Source: Xanthomarina gelatinilytica (GTDB lineage: Bacteria; Bacteroidota; Bacteroidia; Flavobacteriales; Flavobacteriaceae). Taken from it: a DNA stretch of 64,000 nt. The notes under the pieces were generated by a model. That model ran no database searches and had not been told where the DNA came from. It saw nothing but the letters and a program-made list of their open reading frames with translations. Shown here piece after piece: positions 1-64,000 of this stretch. Position numbers and translations under genes: made by a program. Each line of letters starts with the position of its first letter. The stretch's first letter is position 1. The stretch spans positions 1 through 64,000 of the forward strand of contig NZ_ANLA01000017.1 of the NCBI RefSeq assembly GCF_000348685.1. The letters are read 5' to 3'.

Positions 1-55
1 ATATTATGTAAAATAGAATATTTTGAAACTACCTCCTAGAACTAGATATAAACTA

Positions 56-85
56 AAAAGCATTCTTTTTTATAAGAATGCTTTT
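56..85. terminator. bidirectional hairpin terminator
   Basis: A perfect 12-bp inverted repeat, AAAAGCATTCTT and AAGAATGCTTTT, flanks a 6-nt loop and is bordered by A- and T-runs on both sides. It lies just downstream of the minus-strand SDR remnant and M16 peptidase gene, so it probably ends their transcript. Confidence 0.75.
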
Positions 86-115
86 GCTTAGTATTATATG
101 GTTTTACAAACGCCA

Positions 116-310
116 TTATTGTTTTATGTCCTTAAATGCTTCTCCTATAAGCGTATCTCCTTGAATAATTTCAAAGGTTTGTTTGTTGGTAGCAGCCTCA
201 TGTAAAGACCTTACCAATACTTGAGCCACATCATCCCGCGAAATCTGTCCTTTTGTGTTTAAGGATTTTGATAATTGAATTTTACTAAGACCTTTGTCAA
301 AACAAAACAT
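116..310 (-). pseudogene. C-terminal remnant of an NAD(P)-binding SDR-family protein
   Basis: About 64 codons resemble only the C-terminal end of atypical short-chain dehydrogenase/NAD(P)H-binding proteins: an ISRDDVAQVLV segment and then FEIIQGDT, which in complete relatives of about 210 residues close the Rossmann domain. The N-terminal roughly 150 residues with the GxxGxxG nucleotide site are missing. Upstream codons stay open in the same frame until the TAG that ends the M16 gene. I infer a decayed gene left after a deletion or replacement. A functional small protein is unlikely because no cofactor site remains. Confidence 0.6.
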
Positions 311-334
311 TGACTCAAACCGTTTACAGGAACA

Positions 335-3166
335 CTATAAACGATTTCCATGGATATCCAGTTCTACAACAGGCTTGCCCAATTTTTTTACTTCAGAAAA
401 CTGTGTGGCCTTATCACCAACTACTACATATATCATCTCCCGTTCGTTGATGTGTTTGTTGATGATATTTTTATAGTCTTCCAAGCTCATGGCTATTAAT
501 TCGTCCTGCTCGTCCACCAAATAACTTGTTTTTTTATCATATTTACTTAGCTCGGTTAAAATATTCAGTTTAGCGCCCAAACTTTCATAAGCTGTGGTAT
601 TGGCTTTTAGGATTTTGTTCTTGGTTATGTCCACCTCTGTTTCGGTAAAGCTTTGGCCATAATCCCTTAACATGTCTTTAATGATCTTCAAAGATTGCAA
701 GGTGGCATTGGCCCTAACGCTGGTTTGTACATAAAATGGTGCCATTTCTTCACTGGTGGCCAATCTGGAATAGGCCCCATAGGTATATCCTTTCTGGATA
801 CGAAGGGTTTGAAACAGTCTGCCACTGGAACCACCTCCTAAAATTTCGTTGGCATACTGTAGGTTATTGGCTTGTTCATCGCTACTGGATAAGGCCAATG
901 TTCCAACATATATTACCGATTGCTTGGCATCTGGTACATCTATAAAATATAAGGTTCCTTTTTTGCCTAAAGCTGCAATGGGTTCTTTTGGAAGTTCAAC
1001 AGGCTCCCCAGTCCAGTCCTGAAGTCCTGCCAAAGCTTGTTCTGTCTCAGCTTTACTGATATCACCAGCTATATGAAAGGCAGCCTCTTTAGGTGACAGA
1101 TACTGATAGTAGGCTTTTAAGTCGTCCATACCAATGTTTTTGATACTTTCCAAGGTGCCTGATCCGGCTGTTCCAAACCTATGCTGCTCACCATATAACA
1201 GTTTGTGCAAGGCCAAATTACCAATGGCATTTGGGTTGGCCTCTCTCCCTTTTAAGCTGGTTTCCAAGGCCTGTTTCAACCTGTTGAATTCATTTTCGTC
1301 CCAACGAGGTTCCAGAATAATCTCTTTTACCAAGGCCATGGTTTCGTTAAAGTTTTTAGACAAGCATGATCCAACAATATGTAGGTCTTCCTTACTGGAA
1401 TAAATAGTAATGGAGGCGCCAAGCAAACCTATGGCTTCTTCCAATTCGGCAGGGGTTTTGGTGGCTGTACCTTCCATGAGTAAGTCGGCAAACAGGTTTG
1501 ATACGCCTTCTTTGCCTTTCGGATCCAATAATTCGCCACCTGGTATACGGATATCAAATTGTACCAAAGGCACCTCCTTGTTCTCAATACCATAGATGCT
1601 CAATCCATTGTTTAAGGAACTTTCCCATATCTCTGGCGATTTAAACAGAGGCAATTCCCCAAAAGGAGGTTCGCTTCTATCGTGTTTGCTTGGGGTTTTT
1701 TCGTAAACAGCCTCTTCCCCTTGGCTTACCTCTTCGTTGGCAACACCTTGTACTACTTCTTCTTTCCAAACGGTGGCTTCTTGACTATTTTCAACAGCCA
1801 ATTGTTTTTGGCCTTTTGGAACCACACTGGTCATAACATAGTTTCTGCCTTTCAGATATAATTTGTACACACGCATCACATCATCGGCCGTAACGGCATT
1901 GGTCAATTTGGCTGTTTGTGTAATATAGCTAGGGTCTCCACGAAACTCGTTGTCTTGTGCCAGTTGAAATGCTTTGTTCAACACCGTACTGACCCCTTGG
2001 TACAGTCCAGTTTCAAGCTCGGCTTTGATACGTTTTAGGTCGCTAGGGTTCACACCTTCGGTTTCAAAGCGTTGCAAGCCCTCATCAATGGCTTTTTTAA
2101 CAGCATCCAAATCGGTATTTTCATTGGCCCTAACCCGAATGATAAACTCCCCTGCAATTTCATTACTGGATTGGTAAGTGCTGATGGCTGGTGCCAATTG
2201 CGCTTCCTCTACCACCACTTGGTATAAAGGTGCTTTTTTACTTCCACTTAGTAATTGTCCTAAAATGTTTAAGGCATAAACATCCTTATGATATTCTTCT
2301 ACGGTTGGAAATACCATGCGTAATTCTGGGAGCTTGGCAAAGTCGTCTTCAAAATACAAACTTTTGGTTTCCCCTAAGTACACTGGTTGGGCTATCAATT
2401 TTTCAACCTCTGGACCACTTGGGATTTCGCCAAACCACTTCTCTACCAATTTTTTGGTTTCTTCTATATCTATATCCCCAGCTATCACCAAAGTGGCATT
2501 ACTGGCACCATAGTATTTTTTATAAAAGGTTTTAACATCGTCAATGTTTGCTGCCTGCAAATCTGGTAAGGCACCTATTACGGTCCAACTGTAAGGATGG
2601 CCTTCTGGATAAAGGTTTTTTCGTATAATCTCATCGGTATAGCCATAGGCAGCATTGTCCACACGCTGTCTTTTTTCGTTTTTCACCACCTGTTTTTCAC
2701 GCTCTAATGCAGCTTCTGTTACCGTATTGAGCATGTAACCAAAACGATCGGAATCTATCCAAAGGATTTTTTCAAAAGCATCCTTAGGTACAACTTCATA
2801 ATACACGGTTCCATCGCTCCAGGTACCACCATTCCTACTCCCTCCCCATTCTGGAATGAGTTTTCTATTGGCACCAACCGGCACATTTTCGGAATCGTTA
2901 AAACTCATATGCTCAAAGAAATGTGCAAAACCTGTTTTACCAGGCTCTTCCCTATTGGAACCAACATGCATCATGGTAGCCACCGCAATCAATGGATCGC
3001 TGTGGTCCTCATGTAAAATGACCTCCAGGCCATTATCCAAAGTAAATTTTTCGTAATCAATTTTAAATTCTGGAGCTTCAGCAATTGCAGGTTCCTCTTT
3101 TTTATCTGTTTTACAGGATAGCAAACACACGATAAAAACAAAAGCTGCTAGTTTTAAATATGTCAT
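335..3166 (-). CDS. M16 family zinc metallopeptidase lipoprotein (insulinase/pitrilysin type)
   Basis: A protein of 943 residues with two M16 halves. The first half has the inverted zinc motif HFFEH (residues 82-86), with a downstream acidic segment (EREKQVVKNEKR) supplying the third ligand. The second, non-catalytic half spans roughly residues 520-940. I chose the start at 3166 because it gives a lipoprotein signal peptide with lipobox LLSC (Cys18); an upstream in-frame start would add 34 residues and spoil the signal. The family degrades peptides in the periplasm; the substrate is not predictable. It is divergent from the DUF1853 gene starting at 3267. Confidence 0.9.
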   Translation of the reverse strand: MTYLKLAAFVFIVCLLSCKTDKKEEPAIAEAPEFKIDYEKFTLDNGLEVILHEDHSDPLIAVATMMHVGSNREEPGKTGFAHFFEHMSFNDSENVPVGANRKLIPEWGGSRNGGTWSDGTVYYEVVPKDAFEKILWIDSDRFGYMLNTVTEAALEREKQVVKNEKRQRVDNAAYGYTDEIIRKNLYPEGHPYSWTVIGALPDLQAANIDDVKTFYKKYYGASNATLVIAGDIDIEETKKLVEKWFGEIPSGPEVEKLIAQPVYLGETKSLYFEDDFAKLPELRMVFPTVEEYHKDVYALNILGQLLSGSKKAPLYQVVVEEAQLAPAISTYQSSNEIAGEFIIRVRANENTDLDAVKKAIDEGLQRFETEGVNPSDLKRIKAELETGLYQGVSTVLNKAFQLAQDNEFRGDPSYITQTAKLTNAVTADDVMRVYKLYLKGRNYVMTSVVPKGQKQLAVENSQEATVWKEEVVQGVANEEVSQGEEAVYEKTPSKHDRSEPPFGELPLFKSPEIWESSLNNGLSIYGIENKEVPLVQFDIRIPGGELLDPKGKEGVSNLFADLLMEGTATKTPAELEEAIGLLGASITIYSSKEDLHIVGSCLSKNFNETMALVKEIILEPRWDENEFNRLKQALETSLKGREANPNAIGNLALHKLLYGEQHRFGTAGSGTLESIKNIGMDDLKAYYQYLSPKEAAFHIAGDISKAETEQALAGLQDWTGEPVELPKEPIAALGKKGTLYFIDVPDAKQSVIYVGTLALSSSDEQANNLQYANEILGGGSSGRLFQTLRIQKGYTYGAYSRLATSEEMAPFYVQTSVRANATLQSLKIIKDMLRDYGQSFTETEVDITKNKILKANTTAYESLGAKLNILTELSKYDKKTSYLVDEQDELIAMSLEDYKNIINKHINEREMIYVVVGDKATQFSEVKKLGKPVVELDIHGNRL

Positions 3167-3266
3167 GGTATTGATGCGTTGGTTATTAAAGCACTTAAAA
3201 ATAAATACTTTTGGGAAACTTGTATTTAAATGAACTGTTAAACTTTTGAATTTGTAAATTGCCACC

Positions 3267-4076
3267 ATGCCAAAGAACGCTGTCCAATTACAATACGAAG
3301 CCTATGTAAACACCCCAAAACTGTGGTGGAACAACTCCGTTTATGGGTTGGAACAGTTCTCTTTTAAAACAGAAACATCCATACCTTTTTCAGAACCTTT
3401 GCCCAAAGGCATCCGTTTGGGTAAACGTGTGGAGCAGTTTGTGTTTCATGAGTTACGGCAAGTGCCACAGCTAAACTTGGTGGCTCAAAACCTGCAAATA
3501 CAGCAAGAAAAACATACTTTAGGTGAAATAGATGCCTTATTGGTGAAGGATGGTACAGCCATTCACCTGGAAATAATCTATAAGTTTTATGTGTATGATG
3601 AAACTGTTGGCTCTTCTGAATTGGAACATTGGATAGGCCCCAACCGGAAAGATAGTTTGGTAGAAAAACTGAACAAATTAAAACACAAACAACTACCACT
3701 ACTCTACCATCAAGAAACCTTGAAATACCTAAACACCTATCAGTTGGATATCTCAAACATCAAACAACAGGTATTGTTTAAAGCCCAATTGTTTGTGCCT
3801 TATAAACACACACAAGCCGAATGGCATGAGATCCATACTGCTTGTATCATGGGTTATTATTTAAAACAAGGGGATTTCATTGACTTTAAAGATTGCAAAT
3901 TTTATATCCCCAAAAAGGCCAATTGGTTACTACAACCACAAATTGATGTGTCTTGGCTTAGCTTGGATGCTTTTTCAAATAAGATGATTGGTTATTTTGA
4001 AAATCAACAATCTCCCATGGTGTGGATAAAGCATCCCAAGGGTCGTATGGACAAAGTTTTTGTGGTTTGGTGGTAA
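3267..4076 (+). CDS. DUF1853 family protein
   Basis: A 269-residue cytosolic protein without a signal peptide. It matches the DUF1853 pattern: a GEID motif (Glu87, Asp89), a beta strand with HLEIIYKFYV (Glu102, Lys106), then WIGPNRKD and a basic helix with HKQLPLL. The spacing of acidic residues and lysine suggests a PD-(D/E)XK-like nuclease fold, but no activity is established to my knowledge. It starts about 100 bp from the divergent M16 gene and stops just before the convergent small exported protein. Family assignment is fairly secure; function is unknown. Confidence 0.8.
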   Translation: MPKNAVQLQYEAYVNTPKLWWNNSVYGLEQFSFKTETSIPFSEPLPKGIRLGKRVEQFVFHELRQVPQLNLVAQNLQIQQEKHTLGEIDALLVKDGTAIHLEIIYKFYVYDETVGSSELEHWIGPNRKDSLVEKLNKLKHKQLPLLYHQETLKYLNTYQLDISNIKQQVLFKAQLFVPYKHTQAEWHEIHTACIMGYYLKQGDFIDFKDCKFYIPKKANWLLQPQIDVSWLSLDAFSNKMIGYFENQQSPMVWIKHPKGRMDKVFVVWW

Positions 4077-4084
4077 CAGCTTTT

Positions 4085-4453
4085 TTATCTTTTCTTGTCC
4101 ACTGTAGTTATAGGTTGAATGCTTGGTTTTACACGTGTGTACACTTGCATCTGGTTTCTGGTTAAAATGTCTTTCATTTCTTCGGTTTCCTGATCCTGTA
4201 AAAGATACAAGGCTTCCAATTTGTCCCTACCTTCCAATGTGTTTTCAATTTTTTCCCTTCTTATAAGGAACTCTTCCAGTTTGATTTCAAAAACCTTTAA
4301 CTGATCGGTATTTAATGCCAATTCGTTATTGTAAGCCAAACTTAGTGATTTTACCTCCTCATGCAGGCTTCTATCAGGTTTTTGAAGCATGGGATCCTGT
4401 GCAAACACAGTTGTTGTAAGAACCATTAAAATAAGTGTGAATATATTTTTCAT
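4085..4453 (-). CDS. small exported helical protein, unknown function
   Basis: A 122-residue protein with a clear Sec signal peptide cleaved around VFAQ-DP (residues 18-20). The mature part is almost entirely charged helix, with a region around residues 40-105 rich in Glu, Lys and Leu. The size and layout recall Spy/CpxP-like periplasmic proteins, but I see no LTxxQ repeat that would prove it. Its stop lies 9 bp from the end of the convergent DUF1853 gene. Confidence 0.7.
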   Translation of the reverse strand: MKNIFTLILMVLTTTVFAQDPMLQKPDRSLHEEVKSLSLAYNNELALNTDQLKVFEIKLEEFLIRREKIENTLEGRDKLEALYLLQDQETEEMKDILTRNQMQVYTRVKPSIQPITTVDKKR

Positions 4454-4647
4454 AATATTTGTGTTTTAATATAAAATAAGGCTTAAGCATTTAAAAATCA
4501 AATAATTAATATTTTTTAACACTTCTTAGCACAGCTGTTCATAGCTTAGAGCGGATTTTGTTAAATAAATGATAAAATATCCCCACGGAACGTCTAAGGC
4601 TAGTCTGGATGCGTAGATAGTATAAACCCAAAACTTAAATTATAATT

Positions 4648-5484
4648 ATGAAAAAACTTTCAATTTTATTACTAACCGGAGTATTACTATCAGCCTGTGT
4701 TTCTAAAAAGAAATACGTTGCCTTAGAACAGGAAAACGGGGAAATTAGAAGCGAGTTACAGAAAACCCAAGTCGCTAAAGAAGATTTAGAAGCCAAGTTT
4801 GATGAAATTCAGGCACGAATAGATACTTACAATTCCAAAATAAATTCCCTCACCGAAGAAAATGATGCCAAGATTGTAACCGTTGGCGACGACTTAGTGA
4901 TTTCCAATGATGTAAGAAAGCAAATGGAAGCCACATTGCAACATGTCGATCCAAACGAGTTGGCTCAAGCTCAAACACTTAAAGACTCCATGAACTTGGC
5001 TGTAGGTTACAATTTGCGTCAATCCATGGATACCTCCAACATGAATGAAGATGAGGATATTGCTATTGATATTAACGAAACTGTGGTAATGATTTCCATA
5101 TCAGATAAAATGTTGTTCAACTCTGGTAGCTATCGTATTAGCAGTAAAGCCGATGCCATTCTACAAAAAATAGCGGATGTTATCAATTCTGAAGAAAGTT
5201 TGGACGTGATGGTAGAAGGACATACAGATAACAAAACCATGGTAGCCAATGCATCGGTAAAAGACAATTGGGATTTAAGTGTGTTACGTGCCACTTCCGT
5301 AGTTAAGAAATTGCAAAAGGATTATGGTGTGGCCCCTGAAAAGCTGATTGCAGCCGGAAGAAGTTTTTACCAACCTCTAGTGGATAATGACACCAGTGAA
5401 AACCGAGCTAAAAACAGACGTACACGTATTATTATCCTACCAAACATCAATAAGTTTTTTGCCCTAATGGCCTCAAACGAATAA
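4648..5484 (+). CDS. OmpA family lipoprotein
   Basis: A 278-residue protein with a lipobox ending in LLSAC (Cys17), a charged coiled coil over about residues 22-65, and a C-terminal OmpA/MotB-like domain from about 145 to 265. The domain contains VEGHTDN and the SENRAKNRRTRI motif that binds the diaminopimelate stem of peptidoglycan. It should anchor the outer membrane to the cell wall. The gene is a single transcription unit with a strong terminator behind it. Confidence 0.9.
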   Translation: MKKLSILLLTGVLLSACVSKKKYVALEQENGEIRSELQKTQVAKEDLEAKFDEIQARIDTYNSKINSLTEENDAKIVTVGDDLVISNDVRKQMEATLQHVDPNELAQAQTLKDSMNLAVGYNLRQSMDTSNMNEDEDIAIDINETVVMISISDKMLFNSGSYRISSKADAILQKIADVINSEESLDVMVEGHTDNKTMVANASVKDNWDLSVLRATSVVKKLQKDYGVAPEKLIAAGRSFYQPLVDNDTSENRAKNRRTRIIILPNINKFFALMASNE

Positions 5485-5518
5485 AACAAGCCTCTTATAT
5501 TATATTAATTAGTCCAAA

Positions 5519-5552
5519 AAAAGACGTTTCCATTAGTAAGGAAACGTCTTTT
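5519..5552. terminator. bidirectional hairpin terminator
   Basis: A perfect 13-bp inverted repeat (AAAAGACGTTTCC with GGAAACGTCTTTT) with an 8-nt loop sits between the convergent OmpA lipoprotein and universal stress protein genes and can serve both. Confidence 0.85.
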
Positions 5553-5579
5553 GTTTTGTTACAGAACCTAGATCAAATA

Positions 5580-6431
5580 TTATAAACTCTCATGATTGAA
5601 AATAATTAGTGGCACATTCAAATGACTGCTAATGGACTTGCTATTGCTTCTATTGAACAATTTCTCAAAGAAACTTCGTTTCTTATTGATGATACAGAGC
5701 ATTCCAAGTTTTCTACTTTCACTGAATACACGTGTTCCCACTTCCACAGGCACATCGTTTATCAAGTAAAAATCCATTTTTATTGGTTTTAATGTCATTT
5801 CCAAAGCCAATTTGTTGGCCAATAAATCTGGGCTTAGGTTTGTGCTTTTATTGGTGATGTGCACAGCAGAGATGATAGCGTTGTGTGCCATGGCAATTTC
5901 TTTTAATAAGTCCAGATCGTCGCCATAATTTTCTATACTCAAATCGGTTGCAAAACCAATTTCAGACAGATCCATACTGCTAAGGGCATTTTGTGGCACA
6001 GCAATAATTGGGCAACTTTGTTTGTTGATTAAGTTGGCCGTGTTGCTACCAATGGTCATTTCCTTGATACCACTAGCGCCTTTGGTCCCTAAAATAACAA
6101 TATCGATTCCCAGTTTCTTTACAGTAGAGGTAACTGCATCCAAAAAGTAATCATGAACCAGTAGCGTTTCAAATGCATGATTGCTGTTTTTAGGAAGTTC
6201 TTGAATTTTTTGGAGCTCTTTTTCCAATTCCATTTTAGATTCATTATTTCTAGAATTTAAAATGGCTTCATTGGCTCTTCTGGATGAAACAGAAGATGGT
6301 GCGGATACCAATGGCTCAAGCGAGTGCATAATGTAAAAGGTACATGGCTCATTTTTAAATAAGTTTAAGGCATAACGTGTCGCTTCCCAGGAATTTGCAG
6401 AAAAGTCTGTTGGCAATAATATCTTTTTCAT
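5580..6431 (-). CDS. universal stress protein, tandem UspA domains
   Basis: A 283-residue cytosolic protein made of two UspA domains (about 1-145 and 150-283). Domain 1 starts with KKILLPTDFS and keeps the ATP-binding signature G-x2-G-x9-G-S/T in GTKGASGIKEMTIGSNT. Domain 2 is degenerate and lacks this signature, so probably only the first half binds nucleotide. Two-domain Usps are common in Flavobacteriia. No neighbour suggests a specific pathway. Confidence 0.9.
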   Translation of the reverse strand: MKKILLPTDFSANSWEATRYALNLFKNEPCTFYIMHSLEPLVSAPSSVSSRRANEAILNSRNNESKMELEKELQKIQELPKNSNHAFETLLVHDYFLDAVTSTVKKLGIDIVILGTKGASGIKEMTIGSNTANLINKQSCPIIAVPQNALSSMDLSEIGFATDLSIENYGDDLDLLKEIAMAHNAIISAVHITNKSTNLSPDLLANKLALEMTLKPIKMDFYLINDVPVEVGTRVFSESRKLGMLCIINKKRSFFEKLFNRSNSKSISSHLNVPLIIFNHESL

Positions 6432-6646
6432 CTCTATAAAATTTAAAGTAGAAAGATATTATTTATTTGTTAATTATAAATTGACATTTATCACTTTTAA
6501 GAAAAAGTAATCAACTCGTTGGTTCACAGGTTTTTATTAAATGGGAATTTTAAGCCAAAAAAGACTTTTATAGCTTAAAGCACTGTTTTTAACGTTAAAA
6601 AGTAAAATTTTGTAAGAATTTAGCATGAATAATTTCCAATTTTAAA

Positions 6647-6654
6647 TAATTTTG
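6647..6654 (+). promoter_or_regulatory. Bacteroidota -7 box TAATTTTG
   Basis: The octamer matches TAnnTTTG and lies 25 bp before the ATG of the SprB-repeat gene. No TTG at the proper -33 distance is visible, so the assignment is tentative. Confidence 0.4.
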
Positions 6655-6679
6655 CTGATTTATTTTAAAATTTATAAAT

Positions 6680-8577
6680 ATGAAAAAAATTAATTTAATA
6701 GGTCTTTTAATGTTGTTTATAACTAACATACAAGTTTACTCACAAACCGAGTTTTGGTCGGACGATTTTGAAGATACCGGGTCTCCATCTTCTGGAGTAA
6801 GAACCCCTCTAATAACATTGCTCTAGGTAATCCTTCTCAATTCTACTTTGCAAGAATTAATAATGAAGGTATTGATTTAGCTTTTGGCTCTTATACAGGA
6901 AATAATGGTGATTACTTTTGGGCTGGTGAAAATCATAGAGGTTTTTTTGGTGTTGACAATGAAGAACAGAATATAGTATTTTCTTCTATTGATGTTAGTG
7001 GTAAAACAAACTTGGTTTTTAAAGGTCTTTTTGCAGCAAATAATCAGTCGGCAGCTTTTGAGAATGTTGCTTTTGGCCATTCACATACTGATTACATAAT
7101 TGTTGAATATAGTATTGATGGAGGTTCATATCAAAACTTGATTCAGTTTTATTCCATTAATACATCTGGAATCTATAACAAATCATTGGCAGAAGACACC
7201 AATTACGATGGTATTGGAGATGGAACTGTCTTAACTGGCGATTTTACTGTGTTTACCAAATCCATACCAGAAACGGGTAATTCACTATCCTTAAGAATTC
7301 GTTGTTCTACAAATGGGAGCAATGAAGAATTTGCCTTCGACTATTTACAAATATTTGGAGATAGTTGCGTACCACTTATTATAACAACTAATCCTGTAAA
7401 CCGTTATATATGTAATGGTAATGATACAAGTTTTGAAATGAATGCAAGTGGTGCTACCTCGCTGCAATGGCAGGTGGATTCTGGAAGTGGTTTTACAAAT
7501 ATCTCAAATGGTGGTGTGTACTCTGGAGCTACCAGCAACATGTTAAGTATTTCTGGTGCCACTGCTTCCATGTCGGGTTATCAGTATCGATGCATAGCAT
7601 ATTACGGAGATACAGACTGTTACTCCACAACCAGTTCAGCTACGTTATCCATTTCCAATATGACAACTTCAGGAGCTCTATCTAACATATTGTGTAGTGG
7701 GAACGCTAATGGAGCAGCTGCTGTAAGTGTTTCAGGAAGAGTTCCACCTTATTCTTATAATTGGCTTCCTTATGGAGGTTCTGGAAGTTTGGCTACAGGG
7801 CTTACAGCTGGTACTTATACAGTAACTGTAATTGACAATATTGGATGTATTACAATTCGAAATTTTACAATTAGCGAACCAAGTCCATTGGATGCTACTC
7901 CAAGTTCTCAAACAAATGTTACTTGTTATGGTGGAAACAATGGCAGTGCCAGTATAAGCGTGTCAGGTGGCGTTTCTGGCTATACCTATGATTGGACTGG
8001 AAACCCATCAGGCGATGGTACCCCAACGGTTGCTGGATTGACTGCTGGACCAATTTCCTGTACCATTACAGATGCCAATGGTTGCACTGCAACCGTAAAT
8101 TTTGTAATCACTGAACCTGACATGATAAACAGTACTGTTACACAAGTGGATGGCTCATTGACAGCAGGTCAAGATGGTGCTTCTTATCAATGGTATAAAT
8201 GTCCTGATGTATTGTTGGCTGGTGAAACAAATCAAAGTTTTGAAGCCACTGAAATTGGAGATTACAAAGTTGAAATTACACAGGGTTCCTGCACGGAAAC
8301 TTCTGCTTGTGTAACTGTTTCTACGTTGTCTGTGAAACCTACGGAAGCAATTAGCAAATTTTTGATGTATCCTAACCCTAGCAGTGGAAGTTTTCATATT
8401 CAATCGGCTTTAGAAGGAGATTTTTACGTGGTCAACCTTTTGGGGCAAGTGGTAAAAACATTTGATGTAGAAGCGAATATTATGAAAACAATAACTGTAA
8501 ACGATTTACAAAATGGAATCTATTTTGTAAAACATCGTATAACAAATCAATCCCAAAAATTAATCATTAAAAACTAA
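6680..8577 (+). pseudogene. SprB-repeat surface protein with T9SS sorting domain, broken by a 1-nt frameshift
   Basis: The ATG at 6680 gives a signal peptide (MKKINLIGLLMLF, ending near VYSQ) and mature start TEFWSDDFED. This frame stops at TAG 6824-6826. The frame one base back is open through the same region, reading SNNIALGNPSQFYF directly after GVRTP, and continues to 8577. Restoring one base in the CCCC run at 6804-6807 yields an uninterrupted protein of 632 residues. Downstream lie an Ig-like segment, two SprB repeats (about 7678-8120; LTAGTYTVTV and LTAGPISCTI are landmarks) and a type A T9SS sorting domain ending in KLIIKN. It is probably a cell-surface adhesin. The lesion may be a sequencing error, a real inactivation or a phase switch. 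Confidence 0.8.
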
Positions 8578-8620
8578 ATATATTTATTAAAAGTGTCGTA
8601 TATCCAGTTGGATTGACACA

Positions 8621-8657
8621 AAAAAACCTCTCTAAAGCTTATTTAGAGAGGTTTTTT
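8621..8657. terminator. bidirectional hairpin terminator
   Basis: A perfect 16-bp stem, AAAAAACCTCTCTAAA pairing with TTTAGAGAGGTTTTTT, with a 5-nt loop. It lies between the convergent adhesin and helicase genes. Confidence 0.9.
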
Positions 8658-8672
8658 CTTCTGAAGTGTTTG

Positions 8673-10232
8673 TTAGCTTTCTGCAGGTTTTCCGTGAATT
8701 TCTTCAAATACCTCGTCAAAATTCGCTCTTAAGTAAGCCCTTAGTTTCTTTCTGTAATCGTCTTTCAACCATTCCACAAAATTATAAGTGCTTTTACTGA
8801 TGCATTTGGTATAGCGATGAATTCTATAATCAATATCGTCACCCAGTTTTTTGGCAAGGTCCAAGGCATCGTAAACATCCTCACTGTTTTCGATACATAT
8901 TTTGGCATGATGCTCAATGGAACGCTCCAAAACCACTTTGGATGACTCCCCATTTCTAACAGCACTGATATAGGTTTCCTTGATATTAAAGTAAACCACA
9001 TCAGAATTTCCAAACTCAGCACGTAAATCGGCCGGCATTTCATACCTAAAGTTATCTTCCAGTTCTTCATCACTTAAAATATTATCCAGGTAATAGTTAG
9101 GGGATTTAAAGATGCGCTGCCAGTCCAAATCGGCTCCCCAAGGCCCAAAACGATGCAGGTTGTTCCCTAAATCGATAACCGTAAAGGTGTTTTTGTTTTT
9201 TAAAATTCGGGATCCACGACCTATCATCTGGTAATAAAGGGTTAAGGACTTTGTGGCTCTATTTAGGATGATGGACTCTACGGTTGGCTCATCAAAACCT
9301 GTGGTTAAAATACTCACTGAGGTTAAAATGGCATCTGGTGTTTGGTTGAACCATTTAAGGATTTTACGACGTTCTTTTTTGGTGTTGGTATTGTCCAAAT
9401 GCGCAATTGGATAGCCTGCAGCACGAAAGGTATCGTACACATGCAAGGAGGTGTTGATCCCATTATTGAAAATAAGGGTTTTCTTCCCTTTGGAACGTTC
9501 TTCATAGGCTTGCATGAGCTTGCTAAGCATGTCGTTGTTGGTATATAAATCTTCAGAAGACTTAACGGTATAATCACCATTGGCACCAACAACCAAAGAG
9601 GTTAAACCTACATTATAGGAATAAATGTCTGCTTTGGACAGGAATTTGTTTTTAATCAAGGATTCAATGGTTTCCCCAACAATCAACTCATCGTAATTGT
9701 CTTTCATCGGTAGTTTGATGTTGGAGCTTAAAGGCGTGGCCGTAACCCCTAAAATAAAAGACTTTTCAAAGTATTTAAACAACTTGGTAAAGGAGTTGTA
9801 ATGAGCCTCGTCTATGATAACCAAACCAATATCCGAAATATCCAGTTTGTCTTCCTGCAAACGGTTGTTCAAGGTTTCTACCATGGCCACAAAACAACTG
9901 TATTGTGCTTGGTCGTCCAGGTTGGCCTTACTGCTTACCACTTTATTGACCACTCCAAACTCTTCGAGCATGCTGGATGTTTGTCGGCATAACTCAATTC
10001 GGTGTGTCATTACCAACACCTTTTTTTTATGATGTTTTAGGTATTGTCTAACAATTTCAGAAAATATAACGGTTTTTCCTCCACCAGTTGGTAATTGATA
10101 TAGTAAATGGTAATCTTCTGGAGCCTCTTCAAAGCATTTAAAAATCTTGTCTATAGCTCCTTTTTGATAGCTATAAAGGTCCTTCCCTACACGTCTGTCT
10201 TCTAATTCTAAAGATGTAACTGTCTTGCTCAT
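8673..10232 (-). CDS. DEAD/DEAH-box (SSL2/type III restriction-like) superfamily 2 helicase
   Basis: A helicase of 519 residues. It has a Q-tip YSYQKGAI, Walker A PTGGGKT, Walker B DEAH, a motif III-like TATP and motif VI QMIGRGSR, so the two RecA lobes are complete. The C-terminal roughly 150 residues are helical and charged without a recognised nuclease. The second methionine (10232) is preferred because a -7 box overlaps the region just upstream of the first one (10250). Such stand-alone helicases are widespread in Bacteroidota; the nucleic acid substrate is unknown and no restriction partner is adjacent. Confidence 0.85.
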   Translation of the reverse strand: MSKTVTSLELEDRRVGKDLYSYQKGAIDKIFKCFEEAPEDYHLLYQLPTGGGKTVIFSEIVRQYLKHHKKKVLVMTHRIELCRQTSSMLEEFGVVNKVVSSKANLDDQAQYSCFVAMVETLNNRLQEDKLDISDIGLVIIDEAHYNSFTKLFKYFEKSFILGVTATPLSSNIKLPMKDNYDELIVGETIESLIKNKFLSKADIYSYNVGLTSLVVGANGDYTVKSSEDLYTNNDMLSKLMQAYEERSKGKKTLIFNNGINTSLHVYDTFRAAGYPIAHLDNTNTKKERRKILKWFNQTPDAILTSVSILTTGFDEPTVESIILNRATKSLTLYYQMIGRGSRILKNKNTFTVIDLGNNLHRFGPWGADLDWQRIFKSPNYYLDNILSDEELEDNFRYEMPADLRAEFGNSDVVYFNIKETYISAVRNGESSKVVLERSIEHHAKICIENSEDVYDALDLAKKLGDDIDYRIHRYTKCISKSTYNFVEWLKDDYRKKLRAYLRANFDEVFEEIHGKPAES

Positions 10233-10247
10233 AAATTTTGTAATGTG

Positions 10248-10255
10248 CAAAAATA
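10248..10255 (-). promoter_or_regulatory. Bacteroidota -7 box for the helicase gene
   Basis: On the minus strand this reads TATTTTTG, a match to TAnnTTTG, 16 bp before the chosen ATG at 10232. Transcription would start a few bases before the codon. Confidence 0.4.
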
Positions 10256-10383
10256 AGGTGTTTTCTTAGTTTTTGTTGCTTTAAACCGAATAAAATTCTC
10301 AAGTTTTTTTAACATTTGCAGTTGATAAGATTCATTAATGAAATCTAAATTCATTTTAAAACACTCTCTTATTTTATTATATT

Positions 10384-10962
10384 ATGTCCCATTCTAAAAT
10401 CCATACCCATTTTAAACTCTACAAACCTTATGGATATTTAAGTCAGTTTGTTAATAATCAGAACAAAAGACGAAATAAAAAACTCTTGGGCTCACTTTAT
10501 CCATTTCCTAAAAACCTGATGGCCATAGGCAGACTGGATGAGAAATCTGAAGGCTTGTTGTTGCTTACAACCCATGGAAAAGCAAGCGATTATATAAGAA
10601 GTTCTGTAATAGACAAGGAATATTATGTTATGGTTGATGGTATTTTAACTGTTGAAGCAATTGATAAGCTTAAGAATGGCGTAACTATTTCGATAAATGG
10701 ACAACCGTACCTTACGAAAGCCAAGGATGCTTATTTGTTTTTTGAAACACCAAATGTGCCAGTTAGATTTGTAAGGGATGAAAAACATGGCCCAACCAGT
10801 TGGATATCAATAACCTTAACTGAAGGTAAGTTTAGACAGGTTAGAAAAATGACTGCAGCCATTGGCTTCCCTACGTTACGCTTGGTACGTGTTAGGATTG
10901 GCAACTATAGGTTGAACCAGATGCAACCAGGCGATGTGGAAGAAATAGAAACTATTCTTTAA
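10384..10962 (+). CDS. rluE: 23S rRNA pseudouridine synthase, RluE-like (RsuA family)
   Basis: A 192-residue RsuA/RluB/E/F family enzyme. It contains YKPYGYLSQF, the catalytic-aspartate motif GRLDEKSEGLLLLT, KEYYVMVDG, PTSWISITL and the C-terminal RQVRKMTAAIGFPTLRLVR that closely parallels E. coli RluE, which modifies U2457 of 23S rRNA. There is no N-terminal S4 domain, as in RluE. Assignment to the family is firm; the exact target uridine is inferred. The 3' end overlaps the convergent exported-protein gene by 11 bp. Confidence 0.85.
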   Translation: MSHSKIHTHFKLYKPYGYLSQFVNNQNKRRNKKLLGSLYPFPKNLMAIGRLDEKSEGLLLLTTHGKASDYIRSSVIDKEYYVMVDGILTVEAIDKLKNGVTISINGQPYLTKAKDAYLFFETPNVPVRFVRDEKHGPTSWISITLTEGKFRQVRKMTAAIGFPTLRLVRVRIGNYRLNQMQPGDVEEIETIL

Positions 10963-11641
10963 TTACGATAAGAGTGGCCTTGACACCTGTAGCCAAATTC
11001 CATACTCCAGTAGCTATAACATTTCCAGTACTGTCCAGAATTTGAAGTTCGGCAGTATTGGGACCGGAATCACCTTGATTTAAAGCTTGAAAGTCTATTT
11101 TATTGAAGCCTTCTACCAAATCCAATTGAAAGCCTTTAAAGGAAGATTGCAATTGCACATCAGACATGACCACATCGTCGTTAACAAAAATACGTACTCT
11201 ATCACCATCAGGATATTGATGGTCTCTATAGATAACATTTACTTTGGATACTCCTGTTTTAAAATCCCCTAAATATTGATTGGTCGTACTGCCATTATCC
11301 CTGGAACCAGCTTCTTCTTTAGTGAATTGGGCGTGTTTTTTTATTTGTTTGGTGTATAGCTCTGCCGGATTGCCAAAGGTTTCACTGTTAAACATGGAAA
11401 ACCCTTTTTCGTTAGGATCTGACATCTCGTTCTGTTTGGGAACAGACAAACCATTGATTTTATCGGAATTGGTATTGCTCAAACCTTTGTTTTCTATGGG
11501 TTTCGATTCCAATAACGATGTCCCCTGGCTACCTTCCTCACTTTTTACGGCAGGAATACTGGTTGATTCCCTACTGGCATCAATTTGTGAGAATACCGAA
11601 ACAGAAAACAAACAACAAAAGATGAAACAAATGTATTTCAT
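10952..11641 (-). CDS. exported protein, unknown function
   Basis: A 229-residue protein with a Sec signal peptide (cleavage near VFSQ-ID). A low-complexity Ser/Asn/Glu-rich linker (about 20-90) is followed by a compact beta-rich C-terminal domain (about 120-229) containing DGDRVRIFVNDDVV and DLVEGFNKIDFQALNQGDSGPNTA, which resembles a carbohydrate-binding or Ig-like sandwich. I recognise it only as a conserved Flavobacteriia-type secreted protein. No lipobox and no T9SS tail. Confidence 0.7.
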   Translation of the reverse strand: MKYICFIFCCLFSVSVFSQIDASRESTSIPAVKSEEGSQGTSLLESKPIENKGLSNTNSDKINGLSVPKQNEMSDPNEKGFSMFNSETFGNPAELYTKQIKKHAQFTKEEAGSRDNGSTTNQYLGDFKTGVSKVNVIYRDHQYPDGDRVRIFVNDDVVMSDVQLQSSFKGFQLDLVEGFNKIDFQALNQGDSGPNTAELQILDSTGNVIATGVWNLATGVKATLIVIKE

Positions 11642-11806
11642 GGTTAAGCTTTATGATTATAATAATAAGTTCTTAAGAAAACTTATTAATTCAAAAATCG
11701 TACCTTAAAAAATAATATCCAATTTTTTATCAAAACTTTAATGAAATAGTTTTTAGAACAATTGAGTCCAGATTCCAGCATTTCCCTCCCCTATTGTTAA
11801 AAAATG

Positions 11807-11857
11807 TTAAATATCTATTATGTTATGCATAGTACTGTAACAATTTTAAATATCTAT
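11807..11857. repeat. pair of 12-bp direct repeats upstream of the microprotein genes
   Basis: TTAAATATCTAT occurs at 11807-11818 and again at 11846-11857, 39 bp apart, 40-90 bp before the first 28-residue ORF. The spacing is close to four helical turns, which would suit two sites for one DNA-binding protein. Function is inferred. Confidence 0.5.
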
Positions 11858-11897
11858 CGTCTATCTAGTAACAATCAATCATTTAAAACAAAACATT

Positions 11898-11984
11898 ATG
11901 AGAACTTTAAACAGCAATCAAGTATCAGAAAGAACAACCACAAGTATAGGATATACCTGGAACAGCAAAAGACGATATAGATAA
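11898..11984 (+). CDS. 28-residue basic microprotein, copy 1
   Basis: A 28-codon ORF beginning MRTLN and ending GYTWNSKRRYR, net charge about +5. It has a close tandem copy starting 44 bp after its stop. The copies share 21 of 28 residues; in the last 11 codons all five nucleotide differences are synonymous, which is strong evidence that the peptide is translated and selected. There is no signal peptide or transmembrane segment. I do not recognise the family. Possible roles include a nucleic-acid- or ribosome-binding peptide, or a precursor peptide. Confidence 0.65.
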   Translation: MRTLNSNQVSERTTTSIGYTWNSKRRYR

Positions 11985-12028
11985 GCCTATAGACACGATC
12001 ATCAATCAAAAATAAAAATCAAGAAATC

Positions 12029-12115
12029 ATGAGAACATTAAACAACAATCAATTAACAGAAAGACAAAGCAGTAGTAAAGGTTACACCTGGAACAGTAAA
12101 AGAAGATACAGATAG
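12029..12115 (+). CDS. 28-residue basic microprotein, copy 2
   Basis: The paralogue of the preceding ORF, with the same length, the same MRTLN start and an identical GYTWNSKRRYR end, but a variable centre (residues 9-17). The few bases before the ATG are also similar in the two copies (AT-C/T-ATGAGAAC). Duplication is old enough for synonymous drift but the C-terminal block is fixed. It is followed by a small hairpin and a 43-residue ORF before the terminator at 12333. Confidence 0.65.
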   Translation: MRTLNNNQLTERQSSSKGYTWNSKRRYR

Positions 12116-12145
12116 GTATCTAAAAGCAAATTTTATCAAATCAAT

Positions 12146-12165
12146 CTGCCTAAGTGTTAGGGCAG
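12146..12165 (+). other. small RNA hairpin between tiny ORFs
   Basis: CTGCCTAA and TTAGGGCAG can pair with one bulged base around a 3-nt loop. There is no T-run behind it, so it is not a normal terminator. It could be a processing or stability element of the tiny-gene transcript. Confidence 0.35.
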
Positions 12166-12182
12166 GTAAAAAACCAATTATC

Positions 12183-12314
12183 ATGAAAGCAGTTATTAAA
12201 ATCTCCAGGGATTCTTACGGGAAAGTAAAACACCTTTCGGTTAATAAACTCATACAGAGGTTTAATAACTCAAATGAAGAACTTTGGACTGGCATTAAGC
12301 GTTTTGCGCATTGA
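12183..12314 (+). CDS. 43-residue small ORF, unknown
   Basis: An ATG-initiated ORF of 43 codons, starting MKAVIKISRDSYGK and containing a tryptophan (ELWTGIKRF). It lies in the same direction as the two 28-residue ORFs and ends 18 bp before a strong terminator. It has ordinary amino-acid composition (basic, amphipathic) but there is no second copy here to test selection. I do not recognise it. Confidence 0.45.
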   Translation: MKAVIKISRDSYGKVKHLSVNKLIQRFNNSNEELWTGIKRFAH

Positions 12315-12332
12315 ATATTTTGAAATTAGTAC

Positions 12333-12364
12333 AAAAAAACCAGCAATAACTTGCTGGTTTTTTT
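12333..12364. terminator. hairpin terminator after the tiny-gene cluster
   Basis: A 14-bp perfect stem (AAAAAAACCAGCAA with TTGCTGGTTTTTTT) with a 4-nt loop. It can end both the plus-strand tiny ORFs and the minus-strand 3D-domain gene, whose stop codon overlaps its right edge. Confidence 0.9.
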
Positions 12365-12788
12365 ATTCATTGGTGTTTATTGTTGTCTCTTCTTTATTCA
12401 TAACACCATAATGTATGGTTACTTTTCTTCTTCCCCAATGTTTTGCAGCTTTAACATCAGTTCCCATATAAATATCAATTTTATTTTTCCAGCGTGAGTG
12501 CATTCTGTCCTTTACCAAATAGGTGCCTTCCAGTCCTTCAATCTTCACAGGTGTATTATAATCAAGCCCCAAAGCCTGTAAATCCCTTGAAACAGCTATG
12601 TATTTTAAACCAGGCTTTAAACTGTCGCCAAAAGCAGTTATATGAGGGTTGCTATTTGTTTGATAGGCCAAAGAGTTGTATGCAGAAGCTGTAACCTCTA
12701 ATGGTTTCCATGTATAAGGGTCATTAAACATGGTACAACCCGAGTTCCATACAAACAACGATAAAGTGAAAAAAAATTTAATAATCAT
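12363..12788 (-). CDS. 3D-domain lipoprotein
   Basis: A 141-residue protein with a signal segment ending NSGC, a probable lipobox (Cys18). The C-terminal half (about 55-130) matches the 3D domain of MltA-like and resuscitation-factor-like proteins: VTASAYNS, AVSRDL, VKDRMHSRWKNKIDIYMG and a final RRKVTI. The conserved aspartates of the double-psi beta barrel are visible in VKDRM and KIDIY. It may act on peptidoglycan, but many stand-alone 3D proteins have no proven activity. Confidence 0.75.
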   Translation of the reverse strand: MIIKFFFTLSLFVWNSGCTMFNDPYTWKPLEVTASAYNSLAYQTNSNPHITAFGDSLKPGLKYIAVSRDLQALGLDYNTPVKIEGLEGTYLVKDRMHSRWKNKIDIYMGTDVKAAKHWGRRKVTIHYGVMNKEETTINTNE

Positions 12789-12885
12789 CTTTTTATAAGC
12801 TAAAGTTTAAAGATACAATTTTTACTTAGATCTTAGATTCAATTTTGTTTTGTAACTTCACAATACGAACCAACAAAACAAACAC

Positions 12886-14199
12886 ATGAAAACCAATGTA
12901 TTAATTATCATATTTGCCATAGCATGTTTTTCCTGCAAAAATGATGTCAAACAAGTCCCTGAACAAGATATGAAAAACGATTCCCTTGCCCTAATGGAGC
13001 ACGCCAAAGCCATACATGAACGTATAATCACCATTGATACCCACGATGATTTTGAGTTAAGTAATTTTACGGATTCCATCAATTATACCCAAGATTTAAG
13101 TTCGCAAGTAACCTTGCCCAAAATGAAAACGGGAGGATTGGATGTTATTTGGCTAATTGTATATACGGGCCAGGACACCCTAACAAATGCAGGCTATAAA
13201 AAAGCTTATTCTCAAGCGATGTCTAAATTTGATGCCATCCATAGATTGGTTGACGTGTATGCGCCAGACCAAATAGAATTGGCTTTAACGTCAGATGATG
13301 TTAAACGAATCCATGCTTCTGGAAAAAAGGTAGCGATGATTGGTGTCGAGAATGGTTTTCCAATTGGATTGGATATTAAAAATGTTGAAAAGTTCTACAA
13401 TCTAGGAGCACGATATATGTCCTTGGCACACAATGGCCACAGTCAGTTAAGCGACAGTCATACAGGAGAAGCAGATGACGTTTGGCTTAATAACGGATTA
13501 AGTGATCTTGGAAAAGAAGTGATTGGTGAAATGAACCGTTTGGGGATGATGATAGATGTGTCACATCCTTCCAAAGAAGCCATGAAGCAAATGATTGCAC
13601 TAAGTAAAACACCAATTATAGCTTCACATTCGGCAGCTAGGGCCTTAAGTAATGAAAGTAGAAATCTGGACGACGAACAGTTGCAATGGTTAAAACAAAA
13701 TGGTGGTGTGGTACAAGTGGTTGCTTTGGATGATTACTTAAACATCAACAAAATGAATACCAGGAACAAGAAAATAATAAGCATACAAAAACAAGTGGCT
13801 GATTCCTTAGGTGTTAAGTGGTACGCATCAAAAGAGGAAGTCATGGCGTTGAAACCACAAGAACAAAATGATTTTTTTGGATATTATAAAAAAGTGCTGG
13901 ACTTGGCTAATGCCAAAGCCAATAAAATTGAAGGCTTCCCTCCTAACGTAAATGTATCGGATTTAGTAGATCATATTGATTACATCGTTGAAAAAATTGG
14001 CATAGAACATGTTGGTATTAGTAGCGATTTTGATGGTGGTGGTGGCATTGAAGGTTGGAATGATGCTTCTGAAACCTTTAATGTCACTTTGGAATTGGTA
14101 AAACGTGGTTATACCGAAGAGGAAATCGACTTGATTTGGGGTGGGAATTTGTTGCGTGTATTGGACGAAGTTCAGGCTTATGCAAATTCTTTAAAATAA
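12886..14199 (+). CDS. membrane dipeptidase, M19 family lipoprotein
   Basis: A 437-residue protein with lipobox CFSC (near residue 17). The M19 (renal dipeptidase-like) metal sites are present: DTHDDF near residue 50, the bridging glutamate in IGVENGFP, AHNGHSQLSDS, IDVSHPS, SHSAARAL and HVGISSDFDGGGG. This family hydrolyses dipeptides, often with a D-residue, at a binuclear zinc site. The location is expected to be the periplasmic face of a membrane. It is monocistronic here. Confidence 0.9.
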   Translation: MKTNVLIIIFAIACFSCKNDVKQVPEQDMKNDSLALMEHAKAIHERIITIDTHDDFELSNFTDSINYTQDLSSQVTLPKMKTGGLDVIWLIVYTGQDTLTNAGYKKAYSQAMSKFDAIHRLVDVYAPDQIELALTSDDVKRIHASGKKVAMIGVENGFPIGLDIKNVEKFYNLGARYMSLAHNGHSQLSDSHTGEADDVWLNNGLSDLGKEVIGEMNRLGMMIDVSHPSKEAMKQMIALSKTPIIASHSAARALSNESRNLDDEQLQWLKQNGGVVQVVALDDYLNINKMNTRNKKIISIQKQVADSLGVKWYASKEEVMALKPQEQNDFFGYYKKVLDLANAKANKIEGFPPNVNVSDLVDHIDYIVEKIGIEHVGISSDFDGGGGIEGWNDASETFNVTLELVKRGYTEEEIDLIWGGNLLRVLDEVQAYANSLK

Positions 14200-14279
14200 A
14201 CCAGCTCAGTTCTAACAAAGTCGATAACACCAGTTATTATTATCTATTTAAGAATTCGTTCAGTTATTATTGAATAATT

Positions 14280-14332
14280 TTGCCACGAACACACGATTTA
14301 ATTTTTACATCAAATTCATGTGTTCGTGGCAA
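14280..14332. repeat. 14-bp inverted repeat between convergent genes
   Basis: TTGCCACGAACACA (14280-14293) is perfectly complementary to TGTGTTCGTGGCAA (14319-14332), with a 25-nt AT-rich centre. The arms are more GC-rich than their surroundings and lack T-runs, so a classical terminator is doubtful. It could be a REP-like palindrome or a protein site. Confidence 0.6.
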
Positions 14333-14337
14333 TAATA

Positions 14338-16344
14338 CTAATAAGCCAGCAACTCCTTCAAAGCTGTTTCAAACTTGCCTTTTGCTAAATATTGCGTTTC
14401 CAGTTGATTGATAAACGGAATAGGTGTTTCCATACTTGCCACACGTTTTACTGGTGCATCTAGGTCTTCAAAACAGTTTTCCATAATCAGGGAAGAAATA
14501 TCCGAAGCAATACCACCAAACAAGGAATCTTCCTGTAAAACAATGGCACGACCGGTTTTCTTAACTGAAGCATAAATGGTTTCGGTGTCAAGAGGCTGTA
14601 AAGTCCTTAAATCTATAACATCTGCTTGAATGTCTGGATTGTTCTCCAGAGTCTCCAAAGCCCAATGTACTCCTGCTCCATAAGAGATTATGGTAACCTC
14701 ATTCCCTTCTTTTAAAAGAGAAGCTTTTCCAAAGGGAAGTGTAAAGTAATTGGTTGGAACTTCTTGTCTGATGCTTCTATATAAGGCTTTATGTTCAAAG
14801 AACAATACAGGATTTGGATCATTGATGGCGGTTGCCAATAAACCTTTGGCATCTAAAGGAAATGCTGGATAAACCACTTTTAAGCCAGGTGTTTTGGTAA
14901 ACCATGCCTCATTGGTCTGCGAATGAAAAGGGCCTGCAGCCACTCCAGCACCACAAGGCATCCTTACTACCACATCGGCTTCTTGGTTCCATCTATAATG
15001 TGATTTGGCCAAATAATTGACCACAGGGTTAAAACCAGACGTAACAAAATCTGCAAATTGCATTTCAACAACAGCTTTCATACCTGCAATGGATAAGCCC
15101 ATTCCGGCTTCTACGATGGCAGATTCACAGATAGGCGTATTTCTTACACGATCTTTCCCAAATTGCTCAACAAAACCTTCGGTAATTTTAAAAACACCAC
15201 CATATTCTGCAATATCTTGACCCATAATCACCAAATTATCATGTTGCTCCATGGATTGCTTTAAGCCTTCGGAAATGGCATCAATCAAACGGAGTTCCTT
15301 GGTGTTTGTATTTTGCGTAACTTCTTTATATTCAAAAGCTTTGTATACATCATTTAACTCAACGCTTTCATCTGGAACAATGGTTTTTTCATCAAAGGCC
15401 ATTTGAAGGTGTTCATTGATTTCATGAACAATAGCTTCTTTAATAGCAACTTCTTCCGTTTCGGTTAAAAGCCCTTCCTCTTTAAGGTAAGCCTGATAAT
15501 TTTCTAAAGGGTCTTTTTTAGCCCAAGCGTCCATTAAATCTTGAGGCACATATTTGGTACCACTAGCCTCCTCGTGCCCACGCATTCTAAAGGTTTTAAA
15601 CTCCAGCAATACAGGACGTGGGTTTTGCCTGATGCTTTCAGCAAAGTCCCTTACTTTGGTGTAAACTTCAATGATGTTGTTACCATCTATAATATGGGAT
15701 TCCATACCATAGCCTAAAGCACGATCTGCAATATCTTTACAGTTGTATTGTTCATTTGTTGGCGTGGAGAGTCCGTAACCATTGTTTTCCACACAAAACA
15801 TAACAGGCAATTGCCAAACCGAAGCCACATTTAATGCTTCATGGAAATCGCCTTCGCTGGTACCACCTTCTCCAGTAAATACAGCTGTCACCTGATTTTT
15901 ATTTTGAAGTTTGCTTGCCAGGGCAATCCCATCTGCAACACCCAATTGTGGTCCCAAATGGGAAATCATGCCCACAATCTTGAATTCTTGTGTTCCAAAA
16001 TGAAACGACCTATCGCGACCTTTGGTGAAACCATTTGCTTTTCCTTGCCATTGACTGAACAAGCGATGCAATGGGATCTCCCTAGTTGTAAAAACCCCTA
16101 GATTTCGGTGCATGGGTAAAATATACTCCTCCTTTTTTAAAGACATGGTAACTCCCACGGCAATAGCTTCTTGGCCAATGCCAGAAAACCATTTGGAGAT
16201 TTTGCCCTGACGTAATAGAATAAGCATTTTCTCTTCTATTAATCTGGGCTTAAGCATGTTTTTGTATAATTCCAATAATTCGGTGGAATCCAAATTAGCT
16301 TTATTGTATTGTATTACAGTAGGTATAGACACGTGCGTACTCAT
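14338..16344 (-). CDS. 2-oxoacid (branched-chain) dehydrogenase E1, fused alpha-beta subunits
   Basis: A 668-residue fusion. Residues about 20-330 are the E1-alpha part with the thiamine diphosphate loop GEGGTSEGDFHEAL...ENNGYG and RMRGHEE. Residues about 345-668 are the E1-beta transketolase-like part with MGQDIAEYGG, RVRNTPICE and the C-terminal transketolase domain. The enzyme decarboxylates 2-oxoacids, most likely branched-chain ones, and acylates a lipoyl E2. In most bacteria alpha and beta are separate genes; the fused form is typical of Bacteroidota. E2 and E3 genes are not in this window. Confidence 0.85.
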   Translation of the reverse strand: MSTHVSIPTVIQYNKANLDSTELLELYKNMLKPRLIEEKMLILLRQGKISKWFSGIGQEAIAVGVTMSLKKEEYILPMHRNLGVFTTREIPLHRLFSQWQGKANGFTKGRDRSFHFGTQEFKIVGMISHLGPQLGVADGIALASKLQNKNQVTAVFTGEGGTSEGDFHEALNVASVWQLPVMFCVENNGYGLSTPTNEQYNCKDIADRALGYGMESHIIDGNNIIEVYTKVRDFAESIRQNPRPVLLEFKTFRMRGHEEASGTKYVPQDLMDAWAKKDPLENYQAYLKEEGLLTETEEVAIKEAIVHEINEHLQMAFDEKTIVPDESVELNDVYKAFEYKEVTQNTNTKELRLIDAISEGLKQSMEQHDNLVIMGQDIAEYGGVFKITEGFVEQFGKDRVRNTPICESAIVEAGMGLSIAGMKAVVEMQFADFVTSGFNPVVNYLAKSHYRWNQEADVVVRMPCGAGVAAGPFHSQTNEAWFTKTPGLKVVYPAFPLDAKGLLATAINDPNPVLFFEHKALYRSIRQEVPTNYFTLPFGKASLLKEGNEVTIISYGAGVHWALETLENNPDIQADVIDLRTLQPLDTETIYASVKKTGRAIVLQEDSLFGGIASDISSLIMENCFEDLDAPVKRVASMETPIPFINQLETQYLAKGKFETALKELLAY

Positions 16345-16357
16345 AAAAATTGTTTGT

Positions 16358-16385
16358 CAAATATAGTATAAATTGAGAATTACAA
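16358..16385 (-). promoter_or_regulatory. Bacteroidota-type promoter for the fused E1 gene
   Basis: On the minus strand a TTG (16385-16383) is followed after 17 bp by TATATTTG (16365-16358), matching the TTG / TAnnTTTG consensus. It starts 14 bp upstream of the ATG. Confidence 0.5.
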
Positions 16386-16432
16386 TCTAAATTCTTAAAA
16401 TAATTAGTGTTCAAAACTTTATAATGTTTTCG

Positions 16433-16440
16433 TACATTTG
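16433..16440 (+). promoter_or_regulatory. Bacteroidota -7 box TACATTTG
   Basis: A perfect TAnnTTTG match 27 bp before the ATG of the 2OG-oxygenase gene, in the divergent region shared with the E1 promoter. No clear -33 TTG. Confidence 0.45.
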
Positions 16441-16467
16441 TAATACATACTTATTAAAATAGATACC

Positions 16468-17418
16468 ATGAATAATATACCTAGTGTTAATTTAAACGAT
16501 TTCACTTCGGGAGATCCAGTAAGAAAGCAAAAGTTTGTTGATGAAATTGGTAAAGCTTATGAAGAGATAGGCTTTGTTGCCTTGAAAGGCCATTTTTTGG
16601 ATGATGCCTTAGTGGATAAACTGTATAGTGAAGTGAAAAAATTCTTTGCACTTCCTTTGGAAACCAAACAGAAATATGAAATAGAAGGCATTGGTGGTCA
16701 AAGGGGATATATCTCTTTTGGAAAGGAAAGCGCCAAAGGCAAGAAAGAAGGCGATTTAAAAGAGTTCTGGCACTTTGGGCAGTATGTGGAAAACAATCCG
16801 AAACTGGAAGCAGAATATCCAAAAAACGTCGAGGTTGAAGAGCTTCCGGAATTTAATAAAGTAGGTAAGGAAACTTATAGAATGCTGGAAAAAACTGCCA
16901 AATATGTATTGCGTGCCTTGGCTTTGCATTTGGGCTTGGAAGAAACCTATTTTGACAATTACATCCATAATGGAAACAGCATCTTAAGACCTATCCACTA
17001 TCCTCCAATCTTAGAAGAACCAAAAAACGCAGTTCGTGCTGCAGCTCATGGAGATATCAACCTCATTACCTTGTTAATGGGTGCCCAAGGACGTGGTTTG
17101 CAAGTTCAAAACCATAAAGGCGACTGGTTGGATGCTATTGCAGAACCTGATGAATTGATGATAAATGTTGGCGACATGCTTTCCAGGCATACCAACAACA
17201 AACTAAAATCTACCATTCACAGGGTAATCAATCCACCAAGGGAACTTTGGGGAACCTCGCGATACTCCATTCCGTTTTTTATGCATCCTGTGAGCGATAT
17301 GAAATTGGATGTTTTGGAAAGTTGTATAGATGAAGATAACCCAAAACAATTTGAAGATATCACTGCAGGAGAATTCTTAAACGAACGTCTTGTTGAGTTG
17401 GGATTAATCAAGAAATAG
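16468..17418 (+). CDS. 2-oxoglutarate/Fe(II) oxygenase, isopenicillin N synthase-like
   Basis: A 316-residue member of the IPNS-like oxygenases. It has the N-terminal DIOX domain (SVNLNDF, FFALPLETKQKYE, QRGYISFGKE) and the C-terminal jelly roll with the iron ligands His and Asp in AAHGDINLI (about 191-196) and a distal His in HRVINP (about 250), plus the 2-oxoglutarate-binding RYS motif (about 265). The natural substrate cannot be deduced. It is the first gene of a plus-strand run; the SUI1 gene follows after 5 bp. Confidence 0.88.
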   Translation: MNNIPSVNLNDFTSGDPVRKQKFVDEIGKAYEEIGFVALKGHFLDDALVDKLYSEVKKFFALPLETKQKYEIEGIGGQRGYISFGKESAKGKKEGDLKEFWHFGQYVENNPKLEAEYPKNVEVEELPEFNKVGKETYRMLEKTAKYVLRALALHLGLEETYFDNYIHNGNSILRPIHYPPILEEPKNAVRAAAHGDINLITLLMGAQGRGLQVQNHKGDWLDAIAEPDELMINVGDMLSRHTNNKLKSTIHRVINPPRELWGTSRYSIPFFMHPVSDMKLDVLESCIDEDNPKQFEDITAGEFLNERLVELGLIKK

Positions 17419-17423
17419 CAGCT

Positions 17424-17756
17424 ATGGATTTACAGGATCAATTAAAACAACTTTTTCCGGACCATAAACCAGACCCATCCACCCAAGAACCTGAGGAAGA
17501 AACCCAAGGTCTATGGATGCAAGAGGATCCTATTATCTGTAAATATGAAAAACGTAAAGGCAAACCCATTACCATTCTTGAAGGTTATACTGGAGCCACA
17601 GAAGATTTTAAAACCTTGGCCAAAGAGATAAAAACCACCTTAAGTGTTGGAGGCAGTTTTAAAGATGACAAAATCATGATTCAAGGGGATTTTAGGGATA
17701 AGATCATGGAAATCCTTAAAGATAAAGGTTTTCAGGTAAAACGTGTTGGAGGATAA
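17424..17756 (+). CDS. SUI1/eIF1-like translation factor (YciH family)
   Basis: A 110-residue protein whose C-terminal 70 residues form the SUI1 domain: ITILEGYTGATEDFKTLAK, LSVGGSFKDD, IMIQGDFRDKI and a final GFQVKRVGG. The bacterial YciH family is related to eIF1 and may influence start-site fidelity, although its bacterial role is not essential. Its TAA shares a base with the ATG of the next gene, which suggests translational coupling. Confidence 0.9.
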   Translation: MDLQDQLKQLFPDHKPDPSTQEPEEETQGLWMQEDPIICKYEKRKGKPITILEGYTGATEDFKTLAKEIKTTLSVGGSFKDDKIMIQGDFRDKIMEILKDKGFQVKRVGG

Positions 17757-18697
17757 TGAGCCAAAACACCTTGCATATAACCAATGGAAGTAGTTTAACC
17801 ACCTACTTAAAAGAACTTGATATTCCTGGAGAGATATTAACTTGGCAGGAAATGTTGTGTGAAGGGCCTACTGCCAGAAATATAGATTCTGAAGAATTTT
17901 TAGCAAAACGAAAAGCCTTTTTAAACGAGTTTTACCAAATAGAAATCAACGAAACCGAGTACAAAAATGAATTGGCCATTTTAGATAATTCGGAAGCGTT
18001 TACTGAAATCATCCTTTGGTTTGAATACGACTTGTTTTGTCATATCAATCTCTTGGCGGTTATTAAATTGCTGAAAGAAAAAAACATCAAACTCCCACTC
18101 TATTTGGTTTGCAGCGGAAGGGTTAAGGGAGAAACCGAACTGAAAGGACTTTCAGAATTGAATTCAGAGCAATTGTTGCAACATTACAAAGACAAAGTAA
18201 AATTAACGGAAGCTGATATTGACATGGCCATTTCCATTTGGGATATTTACTGTGGGAAAGACCATAACCTATTAAAACCTTATATCACGCAAAAGTCCTC
18301 TTTTAAATACCTTAGCAACTGTTTGAAAGCACATTTAAAACGGTTCCCGAACTTAAAATCCGGATTGAATGCCTTGGAAAAAAACATTCTTAGCATCATA
18401 AAAGAAAAAGAAGTAAAATCCAGAAACCAGTTAATGGGCTATGTGCTTAATTACCAAGGATATTATGGCTATGGAGATTTGCAAATTTACCGTTTAATAG
18501 ATTTGCTTCAAATGTTTTACACGGAAGAAAACAACAAGATAAGTCTAAATAGAAAAGGTCATGAAGCTCTAATAGGCAATCATAATTTTTCTTATCAAAT
18601 AAATAATAATTTGACTTTTGGAGGCATCAATCGCTTAGATTTTTCATACGATAGTCACACCAATAAATTAATTAAAACCCCATTAAATGTCAATTAA
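17756..18697 (+). CDS. DUF1835 domain protein
   Basis: A 313-residue cytosolic protein beginning LHITNGSSLTTYL and GEILTWQEMLCEGP, the conserved opening of DUF1835, with a C-terminal helical part (about 190-313) resembling the associated DUF3658-like region. No catalytic residues are known to me. It overlaps the SUI1 gene by 1 base and the nucleoside phosphorylase gene by 11 bases, so the three are likely co-translated. Confidence 0.8.
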   Translation: MSQNTLHITNGSSLTTYLKELDIPGEILTWQEMLCEGPTARNIDSEEFLAKRKAFLNEFYQIEINETEYKNELAILDNSEAFTEIILWFEYDLFCHINLLAVIKLLKEKNIKLPLYLVCSGRVKGETELKGLSELNSEQLLQHYKDKVKLTEADIDMAISIWDIYCGKDHNLLKPYITQKSSFKYLSNCLKAHLKRFPNLKSGLNALEKNILSIIKEKEVKSRNQLMGYVLNYQGYYGYGDLQIYRLIDLLQMFYTEENNKISLNRKGHEALIGNHNFSYQINNNLTFGGINRLDFSYDSHTNKLIKTPLNVN

Positions 18698-19553
18698 AGA
18701 TTCAGAATTAATTTTAAATCCAGATGGTAGTATCTATCATTTAAATTTAAAACCAGAACATATTGCACACGATATCCTTTTGGTAGGAGACCAAGATCGT
18801 GTAGAGAAAATCACCAAACATTTTGACAGCATTGAATTTGCTACTCAAAAAAGAGAGTTTAAAACCCAAACAGGATATTATAAAGGCAAGCGATTAACGG
18901 TTCTTTCCACTGGCATTGGACCCGATAACATAGATATTGTTTTAAATGAGTTGGACGCTTTGGTGAATATCGATTTAAAAACCAGAAAACCTAAAGAGAC
19001 CCATACCAGTCTTAATTTTGTTCGTGTTGGAACGTCCGGTTCTTTGCAAGCCGATGTGCCTGTAGATGGTTTTGTTATCAGTTCTCATGGATTGGATTTA
19101 AATGGCATGTTGCATTTTTATAAAATAGATGACATTAGCAACCCAGAAATAGAAGAAGCTTTTGTTGCATTTACGAACTGGAATAACAAAAAAGCACGTC
19201 CTATAGTTATAAACAACAGTAAAAAATTGGAAGCAATTTTTGATGGCAATGAGGTATATAAGGGTTTAACAGCAACAGCAGGTGGTTTTTACGGCCCACA
19301 AGGGCGTGTGTTGCGATTGCCTTTGCAAGATCCAGATTTGAACAAAAAAATGGACACCTTTAGCTTTAATGGCATGAGAATTACCAATTTTGAAATGGAA
19401 ACCTCTGTTATTTATGGTTTATCCAAACTGCTTGGTCACCATGCACTTTCATTAAATGCCATTATTGCCAACAGAGCCACAGGACAATTCAGTAAAGACC
19501 CAAAAGCTGTAGTGGAAAGACTTATTGCCTACACACTAAATAAACTGGTGTGA
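18687..19553 (+). CDS. nucleoside phosphorylase (PNP/UDP family, uridine phosphorylase-like)
   Basis: A 288-residue phosphorylase of the PNP_UDP_1 family. Visible motifs are LLVGDQDRVEKI near the start, LSTGIGPDNIDIVLNELDAL, FVRVGTSGSLQ and MRITNFEMETSVIYGLSKLLGHH, the last being the sugar-binding Glu-Met-Glu motif. It should cleave a nucleoside with phosphate to base and ribose-1-phosphate. Base preference (uridine or purine) is not certain. It is the third member of the overlapping SUI1-DUF1835 run. Confidence 0.88.
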   Translation: MSIKDSELILNPDGSIYHLNLKPEHIAHDILLVGDQDRVEKITKHFDSIEFATQKREFKTQTGYYKGKRLTVLSTGIGPDNIDIVLNELDALVNIDLKTRKPKETHTSLNFVRVGTSGSLQADVPVDGFVISSHGLDLNGMLHFYKIDDISNPEIEEAFVAFTNWNNKKARPIVINNSKKLEAIFDGNEVYKGLTATAGGFYGPQGRVLRLPLQDPDLNKKMDTFSFNGMRITNFEMETSVIYGLSKLLGHHALSLNAIIANRATGQFSKDPKAVVERLIAYTLNKLV

Positions 19554-19593
19554 TTTTTTTAATGCCTTTTGTATGGCAAATCAAATAATTTAA

Positions 19594-20448
19594 ATGAAAA
19601 CAATTCATATTGGAGGTGTTCCAGAGCATTTTAATTTAGCCTGGTATTTGGCACTTAAAAATGGGGATTTTAAAAAAGCTGGAATCAACTTAAGATGGGA
19701 AGATTATCCCAGTGGCACTGGAGCAATGACCAAGGCCTTAAGAAAAGGAGACATTGATTTGGCTGTTATTTTAACCGAAGGCATCATTAAGGATATCGTA
19801 GAAGGCAATCCCAGCAAAATAATACAAACCTTTGTTCAAACCCCATTGATTTGGGGAATACATGTGGCTGCAAAATCAAATTACCAAACCATAGACCATT
19901 TAAAAGGAACCAAAGCTGCTATCAGTCGTTTTGGTTCTGGATCTCATTTAATGGCCTACATCAATGCCCAAAACAATCAATGGAATGTGAATACGGATTT
20001 AGACTTTGAAGTCGTTAAAAATGTGGAAGGTGCTGTGGAAGGTTTAACACAAGGTAAAGCCGATTATTTTATGTGGGAAAAATTCATGACCAAACCACTG
20101 GTAGATAAAGGTATCTTTAGACGTGTGGGAACCTGTCCAACGCCTTGGCCATGTTTTGTGGTTGCAGCTAGAATGGAGTCTTTGAAAACGCATCGCGATG
20201 AAATTAAAACCATATTGGAGATAATTAACCGTATTACAATAGATTTTAAAAACATCGCAGATATCGATAAGGTCATAGCCAATAGATACCATCAAAAAAT
20301 TGAGGATGTGCAAGCGTGGTTATCCCTTACAGAATGGTCTCAAGACCTTATTTCAGAAGAAACCATACATAAAGTTCAAGATCAATTGTTGGCTTTGAAT
20401 ATTATTCCAAAAAAGTTGAATTATTCCGATTTGGTGACTCAAATCTAG
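19594..20448 (+). CDS. orphan solute-binding-like protein without signal peptide
   Basis: A 284-residue protein with the two-lobe type 2 periplasmic binding fold (NMT1/THI5/SsuA-like): IGGVPEHFNLAWYLALKNGDF, LRKGDIDLAVILTEG, LKGTKAAISRFGSGSH, VEGLTQGKADYFMWE and TPWPCFVVAARM. There is no signal peptide or lipobox, and no ABC permease or ATPase is next to it. It may bind a small molecule in the cytosol or act as an enzyme, as MqnA/MqnD- or THI5-like proteins do. It follows the phosphorylase gene by 40 bp. Confidence 0.75.
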   Translation: MKTIHIGGVPEHFNLAWYLALKNGDFKKAGINLRWEDYPSGTGAMTKALRKGDIDLAVILTEGIIKDIVEGNPSKIIQTFVQTPLIWGIHVAAKSNYQTIDHLKGTKAAISRFGSGSHLMAYINAQNNQWNVNTDLDFEVVKNVEGAVEGLTQGKADYFMWEKFMTKPLVDKGIFRRVGTCPTPWPCFVVAARMESLKTHRDEIKTILEIINRITIDFKNIADIDKVIANRYHQKIEDVQAWLSLTEWSQDLISEETIHKVQDQLLALNIIPKKLNYSDLVTQI

Positions 20449-20568
20449 TCTGTGATTTTAACATAAATATTCCTTAAGGATTTTTAAAATCAGCTAGAAA
20501 TCACTGCTTTAAAAATGGCTTTTTTCAGAAAATGTTAAAAAATATTTAATTTTTAACAATGAATCTCT

Positions 20569-20576
20569 TATATTTG
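20569..20576 (+). promoter_or_regulatory. Bacteroidota -7 box TATATTTG
   Basis: A perfect TAnnTTTG match 32 bp before the ATG of the small membrane protein at 20609. A -33 TTG is not evident. Confidence 0.45.
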
Positions 20577-20608
20577 TCGGTACAGGAGTTTAAAAAAAAC
20601 AATTGCTT

Positions 20609-20791
20609 ATGCTATTAACAATTACTTTAATCCTTTCTTTTTTAGTTGCCGTAAATTTTTTATTGCTGTTTTTTAGTTGTAACAAAACCACGCGACGTAC
20701 TGATACTGTACAAAAACAGACAACCATCATTATTAAACCTGAGACTACCACGCAACAGGCTGTAAGCCAACTTGCTCCAACAGGTAGTTAG
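20609..20791 (+). CDS. small single-pass membrane protein, unknown
   Basis: A 60-codon ORF with one hydrophobic helix (LLTITLILSFLVAVNFLLLFF) followed by a cysteine, a basic stop-transfer segment (KTTRR) and a Thr/Gln-rich tail. The N-terminus resembles a signal anchor. The ATG at 20609 is preferred over an in-frame TTG two codons earlier. Its last 47 bases lie antisense to the end of ung. The promoter-like box upstream supports a real gene. Confidence 0.5.
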   Translation: MLLTITLILSFLVAVNFLLLFFSCNKTTRRTDTVQKQTTIIIKPETTTQQAVSQLAPTGS

Positions 20792-21410
20792 TTTTACTAA
20801 AATGTTTATTTCCAAACCAAAAGCCTCTATTGGCACTTAATGGAGAAGGATGTCCTGTTTCCAAGATAAAATGTTTGTGTTTGTCTATTAATTTTGCCTT
20901 CTTTTTCGCATATCCTCCCCAAAGTAAAAAGACTACTTGCTCTTTATGTTCATTAATTATTTTAATTACAGCATCTGTAAACTGTTCCCAACCTTTTTTT
21001 TGGTGACTTCCTGCCTCTCCTTCCCTAACGGTTAGTGTGGCGTTTAATAAAAACACACCTTGGTCTGCCCATTTGTTTAGATTACCACTTTTGGGATAAG
21101 GAATGCCTAAATCCTGTTCCAGTTCTTTAAAAATATTTATTAAAGAAGGAGGATGTGCCACATCTTCATTCACCGAAAAACACAATCCATGTGCTTGTCC
21201 ATTTCCATGATAAGGGTCTTGACCTATAATCACCACTTTTAAATTTTTAAAGGAAGTATGTGAAAACGCATTAAAGATGTCTGTAGCTGGAGGAAAACAT
21301 GTGTTGTTTTCATATTCTTTGGAAATGAAATTGGATAAGTCCTGAAAATAAGGTTTTTCAAATTCTTCCTTTAAAAAAGGCAACCAACTTGGGTCTACAT
21401 TAATTGTCAT
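20745..21410 (-). CDS. ung: uracil-DNA glycosylase, family 1
   Basis: A 221-residue UNG with all family-1 motifs: the water-activating loop GQDPYHG (about residue 62), VFLLNATLTV, FLLWGGYAKKK and the minor-groove intercalation loop HPSPLSANRGFWF (about 183). It removes uracil from DNA in the first step of base excision repair. The 3' end overlaps the convergent small membrane protein gene. Confidence 0.97.
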   Translation of the reverse strand: MTINVDPSWLPFLKEEFEKPYFQDLSNFISKEYENNTCFPPATDIFNAFSHTSFKNLKVVIIGQDPYHGNGQAHGLCFSVNEDVAHPPSLINIFKELEQDLGIPYPKSGNLNKWADQGVFLLNATLTVREGEAGSHQKKGWEQFTDAVIKIINEHKEQVVFLLWGGYAKKKAKLIDKHKHFILETGHPSPLSANRGFWFGNKHFSKTNYLLEQVGLQPVAW

Positions 21411-21478
21411 TTTATATCTTCGCTTTTAAGTTTCAACTAAAATAATACTATCTATATTCTAATTAAAATAATAAACAC

Positions 21479-22972
21479 TTGAAAAATATAAAATTCCCAA
21501 CAGCACAAACCATTTTATTGTTAATAGCAGCTATTGTAGCCCTTTTAACTTGGGTTATTCCTGCTGGAAAATACGATTCACTTTCTTACAACAAAGACAC
21601 CAATACCTTTACTAGAAGCAGTATGGAAGGTTCCACCACCTTGGAGGCTACTCAAGAAACCTTGGAAACATTACAGGTGAAAATTCCTTTGGAAAAATTT
21701 ACCAATGGAGACATATGGAAACCTATTTCCATTCCCAATACCTATCAGGAAGTGGAGCCAAGGCCTCAAGGGCTTCTCGCGTTTTTTAAATCGCCAATCA
21801 AAGGAATTATAGAAGCTGCTGATATTATTTTTCTTGTATTGATTATAGGAGGTTTAATTGGAATCATGAATCTTACAGGAGCTTTTGATGCAGGTATTTC
21901 ATGGTTGGCGAAAACGTTAAAAGGTCATGAGTATGTCCTTATTATTTTGGTAACCATCTTGGTTGCATTAGGAGGTACTACTTTTGGCCTGGCAGAAGAA
22001 ACCATAGCCTTCTACCCTATTTTAATCCCCATGTTCCTGGCAGCAAAATATGACGCCATTGTACCGTTGGCAGCTATTTATATAGGTTCCTCCATTGGTA
22101 CCATGTGTTCAACCGTAAACCCATTTAGTGTCATCATTGCTTCTGATGCTGCTGGCATTAACTGGACCACAGGATTCTCGGGAAGATTGATAATGCTTAT
22201 TCTGGGAACCCTTATCTGTATTATTTATATTTTACGATATGCCAATAGAGTTAAAAAAGATCCTTCAAAATCCATTATCTATAGCCAAAAAGAACAAATT
22301 GAGGCTATGTTTGGAACCACTTCCAATGCTACTGTTGTATTGACCACTCGATTACGTCTCATCCTATTTGTGTTTGCCATGTGTTTTGTGGTAATGATAT
22401 ATGGGGTTTCTCAACTGGAATGGTGGTTTTTGGAAATGACAACGGTCTTTTTTGTTGGAGCCATTCTTATAGGTATTATTGCTAAAATTCAAGAAGCCAA
22501 TTTTGTGGAAACCTTTGTTAAAGGCGCTGGAGATTTATTGGGAGTTGCCATTATTATTGGAATTGCAAGAGGTGTTTCGGTGTTGATGGAAGACGGTTTT
22601 ATTAGCGATACTCTTTTGTTTCATTCCAGCAACCTAACCGAAGGGATGAACAAAGGTCTTTTTGCCAACGTTATGCTTTTTATTTATGGAGGGTTATCAT
22701 TTTTTATCCCTAGTTCTTCCGGAATGGCTGTATTGACCATGCCTATTATGTCGCCACTAGCCGATACAGTAGGTTTTGGCAGGGAAATTATTGTGAATTG
22801 TTATCAATATGGAATGGGATTATTTGCTTTTATTAACCCAACAGGTTTAATTTTAGCATCTTTAGCCATTGTAAAAGTAGGATACAACAAATGGCTGAAA
22901 TTTGTGATCCCGTTGGTTGTTATCCTAACAATTTTCACCATGATAGCTTTAACCATACAAGTGTATCTTTAA
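21479..22972 (+). CDS. YfcC/DcuC-superfamily membrane carrier
   Basis: A 497-residue polytopic protein with about 12 hydrophobic segments and conserved LLTWVIPAGKYD near the start, GGTTFGLAEETIAFYPI, STVNPFSVIIASDAAG and FFIPSSSGMAVLTMPIMSPL. These are features of the YfcC family of the C4-dicarboxylate/amino-acid carrier group. The substrate is unclear (basic amino acids or C4-dicarboxylates). A TTG start is used because no ATG lies in frame nearby. The gene converges with the alpha/beta hydrolase, the stops being 4 bp apart. Confidence 0.85.
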   Translation: MKNIKFPTAQTILLLIAAIVALLTWVIPAGKYDSLSYNKDTNTFTRSSMEGSTTLEATQETLETLQVKIPLEKFTNGDIWKPISIPNTYQEVEPRPQGLLAFFKSPIKGIIEAADIIFLVLIIGGLIGIMNLTGAFDAGISWLAKTLKGHEYVLIILVTILVALGGTTFGLAEETIAFYPILIPMFLAAKYDAIVPLAAIYIGSSIGTMCSTVNPFSVIIASDAAGINWTTGFSGRLIMLILGTLICIIYILRYANRVKKDPSKSIIYSQKEQIEAMFGTTSNATVVLTTRLRLILFVFAMCFVVMIYGVSQLEWWFLEMTTVFFVGAILIGIIAKIQEANFVETFVKGAGDLLGVAIIIGIARGVSVLMEDGFISDTLLFHSSNLTEGMNKGLFANVMLFIYGGLSFFIPSSSGMAVLTMPIMSPLADTVGFGREIIVNCYQYGMGLFAFINPTGLILASLAIVKVGYNKWLKFVIPLVVILTIFTMIALTIQVYL

Positions 22973-22975
22973 GAC

Positions 22976-23941
22976 CTATTGATTTGTAACACTGTTTAAA
23001 AACTCCAAAATTTTAGTGTTGACCACCTCTGGCTGATCTACAGATAAAAAATGTCCTGCATTTTCAATTTTATCTCCTTGTCCATAAGGGATTAATTTTC
23101 TGGCCATAACCAGTGTTTTATCGTTATTTATCATGTCATCATCTCCTATTAATACCAAAACTGGCATTTTTAAGGATTCAAAATCTTTTTTTGAGAATGG
23201 TTGCATGTCCATAACAAACTTATTGATGGAGTCTTTTTCCACACCAATGTAATATTGTTCCAAATAGGTTTTATTGATGTTGTCCACATTGCTGGACATG
23301 GACTTTAAGTTTTGTTCCATTTGCTTTTCTTTTGATGATAAGGCATAAATGATATTTTTAAGCAAATCGGCACTTGGTCTTATCCAAATAAAGGTTTGGG
23401 CAGGACTCAACAAAGTCATGCTTTTTATTCTGTCTTGATGGTTTAAGGCTAAATTTACGGCTAACCAACCACCTCTGGAAGCTCCAATAATATGATAGCT
23501 CTCCAATTTAAGCTTGTTTAGGATTTCTTGATACCAAGCTGCAATTTGCGTTACATTTTCTATGTCATTGGTTTTATAGGATTTTCCTGGTTCCAAAATA
23601 AAATCGATGGCAAACACACGATATTCCTGGCTTAAGGCTTCTATATTAGGATACCACATGGTAGAACTGGCATTCATTCCATGCAATAAAACCAAAGGTT
23701 CACCAGATTCCGGACCACTCACAACCACATGTGCGGTACCATAGGTTGTAGGTATGTATAATTCCTCATAAGGCACCTTCCATATTTTTAATGTGGCATC
23801 ATAAGCATCAAAATAAGGCTTGTTTTCTTGGGAAGGTGACGTGATATATTCAGGCTTTTTAGTGTATTTTAAATAGTCTTTTTTGCAACTTACCATCATT
23901 GCAAATATGAACACCAAGCTAAAAAAAATTCTATATTTCAT
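22976..23941 (-). CDS. alpha/beta hydrolase lipoprotein
   Basis: A 321-residue hydrolase with lipobox MVSC (Cys19). It shows the oxyanion segment LLHGMNAS, the nucleophile elbow GASRGG (Ser), an acidic residue in LIGDDDMIN and the catalytic His in ENAGHFLSV. The protein should sit at a membrane facing the periplasm. Substrate unknown: esters or amides are possible. Confidence 0.85.
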   Translation of the reverse strand: MKYRIFFSLVFIFAMMVSCKKDYLKYTKKPEYITSPSQENKPYFDAYDATLKIWKVPYEELYIPTTYGTAHVVVSGPESGEPLVLLHGMNASSTMWYPNIEALSQEYRVFAIDFILEPGKSYKTNDIENVTQIAAWYQEILNKLKLESYHIIGASRGGWLAVNLALNHQDRIKSMTLLSPAQTFIWIRPSADLLKNIIYALSSKEKQMEQNLKSMSSNVDNINKTYLEQYYIGVEKDSINKFVMDMQPFSKKDFESLKMPVLVLIGDDDMINNDKTLVMARKLIPYGQGDKIENAGHFLSVDQPEVVNTKILEFLNSVTNQ

Positions 23942-24070
23942 ATATAATATGTTAGTCTTTCAAAATTAATCAATATAAATGGTATCAAATAATAAGCTTC
24001 CTGTTAGTTTTAAAACATATTGTGTAAATTAGCATGTTTTAAAAAAAGTTGCTTTTAGAAGCAAAAAAAC

Positions 24071-26239
24071 ATGATACACATTCATAATAAAACCCTTCAA
24101 GACCTAGAATTTTCAACTGTTTTGCAACAAATAAGCGAATTGTGCATTACAGCTTTGGGTCATGAACAAACTTTAAAAATTGAACCATTTAAAAGTAAGG
24201 AAGCCGTTTTAAACAGTTTAACGCTAACGAATGAATTTTTAGCTTCATTTTACAACGACAACCGAATTCCCAATCATGGTTTTGAAACCATAGCCAAAGA
24301 ACTAAAGCTGCTAAACATTGAAAACACTTATTTGGAAGCTCATAGCTTGAAGAAAATTGTGGCTATTTCCTTGACCTCAAACGAGATCATCAGGTTTTTA
24401 AAAAAGTTTGAGGAATATTATCCAAAATTAAATGAATTTGCTTCAAATATTGAAGTCACCAAAGTTCTTATTGATCAAATAGACCTTATTATTGATAGAT
24501 TTGGAGATGTAAAGGATACGGCATCACCTCTCCTTTCAGAATTAAGACAGGAGATCAACAAAATTAAAGGTAAAATCAATCAGAGTTTCACCACAGCGTT
24601 AAACAGCTACCATCAGCTCGATTATTTGGATGACATCAGGGAATCGGTTGTGGACAACAAACGTGTGCTTGCCGTTAAAGCCATGTACAGACGCAAGGTA
24701 AAAGGTGCCATTATGGGAGGAAGTAAAACAGGTAGCATTGTGTATATAGAACCTGAAACCACCTTACAGCACACCAGGGAATTAAACAATTTGGAATATG
24801 AAGAACACGAAGAAGTTATTAGGGTTTTAAAGTCCTTAACAAACTTTATTCGGCCGTTTTTGCCACTTTTGAAACAATATCAAGAGTTTTTAACCGAAAT
24901 GGATGTGATTTCTGCCAAAGCCAAATATGCCAAATCCTTGAACGCTGTTTTACCAGAAATCAACACCAACCGAAAATTGTTTTTACGTGATGCCTATCAT
25001 CCCTTATTATACCTTAGTAATTTAAAAAAGAAAGCCAAAACCTATCCTCAAAGTATTGAGCTAAACCAGGAAAATAGAATCATTGTGATTTCCGGGCCCA
25101 ATGCTGGAGGAAAAAGCATCACGCTTAAAACGGTTGGTTTACTGCAATTAATGCTTCAAAGTGGTATGTTAATTCCGGTTCACGAACGTAGTAGCGTGTA
25201 TTTATTCGATAGGATTATTACAGATATTGGCGATAATCAATCTATAGAAAACCATTTAAGCACCTATAGCTATCGCTTAAAACAGATGAACTATTTCCTG
25301 AAGAAATGCAATAAAAACACTTTGTTTTTAATTGATGAATTTGGAACAGGTTCTGACCCTGAGTTGGGAGGTGCTTTAGCAGAGACGTTTCTTGAAGAAT
25401 TTTATCATCGTGAAGCCTTTGGGATTATTACAACCCACTACTCCAACCTTAAAATTTTAGCCAACGAGTTGCCCTATATGCAAAATGCCAATATGATGTT
25501 TGATGAAAAAACCCTGGAACCCATTTATAAATTGGCCTTGGGACAGGCAGGAAGTAGTTTTACTTTTGAAGTGGCTCAAAAAAATGGGATTCCCTACGGT
25601 TTGATAAACAGGGCCAAAAAGAAAATAGAAAAAGGCAAAGTACGATTTGATAGAACCATAGCTAAACTACAAAAGGAGCGTTCCAAATTAGAAAAAACAG
25701 AACAATCCTTAAAAGTCAATGAGCGAAAAAAGCAAAGTGAAGCCGAAAAATTGGAAGAAATCAATGCCAAAATCCAAAAAAAACTGGAAAGTTATCAAGA
25801 ATTGTATGATAGCAATCAACGTTTAATATATTTAGGACAAAAAATAGACGATCTATCGGAAAAGTATTTTAACAACAAACAAAAGCGGGATTTGATGAAT
25901 GAGTTGTTCAAAATCGTTCAAATTGAAAATTCCAAGCGAAAAAAGGTTTCTGTAAAGCAGAAAAAAGCAGAAAAAGCCAAGGAAAAACAAGTAAAGCAAG
26001 AAGTAGAGAAATCGGTTGAAGTTATTCGAAAAAAGAAAAAGGCAGCCAAGAAAAAAGAAGCTTTAAAACCACCTACACCCAAACCAACTTTAAAAGTAGG
26101 AGATCGTGTAAGACTGGAAGATGGTCGCGCTGTTGGTAGCATAGACAGTATAGAAAAAAATAAAGCCATAGTTAATTATGGCATGTTTACAACCAAAGTA
26201 AGTTTGGAACAGTTGGAACTGGTAGAAGCCATAAAGTAG
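24071..26239 (+). CDS. MutS2-family ATPase lacking the Smr domain
   Basis: A 722-residue MutS2-like protein. The core and clamp regions are followed by Walker A SGPNAGGKSITLKT (about residue 340), Walker B LFLIDEFGTGSDPELGG (about 420) and a long charged coiled coil (about 520-670). It ends in a KOW-like beta segment (VGDRVRLEDGRAVGSI). The C-terminal Smr nuclease domain of B. subtilis MutS2 (about 785 residues) is absent, so the DNA-nicking or mRNA-cleaving function is probably lost; ribosome-collision or recombination roles remain possible. The next gene starts after 1 base. Confidence 0.88.
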   Translation: MIHIHNKTLQDLEFSTVLQQISELCITALGHEQTLKIEPFKSKEAVLNSLTLTNEFLASFYNDNRIPNHGFETIAKELKLLNIENTYLEAHSLKKIVAISLTSNEIIRFLKKFEEYYPKLNEFASNIEVTKVLIDQIDLIIDRFGDVKDTASPLLSELRQEINKIKGKINQSFTTALNSYHQLDYLDDIRESVVDNKRVLAVKAMYRRKVKGAIMGGSKTGSIVYIEPETTLQHTRELNNLEYEEHEEVIRVLKSLTNFIRPFLPLLKQYQEFLTEMDVISAKAKYAKSLNAVLPEINTNRKLFLRDAYHPLLYLSNLKKKAKTYPQSIELNQENRIIVISGPNAGGKSITLKTVGLLQLMLQSGMLIPVHERSSVYLFDRIITDIGDNQSIENHLSTYSYRLKQMNYFLKKCNKNTLFLIDEFGTGSDPELGGALAETFLEEFYHREAFGIITTHYSNLKILANELPYMQNANMMFDEKTLEPIYKLALGQAGSSFTFEVAQKNGIPYGLINRAKKKIEKGKVRFDRTIAKLQKERSKLEKTEQSLKVNERKKQSEAEKLEEINAKIQKKLESYQELYDSNQRLIYLGQKIDDLSEKYFNNKQKRDLMNELFKIVQIENSKRKKVSVKQKKAEKAKEKQVKQEVEKSVEVIRKKKKAAKKKEALKPPTPKPTLKVGDRVRLEDGRAVGSIDSIEKNKAIVNYGMFTTKVSLEQLELVEAIK

Positions 26240-26240
26240 C

Positions 26241-26660
26241 ATGATACAAAATTTGCAAAAAAATAAACAACTTATTCTTTTTGATGGTGTTTGCAACCTT
26301 TGCAATGCCAGTGTGCAATACGTTATAAAACACGATAAAAACAATGTATTTATGTTTGCACCTTTACAAGGTGAAACAGGACAACTTATTATTGAAAAAT
26401 ATCAAATAGACACTGCCAAAACAGATTCCATACTATTATATACAGAAGGAAAAGGAATTGTTTACAAATCTACAGCAGCTCTTAAAATAGCCGGAAAATT
26501 AGGCTTTCCCAGAAACTTATTGCAAGTCTTTTTGGTCATTCCTCCCATAATTAGAAATTGGGTTTACGATTATGTAGCCAAAAACCGTTACAAATGGTTT
26601 GGCAAACAAAACGAATGTATGATTCCTACAGAAAATTTAAAAGCTAGATTTTTAAATTAG
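26241..26660 (+). CDS. DCC family thiol-disulfide oxidoreductase (DUF393)
   Basis: A 139-residue protein with the hallmark FDGVCNLCNASVQYV, where Cys18-x2-Cys21 is the presumed redox pair. It also has the downstream APLQGETGQ, YKSTAALKIAGKLG and RNRYKWFGK-like ending of the DCC family. It follows mutS2 by one base and is probably co-transcribed. The reaction partner is unknown. Confidence 0.88.
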   Translation: MIQNLQKNKQLILFDGVCNLCNASVQYVIKHDKNNVFMFAPLQGETGQLIIEKYQIDTAKTDSILLYTEGKGIVYKSTAALKIAGKLGFPRNLLQVFLVIPPIIRNWVYDYVAKNRYKWFGKQNECMIPTENLKARFLN

Positions 26661-26763
26661 TTCAAAATTTATAATTCAATTAAACTCTCTATAATTATAA
26701 GTGTTAAATAACCAGCAATAGCGAAGACCAGTTATCATATGAACGGAATTGGTTGCGGTAGTT

Positions 26764-26862
26764 ATGTCTCTAATTGAAGATCCACAAGATGTGACAAAAA
26801 TTACACAGGAATACACCAAAAAGAGTCATAATACTTACATGAGAAAAAAATTTAAAGTTTAA
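26764..26862 (+). other. possible gene remnant or 32-residue ORF in a 317-bp gap
   Basis: The gap 26661-26977 holds a short ORF (MSLIEDPQDVTKIT...YMRKKFKV) whose frame continues a few codons upstream to an in-frame stop (TELVAVV before the ATG). The residues look protein-like but I do not recognise a family. It may be the tail of a decayed gene. The rest of the gap is AT-rich with no RNA gene visible. Confidence 0.25.
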
Positions 26863-26947
26863 TTTATTAACTAAAAACAGTCAATATTTTTTTAGAGCAG
26901 CTCTATAATATAACATATTTTAACAACAGCAAATTTAAATATTACGA

Positions 26948-26955
26948 TACATTTG
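26948..26955 (+). promoter_or_regulatory. Bacteroidota -7 box TACATTTG
   Basis: A TAnnTTTG match 22 bp before the ATG of the RarD-like transporter gene; no -33 element is obvious. Confidence 0.45.
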
Positions 26956-26977
26956 CAAATTATTTAAATGCGTTAAG

Positions 26978-27889
26978 ATGCCTACTGCCAAATACTACAT
27001 TTCGGTTATTTCTGCCTTTACCATTTGGGGCTTTTTCAGTGTTGTGTTAAAATCCCTAGATGATTTTACAGCTTTCGATATTTTAAGTTATCGTTCTCTA
27101 TTGTCTGCTGCCATCATGATGGTTATCACATTATTTTTAAGGCCTAAAACTTTAAAAAAAAGTAAGGAATTATTTTTCTCGTTTGAAAAAAAAACACAGT
27201 ATCGAATTATAGGTATAAACATTCTTAGTGGTTTCTTTTTGGCTTTAAATTGGTATATTTTTATTTACGTGATGAACAATGTAAGTGTAAGCGCTACTTC
27301 TTTGGCCTATTTAATTTGTCCCATCCTAACCATGGTTTTGGCGTATGTTATTTTAAAGGAAAAGCTTTTTAAATTACAATGGTTTTCGGTGATATTAAGT
27401 TTAATTGCTTGTTTGTTGCTTTCCTTGGGAAATTTCATGGACTTATTTTACAGTATGGTTATTGCATTTTCTTATGCTCTATATTTAATCTTGCAACGAA
27501 AAAACCAGGAAATGGATCGGTTTTTGGTGCTTACTGCCCAAATATTTTTTGCTGTAATTTTATTGTTCCCTTTTTTTATGACATACGATTTCCAAACCGT
27601 TAAAACACCATTCTTTTATAAAATGATAGGTTTAATTGCAGTGGTTTTTACAATCATCCCAATGTTTTTAAACATCTACGCTTTAAAAGGGCTACCCTCT
27701 TCCATAGTGGGAGTGTTTATTTATTTAAACCCAATCATTAACTTTTTTCTGGCTATTTTCTATTTTAAGGAAGAATTGACACTGCTTCAAGGCCTTAGTT
27801 ACCTGTTAATTATAGTATCCATCATCATATTCAATATTCCTGCTCTAAAGCATCGTATTCACAGGCGTAGAGCGACACATATTCAATAA
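26978..27889 (+). CDS. EamA/RarD-like DMT-superfamily transporter
   Basis: A 303-residue protein with ten predicted membrane helices in two EamA repeats. SAFTIWGFFSVVLKSL, LALNWYIFIYVMNN (close to the RarD signature NW-x-hydrophobic-Y-x-VN) and the second-half LPSSIVGVFIYLNPI are visible. Related proteins export metabolites or confer drug tolerance. The substrate is not predictable. Confidence 0.82.
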   Translation: MPTAKYYISVISAFTIWGFFSVVLKSLDDFTAFDILSYRSLLSAAIMMVITLFLRPKTLKKSKELFFSFEKKTQYRIIGINILSGFFLALNWYIFIYVMNNVSVSATSLAYLICPILTMVLAYVILKEKLFKLQWFSVILSLIACLLLSLGNFMDLFYSMVIAFSYALYLILQRKNQEMDRFLVLTAQIFFAVILLFPFFMTYDFQTVKTPFFYKMIGLIAVVFTIIPMFLNIYALKGLPSSIVGVFIYLNPIINFFLAIFYFKEELTLLQGLSYLLIIVSIIIFNIPALKHRIHRRRATHIQ

Positions 27890-27900
27890 TGACAATCCAT

Positions 27901-27936
27901 AAAAAAAGGTCTTGAAGTATGTTCAACACCTTTTTT
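27901..27936 (+). terminator. imperfect hairpin terminator
   Basis: AAAAAAGGT-TTGAA pairs with TTCAA-ACCTTTTTT with a single mismatch, just after the RarD-like gene. The remaining gap to 28168 is AT-rich and empty. Confidence 0.65.
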
Positions 27937-28168
27937 GTAAACTTAACAACTAACCAAAAAATTAAAATAAAACTATGAATATGTATATAAATATATATTA
28001 ACACATTTATTTTGACACTGTAAACATACCAAGATTTTTAAAAAGCTTCATGATAAACTCGACGAACGGATAGAAATAATTGTTTTATTTTAAAAACATG
28101 CAAAAATCATCCATAAAATACATAAGTGTTTGATAATTAAGCTTAAAAAAGGATTTTTTTTAAAAGGC

Positions 28169-29329
28169 TTACTTTAAACTATTTAAGATAAAGTCTAAAT
28201 CTTTATTGAAAGCATCTTTCAACAAATACGCATCTGTATAATATTTTGAAGTATTTGCAAGACCCATGTCCTGCAATTTATAGATGGCATCCTTATATTC
28301 CAAAGAAGATTTCCCAGTAAGAATAACATCCAAATCATTGTCCTGCTTGGCATATTGATACACTTTTTGCAAACCAGATAAGTACAGATGGTCTTTGGTA
28401 AATCCTCCACCTCTATGCACACGAAGGTTTATGGCAAAAGCTTTGTCCTTTTCAAGCTTGTATTGATTGTACAACAAGTCGAAAGTGTCCGAAAAGCTAT
28501 AGCCTTTTATCAAACTATCCACAGCTATCACACGATAAGACAATTCCTTTAACCTGTTTAAGGTTAAACAACCAGACATGTATTCGGAATATACTGCAAG
28601 GCCTTCTTGGGTTTCCACATTATTGGGAAATCCATTGGAAAAAATCTGTAATGGCTGGTTTACAGCATTAAAGGTGGTTACCATATGTACTCCTATTTCA
28701 TGGTTTGCCAATACTTGAAGCTGGTTTTTACTGAATTTATGGTTCTTTCTCAAAAGTAAGGTTTGTGCATTGTTTTGAACCATTGCTGCAGCCGAAATAT
28801 TAGTGGATAACTTAATGTGGAACTTAAAATCGTAACGCTTGGAGAATGCTTCAAAATATGCAACAGCTTCCTGTGCTGTGTATAAGGGCTGCATGTCTTG
28901 AGAAAAATCAGCATCTTCAAACCTTAAAATAAATTTGGCATTATCTAAATCCTTTTCAGTTGGTGTCCCAAAACTTTTTAAGCTATTGAAATAAAATTTA
29001 CGACCTTGGTTAATGGTTTCTATGCACTCTATCAACCCAGAATATTCGTAAATAATATCTTCATACAACAGTCTGATATGTTCCTCTTGAATACGCTCCA
29101 ATCTTTGGGAATAAAACAAACGATGCAATTTAAACCCATTGAATTTTATTTTTGGATACTTGAACTGTGGTTCATAATTAAATTTTGAAGCATAAAACTG
29201 CTTTTTCTCACTTTCAATATTCAATGGATTGATATAGTTTAGAAGTTCAATTTTTTTAACCAATCGGTTTAAATTGGCATCAATATCAAATAAACTCTGG
29301 TGTTTTTCTATTAGTTTTTCTGAAATCAT
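28169..29329 (-). CDS. DUF1704 / QEGLA-motif metallopeptidase-like protein
   Basis: A 386-residue protein with the zinc-type motif NHEIGVHMVTTFNA (HExGxH, about residue 207) and TQEGLAVYSEY (about 241), the QEGLA signature of the family named 'flavohemoglobin expression-modulating QEGLA motif protein'. Eukaryotic relatives (MATCAP) are tyrosine carboxypeptidases, so a metallo-carboxypeptidase is a sensible inference. Its ATG overlaps the stop of the preceding amidohydrolase gene by one base, and it closes the GshB-like operon. Confidence 0.85.
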   Translation of the reverse strand: MISEKLIEKHQSLFDIDANLNRLVKKIELLNYINPLNIESEKKQFYASKFNYEPQFKYPKIKFNGFKLHRLFYSQRLERIQEEHIRLLYEDIIYEYSGLIECIETINQGRKFYFNSLKSFGTPTEKDLDNAKFILRFEDADFSQDMQPLYTAQEAVAYFEAFSKRYDFKFHIKLSTNISAAAMVQNNAQTLLLRKNHKFSKNQLQVLANHEIGVHMVTTFNAVNQPLQIFSNGFPNNVETQEGLAVYSEYMSGCLTLNRLKELSYRVIAVDSLIKGYSFSDTFDLLYNQYKLEKDKAFAINLRVHRGGGFTKDHLYLSGLQKVYQYAKQDNDLDVILTGKSSLEYKDAIYKLQDMGLANTSKYYTDAYLLKDAFNKDLDFILNSLK

Positions 29330-30159
29330 TATCTAGAATACATGTTGTAAAATTCCGAAGCATGTTTTGGAAGCCTGTTTTTAAGCGCATCCGAAACTGT
29401 AGTGACTACTTCGGGAAATATAATTTGTTGATATTCATCGCAATATATTTTTGCGATTTCTGTTGCCAAAACTAAAGTGTTCGGGAAATTATTTGTAATG
29501 AATTTTAAAAAATAGCCATTGCCTTGAAATGTGTCGTTGATCTTTGAAGTTGATGCAATTTGATCAGGAAACTTAATCTCAGACAAACTTTGTCTCCAAG
29601 CCTCAATGGAAGCCTTAAACCTGTTGTTGTCTATATTACTGGTTCCCAAATTCCAGGTTGGCACTTCCCTATCCCAACGTTGCCAATTATAACTGTGCAT
29701 GTCGTAAACCACACAAACACCGAATTTTTTTTCCAGTTTGTTTGTTAACGCATAAACCACTTTATAAAACGCTAGATGTTTCAGTAAGCTTTTTTGTTTT
29801 AAATGGTCAGGTAAGGGCTGTCTCCAAAGTTGTTTTCCCCAAGCTGTTTCAAAAACTGCTTCTTCTGGAGGTCTGTTTAAATCGTATTCAAACCTGGAAT
29901 CGCAACCAGCAAGAACAATGGGATGGGAAGCAATCATATTCTTGGTTTCAGGGTCTTCCTCATACCACCTATCGTATTCAGAGTGCAAGCAGTTATCCCA
30001 TAATTCTTTTCTAAATTGATGTCCATCGTGAATGGCTGCACAGACATAAGGCACATAAGCTTCAATTTTTAAGCTAAAGGAATAATCTTTGCAAACAGCA
30101 TGAAATGCTTCTTCGTTCTCAATGTTTAAAATAATCTGTTCAACCGAAAGCCTTTGCAT
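29329..30159 (-). CDS. N-formylglutamate amidohydrolase-like protein
   Basis: A 276-residue member of the N-formylglutamate amidohydrolase fold. It shows VPYVCAAIHDGHQFR, GCDSRFEYDLNRPPEEA, VVYDMHSYNW and the C-terminal TLVLATEIAKIYCDE. The His/Asp/Glu residues in HDGH, DSRFEYDLNR and DMHSYN are the probable metal and catalytic ligands. There is no histidine-utilisation gene nearby; instead it is locked between a sulfurtransferase and DUF1704, so another N-acyl or isopeptide substrate is likely. Confidence 0.82.
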   Translation of the reverse strand: MQRLSVEQIILNIENEEAFHAVCKDYSFSLKIEAYVPYVCAAIHDGHQFRKELWDNCLHSEYDRWYEEDPETKNMIASHPIVLAGCDSRFEYDLNRPPEEAVFETAWGKQLWRQPLPDHLKQKSLLKHLAFYKVVYALTNKLEKKFGVCVVYDMHSYNWQRWDREVPTWNLGTSNIDNNRFKASIEAWRQSLSEIKFPDQIASTSKINDTFQGNGYFLKFITNNFPNTLVLATEIAKIYCDEYQQIIFPEVVTTVSDALKNRLPKHASEFYNMYSR

Positions 30160-30162
30160 ATA

Positions 30163-30999
30163 TCAACCGTTTGTTAAACTTCCCCATTCGGTCCAGGAAC
30201 CATCGTAAACCGATAGATTTTTGTATCCTGCTATTTCTGCTCCTAAAGCTAAAACACAGGCTGTAATTCCAGAACCACAAGAAAAAATGAGGTCTCTATT
30301 TGTGTCTGCTAGTGGTTGAAACAGCTGTTTTATCGCGTCTTCTGGTTTTAAAAACCCCTTATTGTCCAATAAATTTTCAAAAGGTAAATTAACCGAATTG
30401 GGAATAGTGCCTCTACGCAGACCTTCTCGTGGTTCTGCTTCCAAACCTTTAAACCTGTTTTCGGAACGCGCATCAATAATCAGGTATTTATTGTCTTGAG
30501 CTGCGTTTTTTAAATCTTTAAAAAAGACCAAATATTTTGGTTGGAGTTTTGCTTCAAAATTCCCAAATTCATTTTTATGGTCTTGTTTGGGTTCCGTTTG
30601 AAAACCTGCTTTTTCCCAAGCAGGAAAACCGCCATCCAGAACAGCCACATTGTTAAAACCAAAAGCTTTAAACAACCACCAAACCCTAGCACTGGAATAA
30701 ATGCCTTTTTCATCATAAACCACAATGCCACTCTGTTTGTTTATCCCTAAGGCTTGAGCTTCGTTTGTAAATTGTTTTTCAGAAGGAAAAGTAGTGGGAA
30801 ATGGCGCAGATACCTCACTGAATTTATTTTTTAAATCGAAAAATCGGGTTGATGGAATTTGCGTATTGATCGTATTTATGTCATTACCTGTTACTTTTGG
30901 AATGGTTGCGTTAAGGATTACAAGATTAGGATGTTTTAAATGGGTTTTAAGCCATTCCACAGAAACAATTGGTGATGTTATTTTTAATTTGGAGTTCAT
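30163..30999 (-). CDS. sulfurtransferase, 3-mercaptopyruvate type (tandem rhodanese)
   Basis: About 278 residues with two rhodanese domains. The inactive first domain has YDEKGIYSSARVWWLFKAFG, and the catalytic second domain carries the loop CGSGITAC (about 241), which fits mercaptopyruvate sulfurtransferases better than thiosulfate ones. The start at 30999 gives the usual MNSKLKITSPIVS opening; an upstream ATG at 31035 would add 12 unusual residues. The amidohydrolase gene follows after 3 bp. Confidence 0.85.
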   Translation of the reverse strand: MNSKLKITSPIVSVEWLKTHLKHPNLVILNATIPKVTGNDINTINTQIPSTRFFDLKNKFSEVSAPFPTTFPSEKQFTNEAQALGINKQSGIVVYDEKGIYSSARVWWLFKAFGFNNVAVLDGGFPAWEKAGFQTEPKQDHKNEFGNFEAKLQPKYLVFFKDLKNAAQDNKYLIIDARSENRFKGLEAEPREGLRRGTIPNSVNLPFENLLDNKGFLKPEDAIKQLFQPLADTNRDLIFSCGSGITACVLALGAEIAGYKNLSVYDGSWTEWGSLTNG

Positions 31000-31040
31000 T
31001 GGGTCATCTATTAAACTGAAACTGGATTTTACCAACTGCT

Positions 31041-32078
31041 TTAAGCGTCTTCAACTTTCTTTCTTAAACGTGAGCGTCTGTTAAAAGCTTCTACGTTGTC
31101 AAGCACTTTACTTTCTAGAAAATCGATAACTTTCTCTTCAACCTTATATTTGTTTTTATACACTTTATTAATGTAGGTAATACCTCCAGGAGACATCACA
31201 TTGACCTCTACCAATTTACCTCCAATAACATCTATACCAACAAAATAAAGCCCATCTTTAACCAATTTAGGGCCTATTTGCTTGCAAAGTGCTTTTTCGG
31301 CTTTTGTGAGGCTGTGTTTTTGTACAGAACCACCAGCAGAGACATTGGAACGATGGTCCTCTGAACCAGGAACACGTTTCATGGCGCCAATTGGTTCGCC
31401 ATTAAGCATTAAAATCCTAACATCACCTTGCTCTGCTCCTTCTATATAATCTTGAAGAATCACATAATTGGATGTGCCATCTGCACTGTTTATGTAAAAA
31501 TCCAATAAGGAGTTGATATTGCTCATAGCCGATTTTTCAATAAGTATAACACCAGAGCCACCAAAACCGTTCAAGGGCTTGATAATCATTTTATCGGATT
31601 TGGATTCTTTTATTTGACGTATTAGGTAGTTTTTGTTTTTAGACACATGCGTATTTGGGATAATGTTACTATGTGCATCACCAAAAGCAGCTGTGTAAAG
31701 TTTGTTGTTGGCTTCTCGCATCCCTTCTATAGAATTGATAATAAAAACATCATCTTTAACAGAATCCAAAAAATTGAGCATGATTGGGTCTAACGGAGGG
31801 TTGGCTCTAAAAAAAATCGTATCGAAACCAGCCAAAGGCAACATCTCTTCTCTTGTTGTGGCTTTTTTATAAAACGCTTTTAAAGAAGCGGGTACTTTTT
31901 CCATACGTCCAATAACGGTACAAAAGGCATTAGTAACACTGTTCCTTATGGTAAGGTTTGCTGGTGTACAAATAGCCACACCATGATTTCTTTTAACACA
32001 TTCTTTAATCAAAGCCAAACTTGTGTCGTTTTCCGGATCTATGGTATCCCAAGGATACATTAAAAAGCAAATATTCAT
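31041..32078 (-). CDS. GshB-like ATP-grasp ligase
   Basis: A 345-residue ATP-grasp protein similar to prokaryotic glutathione synthetase: an N-terminal preATP-grasp domain (NICFLMYPWDTIDPENDTS), IIKPLNGFGGSGVILI, LQDYIEGAEQGDVRILMLNGEP, HRSNVSAGGSVQKHSL and FVGIDVIGGKLVEVNVMSPGG. It joins an amino group to an acyl-phosphate. No gamma-glutamylcysteine ligase gene is in view and a bacillithiol gene (bshA) is, so the product may not be glutathione. It heads the four-gene packed unit. Confidence 0.85.
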   Translation of the reverse strand: MNICFLMYPWDTIDPENDTSLALIKECVKRNHGVAICTPANLTIRNSVTNAFCTVIGRMEKVPASLKAFYKKATTREEMLPLAGFDTIFFRANPPLDPIMLNFLDSVKDDVFIINSIEGMREANNKLYTAAFGDAHSNIIPNTHVSKNKNYLIRQIKESKSDKMIIKPLNGFGGSGVILIEKSAMSNINSLLDFYINSADGTSNYVILQDYIEGAEQGDVRILMLNGEPIGAMKRVPGSEDHRSNVSAGGSVQKHSLTKAEKALCKQIGPKLVKDGLYFVGIDVIGGKLVEVNVMSPGGITYINKVYKNKYKVEEKVIDFLESKVLDNVEAFNRRSRLRKKVEDA

Positions 32079-32139
32079 AATTCTATTTAATGGGTTGGTT
32101 TTTTAAAGTTAATGATAAAAGCACAACAATTAAAACAGA

Positions 32140-33585
32140 TTATGAATCTAAATCAAAAGTTTCTGTTGGGTTTTCATGTTCTTTATAGTCCAGCATGTTT
32201 TCCCCATCAGCAATAATAGAGCATACAGTTGCATCACCAGTTACATTTACAACAGTTCTGAACATGTCCAAAATTCTATCTACCGGAAAAATTATGGCTA
32301 TCCAAGCTGGATTTAAACCAACCGAATCCAATACAATAATAAGCATTACCAAACCAGCACTTGGCACTGCTGCAGAACCAATTGAAGCCAAAGTAGCGGT
32401 TAATACCACAGTAACTTGTTGTGCAAGGGTTAAATCTATCATGTGCATTTGTGCCAAGAAAATAACAGCTATTGCCTGATACATACTGGTTCCATCCATA
32501 TTTACCGTTGCTCCAATAGGCAACACAAAACTGCTTATTTTTTTATTTACGCCTAAATTTTGCTCTACGCATTCCATGGTAACAGGAAGTGTGGCAGCAC
32601 TACTGGAAGTAGAAAAAGCTAAGGTTTGCGCTGGACTCATCCCTTTAAAAAAACCTGTATAGGGAATCTTTTTTACAAAGGTTTTTAGGATTATAGGATA
32701 AATCACAAAAATCATTAATAACAATCCAAGCAATACCGTTAAAGAATACCAACTGAGCCCTTTAAAAATCTCGACCACTTTGCCTATATCGTTTCCAGCC
32801 ATTTTACTAACAACACCTGCCAATAAAGCAAATACAAAAAATGGAGCAGCTTGCATGACTACATCCACCATTTTTAAAAAGACTTCGTTTATCCCATCGA
32901 CCAAATTCAAAACAGGCTGTGACTTATCTGTAGGTATAAATAGCAAGCAAACACCAAAAAAGATGGCAAAAAAGATAATTTGAAGCATCAAACCATTATT
33001 GGATAAAGAATAGAAAAAATTACTTGGTACTATGTCCACCAAAGGTTGTAAAGGAGTGGTTTCTTTTCGGCTTTTGGCTGTTTCCACTTTGTCTGAAACG
33101 GCAGCTTCTTTTAATTCACTTTTGGATAATTCTGAAATTTCCTGAGCACGTTCAAAAAACTCTGGGTCTTGAAGATAGTTGATGCCATCCTTTATCTCAT
33201 AACCTTGAGAATCTGCCCATATTTCATAACTGATCCTATTGTCTATCCTGCTTTGTTCATCGATTAATTTTCCAGGTTTAAAGGTGTTTACCAACAACAA
33301 ACCCAAAGAAATGGCCATAATGGTTGTAAGCAAATAAATTCCCAAGGTCTTTCCTCCCATTCTTCCCAAACTGGATGGGTCTCCTATATTGGCAACACCA
33401 CTAATAATGGAAAACAAAACTAAGGGAACTGCTATTAACTTCAATAGGTTAATAAAAATGGTGCCAAAGGGATCAATCCAATTAATGGTAAAAGCACTCC
33501 AGCCCATGGTGCTTGAAAGTAAAGCCCAAATGATACCAAGTACCATCCCAATTATAATTTTCCAATGTAATGCTAGTTTTTTCAT
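32140..33585 (-). CDS. dicarboxylate/amino acid:cation symporter (DAACS)
   Basis: A 481-residue carrier of the GltP/DctA family. It has the serine-rich re-entrant loop AFSTSSSAATLPVTMEC, LPIGATVNMDGTSMYQ, IGSAAVPSAGLVMLI and the C-terminal DRILDMFRTVVNVTGDA with the substrate-binding Asp/Asn. A Lys/Glu-rich insert of about 70 residues (near 120-200) contains the only long polar stretch. The start at 33585 (MKKLALHWKI) is the usual family start. It lies between aroC and the GshB-like gene, all on the minus strand. Confidence 0.9.
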   Translation of the reverse strand: MKKLALHWKIIIGMVLGIIWALLSSTMGWSAFTINWIDPFGTIFINLLKLIAVPLVLFSIISGVANIGDPSSLGRMGGKTLGIYLLTTIMAISLGLLLVNTFKPGKLIDEQSRIDNRISYEIWADSQGYEIKDGINYLQDPEFFERAQEISELSKSELKEAAVSDKVETAKSRKETTPLQPLVDIVPSNFFYSLSNNGLMLQIIFFAIFFGVCLLFIPTDKSQPVLNLVDGINEVFLKMVDVVMQAAPFFVFALLAGVVSKMAGNDIGKVVEIFKGLSWYSLTVLLGLLLMIFVIYPIILKTFVKKIPYTGFFKGMSPAQTLAFSTSSSAATLPVTMECVEQNLGVNKKISSFVLPIGATVNMDGTSMYQAIAVIFLAQMHMIDLTLAQQVTVVLTATLASIGSAAVPSAGLVMLIIVLDSVGLNPAWIAIIFPVDRILDMFRTVVNVTGDATVCSIIADGENMLDYKEHENPTETFDLDS

Positions 33586-33643
33586 AAGCCCATATGTCCT
33601 TCGTATAACTTCCCAAAGGAAAGAAATCATTAGTTATATTTAA

Positions 33644-34705
33644 TTAGTTATAAATTTTATTAAGCAAATAATAGTCAGCAAGAACCAAAGCAGCCATTGC
33701 CTCCACAATGGGAATGGCTCTTGGCACCACACAAGGATCGTGACGACCTTTTCCTTGCATCTCTACGATGTTCCCTGAACTATCCAAAGCATTTTGTTTT
33801 TGAATTATGGTAGCCACAGGTTTAAAAGCCACTCTAAAATAAACATCCATACCATTGCTGATACCTCCTTGTATGCCTCCAGATAAATTGGTTTTTGTAC
33901 TGCCATCTGCATTAAACAAATCGTTGTGTTCACTACCAGTCATTTTGGCGCCACAAAAACCACTGCCATATTCAAACCCTTTTACGGCATTTATGGAAAG
34001 CATGGCTTTGCCTAATTCGGCGTGGAGTTTATCAAAAACCGGTTCTCCAAGTCCAACAGGTACATTCTGCAACACACAAGTAACTGTGCCTCCAATGGTA
34101 TCTCCTTGTTTTTTAATGTCTTTTATTTTTGAGATCATGCGTTCTGCTGTATCCTTGTCTGGACAACGAACAGCATTGGATTCTATTTTTGAAAAATCTA
34201 AATCCTGGTATGGTTTTTCAAGAAAAATATCGCCAACAGAAGAGGTATAGGCATGTATAGTCACCTTTTTTAAAAGTTGTTTGGCTATGGCTCCTGCCAC
34301 AACCCTACAAGCTGTTTCACGTGCAGAGCTTCTGCCTCCTCCTCGATAATCACGAATACCATACTTTTTTTCGTAAGTATAATCGGCATGACTTGGACGA
34401 TACACATCTTTTATATGCGAATAATCTTTGGATTTTTGATTCGTATTTTTAATTGTAAAACCAATAGGAGTTCCTGTAGTAATTCCTTCAAAAACACCTG
34501 ATAAAAACTCTACGGAATCTGGTTCTTTTCGTTGGGTAACAATGCTGGATTGTCCTGGTTTTCTTCTATTTAAATCGTTTTGAATGGCTTCAAAGTCCAG
34601 TTTCAATCCTGGAGGACAACCATCTATAATCCCTCCTATAGCGACGCCATGAGATTCACCAAATGTGGTTAGTTTGAATAAGTTCCCGAAGGTGTTTCCT
34701 GCCAT
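33644..34705 (-). CDS. aroC: chorismate synthase
   Basis: A 353-residue enzyme with all three chorismate synthase signatures: [19 protein letters not shown], the [19 protein letters not shown] block and [17 protein letters not shown]. It makes chorismate from 5-enolpyruvylshikimate 3-phosphate with reduced FMN. It precedes the DAACS symporter on the same strand; functional linkage is not clear. Confidence 0.97.
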
Positions 34706-34776
34706 TCTCTTAAGTATCGTTGTTTGTTTTAAGTATCAAGTACGCTAAAATATATTTTATATTACAGAAACAAAAA

Positions 34777-37707
34777 TTATAAGAGGGCTTCTTTAAGGAT
34801 TGTTATTGGATGTTTGGCTTTCTTTTGGGTACCATCACTTATTTGATGTCTGCAACTTGTGCCATTTGCCGAAATCAATGTTTGTGGATCTGCTTTTCTT
34901 ATGGCTGGAAATAAGGTTTGTTCGCCAATGTTCATGCTCACGTTATAATGTTCTTTTTCGTAACCAAAACTTCCTGCCATACCACAGCAACCACTTGGAA
35001 TAATGGTTACCTTATAGTTTTCCGGTAAATTCAGGACGTCAAAACTGGCTTTCTGGTTGCTCAATGCTTTTTGATGGCAATGTCCATGAAACTTTATGGT
35101 TTTGGCTTCTTTGGTAAATTTCTCAGGTTTGATATTGCCTAAAACAATTTCTTGTTGAATAAACTCTTCTATTAAAAAGGTGTTTTCAGCTATTCTTTTT
35201 GCTGATTCTTTATCATCTACCAGTTTTAAATATTCATCTTTAAATGTTAATATAGCTGAAGGTTCAATACCTACCAATGGTGTTATGGCTGTGATTTTAT
35301 CTTTAAATATGCTAATGTTTTTAGTGGCTACTTCTTTAGCTTGTTTTAGCAAGCCTTTGGATAAAAAGGCACGTCCAGATTCTTCATGATTTAAAATAAT
35401 GACTTTGTAATTTAAAGCTTGTAAAAGCACTAAAGCATCTAAACCAATTTGTGTGTCCAAATAATTGGTAAATTCATCATTAAACAAATAGATAGTTTTT
35501 ATATGTTTTTCTTTAAAATTCTGATTTAAAGTAGTTTGATGCATTTTACTTAAACTTTTATTTGAAATCAAAGGCAGTTTTCTTTTAGGAGCTATTCCGA
35601 AGCTTTTTTTCAATAATGAAGCAGTGAATTTACTTGAAAACATAACATTTGTGAAGTTAGGAAACTTACTCCCTATCCTATTCAATTGATTATTGTATGC
35701 AAACAATTTTGTTCGTAGTGAAATGCCATTCTCTTTCTGATATTGATATTGAAACTCGGCTTTTAGACTAGCAACATCTACACTACTTGGACATTCACTT
35801 GCACAAGCTTTACAACTTAAACATAAGTCAAATACCTCTTTTAGTTCATGGTGGTTAAATTTGTTCTTTTTTTCAGAGTTTGTTAAAAATTCCCTCAGCG
35901 CATTGGCTCTAGCTCTAGTGGTGTCTTTTTCGTTCCTGGTTGCTCGATAACTGGGACACATAGTACCTCCAAATTCAGGAAGTTTTCTACAATCTCCCGA
36001 ACCATTGCATTTCTCAGCTTCCCGAAGAATACCCAAAGATTCTGTAAAATCTAAGAAGGTTTCAATTTCAGGTTCTTTTCTATCTGGAACATAACGCAGG
36101 TTTTTATCCATTGGAAAAGCATCAACAATTTTTCCTGGATTAAAAATATTATTAGGATCGAAAGCTGTTTTTATATGCTTCAGAATCTGATAATTAGCAT
36201 CCCCAATCATTAACGGAATAAATTCGGCCCTTACAATACCATCGCCATGTTCGCCACTCATGGATCCTTTGTATTTCTTCACTAAATGGGCTACATCTGT
36301 GGTTATTTTTCGAAACAATACCACGTCTTCTTTTTTCTTTAAGTTTAAAATGGGCCTTAAATGCAACTCTCCTGCTCCCGCATGTGCATAGTAAACAGCT
36401 TCTTGATTATAAGAGGCCATTAACTCTGTAAATTCATGAATGTAATCCGCTAAATCGGTTAAAGCCACAGCAGTATCCTCAATACAAGCAGCAGTTTTTT
36501 TGTCACCAATTATATTGCCCAACAATCCCAATCCAGCTTTTCTTAATTCTATGGCTTTATCAATTTCTTCGGCTATAAGTATGGGGTTTGCATAACTTAA
36601 ACCCAAACGTTCTATAGAATTAATTAGGGAATTGGCTTGGACTTGAGCATCGTGAACAGAATCTGCTTTAATTTCACACATTAAAATTGCTTGAGGATCT
36701 ACCACTATAAAGCGTCTGTTTTCCTGTTGGGTTTTGTTGTGTTTGGTAAGGTCCAAAATGGTTTTATCCATCATTTCACAAGTGTGTAAATCATGCTGCA
36801 TTACAGTTACAACAGCGTTTAAACAATCTTGAATGGATTTGAAATGTGCTGCAATAAGCAGGTTTTCTTTTGGTGGAAGCACATCCAGCCTTAAGGTTAT
36901 TTCTGTGGTAAACGCCAATGTTCCTTCACTGCCCGAAAGCAATTTGCACATGTTGAAATTTTCTGGTTTCCCTACAAAAACATTGGTGTTAATCAGTTCA
37001 TCTATAGCATAACCTGTATTTCTTCTGTGAATCTCAGGTTTTGGGAATTCCCTCAATATGTTGGTCTGTACCGTTTCGGGAACCAATTCGTTATAAATGG
37101 TTTTATAAATGCTGCCTTCCAAAGAATTCATAGCGAGCTTTTGATGGAATTCTTCTTTGGTCAATTCCCCAAAAACAACTTCGGAGCCATCACTTAAAAC
37201 GGTTTTCATTTCAAGCACTTTATCTCTGGTTACACCATATTGAATGGAGGTAGTTCCAGAAGAGTTGTTGCCAACCATACCTCCTATCATGCATCTGTTG
37301 GAAGTTGAAGTGTTGGGTCCAAAAAACAAACCAAATGGCTTTAAATAGTTGTTAAGCTCATCCCTTACAATACCAGGTTGAACCGTTACTGTTTTATCTG
37401 TTTGGTTTAGCTGTAAAATCTTAGTGAAATATTTGGAAACATCAACAACTATACCAGTTCCTACACATTGCCCAGCCAAAGAGGTGCCTGCCGTTCTTGG
37501 TATTAAAGAAGTTTTGTTATTTTTTGCAAATTCAATTAAAACCTTAATATCCTGAGTGGTTTTTGGAAAGGCAACGGCTTGAGGTATCATTCTATATACC
37601 GAAGCATCAGTTGCATAGATGGATGTTGTTAAATCATCGTAATGAAAATCGCCTTCCAGCTGTTGTTTCAACTCTTTAAAAAGACGATCTGTTTGCAATA
37701 ATTTCAA
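34777..37707 (-). CDS. FAD-linked oxidase with Fe-S domains (YdiJ / D-2-hydroxyacid dehydrogenase-like)
   Basis: A 976-residue protein with the domain order PCMH-type FAD-binding (SLIPRTAGTSLAGQ, GGMVGNNSSGT), FAD-oxidase C-terminal domain (YAHAGAGELHLRP, GEHGDGIVRAEF), Fe-S cluster segment (CLSCKACASECP, about 630, with a further cysteine group) and a C-terminal CCG-type domain (GHCHQKALSN, SGCCGMAGSFGYE). This matches YdiJ-type D-2-hydroxyglutarate or D-lactate dehydrogenases that feed electrons to the respiratory chain. The exact 2-hydroxyacid is uncertain. Confidence 0.9.
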   Translation of the reverse strand: MKLLQTDRLFKELKQQLEGDFHYDDLTTSIYATDASVYRMIPQAVAFPKTTQDIKVLIEFAKNNKTSLIPRTAGTSLAGQCVGTGIVVDVSKYFTKILQLNQTDKTVTVQPGIVRDELNNYLKPFGLFFGPNTSTSNRCMIGGMVGNNSSGTTSIQYGVTRDKVLEMKTVLSDGSEVVFGELTKEEFHQKLAMNSLEGSIYKTIYNELVPETVQTNILREFPKPEIHRRNTGYAIDELINTNVFVGKPENFNMCKLLSGSEGTLAFTTEITLRLDVLPPKENLLIAAHFKSIQDCLNAVVTVMQHDLHTCEMMDKTILDLTKHNKTQQENRRFIVVDPQAILMCEIKADSVHDAQVQANSLINSIERLGLSYANPILIAEEIDKAIELRKAGLGLLGNIIGDKKTAACIEDTAVALTDLADYIHEFTELMASYNQEAVYYAHAGAGELHLRPILNLKKKEDVVLFRKITTDVAHLVKKYKGSMSGEHGDGIVRAEFIPLMIGDANYQILKHIKTAFDPNNIFNPGKIVDAFPMDKNLRYVPDRKEPEIETFLDFTESLGILREAEKCNGSGDCRKLPEFGGTMCPSYRATRNEKDTTRARANALREFLTNSEKKNKFNHHELKEVFDLCLSCKACASECPSSVDVASLKAEFQYQYQKENGISLRTKLFAYNNQLNRIGSKFPNFTNVMFSSKFTASLLKKSFGIAPKRKLPLISNKSLSKMHQTTLNQNFKEKHIKTIYLFNDEFTNYLDTQIGLDALVLLQALNYKVIILNHEESGRAFLSKGLLKQAKEVATKNISIFKDKITAITPLVGIEPSAILTFKDEYLKLVDDKESAKRIAENTFLIEEFIQQEIVLGNIKPEKFTKEAKTIKFHGHCHQKALSNQKASFDVLNLPENYKVTIIPSGCCGMAGSFGYEKEHYNVSMNIGEQTLFPAIRKADPQTLISANGTSCRHQISDGTQKKAKHPITILKEALL

Positions 37708-37804
37708 ATATTTATAGTTTAAAAGATAGCCATAAATTTAAGATTAGTTTATGACTTTTTGTAAAACAAATTTGTTTATTTTGAACTTCAAATTAGAAAA
37801 GATT

Positions 37805-38296
37805 ATGAAAAAAATAGCATTAATAGCATGTGCCTTTTTAGGCTTTACAACATTTATGAACGCACAAGAAATATCTAAAAACGCCATTGGTTTAAGACTT
37901 GGCGATAGCGATGGTTTTGGAGCTTCAATATCCTATCAACGTGCCATTATGGAAACCAATCGACTGGAGTTTAACTTTGGTTGGACAGATGGCAAAAATT
38001 ACGATGGCGTAAAATTGATAGGTTTGTACCAATGGGTTTGGAACATTGATGGTGGTTTTAATTGGTATGCTGGTCCAGGAGCTGGTTTTGCTGCTTATAA
38101 ATTTGAACATCCCAATGGCAACGACCATAAAGATGGGTTTGTTATTTTATCTGGAACCGTTGGAATTGAATACAACTTCGATTTTCCATTGTTGCTTTCA
38201 TTGGATGTAAGACCAGAACTTGGTTTTGGAGATGATGTATATGATAACAACGATTTGGATTTTGATTTAGGTTTGGGAGTACGCTATCAATTTTAA
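37805..38296 (+). CDS. exported outer-membrane beta-barrel-like protein
   Basis: A 163-residue protein with a Sec signal peptide (KKIALIACAFLGFTTF, cleaved near NAQ). Alternating beta strands end in the aromatic terminus GLGVRYQF, as expected for an outer-membrane barrel. I chose the ATG at 37805 because the upstream in-frame ATG (37751) would place 18 extra residues before the signal peptide. The function is unknown. Confidence 0.75.
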   Translation: MKKIALIACAFLGFTTFMNAQEISKNAIGLRLGDSDGFGASISYQRAIMETNRLEFNFGWTDGKNYDGVKLIGLYQWVWNIDGGFNWYAGPGAGFAAYKFEHPNGNDHKDGFVILSGTVGIEYNFDFPLLLSLDVRPELGFGDDVYDNNDLDFDLGLGVRYQF

Positions 38297-38318
38297 ATAC
38301 ATTTTTTAAATACATATC

Positions 38319-38344
38319 AAAACACCTTTTTTAGGTGTTTTTTT
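38319..38344 (+). terminator. hairpin terminator
   Basis: AAAACACCT pairs with AGGTGTTTT around a T-loop and is followed by T's, directly behind the barrel-like gene. Confidence 0.75.
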
Positions 38345-38347
38345 ATA

Positions 38348-38355
38348 TAGTTTTG
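38348..38355 (+). promoter_or_regulatory. Bacteroidota -7 box TAGTTTTG next to the ATG
   Basis: A TAnnTTTG match ends 4 bp before the ATG of the nucleotidyltransferase. If used, transcription would start at or near the start codon (leaderless mRNA). Confidence 0.35.
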
Positions 38356-38359
38356 TAAT

Positions 38360-39199
38360 ATGAGGCAAAAAACATTGGCTATTATGGCAGCTGGATTGGG
38401 ATCCAGGTTTGGAGGTTTGAAACAAGTCCATGCTGTTGTAAACAACTATGCCATTTTGGACTTCTCCGTTTACGATGCGCTTCAGGCTGGATTCAATCAC
38501 ATAGTGTTTATTGTTAATGAAGACCTAATATCTGTTTTTAAAGCACGTTATTTAAATGTTTTTCCAGAGCATATTAAAGTGGATATAACCCTTCAGGACA
38601 CTTCAGGTTTACCAAAAAGAAAGAGACCTTGGGGAACAGGTCACGCCTTACTTTCTTTAAAAAAGCTTGTCCACAACAATTTTGCACTAATAAATGCAGA
38701 CGATTTTTATGGTAGAGATGCTTTTAAATTGATGCATGATGCGTTATACACAGACACAAACAAGCAGAACTACTTTATAGGCTATCCATTGAAAAATACC
38801 TTATCGGATTTTGGGGCAGTTTCTAGAGGTGTATGTATTTTAAACAAAAATCAGGATCTTAAGAATATTGTGGAACATACCAATATTAGCAAAGAAAATC
38901 TTTCAATGCCATTGGACACGATAGTTTCCATGAATTTTTGGGGATTTACACCAGAGGTATTCAACATTGCTGACTCCTTGTTTGCAACATTCCTCAGAAA
39001 ACACAAAAACTCCCAAACAGCTGAATTTTTTATTCCACAAATCGTTGATTTTATGATTAATGAATACGATAGCGTTTTTAAAATGCTTGAAACAAGCGCC
39101 AAATGGTTTGGTGTTACATACAAGGAAGATGAGGCTAAGGTAAAGGAACAACTGCAGGAGTTAATTTCCTTGGGAATATATCCTAAAACATTGTGGTAA
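38360..39199 (+). CDS. sugar-1-phosphate nucleotidyltransferase
   Basis: A 279-residue NTP-transferase. The nucleotide-binding motif MAAGLGSRFGGLKQ is at the N-terminus, followed by GTGHALLSLKK and INADDFYGRDAF with the metal-binding aspartates, then NFWGFTPEVF. It should join a nucleoside triphosphate with a sugar-1-phosphate. The kinase gene that starts 3 bp after its stop suggests the sugar phosphate comes from an anomeric kinase. Confidence 0.85.
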   Translation: MRQKTLAIMAAGLGSRFGGLKQVHAVVNNYAILDFSVYDALQAGFNHIVFIVNEDLISVFKARYLNVFPEHIKVDITLQDTSGLPKRKRPWGTGHALLSLKKLVHNNFALINADDFYGRDAFKLMHDALYTDTNKQNYFIGYPLKNTLSDFGAVSRGVCILNKNQDLKNIVEHTNISKENLSMPLDTIVSMNFWGFTPEVFNIADSLFATFLRKHKNSQTAEFFIPQIVDFMINEYDSVFKMLETSAKWFGVTYKEDEAKVKEQLQELISLGIYPKTLW

Positions 39200-39202
39200 G
39201 CT

Positions 39203-40294
39203 TTGGAGACACTAAAACACATATGCAATCAATTCCAGATAAAGGCACCTGTTTTAAAAATGGATGTTTTGGCTTCTGGACATATAAATGACACTTATTT
39301 AATAACATGTAGTAATGGTTTAAATTATGTGCTTCAAAAGATTAACAATCAAGTTTTTAAAAATGTAAAAGATATTGTTTTAAATAGAATATTGGTCAGC
39401 AATCATTTAAAAAAAGAGTATGCAAAAACAGGTAGCTCCTACCAAGTAGCTAGTTTTATTCCATCTAAAAACAAGACTTTTTTTGTAGAAACAACTCATG
39501 GGTTTTGGGTGATGATGGATTACATTCCAAATTCCAAAACCATTGATCGAGCAGAAAATAATAAACAAGTTTTTGAAGCAGGGAAATTGTTTGGAAATTT
39601 TTTGGCCTCCACTTCTACTCTAGAAAGCAGTGAGGTTATAGAAACCCTTCCAAAATTCCATTCAGTTCCTTTTCGGTTTTCTCAATTTGAACAAGCCCTT
39701 AAACAAGCCACACCTGAAAGAATATTTAAAGCCAAACACCTTATTGATTTTGTTTATGATTTTCAAAAAGATATGTTTTTACTTTCAGAATTAAAAGAAA
39801 AACACATATTTCCTACTAGAATCACGCATAACGACACGAAATTATCAAACATTTTATTCGATCCGGGAGACAATGGTTTAGCTGTAATAGATTTGGATAC
39901 AGTAATGCCTGGTATTGTGCATTTTGATTTTGGAGATTCCATTCGTTCCATATGTTCGAACACCGAAGAAGATTCAACAGAATTAGAATCAACATCCATC
40001 AATTTAGGTTTTTATGACGCTTATTGCAAAGGTTTTGCCACAGACACCTTGAAAATATTAACTCCCATAGAAAAAAAATATTTGCCTTTAGCTGTAAAAA
40101 CCTTGATTTATATAATGGCTTTGAGGTTTTTAACCGATTACTTAAACAACGATGTATATTACAAAACGGCCTATGAAACCCATAATTTGGTTCGGGCAAC
40201 AAATCAAATAACCTTATTGAAGAGTGTAATTGAAAATTACATTGACATAAAGAGAATTACTTATTCTAATTTCAATCTAGAGAATATCCCGTAA
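39203..40294 (+). CDS. APH-fold kinase, N-acetylhexosamine 1-kinase-like
   Basis: A 363-residue phosphotransferase of the aminoglycoside-kinase fold. It has the Gly-rich N-lobe (VLASGHINDTYLI), the catalytic loop THNDTKLSNILFD (about 209) and the metal-binding VIDLDTVMPG (about 231) followed by DFGDSIRS, a pattern shared with NahK-type kinases that phosphorylate GlcNAc/GalNAc at C1. A TTG start is used, 3 bp after the nucleotidyltransferase stop. The sugar is inferred from the neighbours; other sugars are possible. Confidence 0.78.
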   Translation: METLKHICNQFQIKAPVLKMDVLASGHINDTYLITCSNGLNYVLQKINNQVFKNVKDIVLNRILVSNHLKKEYAKTGSSYQVASFIPSKNKTFFVETTHGFWVMMDYIPNSKTIDRAENNKQVFEAGKLFGNFLASTSTLESSEVIETLPKFHSVPFRFSQFEQALKQATPERIFKAKHLIDFVYDFQKDMFLLSELKEKHIFPTRITHNDTKLSNILFDPGDNGLAVIDLDTVMPGIVHFDFGDSIRSICSNTEEDSTELESTSINLGFYDAYCKGFATDTLKILTPIEKKYLPLAVKTLIYIMALRFLTDYLNNDVYYKTAYETHNLVRATNQITLLKSVIENYIDIKRITYSNFNLENIP

Positions 40295-41680
40295 AACCTC
40301 GTTTTTTCTTGGTGTTTCCCAAGTGCCTCCTGTAAAATCCGGGACCATGGTTCTAGCACTATTATTGGCAACAGACAACTCCGACAAAGGGGTAATGGCA
40401 CTCCAAAGCACACTGTCGTATAAATTGATATCCAAAGCCAACCCTTCATTTAAACAGCGAATCAATCTATAAACCATTACAAAGTCCATACCTCCATGAC
40501 CCACAGCATTGGCATCTATTTGAGTTTTTAATTTGTTCCATAAAGGATGGTCGTAACGTTCCCTATACGTTTTGTATTCCTCATCATTCAACCAACTGTG
40601 TCCCCATTGCAACTCATCATGGCCAACATACAATCTGGATGGATAGCCTTGGTGAGCAGCTTTGGTACCAAATACATTATTTAATCTGGAATAGGGTCTT
40701 CCAGTATGTGTGTCGAATTGCAGCATGATGGTTCTTCCTAATTTTGTTTTTATTAAAGTGGTATTCATATCTCCACAAGCAAATTGTTTTACCGGAAAAT
40801 TTTCCATTCTGGCGCCTGCGCTCAAACTGTCTTCACGGGAACTCATGGATGTTATATAGTCGTAATTGTCACCACGGCCTATATCCATATAAAAGCTGGT
40901 TGGCCCCAAGCCATGTCCTGTATAAAAGTTACCGTTTTTCGTTTCATGATGTTTAATGCGCCAATGGTTTTCGTAGTAGTTTGCATCCATCATGTGCTTG
41001 CGTAAATCGTGAATGTAAGCACCTTCAGCGTGGTTAACATCTCCAAAAACACCTTGATCTATCATGTTCAGGACCCAAAGCTCTTCGCCATTAAAACAAC
41101 AGTTTTCCAAGTACATACAATGTTTTTGAGTCCGTTCTGCCACTTCAATCAGTTTCCAGCAATCTTCAAGGGTCATGGCCATTGGTTGTTCGCACGCAAC
41201 ATGTTTGCCTTGTTCCATACCATAAACAGACATTTCAGTGTGGTAGTTCCAAGGAGTGGCAATTATAATTAAATCAATATCGTCTCTTTCTACCAGTTTT
41301 TTCCATTCGGTTTCATTGCCATAATACAAATCGGCTGTTGTGTTTTGAATGGTTTTAAGGTACTGGTTGTTTTTTTCAACTTTCTCTTGTTTTAAATCTG
41401 AAAGTGCTACAATTTCAGCATGATTGTTTTTTATTAAATAATCGAACATTTGAATCAAAACACTTCCTCTGTTTCCCATACCAATCATGCCTACACGCAC
41501 TTTGGAAATAGGATCTGCTGTAAGGCCAACGGCATTTCCCTGTGCCTTTTTTTGGGTTAAAAGATGATTAAGCAATTCCTTATCTATGGTTTCATTGTTT
41601 TTGTTGGCCAACATACTTGGTGCCAAACCAAAAAATAGACCTGCTCTGGCTGTTAGGTTTAAAAAGGATTTTCTGTTCAT
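40277..41680 (-). CDS. Gfo/Idh/MocA-type glycosidase, GH109 (alpha-N-acetylgalactosaminidase)-like
   Basis: A 467-residue exported protein with a Tat-like leader (MNRKSFLNLTARAGLFFG). The Rossmann NAD site is VGMIGMGNRG (about 60), followed by ACEQPMAMT and the GH109 landmarks NGNFYTGHGLGPTSFYMD and RGDNYDYITSMSS. GH109 enzymes use bound NAD for a redox-assisted hydrolysis of alpha-N-acetylgalactosaminides. Oxidoreductase relatives cannot be excluded but the GHGLGP/RGDNYDY block favours GH109. The 3' end overlaps the kinase gene by 18 bp, convergent. Confidence 0.82.
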   Translation of the reverse strand: MNRKSFLNLTARAGLFFGLAPSMLANKNNETIDKELLNHLLTQKKAQGNAVGLTADPISKVRVGMIGMGNRGSVLIQMFDYLIKNNHAEIVALSDLKQEKVEKNNQYLKTIQNTTADLYYGNETEWKKLVERDDIDLIIIATPWNYHTEMSVYGMEQGKHVACEQPMAMTLEDCWKLIEVAERTQKHCMYLENCCFNGEELWVLNMIDQGVFGDVNHAEGAYIHDLRKHMMDANYYENHWRIKHHETKNGNFYTGHGLGPTSFYMDIGRGDNYDYITSMSSREDSLSAGARMENFPVKQFACGDMNTTLIKTKLGRTIMLQFDTHTGRPYSRLNNVFGTKAAHQGYPSRLYVGHDELQWGHSWLNDEEYKTYRERYDHPLWNKLKTQIDANAVGHGGMDFVMVYRLIRCLNEGLALDINLYDSVLWSAITPLSELSVANNSARTMVPDFTGGTWETPRKNEVLRDIL

Positions 41681-41936
41681 GTGTAGCGTGTGTTAAATAA
41701 GAAAAGAAAGGTATAAAATTATTTGATGTTTTTGATGTTAAAAACAATGGATTTTGACAGGGTTCAAACAATTATTATCTGAAGGTATCGTAAAAGCTTA
41801 GGCTCTAAACTCCTTAAGCCAAGTTAAACCAATAATTTCTTGCTCTAATACTTTAATCGTTAGCTCTTTCAATAAAAGCATTGTAAATTCCGAAAAAAAA
41901 TGATGATATTTAAATGATTACAGAATTTTAAACAAG

Positions 41937-42533
41937 ATGAATTTATTATTAACCTACATATCCTTAGTCTTTTTAATGCAGATGAACCCAGTACATATTA
42001 TACCAGAAAGTATTTATAAAGAAGTGCAAGTGGCACTAACTTACTACCCAGAATTGAAAGATGTGCCCATAGAATTCAAGTTTAAAAAAAACATTAAGAA
42101 ATCCACCATGCAGGCACGTCCTAAAATGGGAAGTTTTTTTAAATCGAAAACAAACCGAAGTTATATCATTCTAATTAGTGAAAAGTTTAAAATTTCAGAT
42201 AAGGAGTTCTTGACCAAACACATCCCATCCGATATTTTGATAGGTTGGATTGGTCATGAATTGGGACATATTATAGACTATAGAAATAGAAGCAATATGA
42301 ATTTACTTTGGTTTGGCATCAATTACCTGTTTTCAAAAAACCATATTTTGGAAGCAGAACGTGCAGCAGACACCTATGCTGTAACCCATGGGATGGCAGA
42401 TTATATTTTAAAAACGAAGGATTTTATTTTAAACCATGCAGAGATTACCGAAACATACAAACTTAGAATTCAAAAGTTTTATTTGTCTCCCGAAGAAATC
42501 ATGCATCTTGTAGAGCAAAGTGAAAGCAATTAA
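41937..42533 (+). CDS. small zinc metallopeptidase-like protein (HExxH)
   Basis: A 198-residue protein with a zincin motif GHELGHIID (about 105) and a downstream EAERAADTYAV glutamate as third ligand, like M48-type peptidases but much shorter. The first 15 residues are hydrophobic and could be an anchor. No further membrane helices. The stop overlaps the end of the convergent acyl-adenylating gene by 4 bp. The upstream gap 41681-41936 shows no gene. Confidence 0.75.
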   Translation: MNLLLTYISLVFLMQMNPVHIIPESIYKEVQVALTYYPELKDVPIEFKFKKNIKKSTMQARPKMGSFFKSKTNRSYIILISEKFKISDKEFLTKHIPSDILIGWIGHELGHIIDYRNRSNMNLLWFGINYLFSKNHILEAERAADTYAVTHGMADYILKTKDFILNHAEITETYKLRIQKFYLSPEEIMHLVEQSESN

Positions 42534-44053
42534 TTGCCAGTAAAAGCTTCCCATTCAGCAAATGTATCTTCGTTCATAACCCGTTCCATTTTAACCTGTC
42601 CACCCTTCTTTTTATTATTGGCATTCCAGTCATAAAATGTTTCAGGACCTACCACTGTTACCCTTACACCTTTAAGCGCTTTACTTCTAGCTACTTTATA
42701 GTTTTTATTGGCCTCTTTTAAAAAGGAGTCCAAACTTGCTGCCATTTCTGTGGTATCCGGTTGCTTTATATCGCTACCCAAATACCAACAATGATAAAAC
42801 TCGCCATCTTCACAGCGTTTGGCACAAATAGTATATTCAGGGATTTTTGTTGAAAAGGTATCTTCCAAATGCTTGACGGCATCGTCCATTTTATTTACTG
42901 AAAGTTGTGACCCAACGGTATTCAAAAAGAATTTGGTACGACCAGTAATTTTTATTTCAGCTCGTTCTATATCGGTAAATTCTATAGTGTCGCCAATTAA
43001 ATAGCGCCATGCTCCACTAACAGTGCTTATTACCAGGATATAATCTTGGTTCAAGGACACTTCGGCCAAAGTTAATGCTGGAGCTTCTTGTAGCAAAGAA
43101 CCATCTTCATTAATGTACTCTGGCTTAAAAGGAACGAATTCAAAATAAATTCCTCCATCTGTTATTAACTGCATGGACGTGGTTTCCGGACGCATTTGAC
43201 AGGCAATAAAACCTTCGGAAGCCAAATAGGTATCTATAATGGTAACCGGTTGTCCCATAAGTGCATTGAAACTTTTCTCGTATGGTCCAAAGGCAACTCC
43301 TCCAGAAGTAAACACTTGCAAGTTTGGCCATATTTCATGAATATGGTTTAAATGATGATAGTCTATAACCTTTTCCAACATTAGCTCTATCCAAGAGGGA
43401 ATCCCACTTAAGGCTCCAATATCCCAATCTTTGGCGCGTTCGGCAATGGTTTGAACTCGTGTATCCCAATCATCTATTTTTGCAATTTCCTCTCCTGGTT
43501 TATAATATCCTTTAAACCAAAAAGGAATGTTACTGGCACTTATACCACTTATTTCACCTTCCAGATGATCATTTTTTTCTTTCAATTCTGTGGAGCTGCC
43601 AAGCATCATGATTTCCTTTTCAAAAAAATCTGTAGGTAAATTAAAATTGCTTAAGGCAAACACTTGTTTGATGCCAGCCTGCCTAATGGCTTCAATCATC
43701 TCATCAGTAACTGGGATGCGTTTGCTACTTTTTCCAGTGGTACCGGAACTTAAAGCGAAATATGAAGGTTTATCTGGCCAAGTTACATCTGTTTCTCCAT
43801 CATGTAATTTGTGCCACCAAGTTTCATGGATTTGATTGTAATCGAAATAAGGGATACTGTCAGCAAATTTCTTTTCTTGTTTTTCATGATCCAGAATGGC
43901 CTTGAAATTGTAATGTTTGCCAAATTGGGTGTTTTTTGCGCTCTCCAATAGGTTTTTTAAAACATTTTTTTGCTCTTCAACATGATTGGGCTCACCGGAA
44001 AACACATCTTTAGCATGAATAACACCTTTTATAATACTGCCTAATATTGCCAT
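42530..44053 (-). CDS. GH3 (auxin-responsive)-family acyl-adenylating enzyme
   Basis: A 507-residue member of the plant GH3-like branch of the ANL superfamily. The ATP-phosphate loop SSGTTGKSSKRIPVT (about 105) is intact, along with TSGGVAFGPYEKSF, DTYLASEGFIACQ and WRYLIGDTIEFTD. Such enzymes activate a carboxylic acid with ATP and couple it to an amine or amino acid. Bacterial substrates are unknown. It is monocistronic here, with an empty 170-bp gap upstream. Confidence 0.88.
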   Translation of the reverse strand: MAILGSIIKGVIHAKDVFSGEPNHVEEQKNVLKNLLESAKNTQFGKHYNFKAILDHEKQEKKFADSIPYFDYNQIHETWWHKLHDGETDVTWPDKPSYFALSSGTTGKSSKRIPVTDEMIEAIRQAGIKQVFALSNFNLPTDFFEKEIMMLGSSTELKEKNDHLEGEISGISASNIPFWFKGYYKPGEEIAKIDDWDTRVQTIAERAKDWDIGALSGIPSWIELMLEKVIDYHHLNHIHEIWPNLQVFTSGGVAFGPYEKSFNALMGQPVTIIDTYLASEGFIACQMRPETTSMQLITDGGIYFEFVPFKPEYINEDGSLLQEAPALTLAEVSLNQDYILVISTVSGAWRYLIGDTIEFTDIERAEIKITGRTKFFLNTVGSQLSVNKMDDAVKHLEDTFSTKIPEYTICAKRCEDGEFYHCWYLGSDIKQPDTTEMAASLDSFLKEANKNYKVARSKALKGVRVTVVGPETFYDWNANNKKKGGQVKMERVMNEDTFAEWEAFTGN

Positions 44054-44222
44054 ATTCAGTTTATTTTATGGATGTTAAAGTTATGGGATTAAATGGTTTC
44101 ATAAAAACCAAATGTGACCTAGATTGATAAAAAGGTTAATGCAATGAAACAATTCACAGCTCTGTTCTATATGGTTTTGAGTTATTTTTAAAAAACCACC
44201 AAAATACCATGGAACATTTTAA

Positions 44223-45359
44223 TTATAACACCATACATTTTTTAATGGTGGCTTCGTAAATGGCTTCATATTGAGGCACAATTTGATAGATATCAAAATT
44301 ACAGGCTTGTTTTTTGGCTTCTTCCTTAAATTTATTTAGCGTGGTTGCATCATTTAGTATGGAAAGGGCATTTTTGCTCATATCAGCAATATCACCAACA
44401 TTACTTAAATAACCTGAAACCCCATGAATGTTCACTTCCGGAATTCCTCCAGAATTACTGGATATAACTGGTACACCGGAAGCCATGGCTTCTAAGGCTG
44501 CCAATCCGAAACTTTCAGTTTCTGAAGGAAGTATAAACAGATCGGAATAGCATAAAATTCGGTCTATTTCATGACTGTTGCCAAAGAAAACCACTTTGTC
44601 TTCAATTCCCAATTGGGCACATAATTGTTCTGCTGGCTCTTTTTCAGGCCCTTCTCCTACCATCATTAACTTGGCAGGCATTTCCTTTTGAATGTTGTAA
44701 AACACCTTTATCACATCTGGAATGCGTTTTACCTTCCTAAAGTTGCTGATGTGAGTAATGATTTTTTCGTCTTCGTTTGCCAACAAATCTCGTTGACAAT
44801 CTGTAAAATGAGGTGTATGTTTTGCAATATCAATAAAGTTTGTAACAACGTGAATGTCGTTTTTAATATCAAATAACCTCAAGGTGTCTTTTTTTAGGCT
44901 TTCGGAAACTGAAGTTACGGCATCCGATTTATTGATACTAAAAGTAACTGCTGTTTTATAAAAGGGATGACTCCCAACCAAGGTTATGTCTGTACCATGA
45001 AGGGTTGTTACTATGGGCAAGTATATACCTTCTTCCTGTAACATTTTTTTTGCCATGTAAGCAGCATAGGCATGTGGAATGGCATAATGTACATGTAGGA
45101 CTTCTATTTTATGAAGCTTTACCATGTCAACCAATTTACTGGTTAGTGCCAATTCGTAAGGTTGATAGTGAAACAAAGGATACTCTGGAACTGTCACCTC
45201 ATGAAAATGTACATGACTTCCCAAAAGTTCCAATCTTACGGGTTGTTTGTAAGTAATAAAGTGTACTTCGTGACCTCTTTTAGAGAGCTCGATTCCAAGT
45301 TCTGTAGCAACTACACCACTTCCTCCAAAGGTTGGATAACAAACAATTCCTATTTTCAT
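44223..45359 (-). CDS. bshA: N-acetyl-alpha-D-glucosaminyl L-malate synthase (bacillithiol pathway)
   Basis: A 378-residue GT4 glycosyltransferase whose opening, [16 protein letters not shown], and later [12 protein letters not shown]-type loop, [25 protein letters not shown] and [16 protein letters not shown] match BshA closely. It transfers GlcNAc from UDP-GlcNAc to L-malate, the first step of bacillithiol synthesis. bshB and bshC are not in this window. It sits downstream of the GH3-beta-lactamase gene on the same strand. Confidence 0.93.
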
Positions 45360-45416
45360 TTTTTAAGTTTTTAAGTGTTTAAAGTGTGTAACCTTGACAA
45401 AACTTTAAGTACTTCA

Positions 45417-48332
45417 TTAATCTATAATCGCTTCGTAAATTAAGCGTTGAATATCTGTTCTTATGTTTTCTTTTAGCAACAAATTAGAATCTGCTTTAGG
45501 ATAGGTTCTATTTGCCAAAAACACATATACTATTTCTTCTTCTGGGTCTGCCCAAGCATAGGTTCCAGTAAAACCGGAATGTCCAAAACTGGTCATGGAT
45601 ACACAACCACAGGTTGGACCTTCGTCTCCTAATTGAGGCTTGTCGAAACCTATACCACGTCTGTTGTCTTTGTCACAAAAGTAACACGTATTAAACTCAT
45701 CTACTGTGTCTGGTTTAAAATATCGTTTGCCTCCATAAAATCCTTTTTGCAAGAACAACTGCATGATTTTAGCCACATCGTTGGCATTGCTAAATATGCC
45801 TGCATGACCTCCTACTCCATTTTGCATGGCTGCTCCCATATCGTGAACATAACCATGAACTTCTTGGTACCTGTAATAATCGTCTATTTCTGTTGGTACA
45901 ATTTTTTTGCCACTAAATTTGTTATACGGATTATAGGTGGTATAATTTGCACCCAAAGATTCGTAAAAATGTGTTTGTACCAACTCGTCCAGTCCTTTGT
46001 CGTAATAAGTTTCAATATATTTCTTTAAAATGTAATATGGTAAATCGCTATATCTGTAACGCTCTCGATCCAAAAGATCTGTTTCCAATATTATTTTTTG
46101 AATTGAATCTTGATAATCGGTTCGCATGTATAAATTGTTTGCAATTTTCACACTGAATTTTTTACTGGGTTCTTTTCTGTAATATTTTGGGTCTGGATGT
46201 TTGGTAGAATCCAGCGTAGCATAATAAAATGGTATCCATGGTTTTAGTCTGGCGTAATGCGATAGCATCTTTTTTAAAGTGATGTTCTTTTTATTGGAAT
46301 TGGCATATTCTGGAAGGATATCAGATAGTTTTGAATCCAATGAAACGATACCATTTTCCTCAAGCTCCATTAACAAAGGTAAAGTTGCCAAGATTTTAGT
46401 TAGTGAAGCCACATCGTAAATATCGTCGAAGCTTACAGGTTCTGAGCCTCTGTCGTAAGTATGTGTGCCAAAATTCTTATTATAAACAATTTTACCTTTT
46501 CTGGCCACCAATAACTGAATTCCAGGTGTCATTTTCTTGTCTATGGCATATTGAGCAATGGAATCAAGCTTTTTAAGTTTTTCACTACTCATGCCTACAC
46601 GTTCTGGTAAACCATAATTTAAACGGGATAGATTTGATAAGGCAATGCCATCTCCAGCATGAAAGCCGTTACCAACAGAAACAGGCAACACACCTTTTGC
46701 GGAAATGGCGCCAAATATTAATTGAGCCGATTTTTGCTGGGCAATTTCGCTATTTTGATAACTTACTACTATACTTTCAAAATTTTCAACCGTAGATAAA
46801 TTCAGTAAGGCATAAGGTTTTACAAACAAATCCAGAATCACGTTGTTGGTTCTTGCAATTTCGTATAACCAAACCAATTCCTTATCTGAAAAGGCATAAT
46901 CTTTCCATGGCGAATCGTTGGATCGATGAAATCCAACGATAACGGTGTTGTAGGCAGATAATTTGGTTATCAACTCATCCAGATTGTCGGCAGACACCTC
47001 ATGCACTTTGGTGTATTTTTGTAATTCTTTTAGAAATATAGAGCCATCATCGTCTCCCATTTGCACATAAGCAATCTTCTTTTTTTCCAATTTTCTTATT
47101 GGAAGGACCTCGTCTTTGTTTTTTAGAACGGTTATGGCATTTTCAAAAAGGATTTCAGAAAGTGTTTCGTCTTTAATTCTGTTTAAATCTTCAATTAAAT
47201 GTTTGGTTTCAATAGGTTTATATTTGTTTAAGCCCACTTTATATTTGGCTTGAAGGATTTTTTTTACTGAATGCGACAAACGCTCTTCGGTTACAATACC
47301 AGCATCATATGCTTCCATGATTTTTGTTATGGCTTTAGGAACATCTTCAGAAATCAAGAGCACATCGTTTCCTGCCAAAAAAGCAGCGAGATCTATGTCT
47401 CCAGGCAAACTGAAATTGGAAGCTCCTTTCATGTTTAGAGCATCTGTATATATCAAGCCTTGAAACTGTAAGGAATCTTTTAATATATCTGTGACTATAT
47501 GATGTGACAAAGATGAAGGAACTCCTTCTTGTGGCTCCAAAGCAGGAACGTTTAAGTGGGCAACCATCACACTGGACAATCCTTGTTTTATTAATGATCT
47601 ATACGGATATAATTCTACCGAATCTATTCGTTTTTCATCAAAATGTATGGTTGGCAAGGTTTTATGCGAGTCACTATCTGTATCTCCATGACCTGGAAAA
47701 TGCTTGGCATTGGCCAATACGCCAGCCTCTTGCATACCTTTCATAAAAGCTAAGGCTTTGTTGGTAACATTGTCCCTATCTTCCCCAAAAGACCTGTTCC
47801 CAATTATGGGGTTTATAGGGTTGGTATTGATGTCAACCACAGGTGCAAAATTAAAATGAACCCCTAAACGCTTACAGTGTTCTCCCAATTGTTTTCCTAC
47901 TTGTTCAATAAGGCTATTATCTGTTATGGCTCCAAGGGTCATGTTCCACGGAAACGCATAAGTATTTTCCAATCTCATGCTTAAACCCCATTCGGCATCC
48001 ATACCTATCAACAAAGGTATTTTAGAGGCATCCTGAAATATATTGTTTATCCTAGCCTGACTCATTGGATCCCCTTTTGAAAAAATAATCCCTCCAATGT
48101 GGTGGTTGGTTATTAATTGACTGATTAGGTTTTCATGTGCCAAACCTTGATTGGAAAAAGCCTGTACCATAAAAAGCTGTCCTATTTTTTCTTCCAAACT
48201 CATCTGATTGTACAAACTATCAACCCATTTTTGTTGCGCTTCGGCATCCTTGGTAATTAGAGGGTTTGTTGTTTGTGAGAACAGGCTCCAAGAGGTACAT
48301 AAAAAAAATATCAGATATAATAAGTGGCGCAT
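45417..48332 (-). CDS. GH3 beta-N-acetylhexosaminidase fused to a serine beta-lactamase-like domain
   Basis: A 971-residue exported protein with a signal peptide ending near LFSQ. Residues about 30-560 are GH3 of NagZ type: KHFPGHGDTDSDSH (about 210) holds the catalytic His/Asp dyad and YTDALNMKG (about 295) the nucleophile Asp. Residues about 590-971 are a class C beta-lactamase/penicillin-binding-like domain with SLTK (about 641) and GHSGFTG. The combination should trim peptidoglycan sugars and peptides in the periplasm. This fusion is recurrent in Bacteroidota. Confidence 0.92.
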   Translation of the reverse strand: MRHLLYLIFFLCTSWSLFSQTTNPLITKDAEAQQKWVDSLYNQMSLEEKIGQLFMVQAFSNQGLAHENLISQLITNHHIGGIIFSKGDPMSQARINNIFQDASKIPLLIGMDAEWGLSMRLENTYAFPWNMTLGAITDNSLIEQVGKQLGEHCKRLGVHFNFAPVVDINTNPINPIIGNRSFGEDRDNVTNKALAFMKGMQEAGVLANAKHFPGHGDTDSDSHKTLPTIHFDEKRIDSVELYPYRSLIKQGLSSVMVAHLNVPALEPQEGVPSSLSHHIVTDILKDSLQFQGLIYTDALNMKGASNFSLPGDIDLAAFLAGNDVLLISEDVPKAITKIMEAYDAGIVTEERLSHSVKKILQAKYKVGLNKYKPIETKHLIEDLNRIKDETLSEILFENAITVLKNKDEVLPIRKLEKKKIAYVQMGDDDGSIFLKELQKYTKVHEVSADNLDELITKLSAYNTVIVGFHRSNDSPWKDYAFSDKELVWLYEIARTNNVILDLFVKPYALLNLSTVENFESIVVSYQNSEIAQQKSAQLIFGAISAKGVLPVSVGNGFHAGDGIALSNLSRLNYGLPERVGMSSEKLKKLDSIAQYAIDKKMTPGIQLLVARKGKIVYNKNFGTHTYDRGSEPVSFDDIYDVASLTKILATLPLLMELEENGIVSLDSKLSDILPEYANSNKKNITLKKMLSHYARLKPWIPFYYATLDSTKHPDPKYYRKEPSKKFSVKIANNLYMRTDYQDSIQKIILETDLLDRERYRYSDLPYYILKKYIETYYDKGLDELVQTHFYESLGANYTTYNPYNKFSGKKIVPTEIDDYYRYQEVHGYVHDMGAAMQNGVGGHAGIFSNANDVAKIMQLFLQKGFYGGKRYFKPDTVDEFNTCYFCDKDNRRGIGFDKPQLGDEGPTCGCVSMTSFGHSGFTGTYAWADPEEEIVYVFLANRTYPKADSNLLLKENIRTDIQRLIYEAIID

Positions 48333-48524
48333 ATATTTATACTTTGAGAAGCTATTTACGGTTATGTTTTAAAACTATGCCAAAATAGTACTTTTAGAAA
48401 GAAGATTAAAAGACTTTAAGATAGATTTATAAAGATAATATTAACCACACAAACGTTGTTAAGTCATTTTTTATTTTCAAATTCAAAAAATTACTCTCTC
48501 TCTCGTTTTATGAACTTCTTTTAG

Positions 48525-48532
48525 TACTTTTG
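48525..48532 (+). promoter_or_regulatory. Bacteroidota -7 box TACTTTTG
   Basis: A TAnnTTTG match 52 bp before the small lipoprotein gene, in an otherwise empty 252-bp divergent gap (48333-48584). Confidence 0.4.
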
Positions 48533-48584
48533 AATAATTATTTGATTAAAACTTTTACCATCCTTTTTTATTTAAAAATTATAT

Positions 48585-48956
48585 ATGAAATATTTTTCTG
48601 GTTTTTTGTTGCTCTTATTGTTCACTGGTTGTTATGAAGTTGAACGTCATTGCGAAAACTTTCAAACAGGCACCTTTTACAGTGAAATAACCATAGATGG
48701 TAAGGTTTACAGATCGGAATTTACAAGAACCAAAGACCTTCAAATTGAAACGTATAATAACAAAGTGGACTCGTCTCAGGTAAGATGGATCAACGACTGC
48801 GAAGTTGTTTTTAAAACCATCAACCCTAAAAGTATGGCAGAAGAAAAGGACATCCACTTAAAGATATTAGTGACTACCGATTCCACTTACACCTTTGAAT
48901 ATTCGTATGTTGGAGAAAAAACCAAACAAAAAGGGATTGCAACAAAAATAAAGTAA
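48585..48956 (+). CDS. small lipoprotein, unknown function
   Basis: A 123-residue protein with lipobox FTGC (Cys16) and a compact beta-rich body containing CENFQTGTF, RWINDCEVVFKTINP and TFEYSYVG. I recognise it as a conserved Flavobacteriia-type lipoprotein; relatives have sometimes been mislabelled 'DNA topoisomerase IV', for which there is no sequence support. The terC gene begins 1 base after its stop. Confidence 0.75.
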   Translation: MKYFSGFLLLLLFTGCYEVERHCENFQTGTFYSEITIDGKVYRSEFTRTKDLQIETYNNKVDSSQVRWINDCEVVFKTINPKSMAEEKDIHLKILVTTDSTYTFEYSYVGEKTKQKGIATKIK

Positions 48957-48957
48957 G

Positions 48958-49755
48958 ATGTTAGAGTTTTTATTATCTGGAGATGCCATCATGGCGTTGT
49001 TAACATTAACATTTCTGGAAATTATTCTAGGAATAGACAATATTGTTTTCATTTCTATTGCTGCCAATAAACTCCCGGAACATCAAAGGGCCAAGGCTAC
49101 AAATATTGGACTTATTTTGGCTATGGTTCAAAGAATCATCCTCTTGTTTTTTGTTTCTTTTTTAATTGGCCTTAAAGAACCTTTTTATACCGTTGAAACC
49201 AGCTGGTTACATATTGGTATTAGTGGTCAGGCTATTATTCTGTTTTTAGGTGGCTTGTTTTTAATTTATAAAAGCACGTCTGAAATTAGGGAAAAAGTAG
49301 AAACTCCGTCTCATGATGAAGATCAAGTAAAAGGCAAGAAAATCAAATCTCTATCCCAAGCCATTACACAAATCTTGATTATAGACTTTATTTTTTCCAT
49401 AGATTCCATTTTAACTGCTGTTGGAATGACCAATGGCTTGCATCCAAACCATAATTATGCATTGGTATTAATGATTATTGCTGTGGTTATTTCAATTATC
49501 ATCATGATTGTTTTTGCAAACCCAATTAGAAAGTTTATTGATGAACATCCAAGTATGCAAATCTTGGGCTTGGCATTTTTAATTCTAATTGGTTTTATGC
49601 TTATTACAGAAGCAGCTCACTTATCTGAAACATCCATTTTTGATCAAACTGTTGGAGCCATCCCTAAAGGATATCTGTATTTTGCGATAGCGTTCTCTTT
49701 ATTTGTGGAATTTCTAAATTTTAAAATGCAGAAAAAACGATTAAGTAATAAATAA
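48958..49755 (+). CDS. TerC family integral membrane protein
   Basis: A 265-residue protein with about seven membrane helices and the TerC acidic motifs FLEIILGIDNIVFIS (helix 1) and LIIDFIFSIDSILTAVGMT. These glutamates and aspartates probably bind a divalent metal, and members export manganese or confer tellurite tolerance. Likely co-transcribed with the preceding lipoprotein. Confidence 0.92.
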   Translation: MLEFLLSGDAIMALLTLTFLEIILGIDNIVFISIAANKLPEHQRAKATNIGLILAMVQRIILLFFVSFLIGLKEPFYTVETSWLHIGISGQAIILFLGGLFLIYKSTSEIREKVETPSHDEDQVKGKKIKSLSQAITQILIIDFIFSIDSILTAVGMTNGLHPNHNYALVLMIIAVVISIIIMIVFANPIRKFIDEHPSMQILGLAFLILIGFMLITEAAHLSETSIFDQTVGAIPKGYLYFAIAFSLFVEFLNFKMQKKRLSNK

Positions 49756-49771
49756 GCTTCTTTCAATATAG

Positions 49772-49808
49772 AAAAAGACCATTCACAAATACGGAATGGT
49801 CTTTTTTT
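49772..49808. terminator. bidirectional hairpin terminator
   Basis: A 13-bp stem (AAAAAGACCATTC with GAATGGTCTTTTT) between the convergent terC and CUB/FN3 protein genes. Confidence 0.85.
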
Positions 49809-49829
49809 GTTTTAAAGGTTTTTAAAGGT

Positions 49830-52799
49830 TTATCTTTTAATTATTTTATGGGTTGTTATATTCCCATTTACTGCAGATCTTAAGAAATAAGCTCCTTGGC
49901 TTAAACTGGAAAAATCCAGGGTAACCTCCATGGTTTTTGGACTTAAGTCCATAACCTTTTGACCAAGCATGTTTATAACTTCTATGGAATCTATATTTTG
50001 TTTAGCATTTACATGTAACAATCCTGTGGTTGGATTTGGATAATAATTGAATTGAGTAGCCGAAAATTCATCTACAGACAAAGCGCCACAAGTTACATTG
50101 GCAATCCAACCTGTTTCGGTAACACTTCCATCTGAAGTGAAAACCATGGTCAGAGCACCAGACGCATCCGAGGATGTAAAAGCATCACCTACAGAAAGTA
50201 AACTTGTTGCTACAGAAGGGACCCCTCCATCACCACTTTCTTCACCACATAAAGTTTGGGCCAATACTGGAAATGTTGCATCAGGTCCATCATAAATAGT
50301 TAAATAATCCCAACAACCATCTTGAGTACCGGTACCTGTTGCCGATTCAATATCCACATAGGTAAAGGTAATGGTTACATACTCTCCTGCCACATCAGGT
50401 GTTATGGTAGTGGTAGTGCTCTCGTTTACGGCATAGTTTCCTGAAACACCTCCAGAGTCCACAAATGTGCCACCACATACAGGTGGTGCTGCTTCAGTGG
50501 TGAAAGTGTCTAAATCTGTTGCAGACATGCCTGCTGTATCACAATCAGCCATAATGTAAGCATCATATGTGGTTGCAGCCATTAATCCTGTGGCTGTAGC
50601 AGTATTTGTTCCAAAAGGCACATTTTCGGTATAAACAGGTGTTGCTATTTGTGGATCATCTCCATTATTAAACACGCTAAACACATAACCATTGCTGGCA
50701 TTGGCTGTTTCATCCCAAGCATAGGTTGCCGTAGTATCTGTAGTTGCTGTATTGGTGAAAGTTCCTGGCGTTACACAACTTGGTGGTGGCCCACAAGTAA
50801 CATCTGCCAACCAACCTGTTTCTTGAATGCTTGTATCGGAAGTGAACACAAAAGTTAATGCTCCTGAAGCATCCGTAGAAGTAAACGACATACCAATGGA
50901 CAACAAACTACTTCCCACAGATGGAACACCCCCATCTCCACTCTCTTCACCACAAAGTGTTTGAGCCAAAACAGGATAGCTTGTATCTGGACCGTTATAA
51001 ACAGTTAAGAAATCCCAACAACCATCTTGTGTTCCAGTTCCTGTAGACGATTCAATATCCACATAGGTAAACGTCACTGTAACAACATCTCCAGGGTTGT
51101 CTGGGGTTATAGTGGTTATGGTATTTTCGTTAGGTAGATATGGCCCGGTGGCACCACCAAGATCTGCATATGTACCACCACAAACAGGAGGCGCTATGTC
51201 TGTTTCAAAAGTTAAGGAAATGGCATTAGACAGACCATTTGTATCGCAATCTGCCGTTATATAAGCATCGTACATGGTTTGAGCCATCAATGGTGTGGCT
51301 GTAGCTGTTAGAGTTCCTGAAGCTATGTTTTCTGTATAAACCGGAGTGTCAGTAAGAGGGTCATCTCCAGCGTTAAAAACACTAAAGATATAACCATTGG
51401 AAGCGCCTGTTACTGCATCCCAAGAAAATGTGGCTGACGTATCTGTTATGGTTCCTGCAACAAAATTTACAGGGTCTGGACAGGAAATAAGCAAGCTTAA
51501 CTCAAAATCGAAAGCAGCAGCATCATTGGCATCATCCCATTCTATGAGGTAGGTTGTTCCACTGACCACAGGAATGACCAATGTGGACGTGTTATTGGCA
51601 CCTGAATTGTCATCGGAGGCAATACAGGTTAAATTCATACAATCATTGTTATAAACCGAAACCCTGGTATCTATACCAGAATTTGAAGCTAAATCTGATG
51701 TAATTGTCAAATCCCCTGAATTCGTTGCCGTATACCTATACCATTCGGCATTGGTTGCTCCAGTTAAGCAAACATTGGAAGCTCCTGTACTTGAATTTGA
51801 AGGTCCGTTTGAATTTATAATCCCTAAACCAATGGTAATGGCATCGTCACATACAAAATTGTTATCTATTCCTATAGGACCATCTATAGTAAACATACCC
51901 AACTCAGCATTGTTACTATTTACGGTTCCAACAGCAGTTGCTGTTCCTGTGGATACATCTACAGTATAAATATTGTTTACACCTCCTCCAATATATCCAG
52001 CCATATATAAGGTATTGGATACAGGGTCTACATCTGCTTCTTGAGCAAAGGAAATATCCACTCCTAAAGGCCCCACCAATGTAGCAGCTCCTGTACTTGG
52101 GTTAAGGGTATAAAAATTGTCATTACCTATATCTGCCATGTAAATAATGCCGTTATTATCAATGGCAATCCAAATTCCTAGAGTGGTACCTGTAGGCCCT
52201 ACCAAAGTTAATGCACCTGTACTTAAGTTTAAAGTGTACAAGTTGGTAGTGGTTCCATCAGTTGTAAGTGCATACATGGTAGAGTTGGTTTTATTCCATG
52301 ACAAGCCAGAATATGTTACTCCTGCAGCAGCTCCAGTAAGCGGTGCCACAACAGTTATGGCTCCAGTATCTGGATCTATGGACAGCAAATTGGCATTGGT
52401 GGTTTCCAAAGCATACAAGGTTCCGGTAACATCGAAATCGGAAGCATAGATGTCGTTTGGAATTGTTGCAATATTGGAAATATTAAAAGGACCTGTTAGA
52501 GGAAAACTCCCATAAACCCCACCGTTTCTAACATCTAAAGCATAAACATCGCCAGTGGCTCTAAATGTGCTGTTTGATATTTCTGAAGACTGGTAATAAT
52601 TCTTTAAAATCTGCTTTTCTTCTTTACTGAGTAAATTAGTAGGCTCCCTTTCAGCCATATTGCTGACGGATTGAACTTTTTCCAAAACCTTTTCCACTTC
52701 GGTAGGAAGGTAGGATTCTCTGGCTGTTTGCGCATAAACTGACGTAACAAATAACGTAACTGTAAGCATAAACAGCTGTTTTAATGTAGTATTTTTCAT
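49830..52799 (-). CDS. T9SS-exported CUB/FN3 protein with N-terminal propeller-like region
   Basis: A 989-residue secreted protein. The ATG at 52799 (KNTTLKQLFML) gives a proper signal peptide; a further 19 residues upstream are possible but would hide it. Residues about 60-310 form a propeller-like region with repeated YTLNPSTGAATLVG-type strands. Next come a pre-peptidase-like beta sandwich (YRYTATNSGDLTITSD), then two tandem FN3 plus CUB modules, each CUB with QDGCWDFLTVYNGPD or QDGCWDYLTIYDGPD. A type A T9SS sorting domain (YYPNPTTGLLHVN to HKIIKR) ends it. It is probably surface-bound or secreted; no catalytic site is seen. Confidence 0.85.
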   Translation of the reverse strand: MKNTTLKQLFMLTVTLFVTSVYAQTARESYLPTEVEKVLEKVQSVSNMAEREPTNLLSKEEKQILKNYYQSSEISNSTFRATGDVYALDVRNGGVYGSFPLTGPFNISNIATIPNDIYASDFDVTGTLYALETTNANLLSIDPDTGAITVVAPLTGAAAGVTYSGLSWNKTNSTMYALTTDGTTTNLYTLNLSTGALTLVGPTGTTLGIWIAIDNNGIIYMADIGNDNFYTLNPSTGAATLVGPLGVDISFAQEADVDPVSNTLYMAGYIGGGVNNIYTVDVSTGTATAVGTVNSNNAELGMFTIDGPIGIDNNFVCDDAITIGLGIINSNGPSNSSTGASNVCLTGATNAEWYRYTATNSGDLTITSDLASNSGIDTRVSVYNNDCMNLTCIASDDNSGANNTSTLVIPVVSGTTYLIEWDDANDAAAFDFELSLLISCPDPVNFVAGTITDTSATFSWDAVTGASNGYIFSVFNAGDDPLTDTPVYTENIASGTLTATATPLMAQTMYDAYITADCDTNGLSNAISLTFETDIAPPVCGGTYADLGGATGPYLPNENTITTITPDNPGDVVTVTFTYVDIESSTGTGTQDGCWDFLTVYNGPDTSYPVLAQTLCGEESGDGGVPSVGSSLLSIGMSFTSTDASGALTFVFTSDTSIQETGWLADVTCGPPPSCVTPGTFTNTATTDTTATYAWDETANASNGYVFSVFNNGDDPQIATPVYTENVPFGTNTATATGLMAATTYDAYIMADCDTAGMSATDLDTFTTEAAPPVCGGTFVDSGGVSGNYAVNESTTTTITPDVAGEYVTITFTYVDIESATGTGTQDGCWDYLTIYDGPDATFPVLAQTLCGEESGDGGVPSVATSLLSVGDAFTSSDASGALTMVFTSDGSVTETGWIANVTCGALSVDEFSATQFNYYPNPTTGLLHVNAKQNIDSIEVINMLGQKVMDLSPKTMEVTLDFSSLSQGAYFLRSAVNGNITTHKIIKR

Positions 52800-52979
52800 A
52801 AAAAATAAGGATTGATTAACACCTAAAAATACAAAACAAAACCTAATAAACATCATTTTAATGGAAAATGCATGAGGTTAAGTTATTAACAATTAAGGAA
52901 TTGAGCCCTGTAGCAGTTTTTTTATAAAGATTTGCATTCCTTATTTTACATGATTTATTCAGTTTAAGTGAAGAATAAA

Positions 52980-53008
52980 AAAAGTCTGGTTAAATTAACC
53001 AGACTTTT
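52980..53008 (-). terminator. hairpin terminator behind parC
   Basis: AAAAGTCTGGTTAA and TTAACCAGACTTTT are perfectly complementary (inner pairs open to make a loop) with A/T runs outside, 21 bp beyond the parC stop. The rest of the 172-bp gap is empty. Confidence 0.75.
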
Positions 53009-53028
53009 AATAAACCTTAATGATGAAT

Positions 53029-55692
53029 TTAGAACAAGGTGATTTGACCTTTTCCGTCCAAACTGTCTGAATCACCTTTATCTTGGTCGGTTTTTTTTGA
53101 GGGGTCATTTGATTTATTTGATTTGCTTTCGTTAGAAACATCGGTTTCATCCACCACTTCTATGTCTTCAGCTGGTGTTTCTTCTGGAGCTTCGTATGGC
53201 AAGGGATCCAACAAACTTACCTGGTTTATTTTATCCTTGGTTAACTGATTGCCTTGAGCTGTAATTCCTTTTACGGCAATAAATTCCTCAAAGTTTACTT
53301 CCATATTGTCTTTTCTGTCTTTGCCTCTTTCTTTGGTGAATTCTACTTCAGCCATCGGTCTCCAGTCTGTAGATACAATTTCCAATTGTGAATTTGGATG
53401 ATCGGAAATAAAGCGTTCTTCTTTGGATTCGTTTTCTACCACAAAACGCTTCACATAATAACGTTCTTTTTCGCCATCAAAATAAATGGCTGAAATGGGT
53501 TTTTTAGGAATCCATTTTTCCATAACAATCATGTCATCGTCAAAATGTGTGGTAATTTCTGGAATAATGGTTTTAACGGTTCCCGATTGTGTAATGATAA
53601 GGATCCTGTCTTCTCCCCGAAACTCTCCAACCAATTCCCCTCTCTCATCAACATTTAAGCGTTGCACTGTATCGTCGAACCATATTTTACGAGGCTTTAA
53701 AGTGGAAACACCTTTTTCTTTGAGTTCTACTTTTTTAATGGCATGCTTGGTCACTTTATTACCTTTGGAGGCACGCCCTTTAATCAAGACATCGGCAAAA
53801 TCCAAGTCCCATTTTAATTTTTTGATACTGCCTACCTGCCTTAAGTAAATGGTTACCATTTCTGCCTCTCCATTAGGGTTGGCGGAAAAATACCATACCA
53901 AGGAGCCTTTGTTGCCATTGGTTAAATCGTATTCTTTATCACGTGTAATGGAGGTTACAGCAAAACGTTTAACGTACGATGGACCTTTGCTGCCATCTCT
54001 ATAAATCATGTTGTAAATGGTGCGCTTGTCTTTTTTCTTGAACACAGCCACATGAATGATGTCTTTGCCTACAAAGGTTTTGGCATCTACTTTGCTCACC
54101 ATCATTTTACCTTCTTTGGTAAAGACAATAATGTCGTCTATATCACTACAATCGCAAACATATTCATCTTTTTTAAGTGAGGTTCCCACAAAACCTTCAG
54201 CTCTATTTACGTATAGTTTGGTGTTTCTTATAACCACTTTGGTGGCATCTACATCATCAAAGGTTCTAATTTCTGTTTTTCTTTCCCTGCCTTTTCCATA
54301 ATCTTTTTTAAGCCTTTCAAAATATGCAATGGCATAATCTATCAAATGTGCCAAATGATGTTTTACTTGTGCTATTTGATCTTCTAAGGCATCTATTTTT
54401 TGTTGGGCCTTATCGATATCGAATTTGGAAATACGTTTGATGCGAATTTCTGTAAGTCTTACAATATCTTCTTCTAAAACTTCACGTTTTAGGTGTTTGG
54501 TATGTGGTTTTAACCCTTTGTCAATGGCTTGGATGACACCTTCCCAAGTTTCTTCTTCTTCAATATCCCTATAAATACGGTTTTCTATGAAAATGCGTTC
54601 CAAAGAAGCAAAATGCCATTGTTCTTCAAACTCGCCCAATTGAATTTCCAATTCACTTTTTAAAAGCTGAACCGTATTATCAGTAGAACGACGAAGCATT
54701 TCTGTGACACCCACAAATAAGGGCTTGTTGTCTTCAATGACACAGCCTAAAGGCGATATGGAACTTTCGCAACTGGTAAAGGCATACAGGGCATCGATGG
54801 TTTTGTCTGGTGAAATACCACTAGGCAAATGCACCAATATTTCGACTTCGGCAGCTGTATTGTCTTCAATTTTCTTGATTTTTATTTTCCCTTTGTCGTT
54901 GGCTTTTAAAATGGAATCTATTAGTGATGAGGTATTGGTTCCATAAGGGATTTCGGTAATGACCAAGGTGTTTTTGTCCAATTGGGAGATTTTGGCCCTT
55001 ACACGAACCCTTCCTCCCCGCATCCCATCGTTATAATTGCTGATATCTATAATTCCAGCCGTTGGAAAATCTGGATAGAGCGTGAATTTTTTTCCTTTTA
55101 GGTGTTTTATGGAAGCATCAATGAGTTCAATAAAATTATGAGGTAGGATTTTGGTTGAAAGCCCTACAGCTATTCCCTCTCCACCTTGAGCCAAGAGCAA
55201 GGGAAACATGACCGGAAGGTTCACGGGCTCTTTCCGTCTGCCATCGTAAGAGGCTTGCCATTCGGTAATTTTAGGGTTGTAAACCACATCCAGGGCAAAT
55301 TTGGACAAACGTGCTTCTATATAACGGGCAGCGGCAGCACTATCTCCTGTTAGGATGTTTCCCCAGTTTCCCTGTGTATCAATCAAGAGGTCTTTTTGGC
55401 CAATTTGCACCATGGCATCAGCAATACTGGCATCGCCATGAGGATGGTACTGCATGGTATGGCCCACAATATTGGCTACTTTGTTGTAACGTCCATCATC
55501 CAAATCTTTCATGGAATGCATGATGCGACGTTGTACGGGTTTAAAGCCGTCTTCAATTGCTGGGACAGCACGTTCCAGAATTACATAAGAGGCGTAATCC
55601 AAAAACCAGTCTTTAAACATGCCAGAAACCTTGGTAATGGTTTCGTGGTTCTCTTCTTGTTCATTTAACAAATCGTCGTTCTCTTCACTCAT
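53029..55692 (-). CDS. parC: DNA topoisomerase IV subunit A
   Basis: An 887-residue type IIA topoisomerase A subunit with YASYVILERAVPAIEDGFKPVQRRI, HGDASIADAMVQIGQ and the catalytic tyrosine in AAARYIEARLSKF (about 124). The C-terminal domain is beta-rich with a very acidic, Ser/Asp/Lys tail. I see no clear GyrA box (QRRGGKG), and the partner upstream is ParE-like, so topo IV rather than gyrase is favoured. The start overlaps the preceding membrane-protein gene by 4 bases. Confidence 0.88.
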   Translation of the reverse strand: MSEENDDLLNEQEENHETITKVSGMFKDWFLDYASYVILERAVPAIEDGFKPVQRRIMHSMKDLDDGRYNKVANIVGHTMQYHPHGDASIADAMVQIGQKDLLIDTQGNWGNILTGDSAAAARYIEARLSKFALDVVYNPKITEWQASYDGRRKEPVNLPVMFPLLLAQGGEGIAVGLSTKILPHNFIELIDASIKHLKGKKFTLYPDFPTAGIIDISNYNDGMRGGRVRVRAKISQLDKNTLVITEIPYGTNTSSLIDSILKANDKGKIKIKKIEDNTAAEVEILVHLPSGISPDKTIDALYAFTSCESSISPLGCVIEDNKPLFVGVTEMLRRSTDNTVQLLKSELEIQLGEFEEQWHFASLERIFIENRIYRDIEEEETWEGVIQAIDKGLKPHTKHLKREVLEEDIVRLTEIRIKRISKFDIDKAQQKIDALEDQIAQVKHHLAHLIDYAIAYFERLKKDYGKGRERKTEIRTFDDVDATKVVIRNTKLYVNRAEGFVGTSLKKDEYVCDCSDIDDIIVFTKEGKMMVSKVDAKTFVGKDIIHVAVFKKKDKRTIYNMIYRDGSKGPSYVKRFAVTSITRDKEYDLTNGNKGSLVWYFSANPNGEAEMVTIYLRQVGSIKKLKWDLDFADVLIKGRASKGNKVTKHAIKKVELKEKGVSTLKPRKIWFDDTVQRLNVDERGELVGEFRGEDRILIITQSGTVKTIIPEITTHFDDDMIVMEKWIPKKPISAIYFDGEKERYYVKRFVVENESKEERFISDHPNSQLEIVSTDWRPMAEVEFTKERGKDRKDNMEVNFEEFIAVKGITAQGNQLTKDKINQVSLLDPLPYEAPEETPAEDIEVVDETDVSNESKSNKSNDPSKKTDQDKGDSDSLDGKGQITLF

Positions 55693-56174
55693 GAATCGGT
55701 AGATTTTCTATTTTGTTTAATCATTTTACTTAATGATTGCTTGATGTATTTTCTTTTTTTCTTGGAAACCAGTGTCACATTAAAACGTTCCTTTCTGGTA
55801 TGTCCGTGGGTATCTTTTATATATAAAACCAATTCTTTATAAACCAGGTAATTGTTGAACTTAAAGCCAGCTAACCTGTCTTTATAAAATTCAACTGTAT
55901 ATTCTCTATAATTAAAATGGTCTGATAATAACAATCCTTTGTTTGTGACCACCACTTTTATTCCATCGCTATCGTATTCAAAATATTTTGAGATAAAATG
56001 AACCAGAAAAAAAAGGACAGCAAAGCTTAAAATAAGGATTAGAAAAGTGGCCAATGGATTATCGGTTACATCACTGAAAGCCCTAAATACCGTTGCTAAA
56101 AGTATGGCAAGGACTATCAGCACAAAATACACCGAAATTATAACATTTCTTACTTTGTGGTTATTGGTTCTCAT
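55689..56174 (-). CDS. membrane protein between parE and parC, unknown
   Basis: A 161-residue protein with two N-terminal membrane helices (about 10-33 and 40-63) and a soluble C-terminal half (about 70-161) rich in beta strands and Lys/Arg, like a PH-type (bPH) module. Both ends overlap the flanking topoisomerase genes by 4 bases, so it is translationally coupled with them. I recognise no named family, and a link to chromosome topology is only an inference from position. Confidence 0.75.
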
Positions 56175-58030
56175 ATATTTTCTTCTACTAAATCCAACTC
56201 CACTTTTAAGTTGTCAATAATAAAGTCCTGCCTGCTTGGTGTGTTTTTTCCCATGTAGAAGGAAAGCAACTCTTCTATGGACATGTCTTTGTCCAACATG
56301 ACTGGGTCCAAACGTATGTCTTCTCCAATAAAATGGACAAACTCGTCCGGAGAAATTTCACCAAGCCCTTTAAATCGTGTGATTTCCGGTTTTGGTTTTA
56401 ATTTCTCTATGGCTTCTTTTCGTTCTTCTTCAGAATAACAATAAATGGTTTCCTTTTTATTTCTTACCCTAAACAAAGGGGTTTGCAAGATGTATAGATG
56501 CCCTTCTTTTATGACTTCCGGGAAAAACTGCAGGAAGAAGGTGATCAACAACAAACGGATGTGCATGCCATCTACATCGGCATCTGTAGCAATTACCACA
56601 TTGTTGTAACGTAAATCCTCTAGGGATTCTTCAATATTTAAAGCTGCTTGAAGTAGGTTGAACTCTTCGTTTTCGTACACAATTTTTTTACTTAAACCAT
56701 AACAGTTTAGGGGTTTCCCTTTTAGGCTGAATACTGCTTGTGTGTTTACATCCCTGGACTTGGTGATACTTCCTGAAGCCGAATCCCCCTCTGTGATAAA
56801 CAGCGTTGTTTCCAGATATCTTTCGTTTTTGGTATCGCCAAAATGCACACGGCAGTCGCGAAGCTTTTTATTGTGTAGGTTTGCTTTTTTTGCCCTGTCT
56901 TTGGCCAGTTTCCTAATTCCTGAAAGTTCTTTGCGCTCGCGTTCTGCCTGAAGGATTTTACGCTGAATCTTTTCGGCTGTGTCTGGGTTTTTATGTAAGT
57001 AATTGTCCAGATGGGTTTTTAGAAAGTCGTTTACAAAGGTACGAACGGTTGGCAGCTTCCCTCCCATGTCTGTGGAGCCCAACTTGGTTTTGGTTTGACT
57101 CTCGAACACGGGTTCCATGACTTTGATGGAAATGGCAGAGACTACCGATTTCCGGATGTCTGAGGCTTCGTAGTTTTTTCCATAGAACTCTCTAAGGGTT
57201 TTAACCAAGGCTTCCCTAAAGGCCGACAAATGGGTTCCACCTTGTGTGGTGTTCTGACCATTTACAAAGGAATGATATTCTTCGCTATATTGTGTTTTGC
57301 TATGTGTTAGGGCCACTTCTATATCGTCTCCTTTTAAATGAATAATAGGATACAACATGTCTGAATCTTTAATGTTTTCTGACAATAGATCTTTTAGGCC
57401 GTTTTCACTGAAGTACTTTTCGCCATTGAAAATAATGGTTAAGCCTGTGTTTAAGTACACATAGTTTTTGAGCATTTTAACCACATACTCGTTTCTGTAC
57501 TTGTAGTTTTTAAAGATGGCATCGTCTGGGACAAAGGACACTTTGGTCCCTTTTCTTCGGGAGGTATCGTCCAGGAGTTCTTTATTGCTCAGGTTTCCTT
57601 GTTCAAATTCGGCAGAAGCCGATTTATTGTCCCTAGTGGATTCTACCCTAAAGTATGAGGAAAGGGCATTTACGGCTTTGGTACCAACACCATTTAAACC
57701 TACCGATTTTTTAAAGGCTTTGGAATCGTATTTTCCACCTGTATTCATTTTGGACACTACATCTACCACTTTTCCCAAAGGGATGCCACGCCCGTAATCG
57801 CGAACGGTGACCTTATTGCCGTGAATGGACACGTCTATGGTTTTTCCGGCACCCATAACATATTCGTCTATGGAGTTGTCCAGAACTTCTTTTAAAAGGA
57901 TATAGATACCATCGTCTGGTGAAGAACCATCGCCCAGCTTGCCAATATACATTCCGGGACGCATGCGTATGTGTTCTTTCCAGTCGAGGGAGCGTATGTT
58001 GTCTTCGGTATAATTGGATTGTTCAGTCAT
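56171..58030 (-). CDS. parE: DNA topoisomerase IV subunit B
   Basis: A 619-residue GHKL ATPase/TOPRIM protein. It shows [10 protein letters not shown], the ATP-site residues in [18 protein letters not shown] and [24 protein letters not shown] (about 412) and [20 protein letters not shown] of the TOPRIM metal site. The length and FSLKGKPLN segment fit ParE. It supplies ATP-driven strand passage to ParC, encoded two genes downstream in the same overlapping operon. Confidence 0.9.
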
Positions 58031-58114
58031 AAAATGGGTGCAATTTTTAGGTACGATGCTAATATAAGGTTTCGCGCTAAAATATAAAATACCGAGCCCA
58101 CAAAGTAATTAACA

Positions 58115-58146
58115 ATAAAAACGCCCATGTTGTTGAGAACATAGGC
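58115..58146 (-). terminator. hairpin terminator
   Basis: On the minus strand GCCTATGTT pairs with AACATGGGC (one G-U) around CTCAAC and is followed by GTTTTTATT. It ends the transcript of the small barrel-like gene and separates it from parE. Confidence 0.7.
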
Positions 58147-58177
58147 CATTTTTTATGTTGTTTTGGTTATTGCGTGT

Positions 58178-58747
58178 TTAAAAGGCGTAACCTATTCTTG
58201 CATGAAGATTGACAGCGACGTCGCTCTTGTTGTTAATATTGTATTCTTCTCTGTAGTGAATGTATCCGATGCCAAAACCTGCTTCGTAGTTGAAGTGTTT
58301 GCCCAGGTTTCTTCTGATGCCCCAGGTTGGAATAACCATAAAGTCTGATGCCATATTTACTTCTCTATTTGAATCTGTAAGGAACAGATTGGGGTTATAG
58401 CTGGTTTTTAGGGAGATGAAATTGCCACTGTTACCATCAATACGTTTGCCTTTGTTGAGGCGTTTGTTTAGGTTGTAGTAAAAACGGGGTTCTAAGGTAA
58501 ATACAGGAATCAAGCCCAAACCTTTTTGGTTTGTATAGGTGTTTTCCCAGGTACCGAGATCCAATCCTGTTTCTGCCCTTAATGCAAATTTATTGGAGAG
58601 TTTGAATTCTCCATGAACCCAGAGACCCGAAAAACCCGTTTGAATGCCAAAGACGGCTGTTTCAACTGTTGCTGTTTGTTTCTTGTCTTGAGCATGGCCA
58701 TGAAGAATAGCGCCATATAGTATGGCCACGATTAAAAGGTGTTTCAT
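58178..58747 (-). CDS. exported outer-membrane-type protein
   Basis: A 189-residue protein with a signal peptide (MKHLLIVAILYGAILHGHAQ, cleaved after HAQ). Alternating strands rich in aromatic residues (KFALRAETGLDLG, TLEPRFYYNLN) end in ARIGYAF, the typical C-terminal aromatic of a beta barrel. No specific family recognised. It starts 21 bp after ychF and may share its transcript. Confidence 0.75.
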   Translation of the reverse strand: MKHLLIVAILYGAILHGHAQDKKQTATVETAVFGIQTGFSGLWVHGEFKLSNKFALRAETGLDLGTWENTYTNQKGLGLIPVFTLEPRFYYNLNKRLNKGKRIDGNSGNFISLKTSYNPNLFLTDSNREVNMASDFMVIPTWGIRRNLGKHFNYEAGFGIGYIHYREEYNINNKSDVAVNLHARIGYAF

Positions 58748-58768
58748 TTAAGTTGTATTTGGGGTTTG

Positions 58769-59863
58769 TTACACGTTAAAAAGGAAGTGCATGACATCGC
58801 CATCTTTTACGATGTAGTTTTTTCCTTCGACACGCATTTTTCCTGCTTCTTTTACTTTTGCTTCGCTGCCATAGTGCACGTAATCATCATAAGCTATGAC
58901 TTCGGCACGGATGAAGCCTTTTTCAAAATCGGTATGGATGACGCCTGCTGCTTGTGGTGCCGTGGCGCCTATGTCTATGGTCCAAGCACGCACTTCTTTA
59001 ACACCTGCTGTGAAATAGGTTTGCTGGTTAAGGAGTTTGTATGCCGCACGGATAAGTTTTGAGGAACCTGGTTCGTCCAAACCTATGTCTGATAAGAACA
59101 TTTGGCGTTCTTCGTAATCGTCGAGTTCGTTAATATCGGCTTCTGTGCCTACTGCGAGAACCAATACTTCGGCGTTTTCGTTTTTTACGGCTTCTTTAAC
59201 TTGATCTACGTATTTATTTCCGGTTACTGCAGCACCTTCGTCTACATTGCAAACGTACATAACCGGTTTGTCTGTAATGAACTGACTAGGTTTTACAAAA
59301 TCGAGGTAGTCTTCTTCTGAGAAATCTAAGGCTCTTACGGAGGTACCTGCTTCGAGGGCAGCTTTTATTTTAAGGAGTACGGCTTCTTCTTTTTGGGCGT
59401 CTTTATTGCCTGTTTTTGCAGCGCGTTTTACTTTGTCGAGTTTTTTATCGACGGTTTCGAGATCTTTTAATTGGAGTTCCATATCGATGGTTTCCTTGTC
59501 CCGAATGGGGTTGATGTTGCCATCGACATGTACGATGTTATCGTTATCGAAACAACGGAGTACGTGCAGGATGGCATCGGTTTCCCGGATGTTTGCCAGG
59601 AACTGGTTGCCTAGCCCCTCTCCTTTGCTGGCGCCTTTTACCAAGCCGGCAATGTCTACAATTTCTACGGTTGCAGGTAATACGCGTTCTGGTTTTACCA
59701 AGGCTTCCAGTTTTTGTAGTCTGGGATCTGGAACGTTTACCACCCCAATGTTGGGCTCTATGGTGCAAAACGGAAAGTTGGCACTTTGCGCTTTGGCATT
59801 TGACAAACAATTAAAAAGGGTTGATTTCCCTACGTTTGGTAATCCGACAATTCCTGCTTTCAT
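58769..59863 (-). CDS. ychF: YchF/OLA1 family P-loop ATPase
   Basis: A 364-residue Obg-family NTPase with P-loop GLPNVGKST (residues 6-14), switch segment [15 protein letters not shown], Walker [21 protein letters not shown] and the C-terminal TGS domain ending in [18 protein letters not shown]. YchF prefers ATP over GTP and interacts with the ribosome and redox stress responses. Upstream a promoter-like TATATTTG is seen. Confidence 0.96.
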
Positions 59864-59968
59864 TCGATGATATTTATTGTTTTCAAGGGTGTCCTGTTAT
59901 ATCTATTCTAGCTTTTTTGGTATGGAAACATCTAGAATGGATATTTTATGCGTTTTATTTTAAGGTTG

Positions 59969-60002
59969 CAAATATAACTAACCTAGGCATTAGTAGAAAC
60001 AA
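59969..60002 (-). promoter_or_regulatory. candidate ychF promoter
   Basis: On the minus strand TTG (60002-60000) precedes TATATTTG (59976-59969) by 23 bp, roughly matching the Bacteroidota consensus. It would leave a leader of about 100 nt before the ychF ATG. Confidence 0.4.
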
Positions 60003-60018
60003 AAAAGTATAAATAATG

Positions 60019-60584
60019 TTTGTGGTTTGTGGTGTTTGGTTTGTGGTTTGTGGTGCTCCATCACTGGGGTGTGGTGCTCCATAGCTGGGCTACGACAGGC
60101 AATCACTGAGCTACTACAGGCAATCACTGAAGTCCAACACTCCATCACTGAAGTCCAACACTCCATCACTGAAGTCCAACGCTCCATCACTGAAGTCCAA
60201 CGGGCAATCACTGAAGTCCAACACTCCATCACTGAAGTCCAACGCTCCATCACTGAAGTCCAACGCTCCATCACTGAAGTCCAACGGGCCATCACTGAAG
60301 TCCAACGCTCCATCACTGAAGTCCAACGGGCCATCACTGAAGTCCAACGGGCCATCACTGAAGTCCAACGCTCCATCACTGAAGTGTACCACTCAATCAC
60401 TGGAGTGTACCACTCAATCACTGAAGTCCAACGCTCCATCACTGAAGTCCAACACTCCATCACTGAAGTCCAACGGGCAATCACTGAAGTCCAACGGGCT
60501 ATCACTGAAGTCCAACGGGCAAACACTGGGCTACGACAGGTAATCACTGAAGTGTACCGCTCCATGACTGGGGTTTGGCTACTA
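60019..60584. repeat. 21-bp tandem repeat array, 25 units plus two degenerate units
   Basis: From 60060 to 60584 there are 25 consecutive units of exactly 21 bp. The unit is a core ATCACTGAAGT followed by ten variable bases, most often CCAACGCTCC, CCAACACTCC or CCAACGGGC plus A, C or T. Edge units carry GGGCTACGACAGGCA-like or GTACCACTCA variants. Two G/T-rich 21-bp units (TTTGTGGTTTGTGGTG core) at 60019-60060 continue the period. Because 21 is a multiple of 3 and the unit is stop-free in four frames, long ORFs on both strands are automatic; plus-strand translation would be the heptad ITEVQRS. No insertion or deletion breaks the period. Confidence 0.95.
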
Positions 60585-60618
60585 CTCTTAGGGTAAGTTT
60601 GTTTTTATGGTAGCATAG

Positions 60619-60650
60619 AAGCCCTTAAAAGGGCTTTAGGTTTTTGTTTT
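60619..60650 (+). terminator. small hairpin with T-rich tail
   Basis: AAGCCC pairs with GGGCTT around TTAAAA (extendable by A-T pairs), followed by AGGTTTTTGTTTT. It lies just beyond the 21-bp array. The rest of the gap to 60771 has no gene. Confidence 0.45.
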
Positions 60651-60771
60651 GTGTTGGCTGAAGCGAATTGCAAATGTGTTTGGCTTATGCGGTGGCTTCT
60701 TCCACAATCTTTATTTACTCACTTTTTTTTATTTAAATTAAGGTGTTCGTGAATCGCCAATTAATACTTAT

Positions 60772-63700
60772 TTACCTTGTTGAGTCTTCAACGATGGCGA
60801 TTTCTTCGTCTGTTAATCCGTACAACTCATAAACCATTTGATCTATTTCTTTGTCCGTTTTATCAATTTCTGCTTTTAATTCGGTTGCTTTTTGTTTTTG
60901 CTCTTTAAAATACTGCATCCATTCTGCTTCTTCACTTAATGATAGTTTACTGTACTCTGTTTCGTTTTCTTTTGCTGACTTTTTACGGGCTTTTTCTAAC
61001 TCCTTTAAAAAATCTCCAAACTCTAATTCGTGCCAAGTTTCTAATTTTTTAGAACTGTTGATATTGAATTTGTTTATCAATAAATTCAATAAATTTTCAA
61101 TATTTTGATTATAAATATTGTTTGTATTTATTTGCTCTTTCACAATATCTGTTAGTGTCAAAAGATGTTTTTCTGATAGAATTGTAAACTCCGATAAATA
61201 TTTTGATGATATTTTAAAATAGCCACCCTTTTTTATTGGACATTTTAGTTTCATTAAATATTTAGATACTTTAGAATTTAAAAGACCTAACAATCCGAAT
61301 TTTAAAGAGTTATTTTGTGGGACTATCCCAAATACTCTACCGACACTGAAAATAAATTTATCATCATCCAGACAGTAGGTGTTATCATTAACTATATAAC
61401 CAACGAGAATTTTATCGCTTTCGAAAACTTCAATTAACCCTTTTCTAGTATAACTATACCAAGGTCTTCCCATTTCTTTAAAAGTTTTTCTACTGTCTTT
61501 TCTCTGTAGTAATTTTTCCTTGTTTTTTAAAAGGTAATTGTATGTATTAGGATAATTCTTTAAAGCTTCTTCACTTATTAGTTCTGTTTTTCCATTACTA
61601 TTTACATATGGATAAATAGCTTTTTTTATTGGTGGATTCAAGGAATAACGTTTTGGTTCTTTTCCCATAATTACTGGAAAGATTAAATCTTTTTCTAGAT
61701 TGTAATCATTGATGTCATTATTATCAACAAAAAAAGCTTCATCATAGCCAGTAAAACAGCCTGAATTAATTATTGCAATGTCTGATAATTTAATTTTGGT
61801 TTCTAGCTTTTCAAGTATCTTTTTTTCTTCTTTAGATGAATAAATCCAACCTTCATCGGATAAGCCTTTTATTTCTATTTTTATTCTCGACTTATTACTT
61901 AAGTCATTTGGTAGATCTATCAACTCATCAAATTTCACGTAATCAAAATCTGATTTTTTTTCTTTACTTATTGTAAAAATTCCAGTGTACGTAATTGCAT
62001 CAGCAAAAATTGATAAATCACCAAAATCAACTATTTCAAGTATTCCTGTATTCTTTAAAAATTTTCTTAACCCAATACCGTAATCTGAATTGATAAACAT
62101 AGTTGGATTAATATATGAGAGAATACCTTTGTTGTTTAGAATTGTAAACCCTTTTTCAAAAAACAATAAATACAAATCGACTCTTTGATGACATACATCA
62201 TAATTTGTTTTGTAAAAATCTATAGTTAAATAATCCAAATTCTGAACTCTGACATAAGGCGGATTCCCAATAACAACATCAAAGCCTCCTTTTGCAAAAA
62301 CTTCTGGAAATTCTTTATGCCAATTAAAGGCTTTATCTCCTGCAACAGTCGGATCGTCAATTAAGCTGTTGCCACACTTTATATTATCATTCAATGAAGT
62401 TAGTTTTCTGCCTTTTTGTGCAGTACGTAACCAAAGTGATAATTTGGCAATTTCTACACTTTCTTCGTTAATATCTACACCGAACAAATTGTTCTCTAAA
62501 ATTGAGTTTTCAACTTCGCTTAATATCATTGCATCTCCAAAAAGTTTGGCTTGTAATTCATCAATGTATTGATGTTCTGCAATAAGAAATTCCAATGCTT
62601 GGTTTAAGAAAGCACCACTTCCACAAGCTGGGTCGCAAATGGTAATCTGTAATAACCACTTTCTGTAATCTTCAAGTTTTTGCGTTAAATTTTTAAGGGT
62701 TGTGGATTTTCTTCCTTTCCGTTCTTTCTCGTATTCAGCTTCTTGTATGTCGAGTTCGGTTTTCTTTTCCTCGCAAAGTTTGCCAACTGTATTGTCTACA
62801 ATGTATTTGGTAATGTATTTTGGCGTGTAAAAAACACCGTCTTTTTTACGTTTTGTTTTGCTTTGGTCAGTTGCAACTCCTTGAATTTCGGCTTGGATTT
62901 CGTCAATATCGTTTAACGAGTGTTCAAAAATGTGTCCGAGAATGTTTACGCTTACTTCGCTTTCAAAATCGTAGTTGCTTAAATTAAGGGTGTGTTTGTA
63001 AAGTAACTCGTCATTTATTTTTATGTTGTCCAAAATTTCGTCTGGTGCAAAAAGACCACCATTGTAAGCAAAAATATCGTGTTGCTGTCCTTTGTGCCCT
63101 GTGTTCATATACCCGAAGTACTTTTTAAAACGGTTGTACAGAGGAAAATATTCATCATATTTATCTCGCAGGTCAGCCCATTGGTTTAATATGGAACGAA
63201 TAGAGTTAGGAGGCAACAAGAGTCTATCTTCTGCAAAAAAGATAAACAGAAACCGGTCGAGTAATTTCTGTGTTTTCTTGAATAGGGTTAGTTTGCCGTA
63301 TTCAGGGTTTTCTTTTTGGATGGCATCAAAAATCTCGTTTCTAAAAGACGCGTAATCTTTGTATAATTTTTTGGTGACGTTTTCCTCTTGTGTTAAAGAT
63401 TCGTCTTTAATCTTTTTAGGAATGTCTTTTAAAAGATATTCTGATGAAAGACAAAGCCACAGAATATCAAAACGTTCTTTTGAAAGTTGAAATAAATTAA
63501 ATTCCTCAAAGTCAACTGCGTTGTCTATGTAAAAACGTAACTTTTCAAAGTTGGAAGTAATGACATAATTACAACCAGTTTGGTTGTTTTTATATCCAAA
63601 TGCTTGTGTTTCTACTTTGCTTAAATCGGTTGTGTTTGTTCCTTTTAGTTCGATTACTGCAAGTGCATTTTCGCCTTTTAGAATTGCTCCATCTGTCTTT

Positions 63701-63954
63701 TTGGAACCTGTTATATTTTTTAATTCCGTTGTGAGATTAAAGTCAGGCGTTGGGTTTTTGGTGTAGCCTAAAACATTCACAAATAGGTCAATTAAAAATT
63801 CGCCTTGGTATTGTTCCTCTTTTGAATTTCGGATGTTTTCTTGAATGGTCGGATTATGGAAATGGCTTATAAATCGCTCGTAAGCTTGATTGACTTTTTC
63901 GGACTCCAATCCTTTTAAGTATTTGTTTAGAACAGAGTTTTGAAATAAGCTCAT
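60772..63954 (-). CDS. type IIG restriction-modification enzyme (fused nuclease, adenine methyltransferase and specificity domain)
   Basis: A 1060-residue fusion. An N-terminal PD-(D/E)XK nuclease has Asp88 and the Glu102-x-Lys104 pair in AVIELKGTN. A helical linker follows, then an N6-adenine methyltransferase with motif I DPACGSGAFLNQ (about 438) and catalytic NPPYVRVQ (about 563). The last 400 residues contain a TaqI-like target-recognition region (GYIVNDNTYCLDDDKF, KKGGYFKISSKYLSEF) and a charged coiled coil. One protein should both methylate and cleave, as in Eco57I/MmeI-like systems. No separate S, R or BREX gene is in view. It is complete, with the start 46 bp from the window edge. Confidence 0.88.
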   Translation of the reverse strand: MSLFQNSVLNKYLKGLESEKVNQAYERFISHFHNPTIQENIRNSKEEQYQGEFLIDLFVNVLGYTKNPTPDFNLTTELKNITGSKKTDGAILKGENALAVIELKGTNTTDLSKVETQAFGYKNNQTGCNYVITSNFEKLRFYIDNAVDFEEFNLFQLSKERFDILWLCLSSEYLLKDIPKKIKDESLTQEENVTKKLYKDYASFRNEIFDAIQKENPEYGKLTLFKKTQKLLDRFLFIFFAEDRLLLPPNSIRSILNQWADLRDKYDEYFPLYNRFKKYFGYMNTGHKGQQHDIFAYNGGLFAPDEILDNIKINDELLYKHTLNLSNYDFESEVSVNILGHIFEHSLNDIDEIQAEIQGVATDQSKTKRKKDGVFYTPKYITKYIVDNTVGKLCEEKKTELDIQEAEYEKERKGRKSTTLKNLTQKLEDYRKWLLQITICDPACGSGAFLNQALEFLIAEHQYIDELQAKLFGDAMILSEVENSILENNLFGVDINEESVEIAKLSLWLRTAQKGRKLTSLNDNIKCGNSLIDDPTVAGDKAFNWHKEFPEVFAKGGFDVVIGNPPYVRVQNLDYLTIDFYKTNYDVCHQRVDLYLLFFEKGFTILNNKGILSYINPTMFINSDYGIGLRKFLKNTGILEIVDFGDLSIFADAITYTGIFTISKEKKSDFDYVKFDELIDLPNDLSNKSRIKIEIKGLSDEGWIYSSKEEKKILEKLETKIKLSDIAIINSGCFTGYDEAFFVDNNDINDYNLEKDLIFPVIMGKEPKRYSLNPPIKKAIYPYVNSNGKTELISEEALKNYPNTYNYLLKNKEKLLQRKDSRKTFKEMGRPWYSYTRKGLIEVFESDKILVGYIVNDNTYCLDDDKFIFSVGRVFGIVPQNNSLKFGLLGLLNSKVSKYLMKLKCPIKKGGYFKISSKYLSEFTILSEKHLLTLTDIVKEQINTNNIYNQNIENLLNLLINKFNINSSKKLETWHELEFGDFLKELEKARKKSAKENETEYSKLSLSEEAEWMQYFKEQKQKATELKAEIDKTDKEIDQMVYELYGLTDEEIAIVEDSTR

Positions 63955-63974
63955 AAAATTTTAATCTTTTCTTT

Positions 63975-63982
63975 CAAATTTA
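63975..63982 (-). promoter_or_regulatory. Bacteroidota -7 box for the type IIG gene
   Basis: On the minus strand it reads TAAATTTG, matching TAnnTTTG, 21 bp before the ATG. The -33 part lies at or beyond the window edge. Confidence 0.35.
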
Positions 63983-64000
63983 ATATAATTCCGAGCATTG

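Follow-up and report, generated by a model that had tools for sequence, protein, structure and literature searches.

What do two adjacent ORFs of 28 codons, encoding similar basic peptides (peptide A, copies 1 and 2), do for Xanthomarina gelatinilytica? Both lie in a 64,000-nucleotide stretch of contig NZ_ANLA01000017.1, the whole of which is called the window here. An original prediction, made from the letters alone, had proposed selection on the peptide and a tail that might bind nucleic acid, ribosome or membrane, and had left a precursor-peptide role open. We analysed the relatives of these peptides, their codon substitutions, their promoters and their neighbours in order to decide between these and other roles.

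Results

Organisation of the locus

The two A ORFs (Table 1) translate as MRTLNSNQVSERTTTSIGYTWNSKRRYR for copy 1 and MRTLNNNQLTERQSSSKGYTWNSKRRYR for copy 2, and their coordinates and translations confirmed the predicted pair of adjacent ORFs of the same length with 21 of 28 residues in common. The copies differ at seven residues, 6, 9, 10, 13, 14, 15 and 17, all but the first of which fall within residues 9-17. The five base differences that had been counted in codons 18-28 were all synonymous (GGA/GGT, TAT/TAC, AGC/AGT, CGA/AGA and TAT/TAC). A whole-genome tblastn-type search with copy 2 matched positions 11898-11984 and 12029-12115 only. Absent from the original prediction were the cistron at 12183-12314, which we call B, the promoter and operator-like repeat at 11796-11863, the terminator at 12333-12364 and the arrays of one to six A copies found elsewhere.

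Table 1. Features of the A/B locus in the window
Feature	Position	Strand	Basis
Direct repeat GTTAA-N5-GTTAA (10-bp period), putative operator	11796-11810	+	Pattern search
Conserved block TTATGCATAGTACTGTAACA, overlapping the -35 element	11823-11842	+	Mismatch-tolerant genome search
ECF-sigma-like promoter: TGTAAC (11836-11841), N16, CGTCTA (11858-11863)	11836-11863	+	Homologous clusters, genome scan
Peptide A, copy 1 (28 aa)	11898-11984	+	ORF list, genome-wide tblastn-type search, family codon analysis
Peptide A, copy 2 (28 aa)	12029-12115	+	ORF list, genome-wide tblastn-type search, family codon analysis
Peptide B (43 aa), last cistron, tail LWTGIKRFAH	12183-12314	+	Genus conservation, dN/dS, alignment A2
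Terminator-like hairpin, 14-bp stem, 4-nt loop, T-rich 3' arm	12333-12364	+	MFE -17.1 kcal/mol, z-score -4.08

Distribution of the A family

Homologous ORFs had been expected in related genomes and were found there. A single-sequence search (E<=10, a level at which the weakest matches are chance-level) found A homologues in 22 of 60 genomes, and a search with profile A1, an alignment of 26 A peptides, found the family in 133 of 397 Flavobacteriaceae genomes (E<=0.01); both counts include the genome of the window. When genomes were drawn from the whole phylum, 4 of 395 matched at E<=0.001, all of them Flavobacteriaceae and one of them our own. In named genomes, 280 stretches were confirmed by a scan, and the best 80 were taken as loci; these were found by the pattern MRTL[ND][SN]NQ, so the start of A is conditioned in them. 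Among the best 80 of 280 the genera Bizionia, Formosa, Xanthomarina, Winogradskyella, Aquimarina, Ulvibacter, Altibacter, Psychroflexus, Hyunsoonleella and Aequorivita were represented, together with others. One genome of the same genus, 99% complete, had no match to A or B while five others in the genus have both, which implies that the operon can be lost; this absence and that from two thirds of the Flavobacteriaceae searched indicate that the A family is dispensable.

The claim that A belongs to no named family held, since no model of Pfam, NCBIfam or PHROGs matched it and profile searches of the PDB with A and with B gave no significant match and no relative, ribosomal proteins included. 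The search of viral contigs yielded 12 pattern matches, none of which was confirmed, and no A relative was found in plasmid or phage records; none of these three collections thus pointed to a phage- or plasmid-borne gene. Six peptide strings of the family were not found among open-licence papers, in which a prior description was otherwise sought by keyword. Judged from their sequences and recurrence, the two A ORFs belong to a genuine protein family, for which, as for its operon, none of the libraries searched has a name.

Selection on the peptide

Codon usage was analysed on 202 distinct 28-codon A genes (172 distinct peptides), chosen on residues 1-3 and on W21 plus N/D22. Mean entropy was 0.70, 0.66 and 1.06 bits at codon positions 1, 2 and 3, respectively. 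The dN/dS ratio of A was 0.26 overall, 0.17 for residues 2-8, 0.77 for residues 9-17 and 0.20 for residues 18-28 (NG86, ratio of means; 1500 pairs were sampled for each part, and after removal of those with no dS or with dS>=3 there remained 1241, 860, 1205 and 789 usable pairs). These results upheld the proposed selection on the peptide, the third codon position being the most variable in these distinct genes, and also the proposed variable centre, where the ratio was 0.77 as compared with about 0.17 and 0.20 at the ends. Codon-position-dependent conservation with dN/dS below 1, as in a microprotein family, was found for A (202 genes) and for B (15 pairs within the genus), and this pattern indicates that selection acts on the peptide encoded by the A ORFs.

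The same pattern bears on the idea that the locus makes a regulatory RNA in which the ORFs are incidental. The unit is short, it ends in a strong terminator-like hairpin, and a similar promoter precedes two apparently non-coding tandem units elsewhere in this genome, on contig C7. However, the locus is not mainly an RNA since the substitutions follow codons, with the overall ratio of A given above and a dN/dS of 0.14 for B in the genus, and no Rfam family matched at the gathering score in the six loci searched, the C7 units included. We consider such an RNA very improbable.

The invariance of W21 is partly circular in the 202-gene set because W21 was a selection criterion, but W21 and N22 were invariant also in the 26 sequences of A1. 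The arginines R25 and R26, neither of which was used to select the set, were present in 202 of 202 genes, N22 in 201 and K24 in 198, while Ser23 was encoded by both the AGN and the TCN codon families. The GYTWNSKRRYR end, which had been described as fixed, was conserved but not fixed: residue 27 was Y in 138, F in 62 and C in 2 of the 202 genes, and residue 28 was R in 178, K in 19 and H in 5. In a later set of 214 peptides (187 of exactly 28 aa; at least one likely false positive was kept), residue 28 was S or N in a few and some copies extended 1-5 residues beyond the motif. A basic tail with no hydrophobic segment was borne out by a mean GRAVY of -1.46 in the 214-peptide set and a mean net charge of about +6.

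Two further candidate signals were rejected. No A gene ends in TGA (0 of 202), but this apparent avoidance was discarded, TGA being rare in neighbouring genes too (17 of 417) and the copies not being independent. The spacer motif CATCAATCAA, enriched genome-wide (32 sites as against 3 in the reversed control), was discarded as a binding site for A, with 20 of the 30 sites examined lying inside ORFs of more than 100 aa.

Peptide B and other last cistrons

A conserved 43-aa B ORF follows the A copies in six of the eight genomes of the genus, our own included. In 95 of 103 clusters that bear the promoter described below, an ORF of at least 18 aa starts within 130 nt past the last A, and this next ORF is 42-46 aa long in 62 of the 95 arrays, while the lengths of control ORFs on the reverse strand were scattered. 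B diverges fast between genera (alignment A2). Its tail in the genus, LWTGIKR(F/Y)(A/S)H, resembles the A tail W-N-S-K-R-R-Y-R. The last cistron of 18 of the 95 arrays is instead an acidic-tailed peptide of 22-25 aa such as MKALSKIVNTSNSLDDDLENIRL (list read by eye, one member being loose).

The 23-aa acidic-tailed peptide of the MKALSKIVNTSNSLDDDLENIRL type is highly conserved and replaces the basic B of 43-45 aa in loci L094, L107, L116, L118, L123 and L124, among others.

The B peptide of the window matched no model of Pfam or NCBIfam, and its two matches in PHROGs were weak (E=0.023 to a family of unknown function, and E=0.27). AlphaFold predicted one low-confidence helix (mean pLDDT 70.4, pTM 0.29), which says little.

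Promoter and regulon

Upstream regions were compared in 120 A clusters for which 150 nt or more of upstream sequence was available; identical clusters entered the count once, those of related species separately. The promoter was present in 103 of them (<=2 mismatches), the direct repeat in 100 and both in 94, so that 94 of the 103 promoter-bearing clusters have a GTTAA repeat of N5 or N6. The repeat ends 24-26 nt before TGTAAC in all listed cases except four, and the first A start codon lies 28-44 nt past CGTCT in 96 of 103 clusters (our own count from the listing). With further loci added, 106 clusters could be scored for TGTAAC-N16-CGTCT: 105 have a spacer of 16, and 95 of the 106 are free of mismatches, while in a shuffled control 2 of 5200 regions matched the promoter at <=1 mismatch. 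The block TTATGCATAGTACTGTAACA has its sole site in this genome at the locus when up to 3 mismatches are allowed (the reversed control pattern has 2 sites), and a related block (<=4 substitutions) was found in 85 of the 103 promoter-bearing clusters.

The TGTAAC-N16-CGTC pattern gave six sites in this genome and none when reversed. All six precede genes, namely those of a DUF456 protein, an ECF sigma factor (Pfam domains Sigma70_r2 and Sigma70_r4_2; contig C14, near 61.7 kb), an ABC ATPase (a TTG start being assumed), an M61 peptidase and a DUF4870 protein, and the A/B operon. The gene behind the ECF sigma gene is probably that of its anti-sigma factor, a label given from position, Pfam having no match. 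A promoter motif of fixed spacing is thus common to the A/B operon and the ECF sigma operon, which suggests a single ECF regulon with its sigma gene among the members, and this sigma factor as the putative reader of the promoter. GTTAA-N5-GTTAA alone was not enriched (27 sites as against 25 for the reversed pattern) and was rejected as a regulon marker in this genome.

In other pattern scans, an ECF pattern with a spacer of 17-19 missed the promoter of the window, whose spacer is 16; the sigma-70 pattern gave 4 sites as against a mean of 4.0 in shuffles; and the terminator pattern missed the hairpin at 12333-12364, because the stem probably takes up the T-run.

The promoter resembles, by description of the motifs, the SM6 promoters of Flavobacterium psychrophilum, which also have a CGT box in the -10 region and an ECF sigma/anti-sigma pair. 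In the passages of PMC9723704 that deal with it, SM6 is ascribed to ECF sigma factors and its promoters are strongly induced under low nutrients such as freshwater; the genes described there behind SM6 promoters encode T9SS components and Band-7 proteins and, unlike the A/B operon, not tandem microproteins.

Similar control elements were seen on contig C7 of this genome. The two tandem, apparently non-coding units mentioned above, of about 120 nt each, lie on the minus strand at about 38400-38860 (L169, L189); both end in a terminator-like hairpin and have ATGGTTAGTGTTA in common. In the first, AGTAAC-N16-CGTCTA is immediately preceded by three GTTAA repeats; the second has GTTAA-N6-GTTAA and CGTCTA. 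Both may be small RNAs controlled in the same way as the peptide operon. At C7:108076-108136 (L190, L191), a second ECF-like sigma gene (judged by eye) faces a divergent gene and has TGTAAC-N16-(G/T)CATCTA-type sites upstream on both strands; it looks self-regulated, with a CATC rather than a CGTC -10 element.

Arrays and single copies

The number of A copies in the 103 promoter-bearing clusters was one in 30, two in 43, three in 17, four in 8, five in 4 and six in 1. When the best 80 of 280 loci were examined together with the window, the arrays were often at a conserved chromosomal site, with recurrent neighbours encoding a secreted protein of unknown function (29 of 81 loci), a pseudouridine synthase (27), a helicase (26), an M19 dipeptidase (19) and an ExbD/TolR protein (19). 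Besides the helicase, the pseudouridine synthase and the ExbD/TolR protein, the recurrent neighbours given to Pfam included an E1 dehydrogenase and a protein that is 3D-like at a score below cut-off, among others, but no typical peptide-modification system such as might accompany a precursor peptide. A precursor role for A is possible but gained no direct support from these neighbours, though the M19 dipeptidase recurs, a methyltransferase lies in 8 Aquimarina-type loci and some single copies precede ABC transporter genes.

In the Aquimarina-type loci L090, L091, L093, L103, L109, L113 and L152, near 5000-5700, the first A copy is of a different type while the later copies (MRT[IT]DSNR...) are nearly identical to one another, which suggests local amplification and two A subtypes within one array.

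The 17 clusters without the ECF-like promoter are all single-copy. In six of these, A precedes genes for a histidine kinase and an OmpR-type regulator (Pfam) by 94-104 nt, with a GTTAA repeat upstream in 6 of 6 as well as a TAGATTTG element. In three, A precedes an ABC ATPase gene by 33-131 nt, and in one of these (locus L200) Pfam found ABC_tran and, in the protein of 1087 aa encoded behind it, a Peptidase_M1 domain as well as an ABC-2 match that stayed below cut-off. One copy precedes an alpha/beta hydrolase gene, and another stands ahead of HlyD, ABC and MacB genes, separated from them by a 39-codon ORF. Five copies have no ORF of at least 80 aa within 420 nt behind them on the same strand and are followed by terminator-like hairpins (by eye). 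In the remaining cluster the upstream sequence is masked. Both kinds of context occur within four Winogradskyella records, and the kinase and ABC contexts go back to a small number of independent events, probably a single lineage for the kinase and a single context for the ABC genes.

These contexts would fit a cis-acting leader peptide, on whose basic C-terminus (KRRYR) the ribosome would stall or pause to control the genes behind. Arrest peptides are typically conserved at the C-terminus, as A is, and like TnaC or ErmDL, A is a short ORF whose conserved C-terminus has a tryptophan and basic residues and which sometimes lies just upstream of a regulator or transporter operon. A terminator-like hairpin lies between A and the kinase gene in the six loci, where double changes were found in 6 of 16 pairs (6 sequences), and the ABC genes follow A closely in three. 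However, the double changes came mostly from one diverged sequence, the hairpin is not in register in the alignment of those loci, and none was seen by eye ahead of the ABC genes. Unlike TnaC or ErmDL, A is found mostly in units ending in a tiny cistron (the array-type promoter stands before 103 of 120 clusters, and the majority of these 103 close with B), some copies extend past the motif, and the five lone copies have no larger ORF close behind to be controlled in cis. Given arrays that usually end in B and single genes that stand alone, A is probably not, in the main, a cis leader; we hold out little hope for this explanation.

The same contexts make a signalling partner and an exported signal the main alternatives. 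If A and B were exported peptides, they would leave by an ABC exporter and be sensed by a histidine kinase, by analogy with the phenol-soluble modulins of Staphylococcus, which have their own exporter and regulator and are likewise tandem signal-less peptides of two size classes linked to an ABC transporter and a two-component system. The peptides have no hydrophobic signal-like stretch on average, two size classes occur in one unit, and A lies ahead of the kinase-regulator pair in six loci, of the ABC ATPase in three (with the M1 protein, Pfam on L200) and of the HlyD/ABC/MacB genes in one. We gave this reading, and the wider view set out in the Discussion, slightly more weight on account of the M19 dipeptidase by many arrays (19 of 81 loci) and the M1 domain behind one single copy. 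Against it, the array neighbours given to Pfam (10 representatives plus 1) included no exporter and no receptor kinase, the contexts stem from few events, and the peptides are polar and cationic; on GRAVY and charge A is no hydrophobic peptide of the modulin kind. Export seems rather unlikely.

As feedback modulators of envelope signalling, A and B would adjust the very stress response by which they are induced, through binding to a histidine kinase, to an anti-sigma factor or to the surface of the inner membrane. This would agree with the promoter motif shared with the ECF sigma operon and the DUF456 and DUF4870 genes, and with the position of A just before the kinase-regulator pair downstream of a GTTAA repeat. 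However, A and B have no transmembrane segment, which most known kinase-binding small proteins have, and this genome has no close orthologue of the kinase-paired regulator at E<=1e-60, a strict threshold. Such a role is unlikely, if conceivable. At the same strict threshold the Winogradskyella regulator found beside A matched 2 of 31 genomes, both of other families of the order, and it was rejected as the regulator here. RprX/RprY was also considered and dropped, a keyword search of PMC3646045 giving no passage on it.

Discussion

What can be read directly from the sequences is purifying selection on the peptides, tandem arrays that usually end in a distinct cistron, and a fixed promoter-like motif with a GTTAA repeat. 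Stress-induced, trans-acting, cytosolic basic microproteins from one transcription unit, with a tail that would preferably bind RNA or the ribosome, are the explanation we tentatively favour, and the leader-peptide, signal-peptide and RNA readings fit less well. Trans action is supported by the five single copies that have no larger ORF close behind and by the terminator-like hairpins after them.

In this favoured explanation, the promoter, two A genes, B and the terminator would form one transcription unit. The promoter would be read by an ECF sigma factor, probably that of the sigma operon in this genome which carries the same motif, and an OmpR-type response regulator would bind the GTTAA direct repeats; both steps are proposed from the motifs. 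The peptides would then be made in quantity, by tandem dosage, under envelope or nutrient stress. The A tail W-N-x-K-R-R-(Y/F)-R would grip an anionic partner, most likely RNA or the ribosome, in the manner of small stress-induced ribosome-associated proteins, which is the weakest step, and the similar W-x3-K-R-(Y/F) tail of the genus B may do likewise. The variable middle of A would be a tolerated linker or a specificity segment. Polar and cationic as they are, the peptides most likely have their place of action in the cytosol and an anionic molecule as partner. The support for a ribosome or RNA partner consists of charge and composition, with no PDB relative, and the single copies before the kinase-regulator pair and the ABC genes fit signalling or export at least as well as a ribosomal role.

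Small basic proteins under a stress sigma factor are a general kind already known. Like SRA (bS22) and other small basic ribosome-associated proteins of Escherichia coli, A and B are very small, basic, predicted to be cytosolic and stress-linked, and B is about the size of SRA; unlike SRA, A occurs in tandem arrays and has only 28 aa with an aromatic/arginine tail, and the binding of A or B to the ribosome is putative. We know of no sequence relationship between SRA and A or B. The phenol-soluble modulins, being amphipathic and hydrophobic, differ from the polar and strongly charged A in composition, and no exporter was found among the recurrent array neighbours given to Pfam. What would surprise a specialist is the array design and the single copies ahead of signalling and transport genes.

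A wider view, which we find improbable when taken as a whole, is that of a new dosage-encoded microprotein system of the Flavobacteriaceae, in which interchangeable 28-residue units would be multiplied in tandem under an ECF-plus-regulator promoter and would, at other loci, form the first cistron ahead of kinase-regulator and ABC-transporter genes, providing a common intracellular or exported peptide signal that would link envelope stress, two-component signalling and peptide export.

One third of the Flavobacteriaceae genomes searched (133 of 397) carry peptides that are nameless in the family libraries searched. Their promoter can serve to mark one predicted ECF stress regulon among bacteria that are called understudied in PMC9723704, and with one to six copies and peptides of about 22-45 aa, deletion, dosage and synthetic-peptide tests should be easy. 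The phylum has an unusual translation initiation, according to PMC6847099. If A and B do bind the ribosome, such a phylum would have one more stress factor; if they act in signalling, they would link three regulatory layers.
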